NCBI GenBank assembly: GCA_913055155.1 | Contig: CAJXJR010000014.1 | Location: 42,362-106,361 of the forward strand | DNA from: an uncultured Erythrobacter sp. | GTDB lineage: Bacteria; Pseudomonadota; Alphaproteobacteria; Sphingomonadales; Sphingomonadaceae | DNA: 64,000 bases | Direction of reading: 5' to 3' | The notes under the pieces: generated by a model | Databases searched by the model: none | What the model was told of the DNA's origin: nothing | The model's input: only the letters and a program-made list of their open reading frames with translations | Made by a program: the position numbers and the translations under genes | In this document: positions 1 to 64,000 of the stretch, piece after piece | How positions within the stretch are numbered: position 1 is the first letter of the stretch | How the letters are laid out: each line of letters starts with the position of its first letter

Positions 1-105
1 CCCGACGGCACGCCCGGCCCCAGCCTCTATTGCGCGGTGATCGTGAAGACGGTGGACGCGCAGACCCGCGCCAAGACCGGTATCAACGAACTGCTGCGCG
101 ACTGA
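1..105 (+). CDS. C-terminal fragment of a CDS truncated by the window edge (..[28 protein letters not shown])
   Basis: Open frame from base 1 to TGA at 103-105. Confidence 0.5.
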
Positions 106-222
106 TCCGCCCCTGATGGCCGGATACATGCTTTGGTCTGCCCTCGCGGGCCGAAGCGGAACTCTTGCACTTCGCAGTCGTAGACCGCACAAGAAGGCTG
201 CAAGCGAAAAAAGGGCTCTAGC

Positions 223-420
223 ATGAGTGAAGAAAAGAACGGCCAGATCCACATCGATGAGCAAGATGCCGCTGCCGGCTCCAAGCCGGGCGTGGTGCGC
301 TGGGTGCTGCTGATCAGCCTGCTGTCCGCCATCCTCATCATGTCGATCATCTGGATTTCCGGCGCGATCATGGAAGATGACAGCGAGGAAGCGGCGCCGC
401 CCGAATATATCGCCGAATAG
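223..420 (+). CDS. Small single-TM hypothetical protein (65 aa)
   Basis: ORF with hydrophobic segment VLLISLLSAILIMSIIWISGAI. Confidence 0.6.
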   Translation: MSEEKNGQIHIDEQDAAAGSKPGVVRWVLLISLLSAILIMSIIWISGAIMEDDSEEAAPPEYIAE

Positions 421-440
421 GACGAAGAAGGAGCAAGCCC

Positions 441-632
441 ATGCCTGCAAAGTCGAAAGCCCAGCAAAAGGCTGCCGGCGCGGCGCTGTCCGCCAAGCGG
501 GGCGAGACGAAGGTTTCCGAACTGCAAGGCGCGGCGAAACAGATGTACGATTCCATGAGCGAGGACGAACTGGAGGATTTCGCCTCCACCGACCGCGAAG
601 GGCTGCCCGACAAGATCGAGGGGGATGACTGA
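441..632 (+). CDS. DUF3008-like small protein (63 aa)
   Basis: MPAKSKAQQKAAGAALSAKRGE...; RBS-like aaggag upstream. Confidence 0.75.
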   Translation: MPAKSKAQQKAAGAALSAKRGETKVSELQGAAKQMYDSMSEDELEDFASTDREGLPDKIEGDD

Positions 633-1047
633 CCCCTTAGGCCTGTCGCGGTTCTTGGACGCACAGGCTGCCAGTTACGACCAGGCACTTGCCGAACTGC
701 GCGCAGGCGACAAGCGCAGCCACTGGATGTGGTTCGTGTTTCCGCAGGTGGAGGGACTGGGCCACAGCCCCACCGCGCAGTTCTATGCCATCAGCGGGCG
801 AGAAGAAGCACGCGCCTACCTCGCCCACGACGTGCTGGGCGCGCGGCTGCTGGAATGCACGCAGGCGATGCTGAAGCACGCTGGAGTACTGACTCCGCTG
901 GACATTCTCGGCCCGGTCGACGCGCTGAAGTTTCGCAGCAGCATGACGCTGTTCGAGGCAGTGGCGGACGACCCGGCGCCCTTTTCCGCCGCGCTGGACC
1001 GGATGTGCGACGGCGAGCGCGACCGGGCAACGCTAGAGCGGCTCTAG
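625..1047 (+). CDS. DUF1810 family protein
   Basis: [10 protein letters not shown]...[16 protein letters not shown] motifs typical of DUF1810. Confidence 0.85.
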
Positions 1048-2300
1048 CCCACCGGGTATTCGATCGGCGGCTCGTCCGCATGGGCAGCGGCATAGGCCTC
1101 TGCCGCCCGCAGCACGCGCAACATGTTGCGATAGGCGATCTTTTCCAGGTCTTCCTGAGAGTACCCGCGCCGCGCCAGTTCGGTGAACAGCGCCGGGTAA
1201 CCGGTCACATCCTCCATCCCCACGGGGCCGCTGGCCATGCCGTCATAATCGCCGCCGATGCCGATGTGGTCGATACCTGCCACGTCGCGGATATGATCGA
1301 TGTGGTCGGCATAGTCGACAATCGTCGCCTCGGGTGTCGGATTGGCCGCATCCCATTCCTCCATCCCGGCGGTGACCAGGTCGGGGCGACCCTGCCACCA
1401 GGCCTCCAGCCGCGCCCGCTCCGCCTGCCGGGCAGCATACCAGATACGCTGCGCCTCGCTCAGGTAACCGGGCAGGCCCACGGCCATCACGATGCCGCCG
1501 TTTTCCGGCAGGCGGGCCAGCACGTCGTCGGGCACGTTGCGCGCATGGCCGTTGACGGCAGTCGCACCCGAATGGCTGAAAATCACCGGCGCGCCGACCA
1601 CGTCCAGCGCATCGTGCATGGTGGTGGGTGCCACGTGACTGAGGTCCACCAGCATGCCGAGGCGCGCCATCGCGCGCACCACCAGCACGCCGAACTCGGT
1701 GAGGCCATCATGCTCGGGATCGTCCGTGGCGCTATCGGCCCAGGGCGTATTGCGGCTGTGGGTGATGGTCATGTAACGCGCGCCCAGGTCGTACATCTGG
1801 CGCAGCACGCCGAGGCTGGAGCCGATCGAATGGCCGCCCTCCATGCCCAGCAGCGAGGCGATGCGCCCTTCGGCCACGGCAGCTTCGACATCGTCGGCGG
1901 TCAGCGCCAGCGCCAGGTCTTCCGGATAGGCCGCGATCAGCCGCTTCGCGACATCGATCTGTTCGATCGTCGCCTGCACCGCTTCGGGCTCTTCCAGCGC
2001 AGCGGAGACATAGACCGACCACCACTGCGCCCCCACCATGCCTCGGCGCAAGCGGGCCAGGTCGGTGTGCATCTGGCCGGGTGTCCAGTCGTCACCCTCC
2101 AGCGTGTCGTGGAAATCGAAATCGGCCAGCACGTTGCCGTATTGCCCGCGCAGGCGGCCGGGCACGTCGTTGTGCCCGTCCCACACCGGCGCCGCTTCCA
2201 GCGCGGCGCGGGCCACGTCTTCGGGCGCGTCCTGGGCGATGGCGGGGGTGGCAAAGGCGGCGGTGGCCAGCAGGGTGGCCGCGAGGATGGTCCTTGTCAT
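1044..2300 (-). CDS. Membrane dipeptidase, peptidase family M19, secreted
   Basis: Signal peptide [50 protein letters not shown] motifs. Confidence 0.9.
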
Positions 2301-2349
2301 GGGCGCGACTATGCGCTTTTCCCGCAGGCAGGCAAGCGCAGGAGCAATT

Positions 2350-2796
2350 ATGACCACGGCGAAGGACCTGATCGCAAAACTGGGGCTGGAGCCGCATCCC
2401 GAAGGCGGCTGGTTCCGAGAGACGTGGCGCGCCGATGCGCCCGAAAGCGAACGCGCCAGCGCCACGGCGATCCATTTCCTGCTTGAAAGCGGGCAAAGCT
2501 CGCACTGGCACAAGGTCGACGCGACCGAGATCTGGCTGTGGCACGCGGGCAACCCGCTGGAACTGGCGCTGGCCGATCCCACCGGCGCGCACCGGGCCGA
2601 AGTGCGGCTGGGGCCGGACATTGCAGGCGGCGACAAGGTGCAGCAGGTGATCCGCCCCGACGAATGGCAAGCCGCGCGTCCGCTGCCCGGAGAACACGAC
2701 TACACGCTGGTCTCCTGCATTGTCTCGCCCGCCTTCGAGTTTGCCGGCTTCACCCTCGCCCCGCCGGGCTGGCAGCCGGGTGACGACCTGCCATGA
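2350..2796 (+). CDS. Cupin family protein (DUF985)
   Basis: [17 protein letters not shown]...ATAIHFLLE...[12 protein letters not shown]. Confidence 0.85.
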
Positions 2797-2806
2797 GGGT
2801 CGGGCC

Positions 2807-3208
2807 ATGATCCGCGCCGGACTGACTTACCTGCTGGCGGCGTTCTACGCCTTTGCCGGATACCGCCACCTGGTGGGCCCCGAACCGTTCCTGTCGATCA
2901 CGCCGGGCTGGGTGCCCTTTCCCGAAGCGGTGATCGCGTGGACGGGCGTGGCCGAGATTGCGGGTGCTGTTGCCCTTGCCCAACCGTTCTCGCCCAGGCT
3001 GCGCCAGGCCGGCGGGATCGGCCTCGCACTCTATGCGCTGTGCGTCTGGCCGGCGAATATCAATCACATGGCTATGGACATGGCGCGCCCCGATGGCGGC
3101 TGGGGCATGGCCTACCACGTCCCGCGCATGGCAGCGCAGCCGTTGATCATCTGGCTGGCGCTATGGTGCGGGCAGGTAATCGACTGGCCGTTCAACCGGC
3201 GCAGCTGA
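2807..3208 (+). CDS. DoxX-like small membrane protein
   Basis: Multiple TM segments, FAGYRHL..P..FLSI.P.WVPFPE. Confidence 0.7.
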   Translation: MIRAGLTYLLAAFYAFAGYRHLVGPEPFLSITPGWVPFPEAVIAWTGVAEIAGAVALAQPFSPRLRQAGGIGLALYALCVWPANINHMAMDMARPDGGWGMAYHVPRMAAQPLIIWLALWCGQVIDWPFNRRS

Positions 3209-3239
3209 CCACCCACCCCCACGATGCTTCTGGGCGACC

Positions 3240-4508
3240 CTACTGGGCAGGTTCGGCCTCGACCGAATAGTTGATGGCAGCGTTGCGGGTCTTCTGGAAA
3301 TCCTCGACGCTCATGCCCTTCATCGCGGCGTAGACATCGATGTTGCCCAGCCCCACGACGGGCGCCAACTTCTCCAGGTTGAAGAAGATCACGCCGTAAT
3401 GGATCATGCCGATCCAATCGAGGTCGCGGATCATGGTCTTCTCTTCCTCGGTCAGCGCGTATTCCTCGGCCAGCGCCTCGAAATCGGTCTTGAACCCCTC
3501 GCGGAAATCCGGCTCCACGATCGAGTGGAGGAAATTGTTGATCCGCCAGGCCTTGGCGCTGCGGGTCACGGTGAAGGGATAGGTGCCCTCCAGCCCCAGC
3601 GCGGGCGCCACGTCGGCATAGATGCGCTCGGCATATTCCTCTTTCGTTTCCGGCGAGGGGTCGGGCTCTGCATCCTCGAACACCATGCTCGCGATGCTGG
3701 TCATCGAAGGCAGGAAGAAGCTGCGGTGCAGTTCGTTGACCTTGGGGGCCAGCGCGCCGCGCATCAGCATCCACATCACGATCTCGGCGCCTTCCATGCC
3801 GCCCAGCTTCACCAGTTCGCCCACCGGGATATCGATCAGGCTTTCGGGATCGTGGGCCAGGCGGTCCATGAATTCGTGGTCCCACTCGACATTGTTGAAG
3901 CCGCAGCGTTCGCCATGCACCTGGTGCGACAGGCCGCCGGTGCCGGCGATGGCCACCTTGATATCGGCGGGATAGTTCTGGATCGCGCGGCGCAAGCTGC
4001 GGCCGAAGTTCCAGAACCGCCGGGCCTTGGGGATCGGCAGTTCCAGCACGCCGCACTGCAGCGGCACGATCCGGCACGGCCAGCCTTCCTCGTCGCTGTG
4101 CGGCAGCAGCACGGAAAGCGGCGAGAAGGCGCCGTGGTCCAGCCCCATGCCCTGCCAGTAAGACAGGTCGAAATCATCTGCCACCATGCCGAAGGCAAGG
4201 TGTTCGGCCAGCTGCGGATCGCCCTTGATCGGCGGGATCTTGCGCGGGCCGCCGCCTTCGTCGGCCGCGGCATATTCCTCGCCGATGCCGATGGCAAAGT
4301 GCGAATAGTGCCGCATCCAGAACGAGGTCATGTGATCGTTGTAGACGTAGATGATGACGTCCGGCTTGGTCTCTGCCAGCCACTTCTTGACCGGTTCGAA
4401 CCCTTCGAAGATCGGCTTCCAGACAGGGTCGTCCTGTTTCCCCGCGTCCTGCGCGAAAGCGATGGTGGGGGTGTGCGATACGGCGAAACCGCCGACAAGC
4501 TGTGCCAT
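3240..4508 (-). CDS. Class III extradiol dioxygenase, LigB+LigA fusion (gallate dioxygenase DesB/GalA-like), paralog 1
   Basis: GFAVSHTPTIAFA, YNDHMTSF, GLDHGAFSPLSV, GTGGLSHQVHGE, EGAEIVMWMLMRGAL; C-terminal LigA-like domain; 422 aa. Confidence 0.85.
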   Translation of the reverse strand: MAQLVGGFAVSHTPTIAFAQDAGKQDDPVWKPIFEGFEPVKKWLAETKPDVIIYVYNDHMTSFWMRHYSHFAIGIGEEYAAADEGGGPRKIPPIKGDPQLAEHLAFGMVADDFDLSYWQGMGLDHGAFSPLSVLLPHSDEEGWPCRIVPLQCGVLELPIPKARRFWNFGRSLRRAIQNYPADIKVAIAGTGGLSHQVHGERCGFNNVEWDHEFMDRLAHDPESLIDIPVGELVKLGGMEGAEIVMWMLMRGALAPKVNELHRSFFLPSMTSIASMVFEDAEPDPSPETKEEYAERIYADVAPALGLEGTYPFTVTRSAKAWRINNFLHSIVEPDFREGFKTDFEALAEEYALTEEEKTMIRDLDWIGMIHYGVIFFNLEKLAPVVGLGNIDVYAAMKGMSVEDFQKTRNAAINYSVEAEPAQ

Positions 4509-4571
4509 GACTTCTCTCCCGATGGAGCCGCCGCAAGCGACTCTGGCATGCGTTTGTGAAGTCTTGGCTAT

Positions 4572-4588
4572 TGTAAGTAGTGCTTACA
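4572..4588. promoter_or_regulatory. Candidate operator, perfect dyad TGTAAG-N5-CTTACA upstream of paralog 1
   Basis: tgtaag tagtg cttaca read directly, about 65 bp upstream of the start codon. Confidence 0.4.
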
Positions 4589-4674
4589 GTCTTTGCGCTG
4601 CGTCAATCGCGCTTTGACACGCTGCAACTTGCGTTTAGTCTCTCTCCCCGAAAGCAATCAGGAAGGATCACGCC

Positions 4675-5190
4675 ATGAATTCGAAACGTCCCGTCGCCAC
4701 GGCAATTGTCACCCTGGCAGCAGCAGGCCTGCTGGCCGCCTGTGACAACACCGCCGACGAGGCGGCAGTCGAAGGTGAGGGCGCCGATGCGGTGGCCACG
4801 GGAGATGCCGAAGTGATCGAGGCGCGGCAGGACAATTTCGAGGAGATCGGCGATTCCTTCAAGGCGATCCGCGACCAGATGGAAAGCGGTGAACCGGATT
4901 TCGCGGTGATCCAACCCGCTGCGGAAACGATCCAGGCCGATGCCGCCAAGATCATGGAATTCTTCCCCGTGGGCACCAGCATCGAATCGGGCGCCGATAC
5001 CGAAGCCCTGCCGATCATCTGGGAACAGCCGGAGGAATTCGCCTCCGCGCATGACCGGCTTGTCGCCGCCGCCGACGGGCTGGTGGCCGCTGCGCAGACG
5101 GGCGACCCCGCCGCCATGGGGCCGGCCATCGGCGAACTGGGCAATTCGTGCAAGAACTGCCACGACACCTTTCGACTCGACGACGAGTAA
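4675..5190 (+). CDS. Cytochrome c (c'/c556 type), exported
   Basis: Lipoprotein/Sec-like N-terminus; C-terminal CKNCH heme motif. Confidence 0.85.
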   Translation: MNSKRPVATAIVTLAAAGLLAACDNTADEAAVEGEGADAVATGDAEVIEARQDNFEEIGDSFKAIRDQMESGEPDFAVIQPAAETIQADAAKIMEFFPVGTSIESGADTEALPIIWEQPEEFASAHDRLVAAADGLVAAAQTGDPAAMGPAIGELGNSCKNCHDTFRLDDE

Positions 5191-5216
5191 TCGCGCTGCG
5201 CCGGGGCGTGTGAGCC

Positions 5217-5882
5217 ATGACCACGAATGACAAGGCAAGGCGGGTCTGGGACCTGCCCGTGCGCATTTGCCACTGGAGCTTCGTGCTGCTGCTGCCCGCC
5301 CTGTGGTGGACGGCAGAGAACAGCGAGATGGGCTGGCACAAGCGGCTGGGCCTGCTGCTGCTGGCGCTGCTGGTGTTCCGCATTGCGTGGGGCTTCGTCG
5401 GCAGCTCCACCGCGCGTTTCGCATCCTTCGTGAAGGGGCCGGGCGCAGTGCTCGCCTATTTCCGCGGCACCACATCGCACGCAGGCCCCGGCCACAACCC
5501 GGCCGGGGGCTGGAGCGTCGTTGCGCTGCTGCTGGCCATGGCGGTGCAGGTGACCACCGGCCTTTTTGCAGGCGACCCTTATGACGGATCCACCGGGCCG
5601 CTGAACGACCTGGTGCGCACCATGACGGCAGACACGCTGACCGAAGTGCACGAATTCACCTTCAACGTGATCCTCGCGCTGGTGGCGCTGCACCTGCTGG
5701 CGGTGATCTATTACTCTGCGGTGAAGCGCGACCGGATCGTGCCGGCGATGGTCACCGGGTCCCGTTTGTTGCCTGCCGGCGTAACGGGGATGGAACCCGT
5801 GCCCGCATGGCGCGCCTTTGCCTGCCTCGCCGTGGGCGCGGCGCTATCGCTGTGGGTGGCGAACGGCGCGCCGCCGCTCTAG
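5217..5882 (+). CDS. Cytochrome b561 family protein
   Basis: RVWDLPVRICHWSFV..., His-containing TM helices. Confidence 0.85.
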   Translation: MTTNDKARRVWDLPVRICHWSFVLLLPALWWTAENSEMGWHKRLGLLLLALLVFRIAWGFVGSSTARFASFVKGPGAVLAYFRGTTSHAGPGHNPAGGWSVVALLLAMAVQVTTGLFAGDPYDGSTGPLNDLVRTMTADTLTEVHEFTFNVILALVALHLLAVIYYSAVKRDRIVPAMVTGSRLLPAGVTGMEPVPAWRAFACLAVGAALSLWVANGAPPL

Positions 5883-5898
5883 GCGGCGCGCCAGTCCG

Positions 5899-7158
5899 TC
5901 AGTCTTCCTTGCCGGCCACGCCGTAGTTGATCTGCGCGTTGCGGGTTTTCTGGAACTCCGGCACGCTCAGCCCCTTCATCGCGGCGTAGATATCGATGTT
6001 GCCGATCCCGGTGACGGCGCCCAGCTTCTCCAGCATGAAGAAGATCACGCCGTAGTGGATCATGCCGATCCAGTCGCGGCGGCGAACAAGGTCCTTTTCC
6101 TCTTCGGTCAGCCCGCCCTTTTCATAGGCGGCTTCCTCGTCCTCGCGGAACAGCTTGCGCATTTCCGGCTCGGTCAGCGAATGCAGGAAGTGGTTCAGGC
6201 GGAAGCCCTTCACGCTGCGCTCGATGGTGAAGGGATAGGTGCCTTCCATCTCTTCCGCGCCGACATAGTCGCGGTCGGCCCGCTCGCGGGTCTTCGCCGG
6301 GTCTTCCACCGGTTCGCCGCCCGACTTCTCCTCCAGGATCATCGTGGCGATGGGGCACATGGAAGGCAGGAAATAGGTCTTGTGGGTGCATTCCACTTCG
6401 GCTGCCAGCGCGCCGCGCATCATCAGCCACATCACGACCTCGGCGCCTTCCCAGCCGCCCAGCTTGGCCAGCTCGGCGATGGTCATGTCGAGCAGGCTTT
6501 CGGGGTCCTTCTCCAGCCGTTCCATGAACTCGGCATCCCATTCGGGATTGTTGAAGCCGCAGCCCTCGCCGTGGACCTGGTGCGACAGGCCGCCGGTGCC
6601 GGCGATGGCCACCTTGATGTCCTCGGGATAGGACAGGATCGCCTGGCGCAGGCTCTTGCCGAACTTGTAGAACCGGCGCGCGCTGGGCAGCGGTACGGTC
6701 AGCACGCCGCACACCACCGGCAGCAGCTTGCAGGCCCAGCCGTCGTCGTCATAGTCGACCATGACCGACAGCGGCGAAAAGGCGCCGTGGTCCAGCCCCT
6801 TGCCCTGGAAGTACGACAGGTCGAATTCGTTGGCGACCATCACCCGCGCCACGTGCTCGGCGAACTTGGGATCGCCCTTGATCGCGGGGATGTCGCGCGG
6901 GCCGCCACCTTCGTCGGCTGCCTTGAATTCCTCGCCAACGCCCAGCGCGAAGTGGCTGTAGTGGTCGAAGAACGAGGTCATGTGGTCGTTGTAGATATAG
7001 ACCAGCACGTCGGGCTTCTTCTCGCGAAACCATTCCTGCACCGGCTCGTAGCCTTCGAAGATCGGCTTCCACACCGGATCGTCCTGCTTGCCGCCGTCCT
7101 TGGCGAAAGCGATGGTGGGGGTATGCGAAGTGGCGACGCCGCCGACGATAGTGGCCAT
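5899..7158 (-). CDS. Class III extradiol dioxygenase, LigB+LigA fusion (gallate dioxygenase-like), paralog 2
   Basis: Same motifs as paralog 1 (SHTPTIAFA, YNDHMTSF, GLDHGAFSP, GTGGLSHQVHGEG); 419 aa. Confidence 0.85.
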   Translation of the reverse strand: MATIVGGVATSHTPTIAFAKDGGKQDDPVWKPIFEGYEPVQEWFREKKPDVLVYIYNDHMTSFFDHYSHFALGVGEEFKAADEGGGPRDIPAIKGDPKFAEHVARVMVANEFDLSYFQGKGLDHGAFSPLSVMVDYDDDGWACKLLPVVCGVLTVPLPSARRFYKFGKSLRQAILSYPEDIKVAIAGTGGLSHQVHGEGCGFNNPEWDAEFMERLEKDPESLLDMTIAELAKLGGWEGAEVVMWLMMRGALAAEVECTHKTYFLPSMCPIATMILEEKSGGEPVEDPAKTRERADRDYVGAEEMEGTYPFTIERSVKGFRLNHFLHSLTEPEMRKLFREDEEAAYEKGGLTEEEKDLVRRRDWIGMIHYGVIFFMLEKLGAVTGIGNIDIYAAMKGLSVPEFQKTRNAQINYGVAGKED

Positions 7159-7304
7159 GACCGGAGAACCTTTCCTCTGTGGCGATCCGTCACCTGCGAA
7201 CCGCTCTCAATTGCCTGTCTCTTGCCATGTGGGAGCGCCCCTCGGCAAGTCAATTGTCCGGAAATGCGAAGTGTTCGGATATGTGAACTTTATGCCGGAC
7301 GGCT

Positions 7305-8334
7305 TCAGTTCTGCATCGGCACCGCTTCATCCCAGCGAAAGCCGACCCCGCCGCCCTGCCACACACCGGCGCCCGCAGGGTTGGGGCCATGGATGTCGAG
7401 CTGGATCGGCAGGCCGCCGTCCGGCGCGAACCTGTGTGTGCCGCGAACGGTGCTGCGATGCATGATGCGCAGGCCCTGTTCCTGCGCCGAGGCGTGAGCT
7501 TCGGGCGCGGCGCGGTGGGCGACGGCCAGGTTATCGATGAACACGCAGTCGTTGCGCCGGTATTCGAATGCGATCGCGTAGCCGTGGTTAAAGCCGGCGT
7601 TGAGCACGGCATTATACCACCGACAGAGCTGCCTCAGTTCTTCCGCCGCCAGCAGGCGTATGCCTTCGCCATCGGGCGCCTTCTCTATCACGGCCCCGGT
7701 CATGCCCAGGTGCAGCCAGATGCATTTGCAGCCCGAGATCGGGTGTTCGTGCACCAGCGGATGCACGACGCCGGAGCTTGAGTTCACCGAATAGAGGCGG
7801 CTCCAGGATTCCTTCAGTTCGACCGGCAGGGCATCGTAGGCCCCGGCCTGGTGCGCGAAATGCGTGCCGCCGCCTTTTTCGGCGGGGCGCACGATGTGAT
7901 ATCCCGAGTGCGAGAATGTCTCGGGAACGAAGCTGCCGTCGTTATGCCATTGCGGGCCGACGCCGGGGATGCCGTGGCGCTGATCGTTAGACAGGCGGAA
8001 GATGTGCCGGTTGCCGCCCGGAGTTGCCGGGTGGACGCCGTGGGTGCTGTGCAATTCGCGGCCACCCCACCAGCAACTGGCACGCAGGAAGTCTTCGGCG
8101 TCGATCTCGCGCTCGCTCTTGAACACCAGGAAACCGCGGCCAGCCATTTCCGCCTCGAGCGCTGCGCGCACAGGCTCCGGCGGGGCGTTGCCGGCGGCAA
8201 GATCGATTGCCGCGAACTTCTGCGCCAAGCGGCTGCAGCGGCGTGATCGTGGCGCCGAAGCGCTCAATCTCCTGCACGCGGGCGGGATCGGGCGGGGCGA
8301 TCGCGGCGCTTTGAATGTCCAGTGCATCAGTCAT
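7305..8334 (-). pseudogene. TauD/TfdA-family dioxygenase with a +1 frameshift near 8207
   Basis: Natural N-terminus MTDALDIQSAAIAPPDPARVQEIERFGATITPLQPLGAEVRG in one frame; IDLAAGNAPPEPV...HNDGSF...HRSTVRGTH in another; one extra A (minus strand) at the junction. Confidence 0.7.
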
Positions 8335-8406
8335 AAGCCTGGTACCGATCTAGGTATCGACCAGGCGCATGCAACGCATGGATGCCGAAGGCGCGCCCAA
8401 ACAAGA

Positions 8407-8436
8407 AACGGGCGGGAAGCATGCGCCTCCCGCCCG
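8407..8436 (-). terminator. Hairpin terminator downstream of the SWIB gene
   Basis: ACGGGCGGGA...TCCCGCCCGTTTCTT on minus strand. Confidence 0.6.
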
Positions 8437-8467
8437 TATTCTTTCACTGGAAAACCAGTGGCCTCAA

Positions 8468-8719
8468 TCAGCTCATGTGCTTGGAGACGGCACCGGTCAT
8501 CTTGAACATCGAGATCTGATCGTTGCCGATCACCGCACCCAGCTTGGCATCGGGGTTGATCATGCGCTTGTCCTTGGAATCCTGCAGGCCGTTGGCCTTG
8601 ATGTGATCCCACACCTTCTTGGTCACCTCGGCACGGGTCATCGGACCCTTGCCGACCACGGCTTCCAGCTCGGACGAGAGGTTCACCGGCTTGTTCAGCG
8701 CGTTGTTCTTGGCAGCCAT
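8468..8719 (-). CDS. SWIB/MDM2 domain protein
   Basis: VNLSSELEAVVGKGPMTRAEVTKKVWDHIKANGLQDSKDKRMINPDAKL. Confidence 0.9.
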   Translation of the reverse strand: MAAKNNALNKPVNLSSELEAVVGKGPMTRAEVTKKVWDHIKANGLQDSKDKRMINPDAKLGAVIGNDQISMFKMTGAVSKHMS

Positions 8720-8767
8720 TTTCTAAAGTCCTTTCAGTCAAAAATAGCCGAACGGGCCTAGCACCCC

Positions 8768-9370
8768 TTATTCGGCTTCGTCTTCATCTTCCCAGTCGTA
8801 ATCCCCGCCTTCTTCGCGGGCATAGGTTCCGGTCAAAAGTGCAAGGCCGATGACGTGGCCCTGCATTGCCTCCTCCAGCTCCTTGCGCGAGGCGCCCGGC
8901 ATCAAGACCAGCGGCAGGTCAAGCGCGAACAGCTGAAACACGTAATCATGCGGATCGGCACCGGTGGGCGGATCGGGCAGCAGCCATTCGGAATTGCCGA
9001 AGCTGTTCTTGCCCACGCGCGGCGGTGCTTCACCTTCCAGGATCTTGCCCTTCTGGCCGGGCAGGCCCCAGACCAGCCAGTGGCAGAAGGGTTCTTCGCC
9101 CGGGGCATCGGGGTCTTCCACCACCAGTACCACTTCCTGCGTACCTGGCGGGGGCGAAGTCCATTCCAACGGCGGGGCGACAGAATCCTCTTCATCGGCC
9201 GTAAAGCACGGGTCCAGTTCCTCGCCATTGTCGAAGGCGGCAGAGGACAGCGCAAAGCCGCCCTTGCCCAGCACGCCCTGCGATCCCAGGCGCGCGGCCA
9301 CCAGCTTGCCATGCTTCGCGCTGGAGTTGCCCAGAGCCGATGCCAGCCAGTCGGGTGTCGTGTCTGCCAT
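8768..9370 (-). CDS. YbhB/YbcL family PEBP-like protein
   Basis: APPLEWTSPPPGTQEVVLVVEDPDAPG...FCHWLVWGLP. Confidence 0.9.
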   Translation of the reverse strand: MADTTPDWLASALGNSSAKHGKLVAARLGSQGVLGKGGFALSSAAFDNGEELDPCFTADEEDSVAPPLEWTSPPPGTQEVVLVVEDPDAPGEEPFCHWLVWGLPGQKGKILEGEAPPRVGKNSFGNSEWLLPDPPTGADPHDYVFQLFALDLPLVLMPGASRKELEEAMQGHVIGLALLTGTYAREEGGDYDWEDEDEAE

Positions 9371-9623
9371 GGATATCAGGTCCTGCGATTGCTTGTCTGT
9401 TTTCGTGCGAGGGCGCGATGTGCAGGTTGCGGCCCAGCATTTCAAGGGGCGCATTACAAGGCCCTGGCCCGTTCAGCCTGTTGAAGGATTTGCCCTGCCA
9501 TGCAGCAGCATCGCTTTTTCAACCGACACGGCGCCGTCTGCCTTGCCTAGGCCGGGAAGCCGGGTTAGCCCTTTCCCATCGTGGTGCTCACACACCAATC
9601 GCTTCAAATTCCGGGTCTATTTC

Positions 9624-11051
9624 ATGCGCACATCGAAGATCGCCCTTTCGCTGGCCTGCCTTGGCATGGTGGTTTCCTGCGGTGGCGGGGGCACGCCCAC
9701 ACCGACGGCCACAGTCGCGCCCACACCGACACCCACGCCAACGCCCACTACCTCCACCTGTTCGCTGGAAAGCCGCCAGCAGTTCGTGGCAGACGTGATG
9801 GACGAGTGGTATCTCTTCCCCACGCTGCTCGACACCACGGTGAACCCGGCCAATTTCAACGATGTGCAAAGCTATATCGATGCGCTCGTCGCCCCTGCGC
9901 GGGCAGAGAGCAAGGATCGCTATTTCAGCTACATTACCTCGATCGCGGAAGAGAACGCCTTCTTCAACAGCGGCTCCAGCGCGGGCTTCGGCTTCCGGCT
10001 GATCTACGACACCACCAACCGCCGGGTGTTCCTGGCCGAGACGTTCGACAATACGCCGGCGCTGGGCGCAAACCTTGAACGCGGGACGGAGCTGATTGCC
10101 GTCGGCACCAGCTCCACCGACCTCGAGACCATCAACAGCCTGATGGCCACCGGCGGGCCGCAGGCCGTGATCGATGCGCTGGGCCCGTCCGATCCCGGCG
10201 TTACCCGCGTGTTCGACGTGATCGATGCCAGCGGCGTACGGCGCGAGGTGAGCGTGACCAAGGCCGAATACGATCTGGATCCGGTGCCGCGTTACGGTGC
10301 CCAGATCATCAACGACGGTGGGCGGCAGGTCGGCTACCTGCGCCTGACGAACTTCATCAATGTCGCCATCGACGAACTGACTGCCGCCTTCGACGACTTC
10401 AAGGCCGCAGGCGTCACCGAACTGGTGATCGACCTGCGCTACAATGGCGGCGGCGGCATCAACGTGCTGGAACACTTTGCCGACATGATGGGTGCCGCTA
10501 CCGATGGCGAGGTGTTCGAGACGATCGCCTTCCGCGACAGCAAGTCCGCCAACGACGAGACCTATCGCTTTGCCGCGCAGGTGCAGTCGATCGCGCCCAC
10601 GCGCATTGCGTTCATCACCACCAGCGGGTCTGCCTCGGCCAGCGAGGCACTGATCAACGGCATGCAGCCCTATCTTGGCACCGACATGGCGCTGATCGGC
10701 GCCAACACGTTCGGCAAGCCGGTGGGCCAGTCGGCCTTCGACCTGACCGCCTGCGACGATCGCCTGCGGGTGGTTACCATCAAGCTGGAAAACGCCGACG
10801 GGCTGGGCGAGTATTTCGAAGGCCTGGCTGCTACCGTGCCCAATTCCTGCCGCGCCAACGACGATATCTTCCACGATTTCGGCGACCCGCAGGAAGACAT
10901 GCTGGCCACCGCGCTCGATTTCCTCGCCGGACGCGGCACCTGCACCCCGATTGCGGGCGGCCCTGCCACCACCCAGGCAATCGGTCGCGCGCTGCTGCAG
11001 CCCGAACGCCCGTCTTCGGTGATCGAGCACGAAGCGCCCGGCGTCTATTGA
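9624..11051 (+). CDS. S41 family peptidase, lipoprotein with Thr-Pro-rich linker
   Basis: Lipobox VVSCGGGG, PTPTPTPT linker, ELVIDLRYNGGGG, TTSGSASASEALINGM, NTFGKPVGQ. Confidence 0.9.
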   Translation: MRTSKIALSLACLGMVVSCGGGGTPTPTATVAPTPTPTPTPTTSTCSLESRQQFVADVMDEWYLFPTLLDTTVNPANFNDVQSYIDALVAPARAESKDRYFSYITSIAEENAFFNSGSSAGFGFRLIYDTTNRRVFLAETFDNTPALGANLERGTELIAVGTSSTDLETINSLMATGGPQAVIDALGPSDPGVTRVFDVIDASGVRREVSVTKAEYDLDPVPRYGAQIINDGGRQVGYLRLTNFINVAIDELTAAFDDFKAAGVTELVIDLRYNGGGGINVLEHFADMMGAATDGEVFETIAFRDSKSANDETYRFAAQVQSIAPTRIAFITTSGSASASEALINGMQPYLGTDMALIGANTFGKPVGQSAFDLTACDDRLRVVTIKLENADGLGEYFEGLAATVPNSCRANDDIFHDFGDPQEDMLATALDFLAGRGTCTPIAGGPATTQAIGRALLQPERPSSVIEHEAPGVY

Positions 11052-11072
11052 GGCTTGCGAGCGGGCGAGTCC

Positions 11073-11519
11073 TCAAGGCTCGCCCGGTCCTCCGGCTTGC
11101 GGCCTGTCGCCGTCCAGCCAGGCGCAGCCATTGCGCTGCTCGTTGCCGATCTGCAGCGTGGCGACATAGGGATAGGTGCGGTCGCTCATGCCGTCGGAAC
11201 AGCTGCCCGGCGTCACCGCCAGGTCGACCTCCTCGCCTTCCAGCGATCCGCTGAACGACACGCCGCCGCGCCCGGCAAAGCGGCCGACCGACAGGCGCTG
11301 CCCCTCGGTGTTCTCCGGCGTGGTGTAGGTGAACCAGCCGCCCTCCACCGTGCCGCCCCAGAACGGCTCGGTCCCGGTCAGGTGGATCACCGCGTCCTCT
11401 GCAATACCGGCATAGGCGCTTTCATCGCCGGTATCGCCGGGCACGTTGGCATTGTTGCCCTGCCCGCAGGCACTCAGCAGCAAGGCAGCCCCCGCCAGCA
11501 TCGTCACACGCAACTGCAT
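11073..11519 (-). CDS. Putative lipoprotein, COG3650-like
   Basis: Lipobox LLLSACGQ; TEPFWGG...; YPYVATL. Confidence 0.65.
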   Translation of the reverse strand: MQLRVTMLAGAALLLSACGQGNNANVPGDTGDESAYAGIAEDAVIHLTGTEPFWGGTVEGGWFTYTTPENTEGQRLSVGRFAGRGGVSFSGSLEGEEVDLAVTPGSCSDGMSDRTYPYVATLQIGNEQRNGCAWLDGDRPQAGGPGEP

Positions 11520-11536
11520 CGCAAACTCCCCTTGTT

Positions 11537-12001
11537 TCAGCCGGCCATCTGCGCCGCCACGCCCAGCAGGATCGTCGCCCCGCCCAGCCCCAGCGACAGC
11601 GGCACTCGCAGTGTCATCCACCAGGTCGGGCGGATCGTCACCAACCGGGCATCGACGAGGAAGCTGACCAGGATCCCCGCCCCCAACACGTAGAGCGATT
11701 GCCCCGGCCAGGTCGCCCCGAAAACCCACGGCGCGAAGGTGGCCAGCGCCAGCAGGCTGGGCGTGACCGAAGCCAACCACAGCCAACCGGGCGCGCGGCG
11801 CGCCTCGTCCGGAGAGCCTGCCGCCAGCCCCCACCACAGGCCGCCCAGGAAACTGAAGATCAGCGCAGCGTAGGCCCAGCCGATCGCCAGCGCGCTCCAG
11901 CGCCATTCGGGCGGCCCTACCCATGCAGCAGCAAGGCAGGCAAGTTGCGGCAGGAGTCCGGCAAAGCCGAGGTTGCGGGGGGAAGCTGGAACGGCGCTCA
12001 T
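11537..12001 (-). CDS. DUF3429 family membrane protein
   Basis: Multi-TM; GWAYAALIFSFLGGLWWGLA. Confidence 0.8.
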   Translation of the reverse strand: MSAVPASPRNLGFAGLLPQLACLAAAWVGPPEWRWSALAIGWAYAALIFSFLGGLWWGLAAGSPDEARRAPGWLWLASVTPSLLALATFAPWVFGATWPGQSLYVLGAGILVSFLVDARLVTIRPTWWMTLRVPLSLGLGGATILLGVAAQMAG

Positions 12002-12073
12002 GCCTGCGCCTGCTAGCGTCCTGCATCGCAAAAGGCCATGGGGCCCTTCGGCCGAAGTGCGCGGTCCCCGTAC

Positions 12074-12766
12074 CTAGTCGATGCTCACAGGCCCGCCGCC
12101 GTTGCCGCCGCAGGCGGTGTGCTGGCGCAGCAGCGCGCGTTCGTTGGGCACGGCAGGTGCAGACAGCGTGTACTGGAAGCCGGAGAAATTGTTGAACTGC
12201 AGCATGTCGCCGCCCGGTGCGCGATTGCGCGAGGTGAAGGCGGCATAGCGCTGTTCCAGCTGGTCCTCCGCCGCCTCCACGGCAGCGCCCGATGCGCCCG
12301 GCACCCGCCGCGTGATCCGGCGGATTTCCCAGCGGTGGCTGTTGGGATTGTCGGGGTCTGCCACCATCGACACCAGCACCGTGGTGGGGTTGCCGCTGCC
12401 CGACGTATAGGTGCCCTGCATGCTTTGCGTCTCGCACGCCGCGGTCACTCCGCGCATGCCCGCCAGCGCGCCATTATCGAACCGGCCATCGGCAAGGTAG
12501 CCGATGATGCCGCTGAAACTGCCACGATAGCGATTGTTGACGCCGTTGGTGTCACCCCGCCCCACCGAGCGCGTGCGCGAGGGGCCATCGCCCGACGTGC
12601 TCATCGCGGTATCCCAGGTGATGCCTTCCAGCGCGTCGATCCCGTCGCCCAGACACAGCCCGTCAAGGCAGGCGCGCCCGATCCGTTCGTATTCCTGCGC
12701 ATGGGCCACACCGGCCATGCCTGCCACACCCAGCGCCACCGCGCCCAAGACACTTGCAGATTTCAT
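12074..12766 (-). CDS. Secreted hypothetical protein
   Basis: Signal peptide MKSASVLGAVALGVAGMAGVAHAQ; 230 aa. Confidence 0.6.
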   Translation of the reverse strand: MKSASVLGAVALGVAGMAGVAHAQEYERIGRACLDGLCLGDGIDALEGITWDTAMSTSGDGPSRTRSVGRGDTNGVNNRYRGSFSGIIGYLADGRFDNGALAGMRGVTAACETQSMQGTYTSGSGNPTTVLVSMVADPDNPNSHRWEIRRITRRVPGASGAAVEAAEDQLEQRYAAFTSRNRAPGGDMLQFNNFSGFQYTLSAPAVPNERALLRQHTACGGNGGGPVSID

Positions 12767-12844
12767 GTCGTTCCCCCTCTCAATCCCCTGATTTCCCGGC
12801 ATCTCGGCACCGCCATGCAAACACGCGAGCGGCGCGCCGGTTGG

Positions 12845-13546
12845 TTACAGACCCAGCCCGTTCAGCAAGCCGCCCGCCGCATCCAGCGGATTGGCGCGCA
12901 GGTCGCGTTCCTCGTTGCCGATGTAGCGGAAAATGCCGTCCAGCCCCTGGTCGGTCACCGTCCGGTTCAGGCCATCGCGGCTGATCCCCAGCGCCGCCAG
13001 CCACGAATGATCGCCCTCCAGCCGCTCCAGCGTCCGGTAAGCGCCCAGCTGCGACAGTGCCCCGTCCACCAGCGGCATCAGCCGCGCGTGCAGGTGATCG
13101 TTGGAACTGCGCCGCAGGTAGTTGGTGGCGCCGGTATCCTCGCGCATGATGCCCGGCACGTCGGACAACTGCAGGTTGTCGATCGCTGCGCGGAAGATCG
13201 GCTTGGCCTCGCCCGCGGCGATCCCGGCGGCATCGTTCAGCGTGCGGGTCAGCCCGTCGAGCACGCCCATCTCGCCCGCTGCGCCTGCCAGCCTGCCCAG
13301 CAGGCCGGTGCGGCGCGAACTGTTGCCGACCAGCGGCAGGCCGATACGGATATCCTCGTCGTCGTAAAAGGCGCCCGGCTGCGCCAGCCGGTCCAGCGCG
13401 TTATCGCTGGCCTGCCCCAGCAAGTCGCCCAGGCCCAGCAATCCGCCGATGTTCTGCGCCTGCGCCATGCCGGGCATGGCCAGCGCCAGCGCGCCTGCCC
13501 CCATGCCGGTGATGACCTGTCGGCGATTGCGGTGATGGCAGGGCAT
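12845..13546 (-). CDS. DUF4197 family protein
   Basis: AKPIFRAAIDNLQLSDVPGIM...GATNYLRRSSND.L...M. Confidence 0.85.
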   Translation of the reverse strand: MPCHHRNRRQVITGMGAGALALAMPGMAQAQNIGGLLGLGDLLGQASDNALDRLAQPGAFYDDEDIRIGLPLVGNSSRRTGLLGRLAGAAGEMGVLDGLTRTLNDAAGIAAGEAKPIFRAAIDNLQLSDVPGIMREDTGATNYLRRSSNDHLHARLMPLVDGALSQLGAYRTLERLEGDHSWLAALGISRDGLNRTVTDQGLDGIFRYIGNEERDLRANPLDAAGGLLNGLGL

Positions 13547-13627
13547 GGCGCGAACTCCCTCTTGCAGCTGGCTGACAGTCTATGCCGGGTTTGCCGATTG
13601 GCCAAGCCCTTGGCGCCAGTGACAAAA

Positions 13628-13658
13628 AAGGGGCGAGCCTGCGCGAGGCCCGCCCCTT
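13628..13658 (-). terminator. Rho-independent terminator downstream of the fasciclin gene
   Basis: GGGGCG-GGCCT-CGCG-CAGGCT-CGCCCC-TTTTTT on minus strand. Confidence 0.65.
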
Positions 13659-13689
13659 CGTTCTTGCGTCTTTACCTGTGCGGCGCGCC

Positions 13690-14268
13690 TTACGGCATCA
13701 GCACCGTATCGATCACGTGGATGACGCCGTTCGAGGCATCGACATCGGTCGCGGTGACCGTGGCCGTATTGCCCTGCGCATCGGTAAGGGTCACCGTTTC
13801 GCCGTCGACCATGGCGGTCAGCGTGCCGCCGTTGACGGTCTCGATGGTGTAGCCACCTTCACCGGCGTCCACGATCGCGGCGACGAGGTCGGACGACATC
13901 ACTTCACCCGGCACCACGTGGTAGGTGAGGATGCTGCCCAGCGTGTCGGTATCTTCGGTGGTCAGCGTTTCCACCGTGCCTTCGGGCAGCGCGGCGAAGG
14001 CTTCGTTGGTGGGCGCGAAGACAGTGAACGGACCTTCGCCCGACAGCGTCTCACCAAGGCCGGCAGCGGTCACGGCGGTGACGAGGGTGGAGAAATCGGG
14101 GTTGCCCTGCGCCACTTCCACGATCGTGCCGGGCGTGGTGGCATCGGCGTTGACCATTTCATCGGCCATCGCGGCATCGTCTTCCATCGCACCATCGTCG
14201 GCAGCGCCCCCGCATGCGGCCAGGGTCAGCGCGGCGGCGGAAGCAGTGAGGATATGGAGAGTCTTCAT
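13690..14268 (-). CDS. Fasciclin domain lipoprotein
   Basis: LAACGG lipobox; FTVFAPTNEAFAALPEGTVETL, LTYHVVPGEV, NGVIHVIDTVLMP. Confidence 0.92.
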   Translation of the reverse strand: MKTLHILTASAAALTLAACGGAADDGAMEDDAAMADEMVNADATTPGTIVEVAQGNPDFSTLVTAVTAAGLGETLSGEGPFTVFAPTNEAFAALPEGTVETLTTEDTDTLGSILTYHVVPGEVMSSDLVAAIVDAGEGGYTIETVNGGTLTAMVDGETVTLTDAQGNTATVTATDVDASNGVIHVIDTVLMP

Positions 14269-14491
14269 AATTGGCGTCCTTGTTTGCGGTTGATCGGATG
14301 ACTGGCGGCACACGGCACGTCCGGGTTCACCCGTTCACCGCAGCAATCGCTTTGCGCGCCCGCTTGTTCCGGCACTGGACGAAAGCACGTATCGGGCCGC
14401 GCGGATGGCAGCGGACCAGCTATCGCTTGCCGCGCCATGCCCCGCCTGCCATGGCGCCGGCAACACAGATGGGCGCGAAGGAGATCCGCCG

Positions 14492-14800
14492 ATGGCTGCC
14501 GACGACGAAGACTACGTTTACGACGAGGAAAGCGGCGAATGGATGCCTGCTTCCGAATTCGCCGCCAGGCAGGCCGCTGCCAACCAGGTGGAGGTTCGCG
14601 ATGCCGTGGGTAACCTGCTGGCCGATGGCGACCAGGTGACGCTGGTGAAAGACCTGGAGGTCAAGGGCGCGGGCCAGACGCTGAAGCAGGGCACGCTGAT
14701 CAAGTCGATACGCCTGACCGGCGATGCGCAGGAAATCGACTGCAAGTACCCCGGCATCAAGGGCCTGGTGCTACGCGCGGAGTTTGTGAAGAAGCGCTAG
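14492..14800 (+). CDS. PhnA/YjdM-like protein, C-terminal domain
   Basis: VEVRDAVGNLLADGDQVTLVKDLEVKGAGQTLKQGTLIKSIRLTGD..IDCK..G.KGLVLRAEFVKK; RBS gaaggaga upstream. Confidence 0.75.
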   Translation: MAADDEDYVYDEESGEWMPASEFAARQAAANQVEVRDAVGNLLADGDQVTLVKDLEVKGAGQTLKQGTLIKSIRLTGDAQEIDCKYPGIKGLVLRAEFVKKR

Positions 14801-14810
14801 GCGCAGCCGC

Positions 14811-15245
14811 TTACGCGCCATCCTCCTGCTCGATCACCCGGCCCAGCACGCGGACCTGGCAGCGATCGACACGGTCACCGAAGGCATCGGGCACCAGCAA
14901 GGTTTCCACGTCGCCCGTACACACGCTGATGCGGCTGCGTGTGTCGAGCGCGATCATGCGGCTGAAATCCAGCTCCGGGCACGATCCAATCGTCTCCAAC
15001 AGCCATTCCTCGCGCACGCCGGTGCGTACATACAGCCGTTCCTGGCTGCGGGGACCGTTCGGGGCGTTCGAATAACCGTTGATCTCGCGCGTGAAGAAGC
15101 ACGCGCGGCTGGTATCGATGTTGGCCAGGCTGGCGTCGTATTCGTCCGCCTCGGGCCCTTCCATCGGCGCGCAGGCAGCAAGGCCCAGCGCAGCCGCAAC
15201 CAGCGCGGCGCCGGCAAGGGCAGGTTTCGCGATAATAGAGGTCAT
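14811..15245 (-). CDS. DUF6491-like lipoprotein, copy 1
   Basis: RACFFTREINGYSNAP...RLYVRTG.RE.WLLETIGSCPELDFSRMIALDTRSRISVCTGD. Confidence 0.7.
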   Translation of the reverse strand: MTSIIAKPALAGAALVAAALGLAACAPMEGPEADEYDASLANIDTSRACFFTREINGYSNAPNGPRSQERLYVRTGVREEWLLETIGSCPELDFSRMIALDTRSRISVCTGDVETLLVPDAFGDRVDRCQVRVLGRVIEQEDGA

Positions 15246-15548
15246 GTTCCTTCTCCTCTTTTTCCAAACGACGGCCCTGACCCAGTGTTCCATTGTCACA
15301 GCATCCTGTCGCAAGCCTGACACATCCCGCAACAAAGTGCTGGCAAAGGATACGCTGCGGGCGCACGACGATTCGCGCAGCAATGCAACGGACCGGGAAA
15401 ACCACCCTGCCCCCGGTCCTCGAGCCCGCCGGACAGCGGGTAACGCCAGGCATGGCGGTAGATCGCACCAGCACCCCAGCGGCGTTGGTGCGATCCTCGT
15501 TTGGGGCCTGCTTGCAAGCGGCTGCGATCTCCCGCACATTCCCACGCG

Positions 15549-15899
15549 ATGAGCAGGCAATACACCTCATTCGCCGCGTTCTGGCCGTTCTATCTGCGCG
15601 AGCATTCACAGCCTCGCACGCGCGCGCTGCACTATCTGGGCACCACGCTGGTGTTCGCCGTGGCCCTGTTTGCGCTGTTGACGGGGCGCTGGTGGTTCCT
15701 GCTGGCCATGCCGGTGGCCGGCTATTTCTTCGCCTGGCTCGCCCACTTCACGGTGGAAAAGAACCGCCCGGCCACTTTCACCTATCCGCTGTGGAGCCTG
15801 GCTGCGGATTTCCGCATGTACGGGTTGTGGCTTACCGGGCGCCTGCAGCCCGAGCTTGACCGTGCGGGGGTAAGCAAGGGCGAAGGCCGGCCCGGCTAG
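15549..15899 (+). CDS. DUF962/Mpo1-like membrane protein
   Basis: [27 protein letters not shown]...[20 protein letters not shown]. Confidence 0.85.
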
Positions 15900-15902
15900 G
15901 CC

Positions 15903-16304
15903 CTAGCCCAGCACCGCGTCGGCCAGCTTGGTGTCGAGATACTCGCGCACCTCCACGATCTTGCCGCCTGCCAGCTTGAAGACGAAGCAATAGTCGTTGG
16001 CGTAGACCTTGCCGTCCACCGTGTCGGCATGGCCCTTCGCCAGCACCACCACGTGATCGCCATCGGCCAGCACCAGTTCGGGGATGTTCAGGTATGGCCC
16101 GGTGAACTTCGCGAACAGCGGGCCCATCAGGTCGCGTTCCACATTGGCAAGCCCGCTGACTTCCTTCGACCAGTTGGACGTGCCCATCACCCGCCAGGTG
16201 ATGCTTTCGTCGAACAGCGGCAGGAAGGCGCTGGGATCGCCATGTTCCAGCTTGGCAAAGGCCTGTGTCAGCAAAGCGCGGTTGGTTTCGGTGGTGTCGC
16301 TCAT
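15903..16304 (-). CDS. SnoaL-like / NTF2-fold protein
   Basis: ETNRALLTQAFAKLEHGDPSAFLPLFDESITWRV. Confidence 0.85.
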   Translation of the reverse strand: MSDTTETNRALLTQAFAKLEHGDPSAFLPLFDESITWRVMGTSNWSKEVSGLANVERDLMGPLFAKFTGPYLNIPELVLADGDHVVVLAKGHADTVDGKVYANDYCFVFKLAGGKIVEVREYLDTKLADAVLG

Positions 16305-16915
16305 GTATCGTCCCCTGTTGCAAACCGCTCCGCCGGCCAGCTGACCAGCAGCGCGCCGCGAAGGTCGCCCGGTTCGAAGCCGGTGGCAAGGTCATCGGGG
16401 TAAAGTTCCGCAATGCGTACAGCCAGCGCGGGGTCGACATCGGTGCCGTGGCAAGTGGAGCACGGCTGTTCCTGCATCGGTATCGCGCGCAGGTAATTCA
16501 CCCGCGCCATCTCCCCTTCGCCGCTGCGCCAGACCGTCTCGGCGGGCTGGCCGTCGACCATGGGCTGCCCGGCGAGGCGGGCATAGTGGGGCGCGATATC
16601 ATCCGTAACGCGGCCATCGGGGTTGCGGTTGCGATCTGACACCCGGCTGACCTGCGCCCCGCTGGCTGCCGACCGTTCGGCGGCAATCTGCGGCGCGACC
16701 GCGTGGCACACCTCCACCCCCTGCATCGGCCCGCCTTCGGCGAACGCCGCGGCAAGCTGGGCCTGCAAGGCCATGCCGTACTCCTGCGCAACCGGCTGCG
16801 AGGCCGCGATCACGGCAGCCTCGTCCAGCGCGGCAGGCGGCGCATCGGGTGCTTCGGCCTGGTTGCAGGCCGCCAGCAGCAGCGGCGCGGCGACCAGCAG
16901 TTGGGTGCGGATCAT
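16301..16915 (-). CDS. DUF3365 family c-type heme lipoprotein
   Basis: CSTCH heme motif; VSDRNRNP; AIPMQEQPCSTCHG; 4-bp overlap with next gene. Confidence 0.8.
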   Translation of the reverse strand: MIRTQLLVAAPLLLAACNQAEAPDAPPAALDEAAVIAASQPVAQEYGMALQAQLAAAFAEGGPMQGVEVCHAVAPQIAAERSAASGAQVSRVSDRNRNPDGRVTDDIAPHYARLAGQPMVDGQPAETVWRSGEGEMARVNYLRAIPMQEQPCSTCHGTDVDPALAVRIAELYPDDLATGFEPGDLRGALLVSWPAERFATGDDT

Positions 16916-17005
16916 GGCGAATCTCCTTGAATAGTCACAAGGACTATCCGGTTCGAAGCACCATGCCTCAAGCCCCTTCGGACCATCCCGCCCGGGCTGC
17001 GAAGG

Positions 17006-17395
17006 TCACTCGTCCTCCATCTTGCCCAGCACGCGGGCAGTGCAGCGCTGGGGTATCCCGCCCAGCGACTGTGGAATCACCAGCGTCACCGTATCCCCGG
17101 TGCAGATGCTCGACTGGTGGTCCGGATCGATGCCGATCTGCAGCGACCAGTCGAGATCCGGGCAACTGCCCATCGTTTCGAGCAGGTAGCGATCGCGCGC
17201 CCCGACATTGACGTAGAGCCTGTCGCCACGCGGGCCGTCGGGCGCTTCGTTGTAGCCATTGACCTGGCTCATGAAGAAGCACGCGCGCTCGGTCGAAAGG
17301 CCGGCGATCGGCTCGGGCGGTTCGGCACCATCCTGCACGCAGGCCGTGGCGGCCAGCGCCAGCAGGGGGGTCAGGACAACAACGCTCTTCAACAT
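17006..17395 (-). CDS. DUF6491-like lipoprotein, copy 2
   Basis: RACFFMSQVNGYNEAPDGPRGDRLYVNVGARDRYLLETMGSCPDLDWSLQIGID; homologous to 14811-15245. Confidence 0.7.
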   Translation of the reverse strand: MLKSVVVLTPLLALAATACVQDGAEPPEPIAGLSTERACFFMSQVNGYNEAPDGPRGDRLYVNVGARDRYLLETMGSCPDLDWSLQIGIDPDHQSSICTGDTVTLVIPQSLGGIPQRCTARVLGKMEDE

Positions 17396-17566
17396 CGCAC
17401 TTCTCCCACTTGTAGTGGAACTCTGCCTAAGGCCTGCCCGCCGCCGTGCATTGATACGCGTCAACAACCTGAACCGGGCCGTATACGAGGCGTTTGGGGC
17501 ATGTTCAGATTTGCCGTGCAAGGGTCCCTGGGAGTTCACCGAGAATGGCGAAGGGGGGAACCTGCC

Positions 17567-18232
17567 ATGAAACGCGTATTTCGAACCAGCCGCCGATCCT
17601 TTATCGCCCGCGTCGTGGGCGCCGCAGCAGCGGGCAGCACCGGCATGTTCTCCACCGCTGCACGGGCCCAAGTGACCGATGCCGACAGCGGCCGCTATGC
17701 CGATCCCGCCGGTCGCGGACGCGGCAGCGGGCTGACCGACAGCGATTCCGGCGCCTATGCCGACCCGGCGGGCAACGGGCGCGGCGGCTACAACTCCGGC
17801 ATTACCGACAGCGACAGCGGCGCCTATGCCGATCCTGCAGGCAATGGCCGGGGCCGCAACATCACCGACAGCGATTCCGGCCGCAACGCCGACCCGGCGG
17901 GGCGTGGACGCGGCAGCGGCTATACCGACAGCGACAGCGGCCAGTACGCCGACCCCGCAGGCAACGGACGCGGGCGCAGCGGCGTGACCGACAGCGACAC
18001 GGGCGCCAATCGCGATCCCGCAGGCCGTGGCCGGGGCAGCGGGATCACCGACAGCGATTCCGGTCGCAATGCCGACCCGGCAGGACGCGGGCGCGGCGGA
18101 TACCGCAGCGGCGTGACCGACAGCGACTCCGGCTCCTACGCCGATCCCGCCGGCAACGGTCGCGGGCGCGGCTTTACCGACAGCGACGTGGGCCAGTACG
18201 CCGACCCGGTGGGGCGTGGGCGCGGCGTGTAG
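17567..18232 (+). CDS. Tat-exported repeat protein with nine (T)DSDSGxxADPAG(N/R)GRG repeats
   Basis: SRRSFIAR twin-arginine N-terminus followed by nine 20-23 aa repeats to the C-terminus. Confidence 0.8.
   Translation: MKRVFRTSRRSFIARVVGAAAAGSTGMFSTAARAQVTDADSGRYADPAGRGRGSGLTDSDSGAYADPAGNGRGGYNSGITDSDSGAYADPAGNGRGRNITDSDSGRNADPAGRGRGSGYTDSDSGQYADPAGNGRGRSGVTDSDTGANRDPAGRGRGSGITDSDSGRNADPAGRGRGGYRSGVTDSDSGSYADPAGNGRGRGFTDSDVGQYADPVGRGRGV
17674..18229 (+). repeat. In-frame tandem repeats (about 60-69 bp units) encoding the TDSDSG repeats
   Basis: Nine units with synonymous variation; read directly. Confidence 0.85.
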
Positions 18233-18253
18233 CCACCCTCGCGGCCAACGCCG

Positions 18254-18802
18254 CTATTCCACGTTGAAGCTGCCGCTCACCTCCACCGGCGCTTCGAACA
18301 TCACCTCCGCATCGGCAGGCATGTCTGCCGCATCCAGCCGGTCCAGCGTGGCGCTGAAGCTGCCCACGTAAGGGCCGCCTTCCTCGCGCGTGTCGAAGGT
18401 CACGATCGTTTCCCCCATGCCGGTGCTTTCCAGCTGGTGCATCATCGAGCCATCGTGGATGGAGACGTTCTGCACCGACAGCGTTCCGTCCTGCACGGTG
18501 ATGGAGATATAGGGCATGCCCAGCGATCCATCGTCCTGCACGGTCATGCCGGTGAGGTTGAGCGTGGGCACGCCGACGAACTCGCGCTCCTCCGCCCCGC
18601 GATCGGCGGGCACGACGAAGGTGTAGACCTCGCCGTCGATGGTTGCCTCGATCGTGCCGATGGTCGCTACCGCGTCGCCGCTGTCGCTGTCCTCGGCAGC
18701 GGTTTCCGGTGCCGCATCGCCGGCACTGTCCCCGCCGCCGCAAGCCGCAAGGGCCAGCGCGAGAGCGGGCACGAGTGCGATAGCAGGTTTGCGAATGGTC
18801 AT
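18254..18802 (-). CDS. Hypothetical lipoprotein
   Basis: Lipobox LALAACGGG; 182 aa. Confidence 0.65.
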   Translation of the reverse strand: MTIRKPAIALVPALALALAACGGGDSAGDAAPETAAEDSDSGDAVATIGTIEATIDGEVYTFVVPADRGAEEREFVGVPTLNLTGMTVQDDGSLGMPYISITVQDGTLSVQNVSIHDGSMMHQLESTGMGETIVTFDTREEGGPYVGSFSATLDRLDAADMPADAEVMFEAPVEVSGSFNVE

Positions 18803-19053
18803 GACGGTTTCCCCCTGTTGCAAAGTGATTGCCTGGGGGAAGTCTAGGGAAAGGCCCGGCGCGCTGCAAACCGCAGGCGGAGGCATGCCCGCGCGGCGTC
18901 TGGCGGCGCTAATGTGGAGTACATGGAGCACTGTCCTGAAGGGAAAGTGTCCGGGGCCGTTTTTCGGGCTGCTTGGGAGGCGGGACGCGGTACGGATGTA
19001 AGGCCGGGTCATGCCCGCGAGGGGAGCATGGTGGGTGGGGTGTAGGGAAGGGG

Positions 19054-19599
19054 CTATGGTTGAAGCAGACGCCGGACTTCGGCCGCAATCTCGTCGATAG
19101 TCCTCGGTTCAGCCAGGGCACGAATTCCGGATAATGCAATTGTCTTCAGGCTAGGGAGCCTGTCCGCTAAGATCGGGAAAAATTGCCACTGGCTCGGATC
19201 TCGGTGATCTGCCTTCGCCAAGTCTGTTAAGGGATGCCATCCGAAAACGTAGATTGTCGCGAAGCGTCCGCGCTTCTCGGACCAACTCCCGTCATCTTCG
19301 TAACGCCCGCTTCGGGCAGCAATATCGAAACGACCCGGATTGGGCCTATCCCCTTCCTTGTGCCAATTCTGCCGAGCCGCCGATTGCTTAACTTCCAACC
19401 CAAGACCATCTGCGCGCTCAAAGTCGTATGAGCCCCATCCGTCAGCGCACCAGCGCCAATCCGGCTCGAGCACCTGAGAAAGAATCGCCTCTACCAATGT
19501 TCCTCTAAAGGCGTTCCCAACAAGGGGATTGCCCAACAAAGAATCGACAAAGCGGCGTTCTAGATCAGCGTCGATATAGCGCTCGCCTATTACTGTCAC
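19054..19599 (-). CDS. Hypothetical protein with PD-(D/E)XK nuclease-like motif
   Basis: GTG start overlapping the RidA stop (GTGA); GWGSYDFERADGLGLEVKQSAARQNW. Confidence 0.6.
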   Translation of the reverse strand: MTVIGERYIDADLERRFVDSLLGNPLVGNAFRGTLVEAILSQVLEPDWRWCADGWGSYDFERADGLGLEVKQSAARQNWHKEGDRPNPGRFDIAARSGRYEDDGSWSEKRGRFATIYVFGWHPLTDLAKADHRDPSQWQFFPILADRLPSLKTIALSGIRALAEPRTIDEIAAEVRRLLQP

Positions 19600-20087
19600 C
19601 TCCGGGCCGTGACCTTGATCTCCACCAGCGCCGTCGGCTCGTAAAGCTCGGTCACACCCACGGCCGTCCAGGCTGGAAAGGGCGCGGTGATATAGCGGTT
19701 CTTGACCTCTACGAATTCGTCCAGCTGCGGGCCCATCGGGCCGTTGTGGAAGGTCTCGAACTCCACCACATCGTCCCATCCCACGCCCGCGCGGGTCAGC
19801 GTTTTGCCGATCTGGTCGAAAGCGCGGGTGAAGGCCGGTTGCATACCCTCGTCACCTTCTTCGGGCACGGCCACCACGCCCGCCTGGATCACTAAGTCGC
19901 CCACGATCGCCGCATCGGAGTATCCGACCGTTTCCTGGAAGGCGAGCGCGTCGGGGTCTTCGGGCATGATCGTCTGGAACGTCGCGGCTTCCGCCTCCGC
20001 ATCCGGCTCATCTGTTGCCCGCTCGGCGCAGGCAGCGGGAAGGCAGGCCAGCGGTGTGGCCAGCGACAGTGCGATCAAACGGTTCAT
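19596..20087 (-). CDS. RidA/YjgF family protein, exported
   Basis: Signal peptide; GDLVIQAGVV...AFDQIGKTLTRAGVGWDDVVEFE...AVGVTEL..P.ALVEIKVTA. Confidence 0.88.
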   Translation of the reverse strand: MNRLIALSLATPLACLPAACAERATDEPDAEAEAATFQTIMPEDPDALAFQETVGYSDAAIVGDLVIQAGVVAVPEEGDEGMQPAFTRAFDQIGKTLTRAGVGWDDVVEFETFHNGPMGPQLDEFVEVKNRYITAPFPAWTAVGVTELYEPTALVEIKVTARR

Positions 20088-20157
20088 GCAATCTCCCCCC
20101 TTTGAGAAAGCGGGGAGGCTGCACCAAGACAGGCGGGCCTACAAGAGGCTTGGCGGC

Positions 20158-22172
<2,015 letters not shown>

Positions 22173-22218
22173 ATGCGATCACTCTACGCGGGCGCCGGAT
22201 TCGAGTCCAGACTCGACC

Positions 22219-22815
22219 CTACTGCACGCCGCCTGCCGCCTGCCATTCGGCAATCGCCTCTATCGGGAACAGCAGCATGATGACATTGAGCGTCAGGTTG
22301 TCGCGCACCACCAGCGCGGCGACCACTTCGCCAAGCAGCGCCAGCGCCACCGTGATGCGCACCGGCAGGCGCAGGGCGAGCCAGAAACCGAAGGCCATCC
22401 AGCCGATATCGGCAGCCGAATTGAGCACGCTGTCGCCCGAAAAGCCGTAATTGGCGGTGACCGCGCGGAAGCGGTTGATGACCATTTCGGTGTTCTCCAG
22501 CACTTCCCAAGCGGATTCCAGGAACACCGCCAGCACCAGCCCCCAGCGCGGGCCATGCGCCCAGCCCCAGCCACGCTTCACGAATAGCAGCCAGCCAAGC
22601 GCATAAAACAGCATGCCGTGGATGATGTGGCTGGGCGTGTACCAGTCGGCAATGTGCTGGCTGTTACCGGCATCGTTGATCCGCCCGTGCCACAGCTTCA
22701 CGTATCCGCATTCGCAGATCGGCGGGCGACCGATGGCGAGCAGGATCGCGACGGCGACAAGCGCGATGATTGCGGAGACAATTACCGCGCGGCGATCCGG
22801 AACGAGCGATCCCAT
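22219..22815 (-). CDS. DUF2585 family membrane protein
   Basis: CECGYVKLWHG..N....SQHI.DWYTPSHIIHGMLFY. Confidence 0.85.
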   Translation of the reverse strand: MGSLVPDRRAVIVSAIIALVAVAILLAIGRPPICECGYVKLWHGRINDAGNSQHIADWYTPSHIIHGMLFYALGWLLFVKRGWGWAHGPRWGLVLAVFLESAWEVLENTEMVINRFRAVTANYGFSGDSVLNSAADIGWMAFGFWLALRLPVRITVALALLGEVVAALVVRDNLTLNVIMLLFPIEAIAEWQAAGGVQ

Positions 22816-22968
22816 GCCGGCGATGCTAGTGCGTGCATCCCGCTTGGCAAGCGGCAGCGGACTGGCAGGCAGAATCCGGACAGGGCAATGTGGACGTATT
22901 GAGAACGGCGCAAATGCCGCTAGTGATTTGCGTTCGCAACGTTCCCACCTGACCAATGGGCCTGCCTC

Positions 22969-24567
22969 ATGACCGAATTCCCTGCCACGACCGAGCAATA
23001 CAAGCAGGGCAAGCGCAATGCCTTCACCCGCTTCCTGGATACGGTGGAATGGCTGGGCAACCTGCTGCCGCACCCGGTCACGCTGTTCGCCCTGCTGGCG
23101 CTGGGCATCGTGCTGGTGTCCGGCCTGATGGGCTGGCTGGGCGTGGCGGTGGCAGACCCGCGGCCCGCAGGCGCGCCGGGCGTGGCAGAGGACGGCATGA
23201 TCCGCGCGGTCAGCCTGATGGACGGTGATGGCCTGCGGCGCATCTTCACCGGGCTGGTCGACAACTTTACCGGCTTTGCCCCGCTGGGCGTGGTGCTGGT
23301 GGCCATGCTGGGCGTGGGCGTGGCGGAGAAATCGGGCCTGCTCTCCGCGGCCGTCAGGTCACTGGTGCTGGGCGCCCCGCCCAAGCTGGTGACGGTGGCG
23401 ATCGTGTTTGCCGGCATCATCTCCAACACCGCCAGCGAAGTGGGCTACGTGGTGCTGATCCCGCTCGCAGGGGCGATCTACTATGCGCTGGGGCGGCACC
23501 CGCTGGCGGGCATGGCGGCCGCCTTTGCCGGGGTATCGGGCGGCTACAGCGCCAACTTGCTGATCGGCACCATCGACCCGCTGCTGGCAGGCATCACGCA
23601 GGAAGCCGCGCAGCTGATCGACCCCGAGTACACCGTTCTGGCGACGGCCAACTGGTATTTCATGTTCGCCTCCACCTTCCTGGTGGCGGGCATCGGCTCG
23701 CTGGTGTCGATCTATATCGTCGAGCCCAAGCTGGGCCCCTACGACGCCGCCAAGGCGGACCCCTCGATCCTCGACGATGGCATGATGCAGCCGCTGGACG
23801 ACAAGGAACGCAAGGGCCTGCGCTGGGCGGGGCTGGCGCTGCTGGGCGTGCTGGGGCTGATGGCGTTGACGCTGGTTCCCGACTGGGGCGTGCTGCGCAA
23901 TCCCGCCGACGGGGACCGCATGGATTCGCCGTTCTTCGACGGTTTCGTGGTGTGGATCTTCATCTTCTTCGTCGCCATCGGTTATGCCTATGGTCGCGCC
24001 ACCGGAACGATGAAGAGCGATCGCGACGTGATCGATGCCATGTCGGGCGCGATTTCGGCGCTGGGGCTGTATATCGTGCTGGTGTTCTTCGCCGCCCAGT
24101 TCGTGGCCTTCTTCGGCTGGACGAACCTGGGCGCGATCACCGCCGTTACCGGCGCCAACTTCCTGGTCGAAACCGGGCTGACCGGACCGGCAGTGTTCTT
24201 TGCCTTCATCATGATCTGCGCGCTGATCAACCTGTCGCTGGGCTCTGCCAGCGCACAGTGGGCGGTGACCGCGCCGATCTTCGTGCCCATGCTGATGCTG
24301 ATCGGCTATTCGCCCGAAGCGATCCAGGCGGCCTATCGCATCGGCGATTCCACCACCAACATCATCACCCCGATGATGAGCTATTTCGGCCTGATCCTGG
24401 CCTGGGCCACGCGCTATCAGAAGGACCTGGGCGTGGGCACGCTGATCGCGATGATGCTGCCCTACACCATCTTCTTCATCAGCGCCTGGAGCCTGTTCTT
24501 CTACCTGTGGACCTTCGTTGCGGGCCTGCCGGTGGGACCGGGATCGCCCACCTATTACACGCCCTGA
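22969..24567 (+). CDS. AbgT family transporter
   Basis: TVEWLGNLLPHPVTLF; SASAQWAVTAPIFVPMLMLIGYSPE.IQAAYRIGDS..NIITPMM. Confidence 0.93.
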   Translation: MTEFPATTEQYKQGKRNAFTRFLDTVEWLGNLLPHPVTLFALLALGIVLVSGLMGWLGVAVADPRPAGAPGVAEDGMIRAVSLMDGDGLRRIFTGLVDNFTGFAPLGVVLVAMLGVGVAEKSGLLSAAVRSLVLGAPPKLVTVAIVFAGIISNTASEVGYVVLIPLAGAIYYALGRHPLAGMAAAFAGVSGGYSANLLIGTIDPLLAGITQEAAQLIDPEYTVLATANWYFMFASTFLVAGIGSLVSIYIVEPKLGPYDAAKADPSILDDGMMQPLDDKERKGLRWAGLALLGVLGLMALTLVPDWGVLRNPADGDRMDSPFFDGFVVWIFIFFVAIGYAYGRATGTMKSDRDVIDAMSGAISALGLYIVLVFFAAQFVAFFGWTNLGAITAVTGANFLVETGLTGPAVFFAFIMICALINLSLGSASAQWAVTAPIFVPMLMLIGYSPEAIQAAYRIGDSTTNIITPMMSYFGLILAWATRYQKDLGVGTLIAMMLPYTIFFISAWSLFFYLWTFVAGLPVGPGSPTYYTP

Positions 24568-24590
24568 GGCCTCGCGCGCGCGCGTTGACC

Positions 24591-25205
24591 ATGCTTTACC
24601 GCCTCGATGCCGCTGCCGCCGCGATCGGCCAGGCCTTCGGCGTGCGCGCGGGCGACGACCCGTGGGCAGGCGGCTACGTCGCGTCCGCCAGCTTCGCCCC
24701 GGTCATCACGGCAGGCCGCGAGTTCATTGCCGGGCCGGGAGAGGCGCGCCAGCCCTGGCGCATGGTACCGCGCCTGTGGGGCGTGCCACCACCGCCATCG
24801 GCACACGACGCCGCACGCCCGGTGCTGAGCGTGCGCAACACCGAGAGCCCGTTCTGGATCGGCAACCTGCGCAACCCGGAATTCCGCTGCCTGGTCCCCG
24901 CCACGGCCTTCATGGAATGGGGCGGGATCGGCGCCGACGGCAAGCGCCGCCAGCACTGGTTCGCCTGCGCCGACCAGCCGCTGTTCGCCATGGCAGGCGT
25001 TTGGAAGGATGCCGAAGTGCCCGGCTTCGCCCTGCTCACCTGTGCGCCCAATGCCGAACTCAAACGCGCCGGGCGCGACGCCATGCCGGTAATCCTGCCG
25101 CCCGACCGCGGCGCCTGGGCAACCTGGCTGCATGGCGGCTGGGACAAGGCGACCGCGCTGCTACAGCCCTATTCCTCTTCACTGTTGCGCGAGCTGGAGC
25201 GTTAG
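24591..25205 (+). CDS. SRAP/YedK (DUF159) family protein lacking Cys2
   Basis: VRNTESPFW....NPEFRCLVPATAFMEW; MPVILPP; N-terminus MLYR instead of MCGR. Confidence 0.8.
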   Translation: MLYRLDAAAAAIGQAFGVRAGDDPWAGGYVASASFAPVITAGREFIAGPGEARQPWRMVPRLWGVPPPPSAHDAARPVLSVRNTESPFWIGNLRNPEFRCLVPATAFMEWGGIGADGKRRQHWFACADQPLFAMAGVWKDAEVPGFALLTCAPNAELKRAGRDAMPVILPPDRGAWATWLHGGWDKATALLQPYSSSLLRELER

Positions 25206-25210
25206 CCGCA

Positions 25211-25609
25211 TCAGAACCGCAGCATCGCCACGCAGACCAGCACGATCCCCAGCGCCCCGGCAAGCAGTGCCCACACGCGGTTGACCACGCCCAGCATGGT
25301 GCTGGCAAAGTGCAGGAATGGGCGCCCGAACCCCAGGATCACCACCCCTTCCACCACCATGCCGCCGCCCATCACGGTAACGACGACCGACAACCAGTCG
25401 TCGGGGCGCCACGGATTGACGAGGTAGATGGTCGCGCCCAGCGCCAGCACCACGATGCCGGTGAGGAAGCGCAGGCCTTCGTGCTTCTCGAAGTCTTCCA
25501 GCATGGCCGCCCAGCTGCCCGGAGAACGCAGTTCGCCGATTGCTGCGCCCAGCGCATAGAGCCCCATGAACAGCGCGATCCATGCGGAAAGATCTACCGG
25601 GTCTGCCAT
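25211..25609 (-). CDS. Small multi-TM hypothetical protein
   Basis: Four hydrophobic segments. Confidence 0.6.
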   Translation of the reverse strand: MADPVDLSAWIALFMGLYALGAAIGELRSPGSWAAMLEDFEKHEGLRFLTGIVVLALGATIYLVNPWRPDDWLSVVVTVMGGGMVVEGVVILGFGRPFLHFASTMLGVVNRVWALLAGALGIVLVCVAMLRF

Positions 25610-25626
25610 CTCGTCTGTACTCCTCC

Positions 25627-25923
25627 TCAGGCTTCCGGTCCGTCTACCACCAGCAGCGTATCGACGCCAAAGACTTCGGGCTCGGCGCCGAATTTCTCGC
25701 GCATGGTGGCGGCAAAGGCCGGTCCGAAAAAGCTGCGCGCCGATGCCTCGTCGGCAAACAGGTAGACGCTGTGCCCGCAATGCGCCGCCTCGTCATAGGC
25801 GAAATACTTGCGCACGAGGCCGGGCAGCCCGGCGAACTGCCCTTCGGCAGCCTTGAACGCAGCCAGCATGTCTGCGCGCGAGCGTGGCTGTGCCAGCGGG
25901 TATTTCACGATCACGGTATGCAT
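25627..25923 (-). CDS. Dimeric alpha-beta barrel (YdhR/ABM-like) protein
   Basis: HTVIVKYPL....R..MLAAFKAAEGQFAGLPGLVRKYFAYDE. Confidence 0.6.
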   Translation of the reverse strand: MHTVIVKYPLAQPRSRADMLAAFKAAEGQFAGLPGLVRKYFAYDEAAHCGHSVYLFADEASARSFFGPAFAATMREKFGAEPEVFGVDTLLVVDGPEA

Positions 25924-26128
25924 GGGCCTTGCCTGCTCCTTGTTGCGGGCCGCCATCCTGCGCTGCAAACGCCCGTGCCGCAAGCTTGCCGGAATGCCCC
26001 ATGCACGGCGGGATCGTTCTGCCATCAGGCCAATGGGTTGCTGGCCAATAGCAGGCATTTGCGCTGCGCCGCACAGGCGCCATGAGCGGTTGCAACTGAA
26101 ACAGACCACCAGAGGACGCATCTTGCCC

Positions 26129-28156
26129 ATGACCCTGCTTCGTTCTGCCCTGCTCGCCACGGCCCTGACCCTGCCTGCCACTGCCGTGCTGGCCCGTGAG
26201 ATGACGCCCGAAGACGTCGCGCGGATCGAATATACTGGCACCGTGGCCGTCTCGCAGGATGGCAATCACGTGGCTTACACCACGGTGCACTATCCCGACG
26301 TGACCACGGGCGAAGAGAACGGCGGTGCCCGCCAGCAGTTGTTCCTGGCCGACGGCGCCTTCGACCTGCGCGCCTACCTGCCGGAGGACATGAGCGTTTC
26401 CGCCATCGGCTTCAATCCCGATGGCTCGATGATCACCTTCCTCTACACCGCATCTGGCGAAGACCGCGCGCTGTGGGGCGTGCCCGTGGATGGCGGCGCC
26501 TACCGCAAGATCGCCGCGGTCGAGGATGCCTCGGTGCGCGACTATGCCTTCTCGCCCGACGGCAGCGAGGTCTACCTGCTGGTTTCCGCCGCGCCCGATG
26601 AAGAGCGCGAAAGCGCGGAAGACGCGGGCTTCGATGCCGAAGTCTACGAAGAGCAATTCCAGTTCAACCGCATGTTCGTGGCCACTGTGGGCGCAGAGAT
26701 CGATGCCGAGCCGCGCGAGATCGACATTCCCGGCTACGTCAGCTCGTTCGATATCGCGCCGAATGGCGAGGCCGCGATGATTATAACCGCGCCCACGCCG
26801 CTGGTGGACGATTCGCTCACCTCGCAGCGGGTCAACCTGCTCAACCTGGACACCGGCGATGTGACCGTGGTGGAAACGCCGGGCAAGCTGGGTGACGTGG
26901 AATTCTCCCCTGATTCTATGTACCTGTCGATGGTCGCCGGCGTGGACGAACACGATCCTGCCGCCACCACCCTGCATATCGTCGACGTGCTGACCGGCGA
27001 CTATTTCGCCGTCAACGAAGGCGCGACCGAGGCGGTGGTGGATACCGAATGGATGGCCGACGGCCGCCTGGCCGCCGTGGTGCACGTGGGCGCGCAGAGC
27101 GTGCTGCGCTTCTATGACGACCAGGGCCAGGAACTGCGCGAATACGATCCGGGCGAGCTGATCCTGACCAGCCTGGAACAGGGCGGCAACCGCCTGATGG
27201 TGGAGGCCAATTCGCCCGCGCACCCGAACGAGCTGTTTTCCTTCAACGGCGGCAGCTTCACCCGCTGGACCGACCACAACCCGTGGCTGGCCGAGATCGA
27301 CTTCGGCGAACAGCGCGCCTTCACCTACGAAGCCACCGACGGCACCGAGATCGAAGGCGTGCTGATCCTGCCGGTGGGCGGCGTTCCCAGCGGCGGCGCG
27401 CCGCTGATCCTGGACGTGCACGGCGGCCCTGAAGCGCATGAGAGCAACGGCTGGGTCACCAATTACAGCGGTCCGGGCCAGGTCGCTGCCGGGCGCGGCT
27501 ATGCCGTGTTCCTGCCCAACTATCGCGGCTCCACCGCCTATGGCACGGCTTTCTCGAAGGCGCACTCGGGCAACTATACCGATCCCGAATTCCGCGACCT
27601 GGTGGATGCCAAGCACTGGCTGGTGGAAATGGGCATTGCCGACCCTGACCGGGTGGGCATCACCGGCGGATCCTATGGCGGCTATGCCACGGCGTGGTCG
27701 TCCACCTACAATTCCGAAGAATTCGCTGCCGGCGTGATGTTCGTCGGCATTTCCAACCAGATCAGCAAGGTGGGCACGGGCGACATCCCGAACGAGATGC
27801 ATCTTGTCCACGCGCTCCAATGGCCGTGGGAGGACTGGCAACACTTCCTCGAGGTCAGCCCGATCTACTAAACCGACCGCGCCGATACCCCGCTGCTGAT
27901 CATGGGCGGCACAGCCGATACCCGCGTCGATCCGGGCCAGAGCCTGGAGCTCTATCGCTACATCCGCCTGCGTCGCCCCGACACGCCGCTGCGGCTGGTG
28001 CGCTATCCCGGCGAAGGGCACGGCAACAGCCGGGCGGCAGCGCGCTATGACTACAACCTGCGCATGATGGAATGGTTCGACAGCTACCTGATGACCGGCG
28101 ACCGCGATGCAGAGCTTCCGCCGAGCCGTCCGGAGCTGAACATCGAAGAAGACTGA
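26129..28156 (+). pseudogene. S9 family peptidase (acylaminoacyl/dipeptidyl peptidase type) interrupted by in-frame TAA at 27869-27871
   Basis: Signal peptide, beta-propeller, GGSYGG nucleophile before the stop; same frame continues TDRADTPLLIMGGTADTRVDPGQS...GEGHGNS to 28156. Confidence 0.85.
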
Positions 28157-28260
28157 TAAAGGGCGCGGGAATGCGCCTCCGCTGGATTACCTCAAGCGCC
28201 GGGCGGACGCGTGCTGTCGCCGCCTTTCAGGCGCCGAGAATAGCGCGTTTCTCGAAGTGA

Positions 28261-28384
28261 GGTGCTGGCCTCGGTCGCGCCTAGCGACCGACCGAGCGCG
28301 AATGCGCGACCCGCAGGTGCCGCGTAGTCCGCAGGACGGAGCGAACAGCACCGAGGACGCTCCGACGGAGGTCGGAGCGAAAAA
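28261..28384. repeat. Hairpin-dense intergenic element
   Basis: CGGTCGC-GCCTA-GCGACCG, GTCC-GCA-GGAC, GCTCCGAC-GGAG-GTCGGAGC; long-range GGTGCTG/CAGCACC. Confidence 0.5.
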
Positions 28385-29284
28385 CTAGAAGGTATACCCC
28401 ACGCCCACCGCGCCCAGGAACTGGTCGCGCGTGCCGCGGATGCTGGTGAAGGGCGTATCCGCCGCATCGCCCAGCACGCGGCTGTATCCGCCGATCAGCA
28501 CCAGGCCAAGTCCGCCATTGGTCACGTCGCCATCGAGGTCGATACCCATCAACAGGGTCGCCCCGGCGCTGGTAAAGCCGCCGCCCCGCGGTTCGAACGC
28601 GGGCAGCGGCGAAGCGCCCGGTCCGGCATATTGCGCGGGATCGACGCGGTAATAGTAATCGTGGAAGTCGGCGTCTGCCCATTCGGCGGTGAAGGAAAGG
28701 TTGGCAAACACCGCGCGGCTGAGCGGGGTGGAATAGCTGATCGTCGGCGCCACCACCATGCCGTCATGCGCGCCGGCCACGTCCCACATGGCAGCCACGC
28801 TTACGTTCACGCTGTCAAAGGGGTTGAGCACGCCAGGGATGTTTACGCCCGCGCTGGGGCCCACTTCCACCGCGCGGTCAAGTTCGGGGAACAGCAGGAC
28901 GACCTCGTCCTCGATCTGCTGGGCACGGTCGCTACGCAGGCGCGCCGCCAGGCCCAGGTCCAGCCCCACGCCATCGTCAGGGTCAGGCACGAAATCCAGC
29001 GTAACGCCCGCTGCGCGCGGGGCGATGTCCACCCCGCCCAGCGATCCCTGCACGATGGGCAGCACGTTGAACACGTAATCGTCGGAACCGTCGTAGGACG
29101 GACTCAGCGCCACGCCCACGCCTACAGACAGGTAATCGCCTGAAAAGACGGTGCCCTCCATGTCGATCGAGGGCGGCGGGCCTTGCGGCTGCGGCCCGTC
29201 CTGCGCCGCGGCAGGGGTGGCGGCAAAAGCGGCAAGCACGGCGCCCAGCGCCACGGTGGAGGGCCTGTAGTGTCTGATTGTCAT
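28385..29284 (-). CDS. MipA/OmpV family outer membrane protein
   Basis: Signal peptide; SVGVGVALSPSYDGSDDYVFNVLP; C-terminal GVGYTF. Confidence 0.85.
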   Translation of the reverse strand: MTIRHYRPSTVALGAVLAAFAATPAAAQDGPQPQGPPPSIDMEGTVFSGDYLSVGVGVALSPSYDGSDDYVFNVLPIVQGSLGGVDIAPRAAGVTLDFVPDPDDGVGLDLGLAARLRSDRAQQIEDEVVLLFPELDRAVEVGPSAGVNIPGVLNPFDSVNVSVAAMWDVAGAHDGMVVAPTISYSTPLSRAVFANLSFTAEWADADFHDYYYRVDPAQYAGPGASPLPAFEPRGGGFTSAGATLLMGIDLDGDVTNGGLGLVLIGGYSRVLGDAADTPFTSIRGTRDQFLGAVGVGYTF

Positions 29285-29414
29285 CGAAATTCCCGTTTGC
29301 ATTTCTGGAAGAACGGACCTTGCGCCGCCCGGTTCCGGTTGTCGGTTGCATTTCGACACTCGACCAAGGGCGGTGATTGCGTGCGACCGTCAATAGGCTA
29401 AGGCGCTTTGTGCA

Positions 29415-30638
29415 ATGACTGGGCGCGATTGCGATATTGCCATTATCGGTGGCGGCCTTTCCGGCGGGTTGATCGCGCTGGCGCTGGCGCGCTTGCGGCC
29501 GGAAACCTCGTTTCGCCTGATCGAGGCCGGGCCACGGCTGGGCGGCAACCATCGCTGGTCGTGGTTTGCCAGCGACCTCTCGCCCGCAGGCACCGACCTG
29601 ATGGCCGGCTTTCTCAAGGCCGAGTGGGACCACGGCTATCACGTACGCTTCCCCGACTATCGCCGCCACCTGCACACCCCATACCGCTCTCTGGCCAGCA
29701 GCGACTTTGCCGCGCGGCTGGAGCGTGACCTGCCCGAAGGCTCCATCCTCACCAATCGCGAAGTCGCCGCGCTGGACGCTGGCGGGGCGGACCTCGCCGA
29801 CGGCACCCGCATCACCGCGCGCACGGTGATCGACTGTCGCGGCTTTGCTCCATCGCCAGCGCTGCAAGGCGGCTGGCAGGTGTTCATGGGCCGCCACCTG
29901 AAAACGCCCGAACCGCACGGTGTCGCGCGGCCCATCATCATGGATGCAAAGGTCGACCAGCTGGCCCCGCACGGCAATGGCGGCGCCTACCGCTTCGTCT
30001 ATGTCCTGCCGCTGGGCAGCCACGAGCTGTTTATCGAGGACACCTATTACGCCGACAACCCGCAGCTCGACCGCTCGGCCCTGTCGGCGCGGATCGACCG
30101 GTACCAGCAGCAGATGGGCTGGACGGGCGAACCGGTGGGCTTCGAGACCGGCGTGCTACCCGTCATCACCGGCGGTAATTTCCGTGCCTACCAGCAGGGC
30201 CAGCGCGTGGAAGGCGTGGCGTTGGCAGGCGCGCGCGGCGGCTTTGCCCACCCGCTTACCAGCTATACCCTGCCCATCGCCGTGCAGGTGGCGCTGTCGG
30301 TGGCCGAGAATGCAGACCTGCCCGGCGAACAGATGGCGGCAAAGCTGGAGGCAGCCGCCCGGCGCCACTGGGCGGCCATGGGCTATTACCGTTTCCTTGG
30401 TTCGATGCTGTTCGGCGCGGCGAAACCGGAAGAGCGGTACCGCGTGTTCCAGCGCTTCTATCGCCTGCCCGCGCGGCTGATCGAACGCTTCTACGCCGGG
30501 CGATCTTCGCTGTTCGAAAAGGCGCGCGTGCTGATCGGCAAGCCGCCCGTTCCCGTCACCCGCGCCGTGGGCGCGCTGCTATCGTCTTCCCCTCTCATCA
30601 CAGATCCCTCCCGAAAGGCCCCCCATGAGCACTCCTGA
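29415..30638 (+). CDS. crtY: Lycopene beta-cyclase CrtY
   Basis: CDIAIIGGGLSGGLIALAL..; NHRWSWF; GARGGFAHPLTSYTLPIAV. Confidence 0.93.
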   Translation: MTGRDCDIAIIGGGLSGGLIALALARLRPETSFRLIEAGPRLGGNHRWSWFASDLSPAGTDLMAGFLKAEWDHGYHVRFPDYRRHLHTPYRSLASSDFAARLERDLPEGSILTNREVAALDAGGADLADGTRITARTVIDCRGFAPSPALQGGWQVFMGRHLKTPEPHGVARPIIMDAKVDQLAPHGNGGAYRFVYVLPLGSHELFIEDTYYADNPQLDRSALSARIDRYQQQMGWTGEPVGFETGVLPVITGGNFRAYQQGQRVEGVALAGARGGFAHPLTSYTLPIAVQVALSVAENADLPGEQMAAKLEAAARRHWAAMGYYRFLGSMLFGAAKPEERYRVFQRFYRLPARLIERFYAGRSSLFEKARVLIGKPPVPVTRAVGALLSSSPLITDPSRKAPHEHS

Positions 30639-32121
30639 AGGCAAGACCGCCTGCGTGATCGGCGCCGGTTTCGGCGGCATGGCCCTGGCCATCCGCCTGC
30701 AAAGCGCCGGCATCGCCACCACCGTTGTCGAAAGCCGCGACAAGCCCGGCGGCCGCGCCTATTTCTGGGAAAAGGACGGCTTCACCTTCGATGCCGGGCC
30801 CACCGTGGTGACCGACCCCGATTGCCTGCGCGAACTGTGGGAGCTGACCGGCCACGACATGGACGAGGACCTGGAGCTGATGAAGGTCATGCCCTTCTAC
30901 CGTCTCAACTGGCCCGACGGCACCAACTTCGACTATTCGAACGACGAGGAATACCTGCGCAAGGAAATCATGAAGCTGGAGCCTGCCGACGTGGCTGGAT
31001 ACGACCGCTTCCTCGACTATGCCGCAGGGGTTTACGAGGAAGGCTACGTCAAGCTCGGCACGGTGCCGTTCCTCAAGTTCTCCAGCATGATCAAGGCCGC
31101 GCCCGCGCTGATGAAGAAGCAGGCCTGGCGCAGCGTCTATTCGATGGTGTCGAAGTACATCAAAAACGAGAAGCTGCGCGAGGCGCTGAGCTTCCACACC
31201 CTGCTGGTTGGTGGCAGCCCGATGAAGACCAGCAGCATCTATGCCCTGATCCACAAGCTGGAAAAGGACGGCGGCGTGTGGTGGACGCGCGGCGGCACCA
31301 ACCGCCTTATCGCCGGGATGGTGCGCCACTTCGAGCGGCTGGGCGGCACCATGCGCGTTGGCGATGCGGTTACCCGCGTGGAGACCGAGGGCAAGCGCGC
31401 CAGGGCCGTGCATACCGCCAGCGGCTGGAGCCAGACCTTCGATGCTGTCGCCAGCAATGCCGATATCGTGCATTCCTACAAGGACCTGCTGGGCGACAGC
31501 CAGCGCGGCAAGAGCCATGGCAAGGCGCTGACGAAAAAGAGCTTTTCCCCGTCGCTGTTCGTCGTCCACTTCGGCATCGAGGGCACCTGGCCGGGCATAC
31601 CGCACCACATGATCCTGTTCGGCCCGCGCTATCACGGGCTGCTGGAGGACATTTACTCGAAAGGCGTGCTGCCGGCGGACTTCTCCATCTACCTGCACCA
31701 CCCCACCGTGACCGACCCCAGCATGGCGCCCGAGGGCAAGAGCACCTTCTACGCGCTGGTGCCCGTCGCGCACCTGGGCAAGATGCCGATCGACTGGGAC
31801 AAGGTAGGCCCGGAGCTGGAAAAACGCGTGCTGGACGAGGTCGGCCGCCGCCTGATCCCCGATATCCACGACCGCATCGTGACCAAGTTCCACTACGCAC
31901 CCACCGATTTCGCCGAAGACCTGCACGCCCACATGGGCAGCGCCTTCAGCCTGGAGCCGGTGCTGTGGCAAAGCGCCTGGTTCCGCGGCCACAACCGCGA
32001 CGACGTGATCGAGAACTTCTACCTCGTCGGCGCGGGCACCCATCCGGGCGCCGGCATCCCCGGCGTGGTCGGCAGCGCCAAGGCAACGGCAGGGTTGATG
32101 ATCGAGGACTTGTCGGGGTGA
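30625..32121 (+). CDS. crtI: Phytoene desaturase CrtI
   Basis: VIGAGFGGMALAIRLQSAG; GTHPGAGIPGVVGSAKATAGLM. Confidence 0.96.
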   Translation: MSTPEGKTACVIGAGFGGMALAIRLQSAGIATTVVESRDKPGGRAYFWEKDGFTFDAGPTVVTDPDCLRELWELTGHDMDEDLELMKVMPFYRLNWPDGTNFDYSNDEEYLRKEIMKLEPADVAGYDRFLDYAAGVYEEGYVKLGTVPFLKFSSMIKAAPALMKKQAWRSVYSMVSKYIKNEKLREALSFHTLLVGGSPMKTSSIYALIHKLEKDGGVWWTRGGTNRLIAGMVRHFERLGGTMRVGDAVTRVETEGKRARAVHTASGWSQTFDAVASNADIVHSYKDLLGDSQRGKSHGKALTKKSFSPSLFVVHFGIEGTWPGIPHHMILFGPRYHGLLEDIYSKGVLPADFSIYLHHPTVTDPSMAPEGKSTFYALVPVAHLGKMPIDWDKVGPELEKRVLDEVGRRLIPDIHDRIVTKFHYAPTDFAEDLHAHMGSAFSLEPVLWQSAWFRGHNRDDVIENFYLVGAGTHPGAGIPGVVGSAKATAGLMIEDLSG

Positions 32122-32555
32122 GCGACGTCCTCCTGGCCGTCAACAAGGGGTGGAACTGGTGCGGGCTGAACGCCACCACCGTTCACGCAGTGAGCCCGAT
32201 GGGGCACCTGCTGCTGTCCGACGACGAGGGCTGTTTCTACTACCTCGACACGGACGGGATGGAATTGACACCGCTGGGCGACGAGGATGCTGCCAAGGTT
32301 CACTTCGCCAAGGAAGAGACGCAGGATATCTGGCAAGCAACGGCTCTGGTCGAAGGGGCGCGGCAGTGATTGGGCGACCCGCCCGAAGGCTCGGTTTTCA
32401 CGCTCTCGCCAATTCACTGGATCGACGGGCAATACAGTGTCGATAACATGACGATCCTGCCCTTGGCCGAAATCGTTTTCCTTTCTGGCGATATCGCACA
32501 CCAGTTAAAGGACTTGCCGGATGGGACGCAGGTCAGGATAGAGATTGGCCAATGA
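32118..32555 (+). pseudogene. T6SS Tdi1-C/DUF1851-like gene interrupted by in-frame TGA at 32367-32369
   Basis: GTGA overlap with crtI stop; frame continues past TGA as LGDPPEGSVFTLSPIHWIDGQYSVDNMTILPLAEIVFLSGDIAHQLKDLPDGTQVRIEIGQ, ending in ATGA overlap with the LOG gene. Confidence 0.7.
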
Positions 32556-33148
32556 CCACACAGAAATTCAAACGCCTCGCCGTCTATTGCGGCTCCGCAA
32601 CGCCCGAAGATCCGCGCTACATGCAGCTTGCCCGCCAGGTGGGCGAGACGCTGGCGCGGCAGGGCATCGGTGTTGTCTATGGCGGCGGCAAGGCCGGGCT
32701 GATGGGCGCGGTGGCCTATGGCGCGCTGGATGCGGGCGGCGAAGTGATCGGCGTGATCCCGCAGGCGCTGGTGGACATGGAAGTGGCCAACCCCGATTGC
32801 ACCGAGCTGCACGTGGTCGACACCATGCACCAGCGCAAACAGGCCTTTACCGACCTTTCCGACGGCTTCGTCACCCTGCCCGGCGGCGTCGGCACGCTGG
32901 ACGAATTATGGGAAGCGGTCAGCTGGGCGCAGCTGGGCTATCACCAGAGCCCGGTCGGGCTGCTCAACGCCTTCGGATACTATGACGGCCTGCTGGCGTT
33001 TAACCACAAGATGGCGGAAGTGGGCTTTGTCAGGCCCGCGCACCGCGATATCCTGATCGTGGAAGATACGCTGGAGACCTTGCTGGGCGCCATGGCCGCT
33101 TACAAACCCATCCAGACTATCGTGCAGATGCGCGCGGAGGACCTGTGA
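32552..33148 (+). CDS. LOG family protein (TIGR00730 type)
   Basis: VYCGSA...GIGVVYGGGKAGLMG; LPGGVGTLDELWE. Confidence 0.93.
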   Translation: MTTQKFKRLAVYCGSATPEDPRYMQLARQVGETLARQGIGVVYGGGKAGLMGAVAYGALDAGGEVIGVIPQALVDMEVANPDCTELHVVDTMHQRKQAFTDLSDGFVTLPGGVGTLDELWEAVSWAQLGYHQSPVGLLNAFGYYDGLLAFNHKMAEVGFVRPAHRDILIVEDTLETLLGAMAAYKPIQTIVQMRAEDL

Positions 33149-34251
33149 GCACGAAGCGGGTCAAACCTCGGCCGCTGGTGGCGAGCCAGCTGGTCAAGGC
33201 GACCCCGCGCCAGCACGGCGGTAGCCGTTCCCGCGCCGCGCTGGTGGCCAAGGCCCGCGAAAGCATCGCCAAAGGCTCCAAGAGCTTTGCCGTCGCCAGC
33301 ATGCTGTTCGACCGCGCCACGCGAGAGCGGGCGCACCTGCTCTATGCCTGGTGCCGCCGGTGCGACGACATTGCCGACGGGCAGGAATACGGCTTTCGCG
33401 ATGGCGCCCGCCAGCTCGACCTGGACGAAGCCAATGCCAGGGACCGGGTGGAAGCGATCCGCGTGCTCACCCACCGCGCGCTGGAGGGGCAGCCCACCGC
33501 CGATATCCATTTCGACGCGCTGGGACAGGTCGCCACCGAAGTCGGCCTGACCCGCGAGATGTGCGACGACGTGATCGATGGCTTTGCGCTGGATGCCGAA
33601 GGCTGGCGCCCGCGCAGCGAAGGCGACCTGATGCGCTACTGCTATCACGTGGCGGGCGCGGTGGGCGTGATGATGGCCAGGGTGATGGGCGTGCCTGCCG
33701 ACGCGCAGGACACGCTGGGTCGCGCCTGCGACCTGGGTCTGGCCTTCCAGCTCAACAACATCGCACGCGACCTGTGGGACGATGACGCTGCCGGGCGTTG
33801 CTACCTGCCCGAGGAATGGCTGGCGGAGATGGACATTCCGCCCGGCCAGCTGATGAAGCCTGCCTATCGCGCGCAGCTGGTGGAGCTGGCAGGCCGCCTT
33901 GTCGCGCTGGCCCGCGTGCACGATGCCTCTGCCCGGATCGGCGCGGGACGACTGAAATTCCGCCAGCGCTGGGCGGTGCTGTCTGCGGCCAACATCTACG
34001 GCGCGATTGGCGAAGAGGTGGCACGGCTGGGCGAAGCGGCGTGGGATCACCGCGTGCACACCGGTACCGCGCAAAAGCTGGGGCACGTGGCCCGCGCGCT
34101 GAAGGAAAGCGTGGCGGGATCCTACCCGCCCGAGGAAGAACCGAAGTGGACGCGCGGACAGCTGATGGTGATGGCACGCATGGCGGGGCCGGTTCCGGGG
34201 GTGCCCAACACGCCGCTGCGCGACGAAGGGGTGCGGCGCAAGGAAGACTGA
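33145..34251 (+). CDS. crtB: Phytoene synthase CrtB
   Basis: YAWCRRCDDIADG; YCYHVAGAVGVMM; NIARDLWDDDAAGRCYLPEEWL. Confidence 0.95.
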   Translation: MSTKRVKPRPLVASQLVKATPRQHGGSRSRAALVAKARESIAKGSKSFAVASMLFDRATRERAHLLYAWCRRCDDIADGQEYGFRDGARQLDLDEANARDRVEAIRVLTHRALEGQPTADIHFDALGQVATEVGLTREMCDDVIDGFALDAEGWRPRSEGDLMRYCYHVAGAVGVMMARVMGVPADAQDTLGRACDLGLAFQLNNIARDLWDDDAAGRCYLPEEWLAEMDIPPGQLMKPAYRAQLVELAGRLVALARVHDASARIGAGRLKFRQRWAVLSAANIYGAIGEEVARLGEAAWDHRVHTGTAQKLGHVARALKESVAGSYPPEEEPKWTRGQLMVMARMAGPVPGVPNTPLRDEGVRRKED

Positions 34252-34303
34252 TCGCGTCAGCTCAAAGGTTGCATTTGCAACGAAATGCGGGGAAGCACGG
34301 GGC

Positions 34304-36178
34304 ATGATTGCAAAGCTTCTGATTGCCAATCGCGGCGAGATTGCCTGCCGCATCATCCGCACCGCGCGCGCCTTGGGGATTGCCACGGTGGCGGTCTATT
34401 CCGATGCCGATGCGAAAGCGCTGCACGTGCGGCAAGCCGACGAGGCGGTACACATCGGCCCCTCGCCTGCCGCCGAAAGCTACCTTGTGGGCGAGAAGAT
34501 CATCGCCGCGGCGAAGCAGACCGGGGCCGAGGCAGTGCACCCCGGCTACGGCTTCCTGTCGGAAAATGCCGCCTTTGCGCAGGCCGTGATCGATGCCGGG
34601 CTGGTGTGGGTCGGGCCCAAGCCTGCCAGCATCGAGGCGATGGGCCTGAAGGATGCCGCGAAAAAGCTGATGCGCGAGGCGGGCGTGCCCGTCACACCGG
34701 GCTACGAAGGCGAGGACCAGTCGGTCGAACGGCTAAAGTCCGAAGCCGACGCTATCGGCTATCCCGTGCTCATCAAGGCCGTGGCTGGCGGCGGCGGCAA
34801 GGGCATGCGAAAAGTCGATTCAGAACAAGGCTTTGAGTCCGCTCTGGAATCGTGCAAACGTGAAGCGAAGTCGAGCTTTGGCAACGAAGAGGTCCTGCTC
34901 GAAAAATGGATCACCTCGCCCCGCCATATCGAGGTGCAGGTGTTCGGCGACAGCCACGGCAACGTCGTCCACCTGTTCGAACGCGACTGCTCGCTGCAAC
35001 GCCGCCACCAGAAGGTGATCGAGGAAGCCCCCGCCCCCGGCATGGACGAGGCGACTCGCGAGGAAATCTGCGCCGCCGCCGTGCGCGCGGCCAAGGCGGT
35101 GGACTACGAGGGCGCGGGCACGATCGAATTCATCGCCGATGCCAGCGAAGGCCTGCGCGCCGACCGCATCTTCTTCATGGAGATGAACACGCGCCTGCAG
35201 GTGGAACACCCGGTGACCGAAGAGATCACCGGGGTGAACCTTGTCGAATGGCAGTTGCGCGTGGCGAGCGGCGAGCCGTTGCCGCTCAAGCAGGAGGACT
35301 TGTCGATCAACGGCTGGGCCATCGAGGCGCGGCTCTATGCCGAGGACCCAGCGAAGGGGTTCCTGCCGAGCACGGGGCCACTTACGCGTCTCGAACTCTT
35401 GGGTGACCGGATAGAAACCGGCGTCAGGCAGGGTGGCGAGGTCTCGGCTTTCTACGATCCGATGATCGCCAAGCTCGTGGTTCACCGCAGTGATCGCGCT
35501 GCGGCTATCCGATCGCTGGCACTTGATTGCTCCGAAGTGACCTGCTGGCCCGTGCGCACCAACGCAGAATTCCTCTGGCGCGCGCTTGAACACGAGACGT
35601 TCCGCTCAGGCACAATGACCACCGGCTTTCTCGAAGCCGAGGGCGACGCCCTTCGGCCAAGCGGCGAACCTTCCGTCGAAGCTCTTCAGGCCCTGTCCGA
35701 CCATTTCATCGACAGGGCAGAGCAAGCTTTACCGCCGGAGTTGGTCGGCTTGCGGCTCAACGCCCCGAAAGCACAGCCGTTGATGAAGTTCAGCATCGGT
35801 AACGCCACTTTCGAGTATCGCCATCAATGGGACACTCCGCTGGCGGGGCGGCACGTGGAAGATCTCGATGAGGGGGTGCTGGTAAACGATCTTGGCACCA
35901 CTTTCGTCGCCACCCTTGCGCGCAGCGAGACAACCAGTGTCCACGCCCACGACGGCGACATCATCGCGCCCATGCCGGGCAAGGTCATCGCGGTCGATGT
36001 GGCTGAGGGCGATGCGGTCACCGCAGGTCAGCGGCTCCTGGTGCTGGAGGCGATGAAGATGGAGCACGCGCTTACCGCGCCGTTCGATGGCACGGTGACG
36101 CAGTTGTCCGCCAGCGAAGGGGCGCAGGTGCAGGTCGAAGCCGTGCTGGCCGTGGTGGAGGCGGCGTCCGACGAATAA
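34304..36178 (+). CDS. Acetyl/propionyl/methylcrotonyl-CoA carboxylase biotin-carrying alpha subunit
   Basis: IAKLLIANRGEIACRIIRTARALGI; C-terminal LEAMKMEH biotinyl motif. Confidence 0.95.
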   Translation: MIAKLLIANRGEIACRIIRTARALGIATVAVYSDADAKALHVRQADEAVHIGPSPAAESYLVGEKIIAAAKQTGAEAVHPGYGFLSENAAFAQAVIDAGLVWVGPKPASIEAMGLKDAAKKLMREAGVPVTPGYEGEDQSVERLKSEADAIGYPVLIKAVAGGGGKGMRKVDSEQGFESALESCKREAKSSFGNEEVLLEKWITSPRHIEVQVFGDSHGNVVHLFERDCSLQRRHQKVIEEAPAPGMDEATREEICAAAVRAAKAVDYEGAGTIEFIADASEGLRADRIFFMEMNTRLQVEHPVTEEITGVNLVEWQLRVASGEPLPLKQEDLSINGWAIEARLYAEDPAKGFLPSTGPLTRLELLGDRIETGVRQGGEVSAFYDPMIAKLVVHRSDRAAAIRSLALDCSEVTCWPVRTNAEFLWRALEHETFRSGTMTTGFLEAEGDALRPSGEPSVEALQALSDHFIDRAEQALPPELVGLRLNAPKAQPLMKFSIGNATFEYRHQWDTPLAGRHVEDLDEGVLVNDLGTTFVATLARSETTSVHAHDGDIIAPMPGKVIAVDVAEGDAVTAGQRLLVLEAMKMEHALTAPFDGTVTQLSASEGAQVQVEAVLAVVEAASDE

Positions 36179-36183
36179 GTCGT

Positions 36184-36285
36184 CGTCATTGCGAGCGCAG
36201 CGAAGCAATCCATCTCCTGCCGTTCGCACCTGGTGAAGCATTGGGAGATGGATTGCCGCGTCGCCTGCGGCTCCTCGCAATGACG
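36184..36285. repeat. REP-like intergenic inverted repeat (CGTCATTGCGAG ... CTCGCAATGACG)
   Basis: 12-bp terminal inverted repeats and internal CAATCCATCTCC/GGAGATGGATTG. Confidence 0.85.
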
Positions 36286-36293
36286 ATCTTTGG

Positions 36294-37766
36294 CTAGCCG
36301 CCCATGAACTCGCGCAAGGCAGCCTGTTCGGCTTCGCTCATGTGCACGCCCAGCTTGGTGCGGCGCCACAGGATATCGTCCGCGGTCTGCGCCCATTCCG
36401 TGTCGCGCAGGTAGGTGACTTCGGCCTCGCTCAGCCCCGCGCCGAAATTGCGGCCAAGGTCGTCCCAACCCTTCGCCTCGCCCAGCCAGTCCACCGCGCG
36501 GGTGCCGTAGGCGCGGCCCACGCGCTGCACGTCGCGGGCCGAGAGGAAGGGATATTCCTCGCCCAGCACTTCCAGCAGGAAGGGCTGCGCATTGCGGTCT
36601 ATGTCGCCACCGGGCAGCGGGGCGTTGCCGGTCCACGGCTGGCCGATCAGCGTCGGCACGCGCCCCGCCAGCTTGTCCACAGCTTCCTCCGCCACGTGGC
36701 GGTAGGAGGTGATCTTGCCGCCGTACACGCCCAGGATCGGCGCGCCGCGCCCCTCGTCGCTCAAGGCCAGCCGGTAGCCGCGCGAGGCGGCTTCGGGACG
36801 GCCAGAGCCATCGTCCACCAGCGCGCGCACGCCGGCATAGGTCCACACCACGTCGTCGGGCGTAACGTCGTGTTCGAAATAGCGGTTAACCGCGTCGCAC
36901 AGGTAGCGGATCTCTTCCGCGCTGGCTTCCACGTCGTCCAGCGAGCCGGGGTGGTCGGCATCGGTCGTGCCCACCAGCGTATAGTCGCCTTCCCATGGAA
37001 TGGCGAAGCAGATGCGCGTGTCGGGCTGCTGCAGGATATAGGCGCACTCGTGGTCGAACAGCTTGGGCACGACGATATGCGATCCGCGCACGCGGCGAAT
37101 GCCGTAGGCGGGGTTCTCGCCCGCCAGCCGCGCCAGGTCGTCCGCACCGGGGCCGGCAGCATTTACCAGCGCGCGGCCCTCGAAGGTCTCTCCGCCCGCT
37201 TCCACCTGCCACACGTCGCCCACGCGCCGGGCAGCGGTTACGGGCGTGCGGGTGCGGATCGTCGCGCCGTGCTCGGCCGCGTCGAGCGCGTTCAGCACCA
37301 CCAGCCGGGCATCGTCGACCCATCCGTCCGAATACTCGAAACCACTGGTATATTGCGGCTCCAGCGGGCCGCCCGCGCGGTGCTTGTGCAGGTTGACGCT
37401 GCGGGTTTTCTTCAGGCCGCCTTTCCCGCCGATGTGATCGTAGAGGAACAGCCCGGTGCGCAGCATCCACTTGGGCCGCATCGACTTCGTCACCGGCAAC
37501 ACGAAACGCATCGGCCAGATGATGTGCGGCGCGATGGACCACAGCGTCTCGCGCTCCGTCAGCGCCTCGCGCACCAGGGCGAATTCATAGTATTCGAGAT
37601 AGCGCAGGCCGCCGTGCACCAGCTTGGTGCTCTTGCTGGAGGTGCCGCTGGCAAGGTCGCCCTTTTCCAGCAGCAGCACCTTCGCCCCCCGCCCTGCCGC
37701 ATCGCGCGCCACGCCCGCGCCGTTCACCCCGCCGCCGATCACGATCAGGTCGAACAGCTCGCTCAT
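36294..37766 (-). CDS. glpD: Aerobic glycerol-3-phosphate dehydrogenase GlpD
   Basis: DLIVIGGGVNGAGVARDAAGRG; SSKSTKLVHGGLRYLEYYEFALVREALTER. Confidence 0.95.
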   Translation of the reverse strand: MSELFDLIVIGGGVNGAGVARDAAGRGAKVLLLEKGDLASGTSSKSTKLVHGGLRYLEYYEFALVREALTERETLWSIAPHIIWPMRFVLPVTKSMRPKWMLRTGLFLYDHIGGKGGLKKTRSVNLHKHRAGGPLEPQYTSGFEYSDGWVDDARLVVLNALDAAEHGATIRTRTPVTAARRVGDVWQVEAGGETFEGRALVNAAGPGADDLARLAGENPAYGIRRVRGSHIVVPKLFDHECAYILQQPDTRICFAIPWEGDYTLVGTTDADHPGSLDDVEASAEEIRYLCDAVNRYFEHDVTPDDVVWTYAGVRALVDDGSGRPEAASRGYRLALSDEGRGAPILGVYGGKITSYRHVAEEAVDKLAGRVPTLIGQPWTGNAPLPGGDIDRNAQPFLLEVLGEEYPFLSARDVQRVGRAYGTRAVDWLGEAKGWDDLGRNFGAGLSEAEVTYLRDTEWAQTADDILWRRTKLGVHMSEAEQAALREFMGG

Positions 37767-39025
37767 GGCATCACCTCGGCACGCGGCGGAATGGGCGCGT
37801 TCAGGCGGCGGAACAGCCGGCCTTTCTCGCTGTACAGAACCAGCGCCAGGGCCAGGCTGGAACAGATCAGCAGTGCCCAGGCGAAGGGGATCGGCGTACC
37901 GTCGTAGGCTTGCCCGATCACCATGCCCACCAAGGCAGCACCGAACATGCGGAAGAAGGTCTGAATGCTGCTGGCAGATCCGGCGATATGCGCAAATGGC
38001 TGCATGGCGATGGAGCCGAAGTTGGCGCCCAGGAAACCCAGTAGCGCCAGGTTCACGCTCATCAGGGGCACGAACCAAGCGATGCTGCCGGGGTGGGCGT
38101 AGGACGACCAGACCTGCACCGCGCTGACCGCCATGAACATCAGCACCCCGAAGTGCGACACGCGTCGCGCGCCAAAGCGCATGACGATGCGCGAATTGAC
38201 GAGGTTGGTGAAGCTCATCATCGCCGCCGTTGCACCGAACAGCACGGGGAAGGCGGCATCGCTGATGCCGAAGGCGTCCTGGTACAGCTGCTGGCCGGAA
38301 TTGACGTAGCCGAACACCCCGCCCATCACCAGCAGCGAGCCGAGCACATAGCCGATCGACGACCGGTTGATCAGCGCCACGGTCATGTTGCGGGCGATGA
38401 CCGGCAGGTTCACCCGCTGGCGATTCTCCACCGCCAACGTTTCGGGAAGGCGGAAATAGACCCAGATGGCCGTAGCCGCGCCCACCAGCGCTAGCGCGAC
38501 GAAGATCATCCGCCAGCTGCCGAAGACAAGGATTGCCTGACCCAGGCTGGGCGCGAACACCGGCACCGAAATGAACACCGCGGCAATGGTCGACATCAGT
38601 CGTGCCATCCCGTCCCCTTCGTACAGGTCGCGCACGATGGCGGTTGGCACCACCATCAATCCGGCACCCAGCAGGCCCGTAATTGCGCGCAGCACGATCA
38701 TGCTGGTGAAATCGGTCAACATGGAGGTGACCAGCGAGAGAATGGAGAAGGCGATCAGCGCCAGGAAGATGATCGGGCGGCGACCGAACCTGTCGGCAAA
38801 GCTGCCCGGCACCAGGCAGCCCACCCCCATCATGATGGTGTAGACCGCGATGATGAGCTGGCGTTCGTTGCCCTCACCCACCCCCAGGTCCACGGCGATC
38901 TCGTCCAGCGCGGGCAGCATGGCATCGATGCCTAGCGCATTGAGGCTCATCAGCAGCGCCAGCAACACGATAAGCTCGCGCTTGCCCAAAGGCAGGGAAT
39001 CGAGGGGACTGGCGGTGGTGGCCAT
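37763..39025 (-). CDS. Bcr/CflA-type MFS multidrug efflux transporter
   Basis: 12-TM pattern; DMLPAL-like ALGIDAMLPALDEIA; GSFADRFGRRPII. Confidence 0.9.
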   Translation of the reverse strand: MATTASPLDSLPLGKRELIVLLALLMSLNALGIDAMLPALDEIAVDLGVGEGNERQLIIAVYTIMMGVGCLVPGSFADRFGRRPIIFLALIAFSILSLVTSMLTDFTSMIVLRAITGLLGAGLMVVPTAIVRDLYEGDGMARLMSTIAAVFISVPVFAPSLGQAILVFGSWRMIFVALALVGAATAIWVYFRLPETLAVENRQRVNLPVIARNMTVALINRSSIGYVLGSLLVMGGVFGYVNSGQQLYQDAFGISDAAFPVLFGATAAMMSFTNLVNSRIVMRFGARRVSHFGVLMFMAVSAVQVWSSYAHPGSIAWFVPLMSVNLALLGFLGANFGSIAMQPFAHIAGSASSIQTFFRMFGAALVGMVIGQAYDGTPIPFAWALLICSSLALALVLYSEKGRLFRRLNAPIPPRAEVMP

Positions 39026-39105
39026 GGTTCCAAAGCCCTAACCCCGGCAGCGGGGCGAGAAAAGGATTAAGTCAATTTCGTGCCGAAAGGCTATGGTGGC
39101 AGGCA

Positions 39106-40263
39106 ATGGCGAATCCCGATCATGGCGAGCCTGCAGCTGAGCAGCAGGATGGCGACGAACTGCCGCCCGAGGCCCCCGGCCTGCGCAAGATCATCCATGT
39201 CGATATGGATGCCTTTTTCGCCAGCGTGGAACAGCGCGACCATCCGGAGCTGCGCGGCAAGTCGGTGGCCGTGGGCGGATCCAGCGGGCGCGGCGTGGTG
39301 GCCGCCGCCAGCTACGAAGCGCGCAAGTTCGGCGTGCGCTCTGCCATGCCGTCGGTCACCGCCCGGCGCAAATGCCCCGACCTGGTGTTCGTGAAGCACC
39401 GCTTCGAAGTCTATCGCGAGGTCTCCGAACAGATCCGCGCAATCTTCCACCACTACACCCCGCATGTCGAACCGCTCAGCCTCGACGAGGCCTATCTCGA
39501 CGTGACCGAGGATCGCCACGGCCTGGGCAGCGCCACGGCCATTGCCCAGGCGATCCGCAAGCGCATTCGCGAGGAAACGCAGCTGACGGCCAGCGCGGGG
39601 GTTTCGTACAACAAGTTCCTGGCCAAGCTGGCGAGCGACCAGAACAAGCCCGATGGCCTGTGCGTGATCCGGCCCGGCGAAGGCGCGGCTTTCGTGCAGA
39701 GCCTGCCCGTGCGGCGGTTCCACGGCGTGGGACCCAAGGGGGCGGAGAAGATGGCGCGGCTGGGCATCGAAACGGGTGCCGACCTTGCGGCGAAAGACCG
39801 CGCGTGGCTGGCGCAGCACTTCGGCAGTTTCGGCGACTACCTCTATCGTGCCGCGCGCGGGATCGACCTCAGGCCCGTGCGCGCCAATCGCGTGCGCAAG
39901 TCCATCGGCGCAGAGCGCACGTTCAGCCAGGATATCTCTGCCGAAGACGAGTTGCGCGATACGCTGGAGCGGATCATCGCCGTGGTGTGGGACCGGATTG
40001 CCGAGAAGCAGGCAAAGGGCCGCACGGTCACGCTGAAACTGAAATACACCGATTTCCAGATCGCCACCCGGTCGCGCAGCCAACCGCATGCTGTGGCGGA
40101 CAAGCAGGATTTTGCGCGGATCGCGCGAGCCATTCTGGAGGACGAGATGCCCCTGCCCATGCCGATCCGGCTGATGGGGCTGACGCTCAGCAACCTGGAG
40201 ATCGATCCCGGCGACGAGCGCAAGGGTCTGGGCCGCGACGACGCGCAGCTATCACTGTTGTAG
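39106..40263 (+). CDS. dinB: DNA polymerase IV
   Basis: IIHVDMDAFFASVEQRDHPELRGK; SLDEAYLDVT; SYNKFLAKLASD. Confidence 0.96.
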   Translation: MANPDHGEPAAEQQDGDELPPEAPGLRKIIHVDMDAFFASVEQRDHPELRGKSVAVGGSSGRGVVAAASYEARKFGVRSAMPSVTARRKCPDLVFVKHRFEVYREVSEQIRAIFHHYTPHVEPLSLDEAYLDVTEDRHGLGSATAIAQAIRKRIREETQLTASAGVSYNKFLAKLASDQNKPDGLCVIRPGEGAAFVQSLPVRRFHGVGPKGAEKMARLGIETGADLAAKDRAWLAQHFGSFGDYLYRAARGIDLRPVRANRVRKSIGAERTFSQDISAEDELRDTLERIIAVVWDRIAEKQAKGRTVTLKLKYTDFQIATRSRSQPHAVADKQDFARIARAILEDEMPLPMPIRLMGLTLSNLEIDPGDERKGLGRDDAQLSLL

Positions 40264-40713
40264 GTGTTTCAGCCGTCGCTGCGTCGGTCTGGTCAACGGA
40301 TGCGGCAAGGCATCGAGCGAAAACCAGCGGGCCTCGATAACTTCGCGCCGATCCGGCACGGGTTCGCTTGCCACCCGCGCTGCGAAGATCCAGTTGCGCT
40401 GCGGCACGCCGTGCATGGTCTCTTCGCCCTCATGCAGCAGCACCAGTTCGACGAGCTCGCAAGCCAGTTCCTCGCGCACCTCGCGGCGCACGGCCATGTC
40501 GGGGTCTTCGGAAAGGCTCGCCCCGCCCGCAGGCATGGTCCAGCCGGGCGGGCCATAGGACTGGCGGATCAGCAGGATATGCTCGTCTTCATTGCGGATG
40601 AACACCGACACCCCGGCGATGCGCGGTCTGACCAGGCGCAGGTAGGTTTTGCGCACCAGGTAGCCCAACGGCATCACCGCCCGGTGCAGCGGAGCTGGGA
40701 TCAGGTGAAGCAT
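40252..40713 (-). CDS. NUDIX hydrolase
   Basis: WTMPAGGASLSEDPDMAVRREVREELACEL. Confidence 0.88.
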   Translation of the reverse strand: MLHLIPAPLHRAVMPLGYLVRKTYLRLVRPRIAGVSVFIRNEDEHILLIRQSYGPPGWTMPAGGASLSEDPDMAVRREVREELACELVELVLLHEGEETMHGVPQRNWIFAARVASEPVPDRREVIEARWFSLDALPHPLTRPTQRRLKHLQQ

Positions 40714-41321
40714 GTCACCTTCTGATCTGCTGCGCCCAGCAGCCGCGCCACGGGCAGGTCGCTTTTGTCCGCCACGGCCGCATCGAACACCGCGCGCTTG
40801 TCGTCACCGCGGATCACGAACATCAGCGCGTCGCTATCCAGCAGCGCGGGGATGGTCAGCGTTACCCGGTCGAACGGTGCCTCTGGCGGCAGCGGGTCGG
40901 GCGTGAGGCGGCGGATCGGTTCGGGATCGTCGATACGCGGATCGGTGTTGGGGAACAGGCTGGCAATATGGCCATCCGCGCCCATGCCCAGCCACACCAG
41001 CGCGAAATGCGGCACCTGCTCCATCGTGGACAGCGTGGCGACGTGTGCGCCGACAGGCTCGAATAGCGCGCGGATCTTGCCGGTGTTGCTGGCCTCGTGA
41101 TCCTCCGGCACCACACGGTCGTCCCCCGGCCATACGGTAACGCGCGACCAGTCGAGATCGGCCCGCACCAGCAGCCGCATGATCGGGAACGGGGTGGAAC
41201 CGCCCGGCACGCTGATTTCGACGGGCTCATGAGTGCCAGCCAGCGCGCGGCGCAGCGCCTCTTCGAGGAACGCAGCGATCTCGGCGTCGGATGCGTTCGT
41301 GATGATATCGATATCGGCCAT
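40701..41321 (-). CDS. pgl: 6-phosphogluconolactonase-family protein
   Basis: SVPGGSTPFPIMRLL..; PGDDRVVPEDHEASNTGKIR; LGMGADGHIASLFPNTD. Confidence 0.9.
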   Translation of the reverse strand: MADIDIITNASDAEIAAFLEEALRRALAGTHEPVEISVPGGSTPFPIMRLLVRADLDWSRVTVWPGDDRVVPEDHEASNTGKIRALFEPVGAHVATLSTMEQVPHFALVWLGMGADGHIASLFPNTDPRIDDPEPIRRLTPDPLPPEAPFDRVTLTIPALLDSDALMFVIRGDDKRAVFDAAVADKSDLPVARLLGAADQKVTCFT

Positions 41322-41340
41322 GTCCCCGGACTAGACGCAA

Positions 41341-41373
41341 AACCGCCGCGACGCGAGAGGCGACGCGGCGGTT
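41341..41373 (-). terminator. Hairpin terminator downstream of dps
   Basis: AACCGCCGCG ... CGCGGCGGTT. Confidence 0.6.
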
Positions 41374-41393
41374 TCAAGCGCGTTTGGCAGCGA

Positions 41394-41855
41394 TTACTGG
41401 ATGGTCGAGCTGAGGAACCACACGCGTTCCTCGGCCATGTCGGTCCAGTCATCGAGCATGCCGTCGGTGGCGTTGTCGCCTGCCTTCTCGGCATGTTCCT
41501 TCAGGCCCTTCAGGCGATCGACCAGCTTGGCGTTATCGTCGCGCAGTTCGCGCACCATGTCTTCGGCGGCGAGGTCGGTGTTGTCCTGGTCGGCGATCTG
41601 GGTGTTGGCCGCCACCGACCCGATCGACGTCAGCGTTGCTGCGCCATTCTTGCGCACACGCTCGCCGATGGCGTCGATCTGGCCCTGGATTTCCACTGCC
41701 TGTTCGTCGAACAGCAGGTGCAGGTCGCGAAAGCGCGGCCCCTTCACGTGCCAGTGGAAATTCTTGGTCTTGAAATAAAGCGCGAGATGATCGGCCAGCA
41801 GGCCATTAAGGCCTTCTACCAGCGCGGTTTTCGAGTTGTCTCCAGCGGTTGCCAT
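41394..41855 (-). CDS. dps: Dps family DNA-binding ferritin-like protein
   Basis: FKTKNFHWHVKGPRFRDLHLLFDEQ; DTDLAAEDMVRELRDDNAKL. Confidence 0.92.
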   Translation of the reverse strand: MATAGDNSKTALVEGLNGLLADHLALYFKTKNFHWHVKGPRFRDLHLLFDEQAVEIQGQIDAIGERVRKNGAATLTSIGSVAANTQIADQDNTDLAAEDMVRELRDDNAKLVDRLKGLKEHAEKAGDNATDGMLDDWTDMAEERVWFLSSTIQ

Positions 41856-41967
41856 AATTGTTGTCCTTTCGAATGCGTCTTCACCTAACCAACGGGCGGG
41901 GAGGCCTTTTCGTTTCAGGACTATGTATGGACAGGGTGATCGAAAAATTCGATTAACTATGCGAATG

Positions 41968-42513
41968 TTACGCCAGCAGGAAAGTTAACACCGCGGCCAG
42001 CACCAATCCGCAGCCCACCACCAGGCGCAGCATTTTCAGCGGCAGGGCCTGCCAGTCCTCACCCGCCAAGATCGCCCCCACCAGCACCACCAGCGCGCCC
42101 AGCGCTCCGCCCGCAGCGGCCAGCAGGGGCTCTCCGGTGGCGATAGCCAGCGAGAGGATGGTGAAACCGCTAGCGTCGGTCACCATGCCCAGCAGCAGCA
42201 CCAGCGTGATTGCGCCCATGGAGCGTGTGGGCTCCTTCGCCTCCTTCGGCGCGGCGCGCAGCAGCACTTCCAGCCCGGCAAGGCCCAGCGCCACGGCCAC
42301 GACTGCCGGTTTGAACTGTGGCGGGATCAGCGGGGCCAGCTCGCCGGCGATCCACGCCGCCAGCGTTGCCCCGGCAAAGGCTGCCAGCAGAACCGTCACG
42401 AGCAGCGGCCCGCCCCAGCCCAGCGTTGCCCGCAGCCGCGCCACGCGTGATGCATCGCGGCCCGCCAGCATGGCAAAGGCGACGGCAATGAAGGTGAGGA
42501 AGAAGGCCGGCAT
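41968..42513 (-). CDS. GDT1/UPF0016-like membrane protein
   Basis: Multi-TM, FFLTFIAVAFAMLAGRDASRVARLRA. Confidence 0.55.
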   Translation of the reverse strand: MPAFFLTFIAVAFAMLAGRDASRVARLRATLGWGGPLLVTVLLAAFAGATLAAWIAGELAPLIPPQFKPAVVAVALGLAGLEVLLRAAPKEAKEPTRSMGAITLVLLLGMVTDASGFTILSLAIATGEPLLAAAGGALGALVVLVGAILAGEDWQALPLKMLRLVVGCGLVLAAVLTFLLA

Positions 42514-42771
42514 GGCCCCTGCTATACCAGCGAAGCGCCCGCGCGCTACTCGTCCTGCTCCATCAGCTGGCGGATCTTCACCAGCGCCTGCGCCTTCAGC
42601 TGGTGCACGCACTGCGGTGGAAATGACCCGCGATGACCTGGCCGATATTGCGAATTCGCTGCTGGGCCAGTCGCGGCAGGCGGCCTGACCACACGGGCAG
42701 CCACCACCACACGGACCCAAAGGGTCCGCAAACGCGAACGCGCGCACGAGCTTTTGAGGCAAAGATGAAAA

Positions 42772-42845
42772 TGGAGCGGGTGAAGGGAATCGAACCCTCG
42801 TCGTCAGCTTGGGAAGCTGCTGCTCTACCATTGAGCTACACCCGC
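42772..42845 (-). tRNA. tRNA-Gly (anticodon CCC)
   Basis: GCGGGTGTAGCTCAATGGTAGAGCAGCAGCTTCCCAAGCTGACGACGAGGGTTCGATTCCCTTCACCCGCTCCA. Confidence 0.93.
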
Positions 42846-42887
42846 CTGCGCGGCTGTCGCGCCAATAGTCCGGGCGCGGGCCTGGCG

Positions 42888-43502
42888 TCAATCGCGTTCG
42901 CGTACCTGCGCGGCGAGCACTTCCAGCACGCGGGCAAGCGCCTGCCCCGCCGGGTCGGGTTCGTTCATCAGGGCAAAGCTGCCCGATAGCCACAGCGCGC
43001 AGTGGCCGTGCACCGTGGCGATCAGCGAGCGGACCAGGCGGCGGGTGCCCTGGTCCGCTTCCGGCGTGCCCATCAATGCGCCCACCTCGCGGTCGACGAT
43101 CGCGGTCAGCGCCTCGCGCGCGGTCACGTCTTCGGCAGCCATCGGCGTTTCGCGGTCGATGCGGTGGTCGTAGATCGCCATCCAGGCATTGGCGTTGTCT
43201 GCCGCGAAGCTGAAATAGCCACCAACCAGCGCCTCGATCCGCGCGGTGCCGGTGTGCGGTACACCCTCCAGCGCCGCCTCCAGCCAGTCGCTCCACAGGC
43301 GAAAGGTGAGGCTGTTCACCGCCAGCAGGAAGGCATCGAGCGAGCCGAAGACGTTGTAGATCGTGCCCACCGAATAGCCCGCGCGGCGCGCCGCCTCGCG
43401 CGCGGAAAAACGGGCAAAGCCGCGCTCTGCCATCAGCGCATGGCCATGGCGCACCAGCAGCGCGCGCAATTCCTGCGGGGTGTGATCCGAACGCCGTCCC
43501 AT
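42888..43502 (-). CDS. TetR/AcrR family regulator
   Basis: N-terminal HTH: AERGFARFSAREAARRAGYSVGTIYNVFGSLDAFLLAV. Confidence 0.9.
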   Translation of the reverse strand: MGRRSDHTPQELRALLVRHGHALMAERGFARFSAREAARRAGYSVGTIYNVFGSLDAFLLAVNSLTFRLWSDWLEAALEGVPHTGTARIEALVGGYFSFAADNANAWMAIYDHRIDRETPMAAEDVTAREALTAIVDREVGALMGTPEADQGTRRLVRSLIATVHGHCALWLSGSFALMNEPDPAGQALARVLEVLAAQVRERD

Positions 43503-43525
43503 GGGGGCACCGATATGCGATAAAT

Positions 43526-43560
43526 TTAACGCTGTCTAATTTTTAATTGAACAGTGTTTA
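43526..43560. promoter_or_regulatory. Candidate operator: imperfect dyad TTAACGCTGT-N15-ACAGTGTTTA between divergent tetR and DUF2339 genes
   Basis: 8/10 dyad match in AT-rich intergenic region. Confidence 0.35.
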
Positions 43561-43611
43561 TTTTTGCCGTACCAGCCGTGCCCTACGAATACGACAAGGG
43601 GATTCGTGACG

Positions 43612-46557
43612 ATGGAAGGGCTGTTCCTGATCGGGGGAATCGTGGCGCTGGTGCTGCTGTGGCAGCGGGTGAAGGCGCTGGAGGCGCGCGTGCACCAGCT
43701 GGAGGATCAGGCGCTGCCTGTGCCCGAAATGGTGCGCAGCGCACCCTCTGTTACGCGGGCGCCGCCTGCCCCAGAGGAAGCATCGCCCGAGCCGCAGGCC
43801 GAACCCAAACCGGAACCGGCCATCGCGCAAGGGGCAGAACCCGAACCCGTCACGGCACAGGACCTGGCGCCCGAGCCCGAGCCTGAGCCCGAGCCCGAAC
43901 CCGTCCTTGCCGAAGAACCGGAACCCGAACCGCAAGCCCAGCGTCGCCAGTTCGATTTCGAGGATATCTTCGGTCGCCAGCTGCCCATCTGGGGCGGCGG
44001 CATCGCGCTGGCCATCGCCGGGTTCTTCCTGGTGCGCTGGTCGATCGAGGCCGGCCTGCTGAACGAAACCGTGCGCGTGGCGCTGGGCTTCGGCTTTGGC
44101 ACGCTGCTGCTGGTGGCCGCCGAAGTGGCGCATCGCTTCAACGCCGAGCTGAAGGACGAGCGCGTGCGCCAGGCCTTTGCCGGGGCGGGTCTCGCCACGC
44201 TGTATGCCAGCTTTTACCTCGCGGGCACGCATTACGCGCTGATCGGCCCGGCGGCTGCCTTTGCCGGGCTTGCCGGCGTGACCGCGCTGGCCATTGCCCT
44301 GTCCTATCGCTTTGGCTTGCCCAGCGCGGTGCTGGGGCTGGTCGGCGGCTTTGCCGCGCCTGCGCTGGCGGGCGCGAGCGAGCCCAACCTGCCGCTGCTG
44401 GCCACGTACCTTGCCATGGTGACCGGCGGCCTCGTCGCCACCGGCAAGCGCCAGCAGCGCCCGTGGCTGGGCCTGGCCGCGCTGGGCGGCGCCTTGGGCT
44501 GGGGCCTGCTGATGCTGCTGGGCGGCACGCCCGACGATGCGGCGGTGCTGGCGATCGGCTCTTACCTCGTGCTGATCGGCGCCATGCTGCCCGCGCTGCT
44601 GGGGCACGGCCCGCTGGGCAAGGTAGGCCGACTGATCGCATCGGCCCTGGCCGCGCTGCAGGTTGCCGCGCTGGTCGACCTGACCGGCTACTCGCTGCTG
44701 GCCTGGGGCTGCTACGTGTTGCTGGCAGGCGCGCTGGCCATTCTGGGCGTGCGCTTCGACCGGGTGCGCGAGGCAAGCGGCTTTGCCGCGCTCGTTGGCG
44801 CCAGCCTGCTGGCGGCCTGGCCCGATGCGCCCGCCGCCTGGTTTGCCGCCATCACTGCCGCGCTCGCCCTGATCCTTGCCGGGGTGCCGCTGTGGCATGC
44901 TTGGCGTGAGCACGCGCGCGCCGTGGATTGGGGGCAGGTCGCGCTGGTGCCGCCTGCCCTGCTGGCCGCTGCCTGCTGGCAGTTCGCCCAGCCGCTGGTG
45001 GGCACGCCGCACATTCTGCTGGCGCTTGCCGCCGCCGCGCTGGCCCTGCTTCCCGCTCTGGGTGCAGTGATCGCCTGGCCGAAGGACGACCGGCCGCTGG
45101 GAATCGAAGCAGACGGCACGCTGGCTTCTGCCGCCGCGCTGCTGCTCGCTGCCGCCGTGCTGGCGACGCCTGCATGGGCTGCCACACTGGCGAGCGCTAC
45201 GGTTGCTGCCGGACTGTTCGCCCTGCTGCGCGGCCGCAAATACCCTGTCATGGATGCGCTGTTGTGGGCCGTGGCACTGACCGGCCTTGCCATGTTGCTG
45301 AGCACCACGGGCTGGGAAGAGAGCCAGCACCTGATCGGCGACGGCGATGCATGGAGCGAATGGCGCGCCCTGCTGCGCTGGGCAGCCGCTGCCATGCCCT
45401 TCGTGGTGCTGGCGCTGCCCGCGAACACCAGCCGGACCCATGCAGGGGCGGAAGTGTTCGCTGCCCTGCTGGGTTACGGTGCGCTGGCCATGGTGCTGGA
45501 CTGGCAGCTTATCCCCGCGCTGCTGACTGCCGCCGTGCTGGCGATCACCTGGCGCCTGCCGCAGCGCGTGGCGGCCAGTCGCACCTGGCGCGTGCTGGGC
45601 GTGGCCTGGGCGCTGCCGGTGCTGGTGCCGTGGATCGATGCGGGCCTTGCCTCTCTGGGCGGCCTGCCGTTCCTTGCCAGCGCTCTGCCACCGATGGCCG
45701 ACGTGCTGCGCATGGCGCTGCCGCTTGCCGTGGCCTTGGTGGGCGTGCGCCTGCTGCGGCCTGCCGCCTCGCATGCAGCGCATGTCCTGGGCTGGAGCAT
45801 GGCGGGCCTCGTCGCGCTGGTAGTGGTGCACAGCGGCTTCAAGCAGCTGTTCGATATCGCCGACCTGACGCAGTTCGCGGCATCTGGCCTGGCCGAGCGG
45901 ACCATCTGGCAGGCGCTGCTTGCCCTGCTGGCGGTGGCGCTGACTGCCCTTCCCGCCCGCCTTGCCCTGCAGGCCAGGGCGGCTAAGGTCATCGCCCTCG
46001 CCGCGCTGGCGCATTTCGCCCTGTTCGGCCTGTTGCTGCACAACCCGCTGCTGGGCGAGCAGGCGGTGGGCGCCTGGCCGGTCGCCAACTGGCTGCTGCC
46101 GTCCTACGGCATTGCCGTGGCGCTGGTGCTGTGGCTGCGGCGTGACCTTGCCGGCATGCTGTCGCCGCTACGCCCGGTGCTGGATGGCGTGGTGATGGCG
46201 CTGATCGCGCTGCTGGCCCTGTCGGAACTGCGCCATGCGTTCTCCGGCACCATGCTGGCCGCAACGCCGATGAGCCAGACCGAAGACCTGCTGCGCTCGC
46301 TGCTCGCCATCGTGCTGGCACTGGGCTTCCTCGGCTGGGGCGCGTGGATGCAACAGCGCAGCTGGCGCGTCGGATCGCTGGTACTGATGCTGGGCGCGGT
46401 GTTCAAGGTGTTCGTGTTCGACGCCGCCGGGCTGGAAGGGCTGGCGCGGGTCGCCTCGTTCCTCGCGCTGGGGCTGTGCCTGATCGGCATCGGCTGGTTC
46501 TACTCGCGCCAGCTGATCGCCCGTACTGCCCCGCAAAAGGAAGCCGCACAGCCCTAG
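43612..46557 (+). CDS. DUF2339 domain large multi-TM protein with EP-repeat linker
   Basis: N-terminal coiled segment, EPEPEPEPEPV linker, more than 20 hydrophobic segments; FGRQLPIWGGGIALAIAGFFLVRWSIEAGLL. Confidence 0.88.
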   Translation: MEGLFLIGGIVALVLLWQRVKALEARVHQLEDQALPVPEMVRSAPSVTRAPPAPEEASPEPQAEPKPEPAIAQGAEPEPVTAQDLAPEPEPEPEPEPVLAEEPEPEPQAQRRQFDFEDIFGRQLPIWGGGIALAIAGFFLVRWSIEAGLLNETVRVALGFGFGTLLLVAAEVAHRFNAELKDERVRQAFAGAGLATLYASFYLAGTHYALIGPAAAFAGLAGVTALAIALSYRFGLPSAVLGLVGGFAAPALAGASEPNLPLLATYLAMVTGGLVATGKRQQRPWLGLAALGGALGWGLLMLLGGTPDDAAVLAIGSYLVLIGAMLPALLGHGPLGKVGRLIASALAALQVAALVDLTGYSLLAWGCYVLLAGALAILGVRFDRVREASGFAALVGASLLAAWPDAPAAWFAAITAALALILAGVPLWHAWREHARAVDWGQVALVPPALLAAACWQFAQPLVGTPHILLALAAAALALLPALGAVIAWPKDDRPLGIEADGTLASAAALLLAAAVLATPAWAATLASATVAAGLFALLRGRKYPVMDALLWAVALTGLAMLLSTTGWEESQHLIGDGDAWSEWRALLRWAAAAMPFVVLALPANTSRTHAGAEVFAALLGYGALAMVLDWQLIPALLTAAVLAITWRLPQRVAASRTWRVLGVAWALPVLVPWIDAGLASLGGLPFLASALPPMADVLRMALPLAVALVGVRLLRPAASHAAHVLGWSMAGLVALVVVHSGFKQLFDIADLTQFAASGLAERTIWQALLALLAVALTALPARLALQARAAKVIALAALAHFALFGLLLHNPLLGEQAVGAWPVANWLLPSYGIAVALVLWLRRDLAGMLSPLRPVLDGVVMALIALLALSELRHAFSGTMLAATPMSQTEDLLRSLLAIVLALGFLGWGAWMQQRSWRVGSLVLMLGAVFKVFVFDAAGLEGLARVASFLALGLCLIGIGWFYSRQLIARTAPQKEAAQP

Positions 46558-46569
46558 GCGCTAAAAAAA

Positions 46570-46602
46570 TGGCCCGGCACCCTTCAGGCAGGTGCCGGGC
46601 CA
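46570..46602 (-). terminator. Rho-independent terminator for the 46670-46945 gene
   Basis: TGGCCCGGCACC ... GGTGCCGGGCCA followed by TTTTTTT on minus strand. Confidence 0.85.
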
Positions 46603-46669
46603 TCCCCCTGTTTGCGACCCTCGCAAGAGGGGCGTTTCGTGCGCGGGCCGAGGGTCTCTCGACGCCAGT

Positions 46670-46945
46670 TCAGTCGACGCTGCGATAGAAGGACACGCAG
46701 TCGCCCACATTGCGGAAGCCGAAGAAGTCCAGCACGTCATAGTCACGCAGCAGGCGGCAGGTGCGCGGCGCCTGCGAGCGCAGCGAACCCATGCATTCGC
46801 CCTGCGTTTCGAAGACGTTGAAGGATACCAGCAGGCGGCACTGTTCGACATTGTCGTTGGCGCGGGCGACTGCGGCGGTGGGGAGGGAAACGTTCATCGC
46901 AGCGACCATGGCAAGGGCGGCCAGCGTGGCAGAGGTTGTCTTCAT
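46670..46945 (-). CDS. Small secreted Cys-containing hypothetical protein (91 aa)
   Basis: Signal peptide; four Cys. Confidence 0.6.
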   Translation of the reverse strand: MKTTSATLAALAMVAAMNVSLPTAAVARANDNVEQCRLLVSFNVFETQGECMGSLRSQAPRTCRLLRDYDVLDFFGFRNVGDCVSFYRSVD

Positions 46946-47048
46946 CGGGCTCTCCGTTCTTGCTGTCCCGACCGTACCGGAACGGCCACCTGGGGGGCTA
47001 TCCGGCTGTCGGGATCGCTGAGCAAGCTACGCAGGCCCGGGCTGCGCA

Positions 47049-47069
47049 GGTATACCACACACATGGTAT
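47049..47069. promoter_or_regulatory. Candidate operator (GGTATACC / ATACCA-N6-TGGTAT) upstream of the aldolase-dhaLK operon
   Basis: ggtataccacacacatggtat read directly. Confidence 0.4.
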
Positions 47070-47259
47070 GCGGGCGCCTGAGCGGGGCCCGGCCGCCGAC
47101 GGGACGGATTTTCCGGACATTTTCAATCTCGGGCGCGGCAAATGGCCCAAAGACGGGTGGTTTGCCGCCCCACCAGCGGCTATGGACCCGATTCGTATGT
47201 GCCGGACACAATCACCGGCGCGAACATTTCTGAAGCGGCTATTCGTAGGGAGCACGATC

Positions 47260-48147
47260 ATGCCACTCGTAAACATGAAACCCCTGCTGCGGCACGCCAT
47301 GGACAATGGCTATGCCGTCGCAGCGTTCAATCTCGTCGATTACAACACCACCAAGGCCATGGTGAAGGCGGCAGAGGAGCTGAACGCTCCGGTCATCTGC
47401 CAGACCTCGTCCAAGACCATCGACTATTACAGCCACGAGGAAATCGTGTCCTGGGTGCGCACTGTGGCCGAGAACTCGCCGGTGCCCGTGGTGCTGCACC
47501 TCGATCACTGCAAGAACCTGGAGATGATCGAGAAGTGCGCCCAGACCGGCTGGACCTCGATCATGATCGACGCCAGCGAATTCCCGTTCGAGGAAAACCT
47601 CGAGATGTCGAAGAAGGTGCGCGAGATCGCCGAGAAGTACAATGTCGGCATGGAAGCCGAACTGGGCCAGATCATGGGCGTGGAAGACGACATGGTGGTG
47701 GCCGAGGAAGATTCCGTCCTGACCGATCCCGAAGACGCCAAGACCTTCTGCGATGCGCTGGACCTTTCCGCCTTCGCCTGCGCCGTGGGCACCGCACACG
47801 GTTTCTACAAGGGTGAGCCCAAGGTCGACTTCGACCGGATCGAAGCGATCAACAAGGCCACCAACACGCCGATGGCGCTGCACGGCGGCACCGGCCTGTC
47901 GGACGAGACCTTTGCCAAGGCCATCGCCCGCGGCAGTGCCAAGGTGAACATCTCCACCAACCTGAAGCACGTCTTCATCGAAAGCTTCGAAGCCTATCGC
48001 AAGGCCAACCCCGACGATTACGAGCCGCTGCGCGTGATCGATGCCCAGTACCAGGCCTGCAAGGACCTGTTCGGCGGCTTCATCGAGAAGTTCGGCGGCA
48101 AGGGCCAGGGCAGCAAGTTCCTCGCTTCGCTGAAAGAGACCGCCTGA
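47260..48147 (+). CDS. Class II fructose/ketose-bisphosphate aldolase
   Basis: VVLHLDHCKNLEMIEKC; AVGTAHGFYKGEPKVDFDRI; LHGGTGL. Confidence 0.92.
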   Translation: MPLVNMKPLLRHAMDNGYAVAAFNLVDYNTTKAMVKAAEELNAPVICQTSSKTIDYYSHEEIVSWVRTVAENSPVPVVLHLDHCKNLEMIEKCAQTGWTSIMIDASEFPFEENLEMSKKVREIAEKYNVGMEAELGQIMGVEDDMVVAEEDSVLTDPEDAKTFCDALDLSAFACAVGTAHGFYKGEPKVDFDRIEAINKATNTPMALHGGTGLSDETFAKAIARGSAKVNISTNLKHVFIESFEAYRKANPDDYEPLRVIDAQYQACKDLFGGFIEKFGGKGQGSKFLASLKETA

Positions 48148-48863
48148 TGGTGAAGGCGATCATTTTCGATTGCGACGGCGTGCTGGTGGATACCGAGCGC
48201 GACGCCCACCGCGTCGGCTTCAACCAGGCCTTCGCCCACTTCGGGATCGACGCCGAATGGAGCGTGGATTTCTATGCCAGGATGCTGCTGGTCGCCGGCG
48301 GCAAGGAACGCATGACGGCCTATTTCGACGAAGCGGGCTGGCCGGAAGACAAGGTGGCCGAGTACGGCGGCAAGGCGGAACTGATCGCCGCCCTGCACAA
48401 GTACAAGACCGCGCAGGTCTCGGAAATCGTCAAGGACCTGCCCGTGCGCCCCGGCGTGCTGCGCATCGTCGACGAGGCCATGGCGAACGGCGTGCGGCTG
48501 GGCGTGTGCACCACGTCCAACCCCAAGTTCATCGATGCCGTGCTCGACCTGTTCGGAGCCGAACGCAAGGCCGCCTTCGAATTCGTCCATGCCGGAGACG
48601 TGGTGAGCAAGAAGAAGCCTGACCCGGAAATCTACGAGCTGGCGACCAAGTCGCTCGGCCTCGATCCGAAGAGCTGCGTGGTAATCGAGGACAGCCGCAA
48701 CGGCCTGCTCGCCTCCACCGGCGCGGGCTATCCCACACTCATCACCACCAGCACCTATACGGTGGACGAGGACTTTACCGAGGCAGCCCGCGTGGTGCCC
48801 GAACTGGGCGATGCGCCCAACCCCGAAATCACACTTGCAGACCTGTCCGCGCTGACTGCATAG
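48147..48863 (+). CDS. HAD family (CbbY-like) hydrolase
   Basis: IFDCDGVLVDTERDAHRVGFNQAF; CTTSNPKF; VIEDSRNGLLAS. Confidence 0.93.
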   Translation: MVKAIIFDCDGVLVDTERDAHRVGFNQAFAHFGIDAEWSVDFYARMLLVAGGKERMTAYFDEAGWPEDKVAEYGGKAELIAALHKYKTAQVSEIVKDLPVRPGVLRIVDEAMANGVRLGVCTTSNPKFIDAVLDLFGAERKAAFEFVHAGDVVSKKKPDPEIYELATKSLGLDPKSCVVIEDSRNGLLASTGAGYPTLITTSTYTVDEDFTEAARVVPELGDAPNPEITLADLSALTA

Positions 48864-48886
48864 CTTGGCGCCAAAGGGAGAGAACA

Positions 48887-49567
48887 ATGTCGACTATTAC
48901 GCTTGCCCAGGTTGAAAAGGCGATCGACCACACCTGCGACACGGTGATCGCCAACGAGAAATACTTTTCCGACCTCGACGGCCTGGCCGGCGACGGTGAC
49001 TTCGGCACCTCGTTGGCCACCGGCTTCAAGGTCATCAAGAAGGACCTGCCCGAAATCGACAAGAGCGCCGTGGGCGCCATGCTGCTGAAGATCTCGATGA
49101 TCTGCTCCAAGCATGTGGGCGGCTCTTCGGGTCCGATCTGGGGTACCGGCTTCATGCGCGCGGGCATGGTGAGCAAGGGACTGGAGGAACTGACCTACCA
49201 GAACCTTGTCGACATGCTCGGCTCTGCCATCGAAGGCATCGTGGCCCGTGGCGGCGCCAAGCGCGGCGACAAGACGCTGCTGGACGCACTGTGGCCGATC
49301 CATGACAAGATGCAGGAAATGGACGGCAGCGACCTGGGCGCGGTGCTGGCCGCCATCACTGCAGAGGCCGACAAGGCCATCGACGAAACCCGCAGTTCCG
49401 TCGCCCATCGCGGCCGCGCAAGCCAGGTGGGAGAGCGCAGCGCCGATACGCCCGATCCCGGCATCGTGGGCATCGCCACGATCCTGTACGACTGGTGCAA
49501 GGCCTACGGCGTCGACTACACGCCGACTGCCAAGGAACTGCAGGTTTCCAGCGTCAAGGATCTGTAA
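48887..49567 (+). CDS. dhaL: Dihydroxyacetone kinase subunit DhaL
   Basis: LAGDGDFGTSLATGF; HVGGSSGPIWGTGFMRAG; GDKTLLDALWP; HRGRASQVGERS. Confidence 0.9.
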   Translation: MSTITLAQVEKAIDHTCDTVIANEKYFSDLDGLAGDGDFGTSLATGFKVIKKDLPEIDKSAVGAMLLKISMICSKHVGGSSGPIWGTGFMRAGMVSKGLEELTYQNLVDMLGSAIEGIVARGGAKRGDKTLLDALWPIHDKMQEMDGSDLGAVLAAITAEADKAIDETRSSVAHRGRASQVGERSADTPDPGIVGIATILYDWCKAYGVDYTPTAKELQVSSVKDL

Positions 49568-49603
49568 TCAGACCAATTGTTTCACACGTGAGAGGAATGA
49601 AAC

Positions 49604-50596
49604 ATGAAGAAATTCGTCAATAATCCGGAGAACTTCGTCCCCGATTTCATGGCCGGCGTGGTTGCCGCCAACCCCGACCTGCTGGAAGCCATTCCCGAGC
49701 ACCAGCTGATCAAGCGCAAGAACGTCGACGCGTCGAAGGTCGCCATCGTCCAGGGTTCGGGCTCGGGCCACGAACCCGCCCACGTCATGGCTGTCGGTCC
49801 CGGCATGCTGACCGCTGCCTGCCAGGGCCCGGTCTTCGCCGCACCGCCGGTGGATGCCTGCCTTGAAACCATCAAGTCCGTCGCCACCGATGCCGGCGTG
49901 CTGGTGCTGGTAAACAACTACCAGGGCGACCGCATGGCCTGGGACATGGCCTCCGAAATGGCCGAAGCCGAAGGCATCAAGGTCAAGCAGTTCCACATCA
50001 ACGACGACGTTGCCGTGCAGGACAGCCTGTACACCGTCGGTCGCCGCGGCGTGGCGGGCAACTTCTTCGTGATGAAGGCCTGCGGCGCAGCTTCGGAAAA
50101 CGGTGCCAGCCTCGACGAAGTCCTGGCCATTGCCGAAAAGGTGAACAACAACGTGCGCTCCATGGGCGTGGCGCTGACCAGCTGCATCCCGCCGGCCAAG
50201 GGTGACCCGATCTTCGAAATCGGCGACGACGAGATGGAAGTGGGCGTCGGCATCCACGGTGAACCGGGCCGCGAACGCGCCAAGATCACCAGTGCCGACG
50301 AGATCACCAAGACGCTGTACGACGCCGTGCAGAGCGACCTGCCGTTCAACTCGGGCGACCGCGTTGCCCTGATGGTCAACGGCCTGGGCGGCACCCCGCC
50401 CGCCGAGCTCTACGTGATCTACAACAAGGCGGCGCAGCTGGCTGCCGAGACCGGCCTGACGGTCGCGCGCAACTATGTGGGCGAATACTGCACCTCGCTG
50501 GAAATGGCCGGTGCCTCGCTCACCATGCTGAAGCTGGACGACGAGCTGGAAAAGCTGCTGGCTGCCCCGGCCGAGACGGCCACGCGCATCTTCTGA
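49604..50596 (+). CDS. dhaK: Dihydroxyacetone kinase subunit DhaK
   Basis: FVNNPENFVPDFMAGV; VQGSGSGHEPAH; GIHGEPGRER with conserved His. Confidence 0.93.
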   Translation: MKKFVNNPENFVPDFMAGVVAANPDLLEAIPEHQLIKRKNVDASKVAIVQGSGSGHEPAHVMAVGPGMLTAACQGPVFAAPPVDACLETIKSVATDAGVLVLVNNYQGDRMAWDMASEMAEAEGIKVKQFHINDDVAVQDSLYTVGRRGVAGNFFVMKACGAASENGASLDEVLAIAEKVNNNVRSMGVALTSCIPPAKGDPIFEIGDDEMEVGVGIHGEPGRERAKITSADEITKTLYDAVQSDLPFNSGDRVALMVNGLGGTPPAELYVIYNKAAQLAAETGLTVARNYVGEYCTSLEMAGASLTMLKLDDELEKLLAAPAETATRIF

Positions 50597-50622
50597 TCGA
50601 CACAGGTCAGCCAAGACACACA

Positions 50623-50656
50623 GGCGCCCGGTCCTCCAAGCGGAGGACCGGGCGCC
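50623..50656 (+). terminator. Strong hairpin terminator after dhaK
   Basis: GGCGCCCGGTCCTCC-AAGC-GGAGGACCGGGCGCC then TTCTGTTT. Confidence 0.85.
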
Positions 50657-50727
50657 TTCTGTTTCAGGCCCTGGTCCAAGCCCTGTCTTTTTCGGAACAT
50701 CACCCGCGCCCGATCCCTTGATTGGGT

Positions 50728-51294
50728 ATGAGCAAGTCCGAGAATACCGCCCGTTCCGACAATACCCTGCCCAGCCGCGGCGAACGGCTGCGCATCCTGC
50801 TGCGGCTCAAGTCGCAGCGGCAGATGGCGCTATTGGGCACCGGCCTGTTCGCCGCGCTATCGCTGGTGCTGGGCACCGCGCTGCTGAACGATTCCACTGC
50901 GCCCGAAGTGGTGGCGCTGGGCAAGGGAGCGACCAGCGTGGAGGCCAGGCCGGTAGCCGAGCTGGAGCCCGTGGCCATGGTTCCCGCCCCGCGCGAGAGC
51001 GCGCTGGGCACGGGAGAGGCGAGCTATTACGGCGATGAACTGGCAGGCAACCTGACGGCCAATGGCGAGATCTTCGATCCCGGTCAGCTGACTGCCGCGC
51101 ATCGCACCCTGCCGCTGGGCAGCAAGGTGCGGGTCACCAACCCGCGCAATGGCGAAAGCGTGGTGGTGCGCATCAACGATCGCGGTCCCTACCACGGCAA
51201 CCGGGTGATCGACCTGAGCTATGCCGCCGCGCGCGAGATCGGCCTGATCCGCAGCGGCACCGGGCAGGTCAACCTGGCGCTGCTGGTAAGCTGA
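50728..51294 (+). CDS. RlpA-like double-psi beta-barrel protein
   Basis: [60 protein letters not shown]. Confidence 0.92.
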
Positions 51295-51306
51295 ACGCCC
51301 TGCCTG

Positions 51307-51633
51307 TCAGCCAGGCACGGCCACGCAGTCACCGCCCTCCAGCCGGAACAGGAAATCCTGCAAGGCACCGGGCGTGACATAGCCTGTCTCGCACACGGCC
51401 TCCCTGCCGTCGGCCAGAACAAGGAGAATTTCGCCGCTGCCTTCGCAGTCGACATGCAAGTTGGCGTGCCAGTCCTCGCCCACCTTCTCGAGCGGGGTCA
51501 CCGCCTCGCACAAGACCAGCTCTCCGCCGACAATCATGCCTTGCGGGTCTTCGACCATGAAGCTGTCGCGCAAGGCCGAACCGCAGCCGGCCAGCATGGC
51601 GACACCGGCCAGCGCGGCGGCAGCCTGTTTCAA
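51307..51633 (-). CDS. Hypothetical lipoprotein
   Basis: Lipobox AMLAGCGS. Confidence 0.55.
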   Translation of the reverse strand: MKQAAAALAGVAMLAGCGSALRDSFMVEDPQGMIVGGELVLCEAVTPLEKVGEDWHANLHVDCEGSGEILLVLADGREAVCETGYVTPGALQDFLFRLEGGDCVAVPG

Positions 51634-51637
51634 CCGC

Positions 51638-52597
51638 CTAGCGCCCGGCGTCGCGCGCGGAGTTGATGTCCACGCTTTTGGGGCTTTTCGCGAACAGCGC
51701 GGTGTAGGGATCGTCGCCGGTTTCCATCAGGTGCGGTTCGGTCCCCTCGCGCACCGTGGTGCGGCGCATGTCGCGCTTGTAGGCGGTATAGTCGTAGTCG
51801 CCGCCGCGGTGCATGGTGCACAGGTTGTCCCAGATCACCAGGTCACCCGGCTGCCACGACCACTTGAAGGTGTACTTGGGCTGCGTGGTGTGGGCGATCA
51901 GGTCCTCGATCAGCTGGCGGCCCTCGGCCTTGTCCATGCCTTCCACGTCCATCGTGTGCGCGGCGATGAACAGGCTCTTGCGGCCCGAGCCCGCATGGGT
52001 GTGAACCAGCTTGTGCCGGGCCAGGGGGCGTTCGTAGATTTCCGCCTCGTCGATCTCGGCGCCGGCTTTCTTGCGGCTCCACCACAGCGAGTTCACGCCG
52101 ACCTTGTCCTCGATCAGGCCCTTAGTTTCCTGCGGCAGGTCTTCATAGGCGGTGCGCGCATCGGCGAACCACGTCTCGCCGCCTGCTTCGGGCGGCGGGG
52201 TGATGTGGGCCAGCAGGATCGAATAGCTGGTGCGCTTTTCCAGGAAGGCGCTGTCGGTGTGCCACAGCCGGTCGCCCTTGCGGTATTCCACGGCCGCCGG
52301 ATCGGTGGTGATCTCGCCTTCCAGGTTGAGGTTGGAGGCATCGAACAGCTCGCGATAGGGCAGGCGCATCTTCTGCCCGTCGGGGCGCTTGGGCACGCGT
52401 TCGAGATAGCCGAAATTGCGGCTGAAATTGACATGGTCCTCGTCGCTCATGCCGGTGTTGCGCCACACGGTGACGCCATACTTGTCCATCGCGTCGGTGA
52501 TCTGCTTCACCTCGTCAGGAGTGAGCTCTTTCGTCAGGTCCAGCCCGGAGCAGATTGCGCCGAAGTTCGGCAGGATGGGTTCGCATTTCAAGGCCAT
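51638..52597 (-). CDS. TauD/TfdA family alpha-ketoglutarate-dependent dioxygenase
   Basis: LWHTDSAF...; PPEAGGETWFADAR; GDLVIWDNLCTMHRGG; R-R-T. Confidence 0.93.
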   Translation of the reverse strand: MALKCEPILPNFGAICSGLDLTKELTPDEVKQITDAMDKYGVTVWRNTGMSDEDHVNFSRNFGYLERVPKRPDGQKMRLPYRELFDASNLNLEGEITTDPAAVEYRKGDRLWHTDSAFLEKRTSYSILLAHITPPPEAGGETWFADARTAYEDLPQETKGLIEDKVGVNSLWWSRKKAGAEIDEAEIYERPLARHKLVHTHAGSGRKSLFIAAHTMDVEGMDKAEGRQLIEDLIAHTTQPKYTFKWSWQPGDLVIWDNLCTMHRGGDYDYTAYKRDMRRTTVREGTEPHLMETGDDPYTALFAKSPKSVDINSARDAGR

Positions 52598-52724
52598 GGC
52601 ATCTCTCTTCAGGATCTTTGCCTTCCGGCTAGCAGGATTCGCCATTCAATTCCACTTCGTTGATAATGTCCAAAGTAGTGCTGCGTGCTGGCGCAACGCA
52701 TCCCGAAAGGTTAGGATAAGCGCC

Positions 52725-53033
52725 ATGAAAAGCACGGCATCCCTGCTCGCCCTGACTGGCCTGGCAGCCTGCGCCACCACGTCGCCGCCGTTCGATGACG
52801 ACGGCAATCCGCGCGTGCGGGAACCTGCGGGCGCATGCGATGCCGGCATGGTGCAGGACCATGTCGGCCACCGCGCCACCGCCGAAGCGGGGGCCACGCT
52901 GCTGGAACTGACCGGCGCACGCACGCTGCGCTGGGTACCGCCGCGAACCGCCGTGACGATGGATTTCCGCCCGGACCGCCTCACCGTCAGCTATGACGAC
53001 GACATGATTATCGAAAGGATCACCTGTGGCTGA
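52725..53033 (+). CDS. I78 family peptidase inhibitor-like lipoprotein
   Basis: C..GMVQDHVGHRA...LRWVPPRTAVTMDFRPDRLTVSYDDDMIIERITCG. Confidence 0.8.
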   Translation: MKSTASLLALTGLAACATTSPPFDDDGNPRVREPAGACDAGMVQDHVGHRATAEAGATLLELTGARTLRWVPPRTAVTMDFRPDRLTVSYDDDMIIERITCG

Positions 53034-53433
53034 AGACCCCAACGATGGCCGCCAGCGCATCCCGCCGCTGGGCCCCTTCGAGGAAGCCGCCGGATTCACC
53101 CGTGCCATTCGCGTGGGCGACCGGATCATCGTTTCCGGCAATGTCGGCGTGGAGGAAGACGGCAGCGTCAGCCCCGATGCCGGTCGCCAGGCGGACCGCT
53201 GTTTCGAGCAGATCCTGGACTATATCGGCCAGCTGGGCGGCCATTCGGGCGACGTGGTGCGCGTGCGCATGTTCGTAACCGACATCGCCGATGCCGATGC
53301 CGTGACCGCCGCCTTCACCCGCGCCGTGGGCCATGCCCGCCCCACCGGCACGCTGGTGGCCGTGGCCGCGCTCTACAACCCGGACTGGAAGTGCGAGATC
53401 GAGGCCGAAGCCGTGATCGGAAGCCTGCAATGA
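53026..53433 (+). CDS. RidA family protein
   Basis: FTRAIRVGDRIIVSGNVG; VVRVRMFVTDIADADAV. Confidence 0.88.
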   Translation: MAEDPNDGRQRIPPLGPFEEAAGFTRAIRVGDRIIVSGNVGVEEDGSVSPDAGRQADRCFEQILDYIGQLGGHSGDVVRVRMFVTDIADADAVTAAFTRAVGHARPTGTLVAVAALYNPDWKCEIEAEAVIGSLQ

Positions 53434-53801
53434 TCGCCCGCGCTGCCCTTGCCCTGTCCGCCGTCGCCCTGCTCGCTGCTTGCGGAGACGACCTGGAGAG
53501 CCGCCAGGCCGCAGTGCAGGAACGACAGCCGGTGGGCGACGAGGTCACCGTGCGCGAGCGGGAACCGCAAGTCACCCGTGCCAGCCGCGCTCCCTCGCCG
53601 GAGGCTACCACGCAGGGTTTTGCCGAAGAGGACGACCCCGACGCCGAGGTCACTTACGAAACCATGCCCGAGCCGCTGGTGGATCCGGCGCAAGGGTTCG
53701 ACCCCAGCCCCATCGACGATACCTCGGGCTTCGATCCCACTCCCGTCGATCCCGGCGGATTTGCCCCCGAACCGATCGGACCCGAAACGTTCGAGGAGTA
53801 A
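53430..53801 (+). CDS. Hypothetical Pro/Asp-rich lipoprotein
   Basis: Lipobox LLAACGDD; 4-bp overlap with upstream gene. Confidence 0.55.
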   Translation: MIARAALALSAVALLAACGDDLESRQAAVQERQPVGDEVTVREREPQVTRASRAPSPEATTQGFAEEDDPDAEVTYETMPEPLVDPAQGFDPSPIDDTSGFDPTPVDPGGFAPEPIGPETFEE

Positions 53802-53901
53802 GTTTCGAGGCGCTCGCCGCTGCCGGAAAGGCAAAAAGTTTCAACAGATACCGGTTGTATCGTAACGCGCCTTCGGACATTGCCGCCCGCAGGAGATACG
53901 C

Positions 53902-55047
53902 ATGACCGGACAGTTCCAGCTTACCGACGACCAGCTAGCCATCCAGGAAATGGCGCAGCGCTTCACCGCCGACAACATCACGCCCCATGCGGCGGCGTGG
54001 GACGAGACGCACCACTTCCCGCGCGAGGTGATCAAGCATACAGGCGAACTGGGTTTCGGCGCAATCTACGTGTCGGAGGAATCGGGCGGCATAGCGCTGG
54101 GGCGGCTGGAAGCGGCGCTGATCATGGAAGCCATGGCCTATGGCTGCCCTGCCACCAGCGCCTTCATCTCGATCCACAACATGGCCGCTTGGATGATCGA
54201 CACCTTCGGCGGGCAGGAACTGAAGGAGCGCTATCTCCCCGATCTCGTCACCATGGACAAGCTGGCCAGCTATGCCCTGACCGAGCCTGCCAGCGGCTCC
54301 GACGCTGCGGCGCTGAAGACCAGCGCCAGGCTGGATGGCGACCACTACGTGGTGAACGGCACCAAGCAGTTCATTTCCGGCAGCGGGGTGAACGATGTCT
54401 ACGTGGTGATGGTGCGTACGGGCGAGCACAAGACGCGCGGTATCACCTGCCTGGTGGTTGACAAGGACACTCCCGGCGTATCCTTCGGCGCGCCGGAAAA
54501 GAAGCTGGGCTGGAACGCCAGCCCCACCGCGCAGCTGATTTTCGAGGACGCGCGCGTGCCCGTGGCCAACCGCGTGGGCGAGGAAGGCGAAGGCTTCCGC
54601 TTCGCCATGGCCGGGCTTGACGGCGGACGGCTGAACATCGGTGCCTGCTCGCTGGGCGGGGCGCAGCGCTGCCTGGACGAAGCGATTGCCTACACGAAGG
54701 AGCGCCAGCAGTTCGGCCAGCCGGTGGCCGATTTCCAGAACACCCAGTTCATGCTGGCCGACATGGCAACCGAACTGGAAGCCGCACGCGCGCTGCTTTA
54801 CCTCGCCGCGGCCAAGGTAACCGCAAACGCGCCCGACAAGACGCGCTTTTCCGCAATGGCCAAGCGGCTGGCGACCGACAGCGGTAGCAATGTCGTAAAC
54901 AACGCGCTGCAACTGTTCGGCGGCTATGGCTACCTGAAAGACTACCCCATCGAACGCTTCTGGCGCGACCTGCGCGTCCACTCGATCCTCGAAGGCACCA
55001 ACCAGGTGATGCGCATGATCGTGGGCCGCGACCTCCTCAAAGACTAA
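53902..55047 (+). CDS. Acyl-CoA dehydrogenase (isobutyryl-CoA dehydrogenase-like)
   Basis: FTADNITPHAAAWDE; YALTEPASGSDAAALKT; GGYGYLKDYPIERFWRDLRVHSILEGTNQVMRMIV. Confidence 0.93.
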   Translation: MTGQFQLTDDQLAIQEMAQRFTADNITPHAAAWDETHHFPREVIKHTGELGFGAIYVSEESGGIALGRLEAALIMEAMAYGCPATSAFISIHNMAAWMIDTFGGQELKERYLPDLVTMDKLASYALTEPASGSDAAALKTSARLDGDHYVVNGTKQFISGSGVNDVYVVMVRTGEHKTRGITCLVVDKDTPGVSFGAPEKKLGWNASPTAQLIFEDARVPVANRVGEEGEGFRFAMAGLDGGRLNIGACSLGGAQRCLDEAIAYTKERQQFGQPVADFQNTQFMLADMATELEAARALLYLAAAKVTANAPDKTRFSAMAKRLATDSGSNVVNNALQLFGGYGYLKDYPIERFWRDLRVHSILEGTNQVMRMIVGRDLLKD

Positions 55048-55055
55048 GGATTTTC

Positions 55056-56114
55056 ATGACCGATCTCATCCACCTGCACAGCCACGGCCACGTGGCCCAC
55101 GTCTCGCTCAATCGCCCCAGGGCGATCCACGCGCTGACTCTGGAGATGTGCCAGGCCATGGCAGCGGCGCTGCTGGACTGGCGGCAGGATGAGGGCATCG
55201 ACGTGGTGCTGCTTGACCATGGTGAAGGGCGCGGCTTCTGCGCCGGTGGCGACGTGGCCGCGCTGCGCAATTCTGCCACGGCGGATGGTGGCAAGAGCGG
55301 GCGCGAATTCTTCCACGCCGAATACCGCCTCAACCACCTGCTGTTCACCTATCCCAAGCCGGTGGTCGCCTTCATGGACGGGGTCACCATGGGCGGCGGC
55401 GTGGGCATCAGCCAGCCGGCCAGGTACCGGGTGGCGACCGAGAACACGAAGTTTGCCATGCCCGAAGGTGCGATCGGGCTGTTCCCCGATGTCGGGGCGG
55501 GCCACTACCTGCCGCGCCTGCGGGGGCAGGTGGGCAAGTTCCTCGCACTTACCGGGGCCCGGCTTGACGGGGCGGAATGTGCCTGGGCAGGACTTGCAAC
55601 GCACTACATCGAAAGCGCGCACCTGGCCGAGGTCAAGGCGCGCATCATCGCCGCACCGGACCAGGTCGAGGCGGTGCTGCGCGAATTTTCCAGCCGGCCG
55701 CCAGAGCCGCGCCTGAAAGGCAACAAGGAACGGATCGACCGACTGTTCGCGCCCGATACGCTGGAAGGCATCATCGCCGCGCTGAAGGGCGACGACAGCG
55801 ACTGGGCGGCCAGGGAACTGGCTGCGGTTACTTCCAAGTGCCCCACTACCGCCAAGGTGGCGCTGCGCCAGTTCGAGGAAAACGCCGACTGCAAGGATTT
55901 CGCCGCCGAGATGGCGATGGAATACCGCATTGCCGCGCGCATGATCATGCGGCCCGACTTCGCCGAGGGCGTGCGCGCCGTGCTGGTGGACAAGGACAAC
56001 GCGCCGACGTGGGACCCGGCAACGCCCGAAGGCGTAAGCGAGGCCATGCTGGACGAGATCTTCGCGCCCCTGCCGGAGAGCGAGGAATGGACGCCCTTTC
56101 CGGAGGCGACCTGA
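55056..56114 (+). CDS. Enoyl-CoA hydratase/isomerase (3-hydroxyisobutyryl-CoA hydrolase-like)
   Basis: GEGRGFCAGGDVAAL; MDGVTMGGGVGIS; PEGAIGLFPDVGAGHYLPRL. Confidence 0.92.
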   Translation: MTDLIHLHSHGHVAHVSLNRPRAIHALTLEMCQAMAAALLDWRQDEGIDVVLLDHGEGRGFCAGGDVAALRNSATADGGKSGREFFHAEYRLNHLLFTYPKPVVAFMDGVTMGGGVGISQPARYRVATENTKFAMPEGAIGLFPDVGAGHYLPRLRGQVGKFLALTGARLDGAECAWAGLATHYIESAHLAEVKARIIAAPDQVEAVLREFSSRPPEPRLKGNKERIDRLFAPDTLEGIIAALKGDDSDWAARELAAVTSKCPTTAKVALRQFEENADCKDFAAEMAMEYRIAARMIMRPDFAEGVRAVLVDKDNAPTWDPATPEGVSEAMLDEIFAPLPESEEWTPFPEAT

Positions 56115-56582
56115 TCAGCCGCCGAGCCGGGCCACCAGCGCCTGCGCTGCTGCCGTGACATCGGCCCAGGTCTGCTGGAAACCTTCGTCGCCGCCAAAAT
56201 AGGGATCGGCCACCGGCTCGCCCTCGCGGCCCGGCACCATGTCGAGCAGCAGCGCCAGTTCCGCGCTCGCATCGGAGGGCGCCAGCGCCTCGAGGTTGCG
56301 CAAGTTCTGGTCATCCAGCGCAAGCACGTGGGTGAAGCGCATGAAATCCTCGCGCGTTACCTGCCGGGCGCGCAGGCCCGCGATGTCCACCCCATTGGCA
56401 CCGGCTTCGGCAACGGCGCGCGGATCGGGCGGGTTGCCGACATGCCAGTCTCCCGTGCCTGCGCTGTCGATTGTCAGCTCCAGCCCGGCCTGCTCCGCCG
56501 CCGCGCGCATGGCACCTTCGGCCATGGGCGAGCGGCAGATGTTGCCGAGGCAGACAAACAGGATCGAAGGGGTGTGGCTCAC
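56115..56582 (-). CDS. Low molecular weight protein-tyrosine phosphatase
   Basis: ILFVCLGNICRSPMAEG; DPYFGGDEGF. Confidence 0.95.
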   Translation of the reverse strand: MSHTPSILFVCLGNICRSPMAEGAMRAAAEQAGLELTIDSAGTGDWHVGNPPDPRAVAEAGANGVDIAGLRARQVTREDFMRFTHVLALDDQNLRNLEALAPSDASAELALLLDMVPGREGEPVADPYFGGDEGFQQTWADVTAAAQALVARLGG

Positions 56583-56595
56583 GCCTTCGGTCCCG

Positions 56596-57963
56596 TCAGG
56601 CCGGCCACGGCCCGGTGATCGCCAGCGTCATGGTCGGGTGATAGACGTTGAGGAACAGCGTGCGTCCGTCGGGCGAGAAACAGGGCCCGGCCGTCTCGGT
56701 CTGCAGGCGCAGGCGCGCGAAGGGATAGGCCTCTCCCGCCGCAGTCACGCCGCGCAGGTAATTGTCCACTGTCTCGGCATACTGGTCTTCGCACACGATG
56801 AGGTCGCCGAACGGAGTCACACACAGGTTGTCGCCAAAGCTGTATTCCGAGCGCGCCGGGCTTTCGTAGAACAGGTCGAGCATGTCGGCGCCGTCGGCAT
56901 TGGGGCGCAGGCGGAAAATCTGTCCTTCACCGGCCGCACCGCCGCCGGTGGCGGTAAAATACATCTCGCCCTCGCCCATGAAGATGCCTTCGCCACGCAC
57001 GAAAGTGGCAGCGCCCATGGCCGCGCCGCGAAGGCGCAGGTCGTCCTCGGGCGCCTCGACATTGTCGAGCGTGACCCAGCTACCGGCCACCGGCTGTCCG
57101 ACCTCGATGGTCACGCCATCGGCGTTGCTGGTGTCGGTCACGCCGTCCAGCACGAGTGCCTGCAGCGTGCCGCCTTGCGCAAGGTCGCCCGGCACGGTGG
57201 GCAGGAAGCGGTAAAGCAGCGAGTCCCCGCGATCCTCGGTCATGTAGATGATGCCGGTGGCGGGATCGACGCACGCCGCCTCGTGGTTGAAGCGGCCCAT
57301 GGCAGTCAGCGGGACCGGATCGACCTGGCGACCGGCATCGGCGGGAACTTCGAACACCCAGCCGTGATCGCGGTTGATGCGGCCATCGGCGCGGGCGGTG
57401 TTTTCCTCGCAGGTCAGCCAGCTGCCCCACGGCGTGATGCCGCCAGCACAGTTGCGGATGGTGCCCGCCAGGCTGCGATACTGCCGTTCCACTGCCAGCG
57501 TCTGGGCATCCAGCACGATGGTTGTGGTGCCGCCGGGCAGCGGGATCATCGACCGCGCGACGGTGTCGTAAGCCGGGCCGCTGGCGCCGCCGGTGTCGGC
57601 ACCGGGCGACAGTTCATGGTTGCGCACCAGCGCGAGCTTGCCATTGCCGATATCGAAACAGCCCATGCCGTCTGCCGCATCGGGCACGCTGCCACCATCG
57701 TCCATGGCATCGCCCAGGCGCGAGATCACGCGGTAGGAAAAGCCTTCCGGCAAGTCGAGCACGCCTGCGGGATCGGGCACCAGCGGGCCGACCCGGTTGG
57801 CGCTGCCTGCTGCCATGGCGCTGCCCAGCGAGCCCGAGCGCGGGGCGCAGGCGCTGAGGTAGAGCCCGGCAAAGGCAGTGCCCGTGGCAGCAAGGAAATG
57901 GCGGCGGTTGGGAGTAATCGTCACGGCGTGCAGACCCTTTGCGGAAAATTCGAATCGTTTCAC
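56596..57963 (-). CDS. PhoX-like (DUF839) protein
   Basis: RRHFLAATGTAFAGLYLSAC; ITPWGSWLTCEEN; GRFNHEAACVDPATGIIYMTEDRGDSLLYRF. Confidence 0.9.
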   Translation of the reverse strand: MKRFEFSAKGLHAVTITPNRRHFLAATGTAFAGLYLSACAPRSGSLGSAMAAGSANRVGPLVPDPAGVLDLPEGFSYRVISRLGDAMDDGGSVPDAADGMGCFDIGNGKLALVRNHELSPGADTGGASGPAYDTVARSMIPLPGGTTTIVLDAQTLAVERQYRSLAGTIRNCAGGITPWGSWLTCEENTARADGRINRDHGWVFEVPADAGRQVDPVPLTAMGRFNHEAACVDPATGIIYMTEDRGDSLLYRFLPTVPGDLAQGGTLQALVLDGVTDTSNADGVTIEVGQPVAGSWVTLDNVEAPEDDLRLRGAAMGAATFVRGEGIFMGEGEMYFTATGGGAAGEGQIFRLRPNADGADMLDLFYESPARSEYSFGDNLCVTPFGDLIVCEDQYAETVDNYLRGVTAAGEAYPFARLRLQTETAGPCFSPDGRTLFLNVYHPTMTLAITGPWPA

Positions 57964-58009
57964 GCAATACTAGCGCAAATTGCGCCATCTGTATGACACG
58001 CACTTCGGC

Positions 58010-58372
58010 CTAGTCTGCGGAACTTGTCTGTAGATAGGCCGCGATCGCGGCAATGTCAGCATCGCTGAGTTCCGAGGCGCGGAAGAACGGCATCGCGCCC
58101 GATCCGCGCCGCACGAACAGGGTGATGACGGGGGCGGAGAGATCGCTGCGATCCTCGAGGGCGGCCGGTCGCGCTCCGTCATATTTCTCCGCCAGCGCAG
58201 CGGTGCCGGGCAGCATGGGCGAGCGATCATCACCCGGCCCTCGCCCGTGGCACGGCGCGCATTGGCGTTCGAACACCTGCCGCCCGTGGGCGACTTGCGG
58301 GTCTTCGCTTTGCGCGGCGACCGACAGCGACAGAGCGGCACCCAGGAGCACGGAGGCGAACAGAACCTTCAT
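58010..58372 (-). CDS. Cytochrome c, candidate PchC-like flavocytochrome subunit B
   Basis: Signal peptide; CAPCHGRGPGDDRSPMLPGT; 4-bp overlap with upstream flavoprotein. Confidence 0.85.
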   Translation of the reverse strand: MKVLFASVLLGAALSLSVAAQSEDPQVAHGRQVFERQCAPCHGRGPGDDRSPMLPGTAALAEKYDGARPAALEDRSDLSAPVITLFVRRGSGAMPFFRASELSDADIAAIAAYLQTSSAD

Positions 58373-59979
58373 GGACGGAACCTTGCGGGCCACACCCCGC
58401 CCCTGCCCGGCGCGATGATGCCGTCGGGATCGACCGCATCCTTCATCGCTTCCAGGAATTTGCGCAGAGCCCCGCCGTTGAAGCTGTAAGTGGCCGCCAC
58501 GTCGTCCTGGTAGATCGGCGCAGCGCGATAGTCGCCCCAGCCGTGTTCGGCGGCCACGGCCACCATGTGCTTCATCGCCCGGTGGACCATGGCGTTGTGT
58601 TCCGGATCGTCGCGGCGGATCGAGGGGGCAAAGACCATCTGGAAGGTGTTGGAATGCCAGAACAGCGGCGCGGTGACGGCGCTGAAATAGGGCGGCAGCG
58701 GATATTCGCGGCTGGCATCGCCCAGCACGCGCTGCATTTCGAACACCGCCTCCCCGTCGCGCGGCAGCACCGGGAAGAACCCGACGTGGCCATCGTCGCG
58801 CACGATTTCCCAGATGCCGAGCGAAGGGATGCCCAGTGCGCCCTTGCGGCGGATCGCCGTGGGGTACGGCTGGGTATCGTTTTCCAGCTGGGCCTCGGTG
58901 GCAGGCAAGGCGAAGTGATCGCCATCCAGCGCTTCGGCGCCGGGAATATCCGACAGGATCCGATCCCTGGCATATTCCCACTGCGCCGCCGTGGCGGCTT
59001 CGGGGCCAAGGAACTGCAGGTCGATCGCCCAGCTATGCAGACCGGCGGCGGAGGCAGCCGCGTCCATTTCGGCATCGGACGGCCCGCCCAGCTTGGTCGC
59101 CAGTGCAGCGAAATCGGGATCGCCCAGCAGCGCGGATAGCGGGCTGGCAAAGCGCACTTCGCTCACCATGCCGCTGTCCGACAGGTAGTTGACGTGGTGC
59201 ACCAGCTTGATGAGGTCGCGCCGACGCGGCACGCGAACCAGGCCGGTGCGATAGTATTCGGGCTGCGGCATCAGGCGAAAGCCCATCTTGGTGACCACGC
59301 CGAAATTGCCTTGCGCGAACAGGCCGGACGGGTCGGGCCCGAAGCCATAGGGGTATTCCTGCCAGCTATCCGCGCCGGGCATGGCGCCCATGCCGGTGCG
59401 CATCAGTTCGCCATCGGGCAGCACCACTTCCATGCCGCAATGGGCGCCGAAATGGTCGCGGAACTGCGGCATGGTGTAGCCGACGCCGCGATCCAACGCA
59501 TTGCCCACGGGCGATCCCCAGCCGGGATCGGGGCAATCGATCATCACCTTCAGCCCGCGTTCCTGGATGTGGCGATAGAGATCGAAGTAGGAGACACCGG
59601 GCTCGACAAGGCAATAGTTGCGCTCCTCGTTCACCTCGATCACGCGGTCCATTCGCTTCAGGTCGAGCACGGCGCTGCCCTGCACGTTGGGCGAAGCGCC
59701 ACCATAACCGAAGTTCTTGCCGGTGGAGATCGGGTGCAGCGGCACGCGGTGGCGCTTTGCGATACGCACCACTTCCTGAACCTGGGCGACATCGGCAGGC
59801 GCGACGGCGCTGCTGGCCTGGATCTCCTCGGGCGTGTTCCACACCGGGGAGAAGGCATCGCGATAGGGGAACATGTCGGTGTCGGACGACCACACCCAGT
59901 CTTCGCCCACGGCACCGCGCAGGTCGTTCAGGAAAGCCGCGAAGGCGCTCTCGTCCATGTCAGGTGGCAGGATGCTCAC
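58369..59979 (-). CDS. VAO/4-cresol dehydrogenase (PchF)-like FAD-binding flavoprotein B
   Basis: GTG start in GTGA overlap; PISTGKNFGYGGASPNVQGSAVLDLKRMDRVIEVNEERNYCLVEPGVSYFDLY; AVDPDGIIAPGRGGVW. Confidence 0.9.
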   Translation of the reverse strand: MSILPPDMDESAFAAFLNDLRGAVGEDWVWSSDTDMFPYRDAFSPVWNTPEEIQASSAVAPADVAQVQEVVRIAKRHRVPLHPISTGKNFGYGGASPNVQGSAVLDLKRMDRVIEVNEERNYCLVEPGVSYFDLYRHIQERGLKVMIDCPDPGWGSPVGNALDRGVGYTMPQFRDHFGAHCGMEVVLPDGELMRTGMGAMPGADSWQEYPYGFGPDPSGLFAQGNFGVVTKMGFRLMPQPEYYRTGLVRVPRRRDLIKLVHHVNYLSDSGMVSEVRFASPLSALLGDPDFAALATKLGGPSDAEMDAAASAAGLHSWAIDLQFLGPEAATAAQWEYARDRILSDIPGAEALDGDHFALPATEAQLENDTQPYPTAIRRKGALGIPSLGIWEIVRDDGHVGFFPVLPRDGEAVFEMQRVLGDASREYPLPPYFSAVTAPLFWHSNTFQMVFAPSIRRDDPEHNAMVHRAMKHMVAVAAEHGWGDYRAAPIYQDDVAATYSFNGGALRKFLEAMKDAVDPDGIIAPGRGGVWPARFRP

Positions 59980-60377
59980 GCGGTAACGCTCTTGTGATGC
60001 GGGGCGATGATCCAGCGCATGGCCTGCACATCGTTCACGCGCGGCAAGTCCAGCGCCATGCGCGAGACGACGCGGCGACCCTGGTGGGTGGCCAGCGTTT
60101 CCAGCACGAACAGTGCATCGCTGCCGGTTATGCCGCCCAGCACGAAACCGGGGCGACGCCAGCGTGCATCGAGCCGATCGTACCACACGTTCGTCACGTC
60201 TCCGGCAAAGCGCAAGACCGGCACCGGCGCATCGGCCACGTCCAGCGCGCCGGGAAAGCGGGTATCGACCAGCATCGCATCGAGACCTTGCGGAGCAGCG
60301 GCAAAGGCGCCGTGCCAGCCGGTGCCGAGCGCGGGGACGACAGCGCCCCATTTCACGAAGTCACGGCGACTAATCAT
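59976..60377 (-). CDS. Tat-exported hypothetical protein between flavocytochrome genes (candidate PchX counterpart)
   Basis: MISRRDFVKWGAVVPALGTGWHGAFAA; 4-bp overlaps on both sides. Confidence 0.75.
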   Translation of the reverse strand: MISRRDFVKWGAVVPALGTGWHGAFAAAPQGLDAMLVDTRFPGALDVADAPVPVLRFAGDVTNVWYDRLDARWRRPGFVLGGITGSDALFVLETLATHQGRRVVSRMALDLPRVNDVQAMRWIIAPHHKSVTA

Positions 60378-60796
60378 CGGGCAGCCTCCATTTCGGCCAT
60401 CTCGTCCGCCAGCAATGGCGTGTGAGCGCCGCGATCCTCCAGCGGCGCGGTTAGGTAGGCGCTCAGCGCGGCAAGGTCGGCATCAGAAACCTCGGTGCGG
60501 CGGAAGGGCGGCATCCAGGCCACGCCGTTGCGCACAAAGTAAGTGATGACCGGTGCAGTCAGGTCGGTGCGGTCTTCCAGCACGCCGGGAATGTCGGTGC
60601 CCTCGTACTTGATCGTCAGGCTGTTGGTGCCGGCAAGGCCCATCGAATTGGCATGGCACGGCGCGCACCAGTGGGCGTAGACCGCCTTGCCATGTTCCAG
60701 CTCGGGCGCGGCGGGGCCGGTGCGGGTGGCCTGCTGCGCGAATGCGCCGCCTGCCGCCAGTGCGAGTGCGCCTGCTACTGCGAAAGCCAGTCTCAT
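60374..60796 (-). CDS. Cytochrome c, candidate PchC-like flavocytochrome subunit A
   Basis: Signal peptide; CAPCHANSMGLAGTNSL; MPPFRRTEVSDADLAALSAYL. Confidence 0.87.
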   Translation of the reverse strand: MRLAFAVAGALALAAGGAFAQQATRTGPAAPELEHGKAVYAHWCAPCHANSMGLAGTNSLTIKYEGTDIPGVLEDRTDLTAPVITYFVRNGVAWMPPFRRTEVSDADLAALSAYLTAPLEDRGAHTPLLADEMAEMEAAR

Positions 60797-62391
60797 GCTG
60801 CACCTCCATCGCGGCGCAGGTGGCGGTATCGCTCCGGCCAGACCCCATAGCGACCGGCGGAGATGATGCCGTTGGGATCGAGCGCATCCTTGATCTGCTC
60901 GTTCACGCGGCGCAGCTTGTGATCGCCAAAGCTGTAGGCCTCCATCACATCGTCCATGAAGGCGGGCGGGCAGCGGTATTCGCCCCAGCCGTGGCTGGCG
61001 CAGGTGCGGATAATCTCGCGCACGGCATCGCGCAGGTGTTCGTTGCGCCCGTCCTTGTAGACCGGCACGGCGGCGAACAGCACGAAGCTGCGCGTCCAGC
61101 AGGTGACGGCGGGCGCGAACATGAACAGGTCCAGCCCCAGCCGCTCGCACTCGGCGCGCATCACGCGGTTGGCATCGATGATGCCCTGGCCAGAGCGCGG
61201 GATCACGGCGCTAAACCAGATGTGCCCGTCGCTGGGGTTGAAATTGCCATAACCGCGGCTGCCGACGCTGAAGATTTCCAGCGAGGGGATGCCGAAGCGC
61301 GGCTTGTGGATACGCTCCATGTCGTCCGGCGAAAGCGGCAGGTCGACAAAGCCGGTCTCGGCAAACTGCACGCCGGGAATGTGCTCGAACCGCGATTTCA
61401 CATAGGCCCACTGTTCGCGGATCACCCGTTCGGGGCCGTAGAAATTGGGCGAGAAGGACCACGCCGGGACGCCGCTTTCAGCGACCATGCGGTTCATCAC
61501 TTCGGGTTCCGGGATCATCGCCATGGCGATGGGATTTTCCTGCGTAAGGACAGGCGAACTGAAACCCGGCATGCCGTTGAACAGGTTGCCGTATTCCAGC
61601 TCGTTGGCCACGCGTACCAGTTCATCCAGGTCTTCGTAGCGCATCACGCTGACGCTGCCAGAAAGCCATGCCTCGGGCGTGGGGAACATCCAGAAGCCCA
61701 TCTTGGTGACGACGCCCAGCGTGGACTGGCGGAACATGCCGTCAAGGCACGGGCCCAACCCCATGCGATACTGCTGCCAGGTCTCGCTACCGGGCAGCGC
61801 GCCCATGCCGGTGCGCAGAAGTTCGCCATCGGCCATCACCGCCTCGATGCCGCACACGGCCTCGAAGTGGCCGCGATAGCCGGCAACGGTGTAGCCGCCG
61901 CCGCTGTCGAGCGCGTTGCCCACCAGTGAGCCCCAGCCCGGATCGGGCACGCTCATCATCAGCTTGGATCCGGACTCGCGCAGGTGGCGGTACATGTCGA
62001 AGAAGGAGACACCCGGCTCAACGAGGGCGGAGCAATTGTCCTCGTTCACCTCGATCACGCGGTCCATGCGCTTCAGGTCCACCACCACGCTGCCGCTGAG
62101 CACCGGCGCGGAGCCGCCGTAGCCGAGGTTGCGGCCCGTCGAGATGGGATAGATCGGGATGCGGCGCTCGTTGGCCACGCGGACGACCGCCTGGACTTCC
62201 TCCACGCTGGCAGGCGCAACCGCGGCGCTGGCCAGCTTCTCTTCCGGCTCGCCCCAGAGCACGGAGTAGAAGTCGCGGTAGGTGTTGAGGTCGGCGGGCT
62301 GGTCGAACACCCATTCGTCGCCCACGGCGCTGCGCATGGCAGCAAGGCCATCGGCGAAAGTCGCCGCATCGATACCCGGTGGTGTGGTCAT
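60793..62391 (-). CDS. VAO/4-cresol dehydrogenase (PchF)-like FAD-binding flavoprotein A
   Basis: PISTGRNLGYGGSAPVLSGSVVVDLKRMDRVIEVNEDNCSALVEPGVSFFDMYRHL; ALDPNGIISAGRYGVWP. Confidence 0.9.
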   Translation of the reverse strand: MTTPPGIDAATFADGLAAMRSAVGDEWVFDQPADLNTYRDFYSVLWGEPEEKLASAAVAPASVEEVQAVVRVANERRIPIYPISTGRNLGYGGSAPVLSGSVVVDLKRMDRVIEVNEDNCSALVEPGVSFFDMYRHLRESGSKLMMSVPDPGWGSLVGNALDSGGGYTVAGYRGHFEAVCGIEAVMADGELLRTGMGALPGSETWQQYRMGLGPCLDGMFRQSTLGVVTKMGFWMFPTPEAWLSGSVSVMRYEDLDELVRVANELEYGNLFNGMPGFSSPVLTQENPIAMAMIPEPEVMNRMVAESGVPAWSFSPNFYGPERVIREQWAYVKSRFEHIPGVQFAETGFVDLPLSPDDMERIHKPRFGIPSLEIFSVGSRGYGNFNPSDGHIWFSAVIPRSGQGIIDANRVMRAECERLGLDLFMFAPAVTCWTRSFVLFAAVPVYKDGRNEHLRDAVREIIRTCASHGWGEYRCPPAFMDDVMEAYSFGDHKLRRVNEQIKDALDPNGIISAGRYGVWPERYRHLRRDGGAA

Positions 62392-62415
62392 GTCCTTCTT
62401 CCGATCCCCGCGTGA

Positions 62416-62433
62416 TTCATACAAGTGTATAAA
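62416..62433. promoter_or_regulatory. Candidate operator TTnATACAnnTGTATnAA between tetR and the flavocytochrome operon
   Basis: TTCATACAAGTGTATAAA read directly. Confidence 0.45.
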
Positions 62434-63045
62434 TCATTCCGTCGCCGCCTGTCCAGCCAGTGCAGCGCGCGCGAATGCCAGCAGGAACTCGATGTCATCC
62501 AGCGCCTTCCCACCGGGCAGGCGCACCGTATCGTGCACGCGCGGCGGCGGGCCCAGCGCGGCCCCGGCGATGAAGCGCAGCCGGGCACGCAATTCGTCCG
62601 CACCCAGGTTGGGGCAATGCGGCTGCACTGCGGCTTGCAGCACGGTGCTGAAATCCAGCATCGCCGTGGTCACCAGCTGGCGCGGGACGCCCTCACCGTG
62701 CGCGGCCAGCTCGTCGAGCACCCACAGCGCACGGCCATCGGGGGTGAAGCAGGCAACCCGCTGCATCGGCTGCAGCCAGGTGCGCAGCACTTCGTCCAGC
62801 GTCATGCCCGGCGCGATGGCCTGCCAGTCGGCTAGGATCGGGTCGAGATTGCGGTGGGCCAGCTCGACCAGCAGGTTCTCAATGGTCTTGAAATGATAGG
62901 TGACGAGGGTGGGGTTCACCCCGGCAAGATCGCCCACCTTGCGCACCGAAAGCCCGGTAACGCCGCGTTCGACCAGGATGCGTTCGGCAGCGGCCAGCAG
63001 CCTTTCGCTTGTCGTAAGCTCACCCAGTGTCCGTGCCTCCGCCAT
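62434..63045 (-). CDS. TetR/AcrR family regulator
   Basis: TSERLLAAAERILVERGVTGLSVRKVGDLAGVNPTLVTYHFKTIENLL. Confidence 0.92.
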   Translation of the reverse strand: MAEARTLGELTTSERLLAAAERILVERGVTGLSVRKVGDLAGVNPTLVTYHFKTIENLLVELAHRNLDPILADWQAIAPGMTLDEVLRTWLQPMQRVACFTPDGRALWVLDELAAHGEGVPRQLVTTAMLDFSTVLQAAVQPHCPNLGADELRARLRFIAGAALGPPPRVHDTVRLPGGKALDDIEFLLAFARAALAGQAATE

Positions 63046-63192
63046 GGATCATGGACATGCCCCAGAGCGGGCATGCGGAGCAAGGGCCTGTAATGAAGGC
63101 AGGACCATTACCGCCGGGTGCATCCACCTGCGGCAAAAACGACAAAAGCCCCGCAAAGCAGGGCTGGAAGAACGGATGATGATGGGAAACGG

Positions 63193-63269
<77 letters not shown>

Positions 63270-63376
63270 GCACCGTTGTAATTGACGCCTGATAGAGACG
63301 CCAAAAGGGCCGCCCTTGCGGGTCAGCCCTTAGACTTGTGAATGGGTTGTTTCCTTGCTCTGCCCGCCGGCTGCAA

Positions 63377-63492
63377 TGCCTGGCGGCGTCCTACTCTTCC
63401 AACGCTTGAGCGTTAGTACCATCGGCGCTGCCTGGTTTCACGGCCGAGTTCGAGATGGGATCGGGTGGGTCACAGGCGCTATGACCACCAAG
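63377..63492 (-). rRNA. rrf: 5S ribosomal RNA
   Basis: Minus strand CTTGGTGGTCATAGCG...GACCCACCCGATCCCATCTCGAACTCGGCCGTGAAACC...GGTACTAACG...GGAAGAGTAGGACGCCGCCAGGC. Confidence 0.95.
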
Positions 63493-63629
63493 CAATGAAG
63501 CTGGCGTGCGGGCAAGGTTTTAAATCGATGCACCAATCAGGTGTGCTTGTTGAAGGCGTCGTTTATCCGGCTGGACAAATCCTCCACTACGCAAGGCCAT
63601 CAGGCCTGACGTTGATGGTGGGATCCACC

Positions 63630-64000
<371 letters not shown>

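Follow-up and report, generated by a model that had tools for sequence, protein, structure and literature searches.

An open reading frame at 17567–18232 on the forward strand of the window (the whole 64,000-nucleotide stretch of DNA that was analyzed) encodes, as judged from its translation and its orthologs, a 221-amino acid repeat protein (plus stop) that is predicted to be exported by the Tat pathway. Reading of the adjacent DNA suggests a probable ribosome-binding site, AAGGGGGGA (17551–17559, +), which is GGA-rich and lies 7 bases 5' of the ATG. The protein begins with a twin-arginine signal peptide (17567–17668, +) that contains TSRRSFIARVVGAAAAGS, with the arginine pair at residues 9 and 10, and that is probably cleaved by signal peptidase I at the predicted site ARA-QV. 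The remainder consists of nine repeat units (17675–18223, +), whose 16-residue cores (TD.DSG..ADPAG.GR) start at residues 37, 57, 80, 100, 120, 141, 161, 184, and 204 and are joined by linkers of 4–7 residues. One repeat peptide is TDSDSGSYADPAGNGRG, and the nine near-identical Asp/Gly/Arg copies have the consensus TDSDSGxYADPAGNGR. When compared with the translation, the initial annotation of this DNA was exact in describing a twin-arginine leader followed by nine repeats, including all nine copies that it listed. The 5' neighbor of the repeat gene, a DUF6491 gene, is on the opposite strand, and its 3' neighbor is convergent; the repeat gene therefore looks monocistronic.

Two DUF6491 lipoprotein-like paralogs are found a few kb apart in this region (14811–15290, −, and 17006–17398, −), where they flank other envelope-type genes. 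A probable envelope gene cluster (9618–16915) contains genes for an S41 peptidase, a DUF4197 protein, a fasciclin lipoprotein, and Mpo1-like, SnoaL-like, and Tll0287-like proteins, and in other Aurantiacibacter the S41 peptidase region lies, in synteny, beside the repeat gene of type A. The window neighbors (DUF4197, fasciclin, DUF6491, Mpo1-like, SnoaL, and Tll0287-like) were rejected as partners of the repeat protein, as gene-neighbor clustering recovered none of them beside the repeats beyond the genus.

Analysis of the array with TRF (17695–18187) gave a unit identity of 64% in the DNA. Between the nine 16-residue cores, the pooled pS was 0.52 and the pooled pN was 0.16, corresponding to a dN/dS of ∼0.20. 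Because this ratio is low and the DNA units are only 64% alike, the peptide is under purifying selection while the DNA has drifted. A dN/dS that is not near 1 agrees with the earlier proposal that selection on the protein, rather than recent slippage, has kept the units alike.

The repeat protein is one member of a family. We collected 171 distinct relatives, each with 3–14 units (median 7), from Alphaproteobacteria (Aurantiacibacter, Parasphingopyxis, Maricaulales, Hyphomonadaceae, and Brevundimonas) and from two Myxococcota metagenome-assembled genomes (MAGs). Whole-genome searches found relatives in 28 of the 40 sampled genomes of the window's genus. A scan of GTDB species genomes yielded 123 confirmed stretches and 79 loci that were kept, from Parasphingopyxis, Maricaulis, Oceanicaulis, Hyphobacterium, Woodsholea, Glycocaulis, Marinicauda, Hyphomonadaceae, Brevundimonas, and two Myxococcales MAGs. 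Occurrence is scattered, with relatives in 7 of 276 genera of the class sample and 4 of 96 genera of the family sample, often as several tandem copies. Since the repeat recurs in many independent species, it is not a product of chance. One locus assigned to "Anaerolineae" (L083) is probably misbinned, since the enzyme of that genome (see below) is nearly identical to an alphaproteobacterial one in the enzyme tree. Relatives were absent from the viral contigs, plasmids, and phages searched, so a mobile or phage origin is unsupported. The initial annotation recognized no named family, and in line with this, no Pfam or NCBIfam model matched the repeats above its cut-off. PADLOC and PDB sequence searches with the repeat protein returned nothing useful, and weak ClfB and PDB matches to it were judged compositional. 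Clustering of gene neighbors also brought up ruvABC, tol genes, and tkt/pgi, which were rejected as partners because they reflect housekeeping synteny in Maricaulales and Hyphomonadaceae and are absent elsewhere.

A twin arginine precedes the repeats in 170 of the 171 relatives, the sole exception being a fragment that follows an in-frame stop, and 167 of the 171 family members have an RRx[FLVM] signal with a hydrophobic stretch. These leaders, together with the TatC encoded in the window's genome, are consistent with the Tat export that the initial annotation had predicted. A lipobox is present at the end of the leader in 58 of the 171 proteins, including most other Aurantiacibacter orthologs of the window gene; the window protein has ARA-Q at this position. 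At two loci (L083:5920–6603 and L096:3431–4114), a PG_binding_1 domain is fused C-terminally to the repeats (E ∼1e-18). The family would thus be localized to the envelope, a prediction supported by the Tat leaders, the lipoboxes, and the PG_binding_1 fusion in two loci. One Maricaulis repeat gene (L043:6001–6603) is broken by an in-frame stop and is probably a recent pseudogene or an assembly error.

Scoring of a unit profile on all of the proteins identified 954 units, which conform to T-D-S-D-[ST]-G-x-[YN]-A-D-P-[AV]-G-x-G-R. Across these units, the Asp residues at positions 2, 4, and 10 had zero substitutions, G6 and G15 were each conserved in >99%, and R16 was conserved in 95%; the seed units were selected for having these conserved residues, and a unit with a single change would still score well above the threshold. 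Position 16 is Gln in some units (e.g. in L108), and a shorter form of the unit, TDSDPNDRAGYGR, has three residues fewer. Mature chains contain 25% Gly, 14% Asp, and 11% Arg, with only 0.2% Glu, 0.1% Lys, and 0.5% His; they use Asp and hardly Glu, and Arg and hardly Lys. Val, Ile, Leu, Met, Phe, and Trp together account for 5.6% of mature residues, which leaves no conventional hydrophobic core; the chain is therefore disordered unless metal ions and disulfides hold it.

The number of cysteines in the repeat region is even in 169 of the 171 proteins: 75 proteins have none, 2 have one, 80 have two, 5 have four, 1 has six, 7 have eight, and 1 has fourteen. In one of the two odd-numbered proteins (L082), the second Cys lies just before the first unit. 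Among 128 consecutive Cys pairs, 92 enclose a single unit exactly (C-TDSDSGxYADPxGxGRx-C), and ∼20 connect equivalent positions in adjacent units, 21–23 residues apart; these counts are inflated by related sequences, and the pattern still recurs in separate lineages. Pairs that are 45–48 residues apart, in some Aurantiacibacter paralogs, do not fit a one-unit loop. From the pairing of cysteines it follows that the chain brings residues roughly one unit apart into proximity and becomes oxidized once exported, and the units look like loops that could be closed by a disulfide.

The unit period is mostly 19–27 residues and the linkers are variable, which disfavors a strict solenoid. The initial suggestion of an extended or solenoid-like repeat thus holds in part, in that cysteine pairing indirectly favors a loop or solenoid-like unit whereas the variable linkers speak against a strict solenoid. 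An AlphaFold model had been put forward as a check on this suggestion, and it gave no confident fold for the window protein: the AlphaFold2 model, built from 32 aligned sequences, has a pLDDT of 46 and a mature part without secondary structure. The model of a Cys-rich Brevundimonas relative (pLDDT 54, pTM 0.49) has mostly one strand per repeat and is, like that of the window protein, unreliable. With pLDDT values of only 46 and 54, full disorder is possible.

The main feature of the family is the co-occurrence of a JmjC_2 oxygenase, which lies beyond what the initial annotation could see. In the window's genome, the enzyme is encoded by an open reading frame of 400 amino acids (G000:C6:74826–76025) that is located outside the window. 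A second repeat gene (L146:7100–7549, −) is followed on the same strand by the enzyme open reading frame after a gap of 74 bp. The enzyme matches JmjC_2 (PF08007) with E = 4e-26 and 91.5 bits, compared with a Pfam cut-off of 22, and its nearest solved structures are NO66 and MINA53 (E ∼1e-25 to 1e-22); RoxA is a distant homolog. The predicted Fe ligands H148, D150, and H211 (an HxD...H triad) are invariant in 83 enzymes, as are Y136 and S221, which correspond to the NO66-type Tyr/Ser pair in an alignment to NO66. At the three substrate-pocket positions compared, the clade has N134, Y136, and S221 where Escherichia coli RoxA has L111, I113, and A195. No leader is evident in the enzyme copy read from the window's genome. 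A separate alphaproteobacterial JmjC_2 group (∼60–103 bits; L179–L186 and others) is widespread and is not tied to the repeats.

Searches with tblastn recovered the enzyme at 57 of the 79 named loci of the repeats. At 56 of the 79, the enzyme gene follows the repeat gene on the same strand, often overlapping it or lying within ∼150 bp, and at one more (L092) it is divergent from the repeats. The window gene has no enzyme neighbor, and six enzyme-less loci are its Aurantiacibacter orthologs. For 20 of the enzyme-less loci, the enzyme is encoded elsewhere in 18 of the 19 genomes concerned, and the exception is a MAG that is 74% complete. In a sample of relatives, a strong enzyme match was present in 28 of 29 repeat genomes compared with 0 of 72 others; in the family sample, both genes occur in the same 15 of 301 genomes and none of the other 286 has the enzyme; and in the class sample, the enzyme is present in all 11 repeat genomes and in one enzyme-only genome (G302). 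When these genomes were pooled and each counted once (n = 754), 45 had both genes, 1 had only the repeats, 1 had only the enzyme, and 707 had neither. Hence, 45 of the 47 genomes with either gene have both, with the qualification that the samples share ancestry and so represent fewer effective independent cases. The pairing spans Sphingomonadales, Maricaulales, Hyphomonadaceae, Brevundimonas, and Myxococcota.

The enzymes paired with repeats also form a distinct clade. With the enzyme of the window's genome as the query, scores are bimodal (at least ∼148 bits for the clade and no more than 103 for the next homologs), and in a tree of 93 enzymes, those linked to repeats, defined as scoring >140 bits and thus including that of G302, occupy one side of a branch with support of 100/99. 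An M48 peptidase-like open reading frame precedes the gene of the G302 enzyme (L177/L187, G302:C226), and the contig stops shortly past this enzyme gene; a search with another profile found no divergent repeats in this genome. A genome has up to 10 repeat-protein matches and one strong enzyme. No third gene, such as one for a protease, a recognition protein, or a transporter, was found to be conserved beside the pair across lineages.

Based on this genomic evidence, the window gene likely encodes an exported protein on which a dedicated protein-hydroxylation system operates, with the enzyme acting on the repeats. The JmjC_2 oxygenase would most likely hydroxylate each repeat in the cytoplasm, a site of action suggested by its need for 2-oxoglutarate, Fe(II), and O2 and by the lack of an evident leader. 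The Tat pathway is able to export folded or modified proteins, and the modified protein would be exported by this route and end up soluble in the periplasm or, in many relatives, as a lipoprotein. In the oxidizing envelope, each unit would behave as a closed loop, which a disulfide would lock in many relatives, and the units would probably be organized by bound metal ions such as Ca2+. The protein may serve there as a repetitive structural or metal-binding component.

Our first candidate for modification is an Asp, one of the three that are invariant in T-D-S-D-S-G-x-Y-A-D. In NO66, Tyr328 and Ser421 hold the side chain of the substrate His (PMC4556315). His was rejected as the modified residue since it makes up only 0.5% of mature residues. 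Asp β-hydroxylation is favored because the pocket is of the NO66 type, Arg analogs are inert toward NO66 and MINA53 (PMC9994133), His is nearly absent, and the invariant hydrogen-bonding side chains are those of Asp. The choice of Asp, which draws on invariance and a partial match of the active site, has to be set beside the 95% conservation of Arg16; provided that the repeats are modified at all, Asp β-hydroxylation would seem about as probable as all other modifications together, and Arg hydroxylation clearly less so. A hydroxy-Asp near D-x-D would suit metal binding, although this is conjecture. The complete proposal, that a dedicated JmjC oxygenase puts β-hydroxy-Asp in every unit and that, after Tat export, this residue together with metal ions and disulfides forms a structural or metal-binding layer that depends on O2, is offered tentatively, as somewhat less likely than not.

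The enzyme could instead hydroxylate the invariant Arg (or the Asn or Tyr) of the Gly-rich GxGRG, as RoxA does on uL16. RoxA is a distant homolog of the enzyme, its Gly-rich target (VRMGKGKGS for RoxA/YcfD, PMC5862935) resembles GNGRGRG, and R16 is 95% conserved; however, the enzymes have the NO66-type Tyr/Ser pair and lack the RoxA residues, Arg analogs are neither accepted by nor inhibitory to NO66 and MINA53 (PMC9994133), and position 16 is Gln in some units, so we regard this alternative as possible but unlikely. Somewhat less probable still is a functional link in which the repeats are not the substrate, for example if they store or sense metal and the enzyme acts on another, co-regulated target. 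Genomic linkage alone cannot separate a substrate from a partner, and the nearest solved enzymes target ribosomal proteins. The presence of one strong enzyme per genome alongside up to 10 repeat matches, the persistence of the coupling when the genes are unlinked, and the chemical uniformity of the repeats (Asp not Glu, Arg not Lys) all argue for the repeats as the substrate.

The least probable of these explanations, and one that we consider improbable, is that the protein is an unmodified envelope repeat, either disordered or folded by calcium and akin in kind to thrombospondin type 3 or RTX repeats, with the oxygenase being incidental. The DxDx(S/T)GxxxD pattern does resemble Ca2+ loops, a VILMFW content of 5.6% is like that of Ca2+-organized repeats, and the AlphaFold models are of low confidence. 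Against this, the unit has Gly where the calcium motif has Asp at position 5, the repeats have no Pfam match to TSP_3, RTX, or EF-hand, and it would be left unexplained why they co-occur almost perfectly with one oxygenase clade.

Protein hydroxylation by 2-oxoglutarate oxygenases is itself already known, and JmjC hydroxylases have been described in ribosome modification (PMC4295552, PMC6006756). As far as could be tested, the association of a JmjC_2 clade with Tat-exported repeat proteins is new, and neither the repeat nor its pairing with the enzyme turned up in the open-access papers searched. If the proposal is correct, JmjC protein hydroxylation extends from ribosomes to exported bacterial repeat proteins, a clade of uncharacterized oxygenases gains a substrate, and the bacterial targets of such enzymes become directly testable. 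It would also provide a natural example of a protein that receives a covalent modification in the cytoplasm and is then exported by Tat.

The partner enzyme shares the PF08007 family and the Fe(II) ligands with NO66 (RIOX1), MINA53 (RIOX2), and RoxA (YcfD), and it shares the substrate-pocket Tyr and Ser with the first two, a pair that RoxA lacks. The known JmjC_2 members act on His or Arg residues in ribosomal proteins, which they hydroxylate, whereas this clade pairs with exported repeats that are almost free of His, and because of that low content (0.5% of residues), we do not class it as a histidyl hydroxylase of the repeats. As in RiPP pathways, where JmjC hydroxylases occur in gene clusters (e.g. 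the predicted BpmG of biphenomycin, PMC12257519), an encoded substrate adjoins a JmjC-type hydroxylase; here, however, the putative substrate is a large Tat-exported repeat protein and no conserved third gene was found beside the pair. Proteins with Dx[DN]xDG calcium loops (as in EF-hand, TSP3, and integrin loops; motif as defined in PMC3123361), thrombospondin type 3 repeats, and RTX repeats are likewise built of short tandem units that are rich in Asp and Gly and poor in hydrophobic residues, with a D-x-D and a third Asp. In the long unit, Asp is at loop positions 1 and 3 and Gly at position 5, so that it agrees with Dx[DN]xDG only in part, and the metal binding raised in the initial annotation is a possibility. 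The repeats differ from all three in lacking the position-5 Asp and a profile match and in their unit length and linker pattern. In animals, AspH acting on calcium-binding EGF-like domains, which are Asp/Asn-containing and disulfide-bearing repeats (PMC7278358), and the collagen hydroxylases are also 2-oxoglutarate oxygenases that modify extracellular repeats before export. The system proposed here would be a bacterial counterpart of this extracellular-matrix hydroxylation of collagen and EGF-type repeats, one that differs in its oxygenase family, in its unrelated repeats, and in using the bacterial cytoplasm and the Tat pathway where animals use the endoplasmic reticulum.
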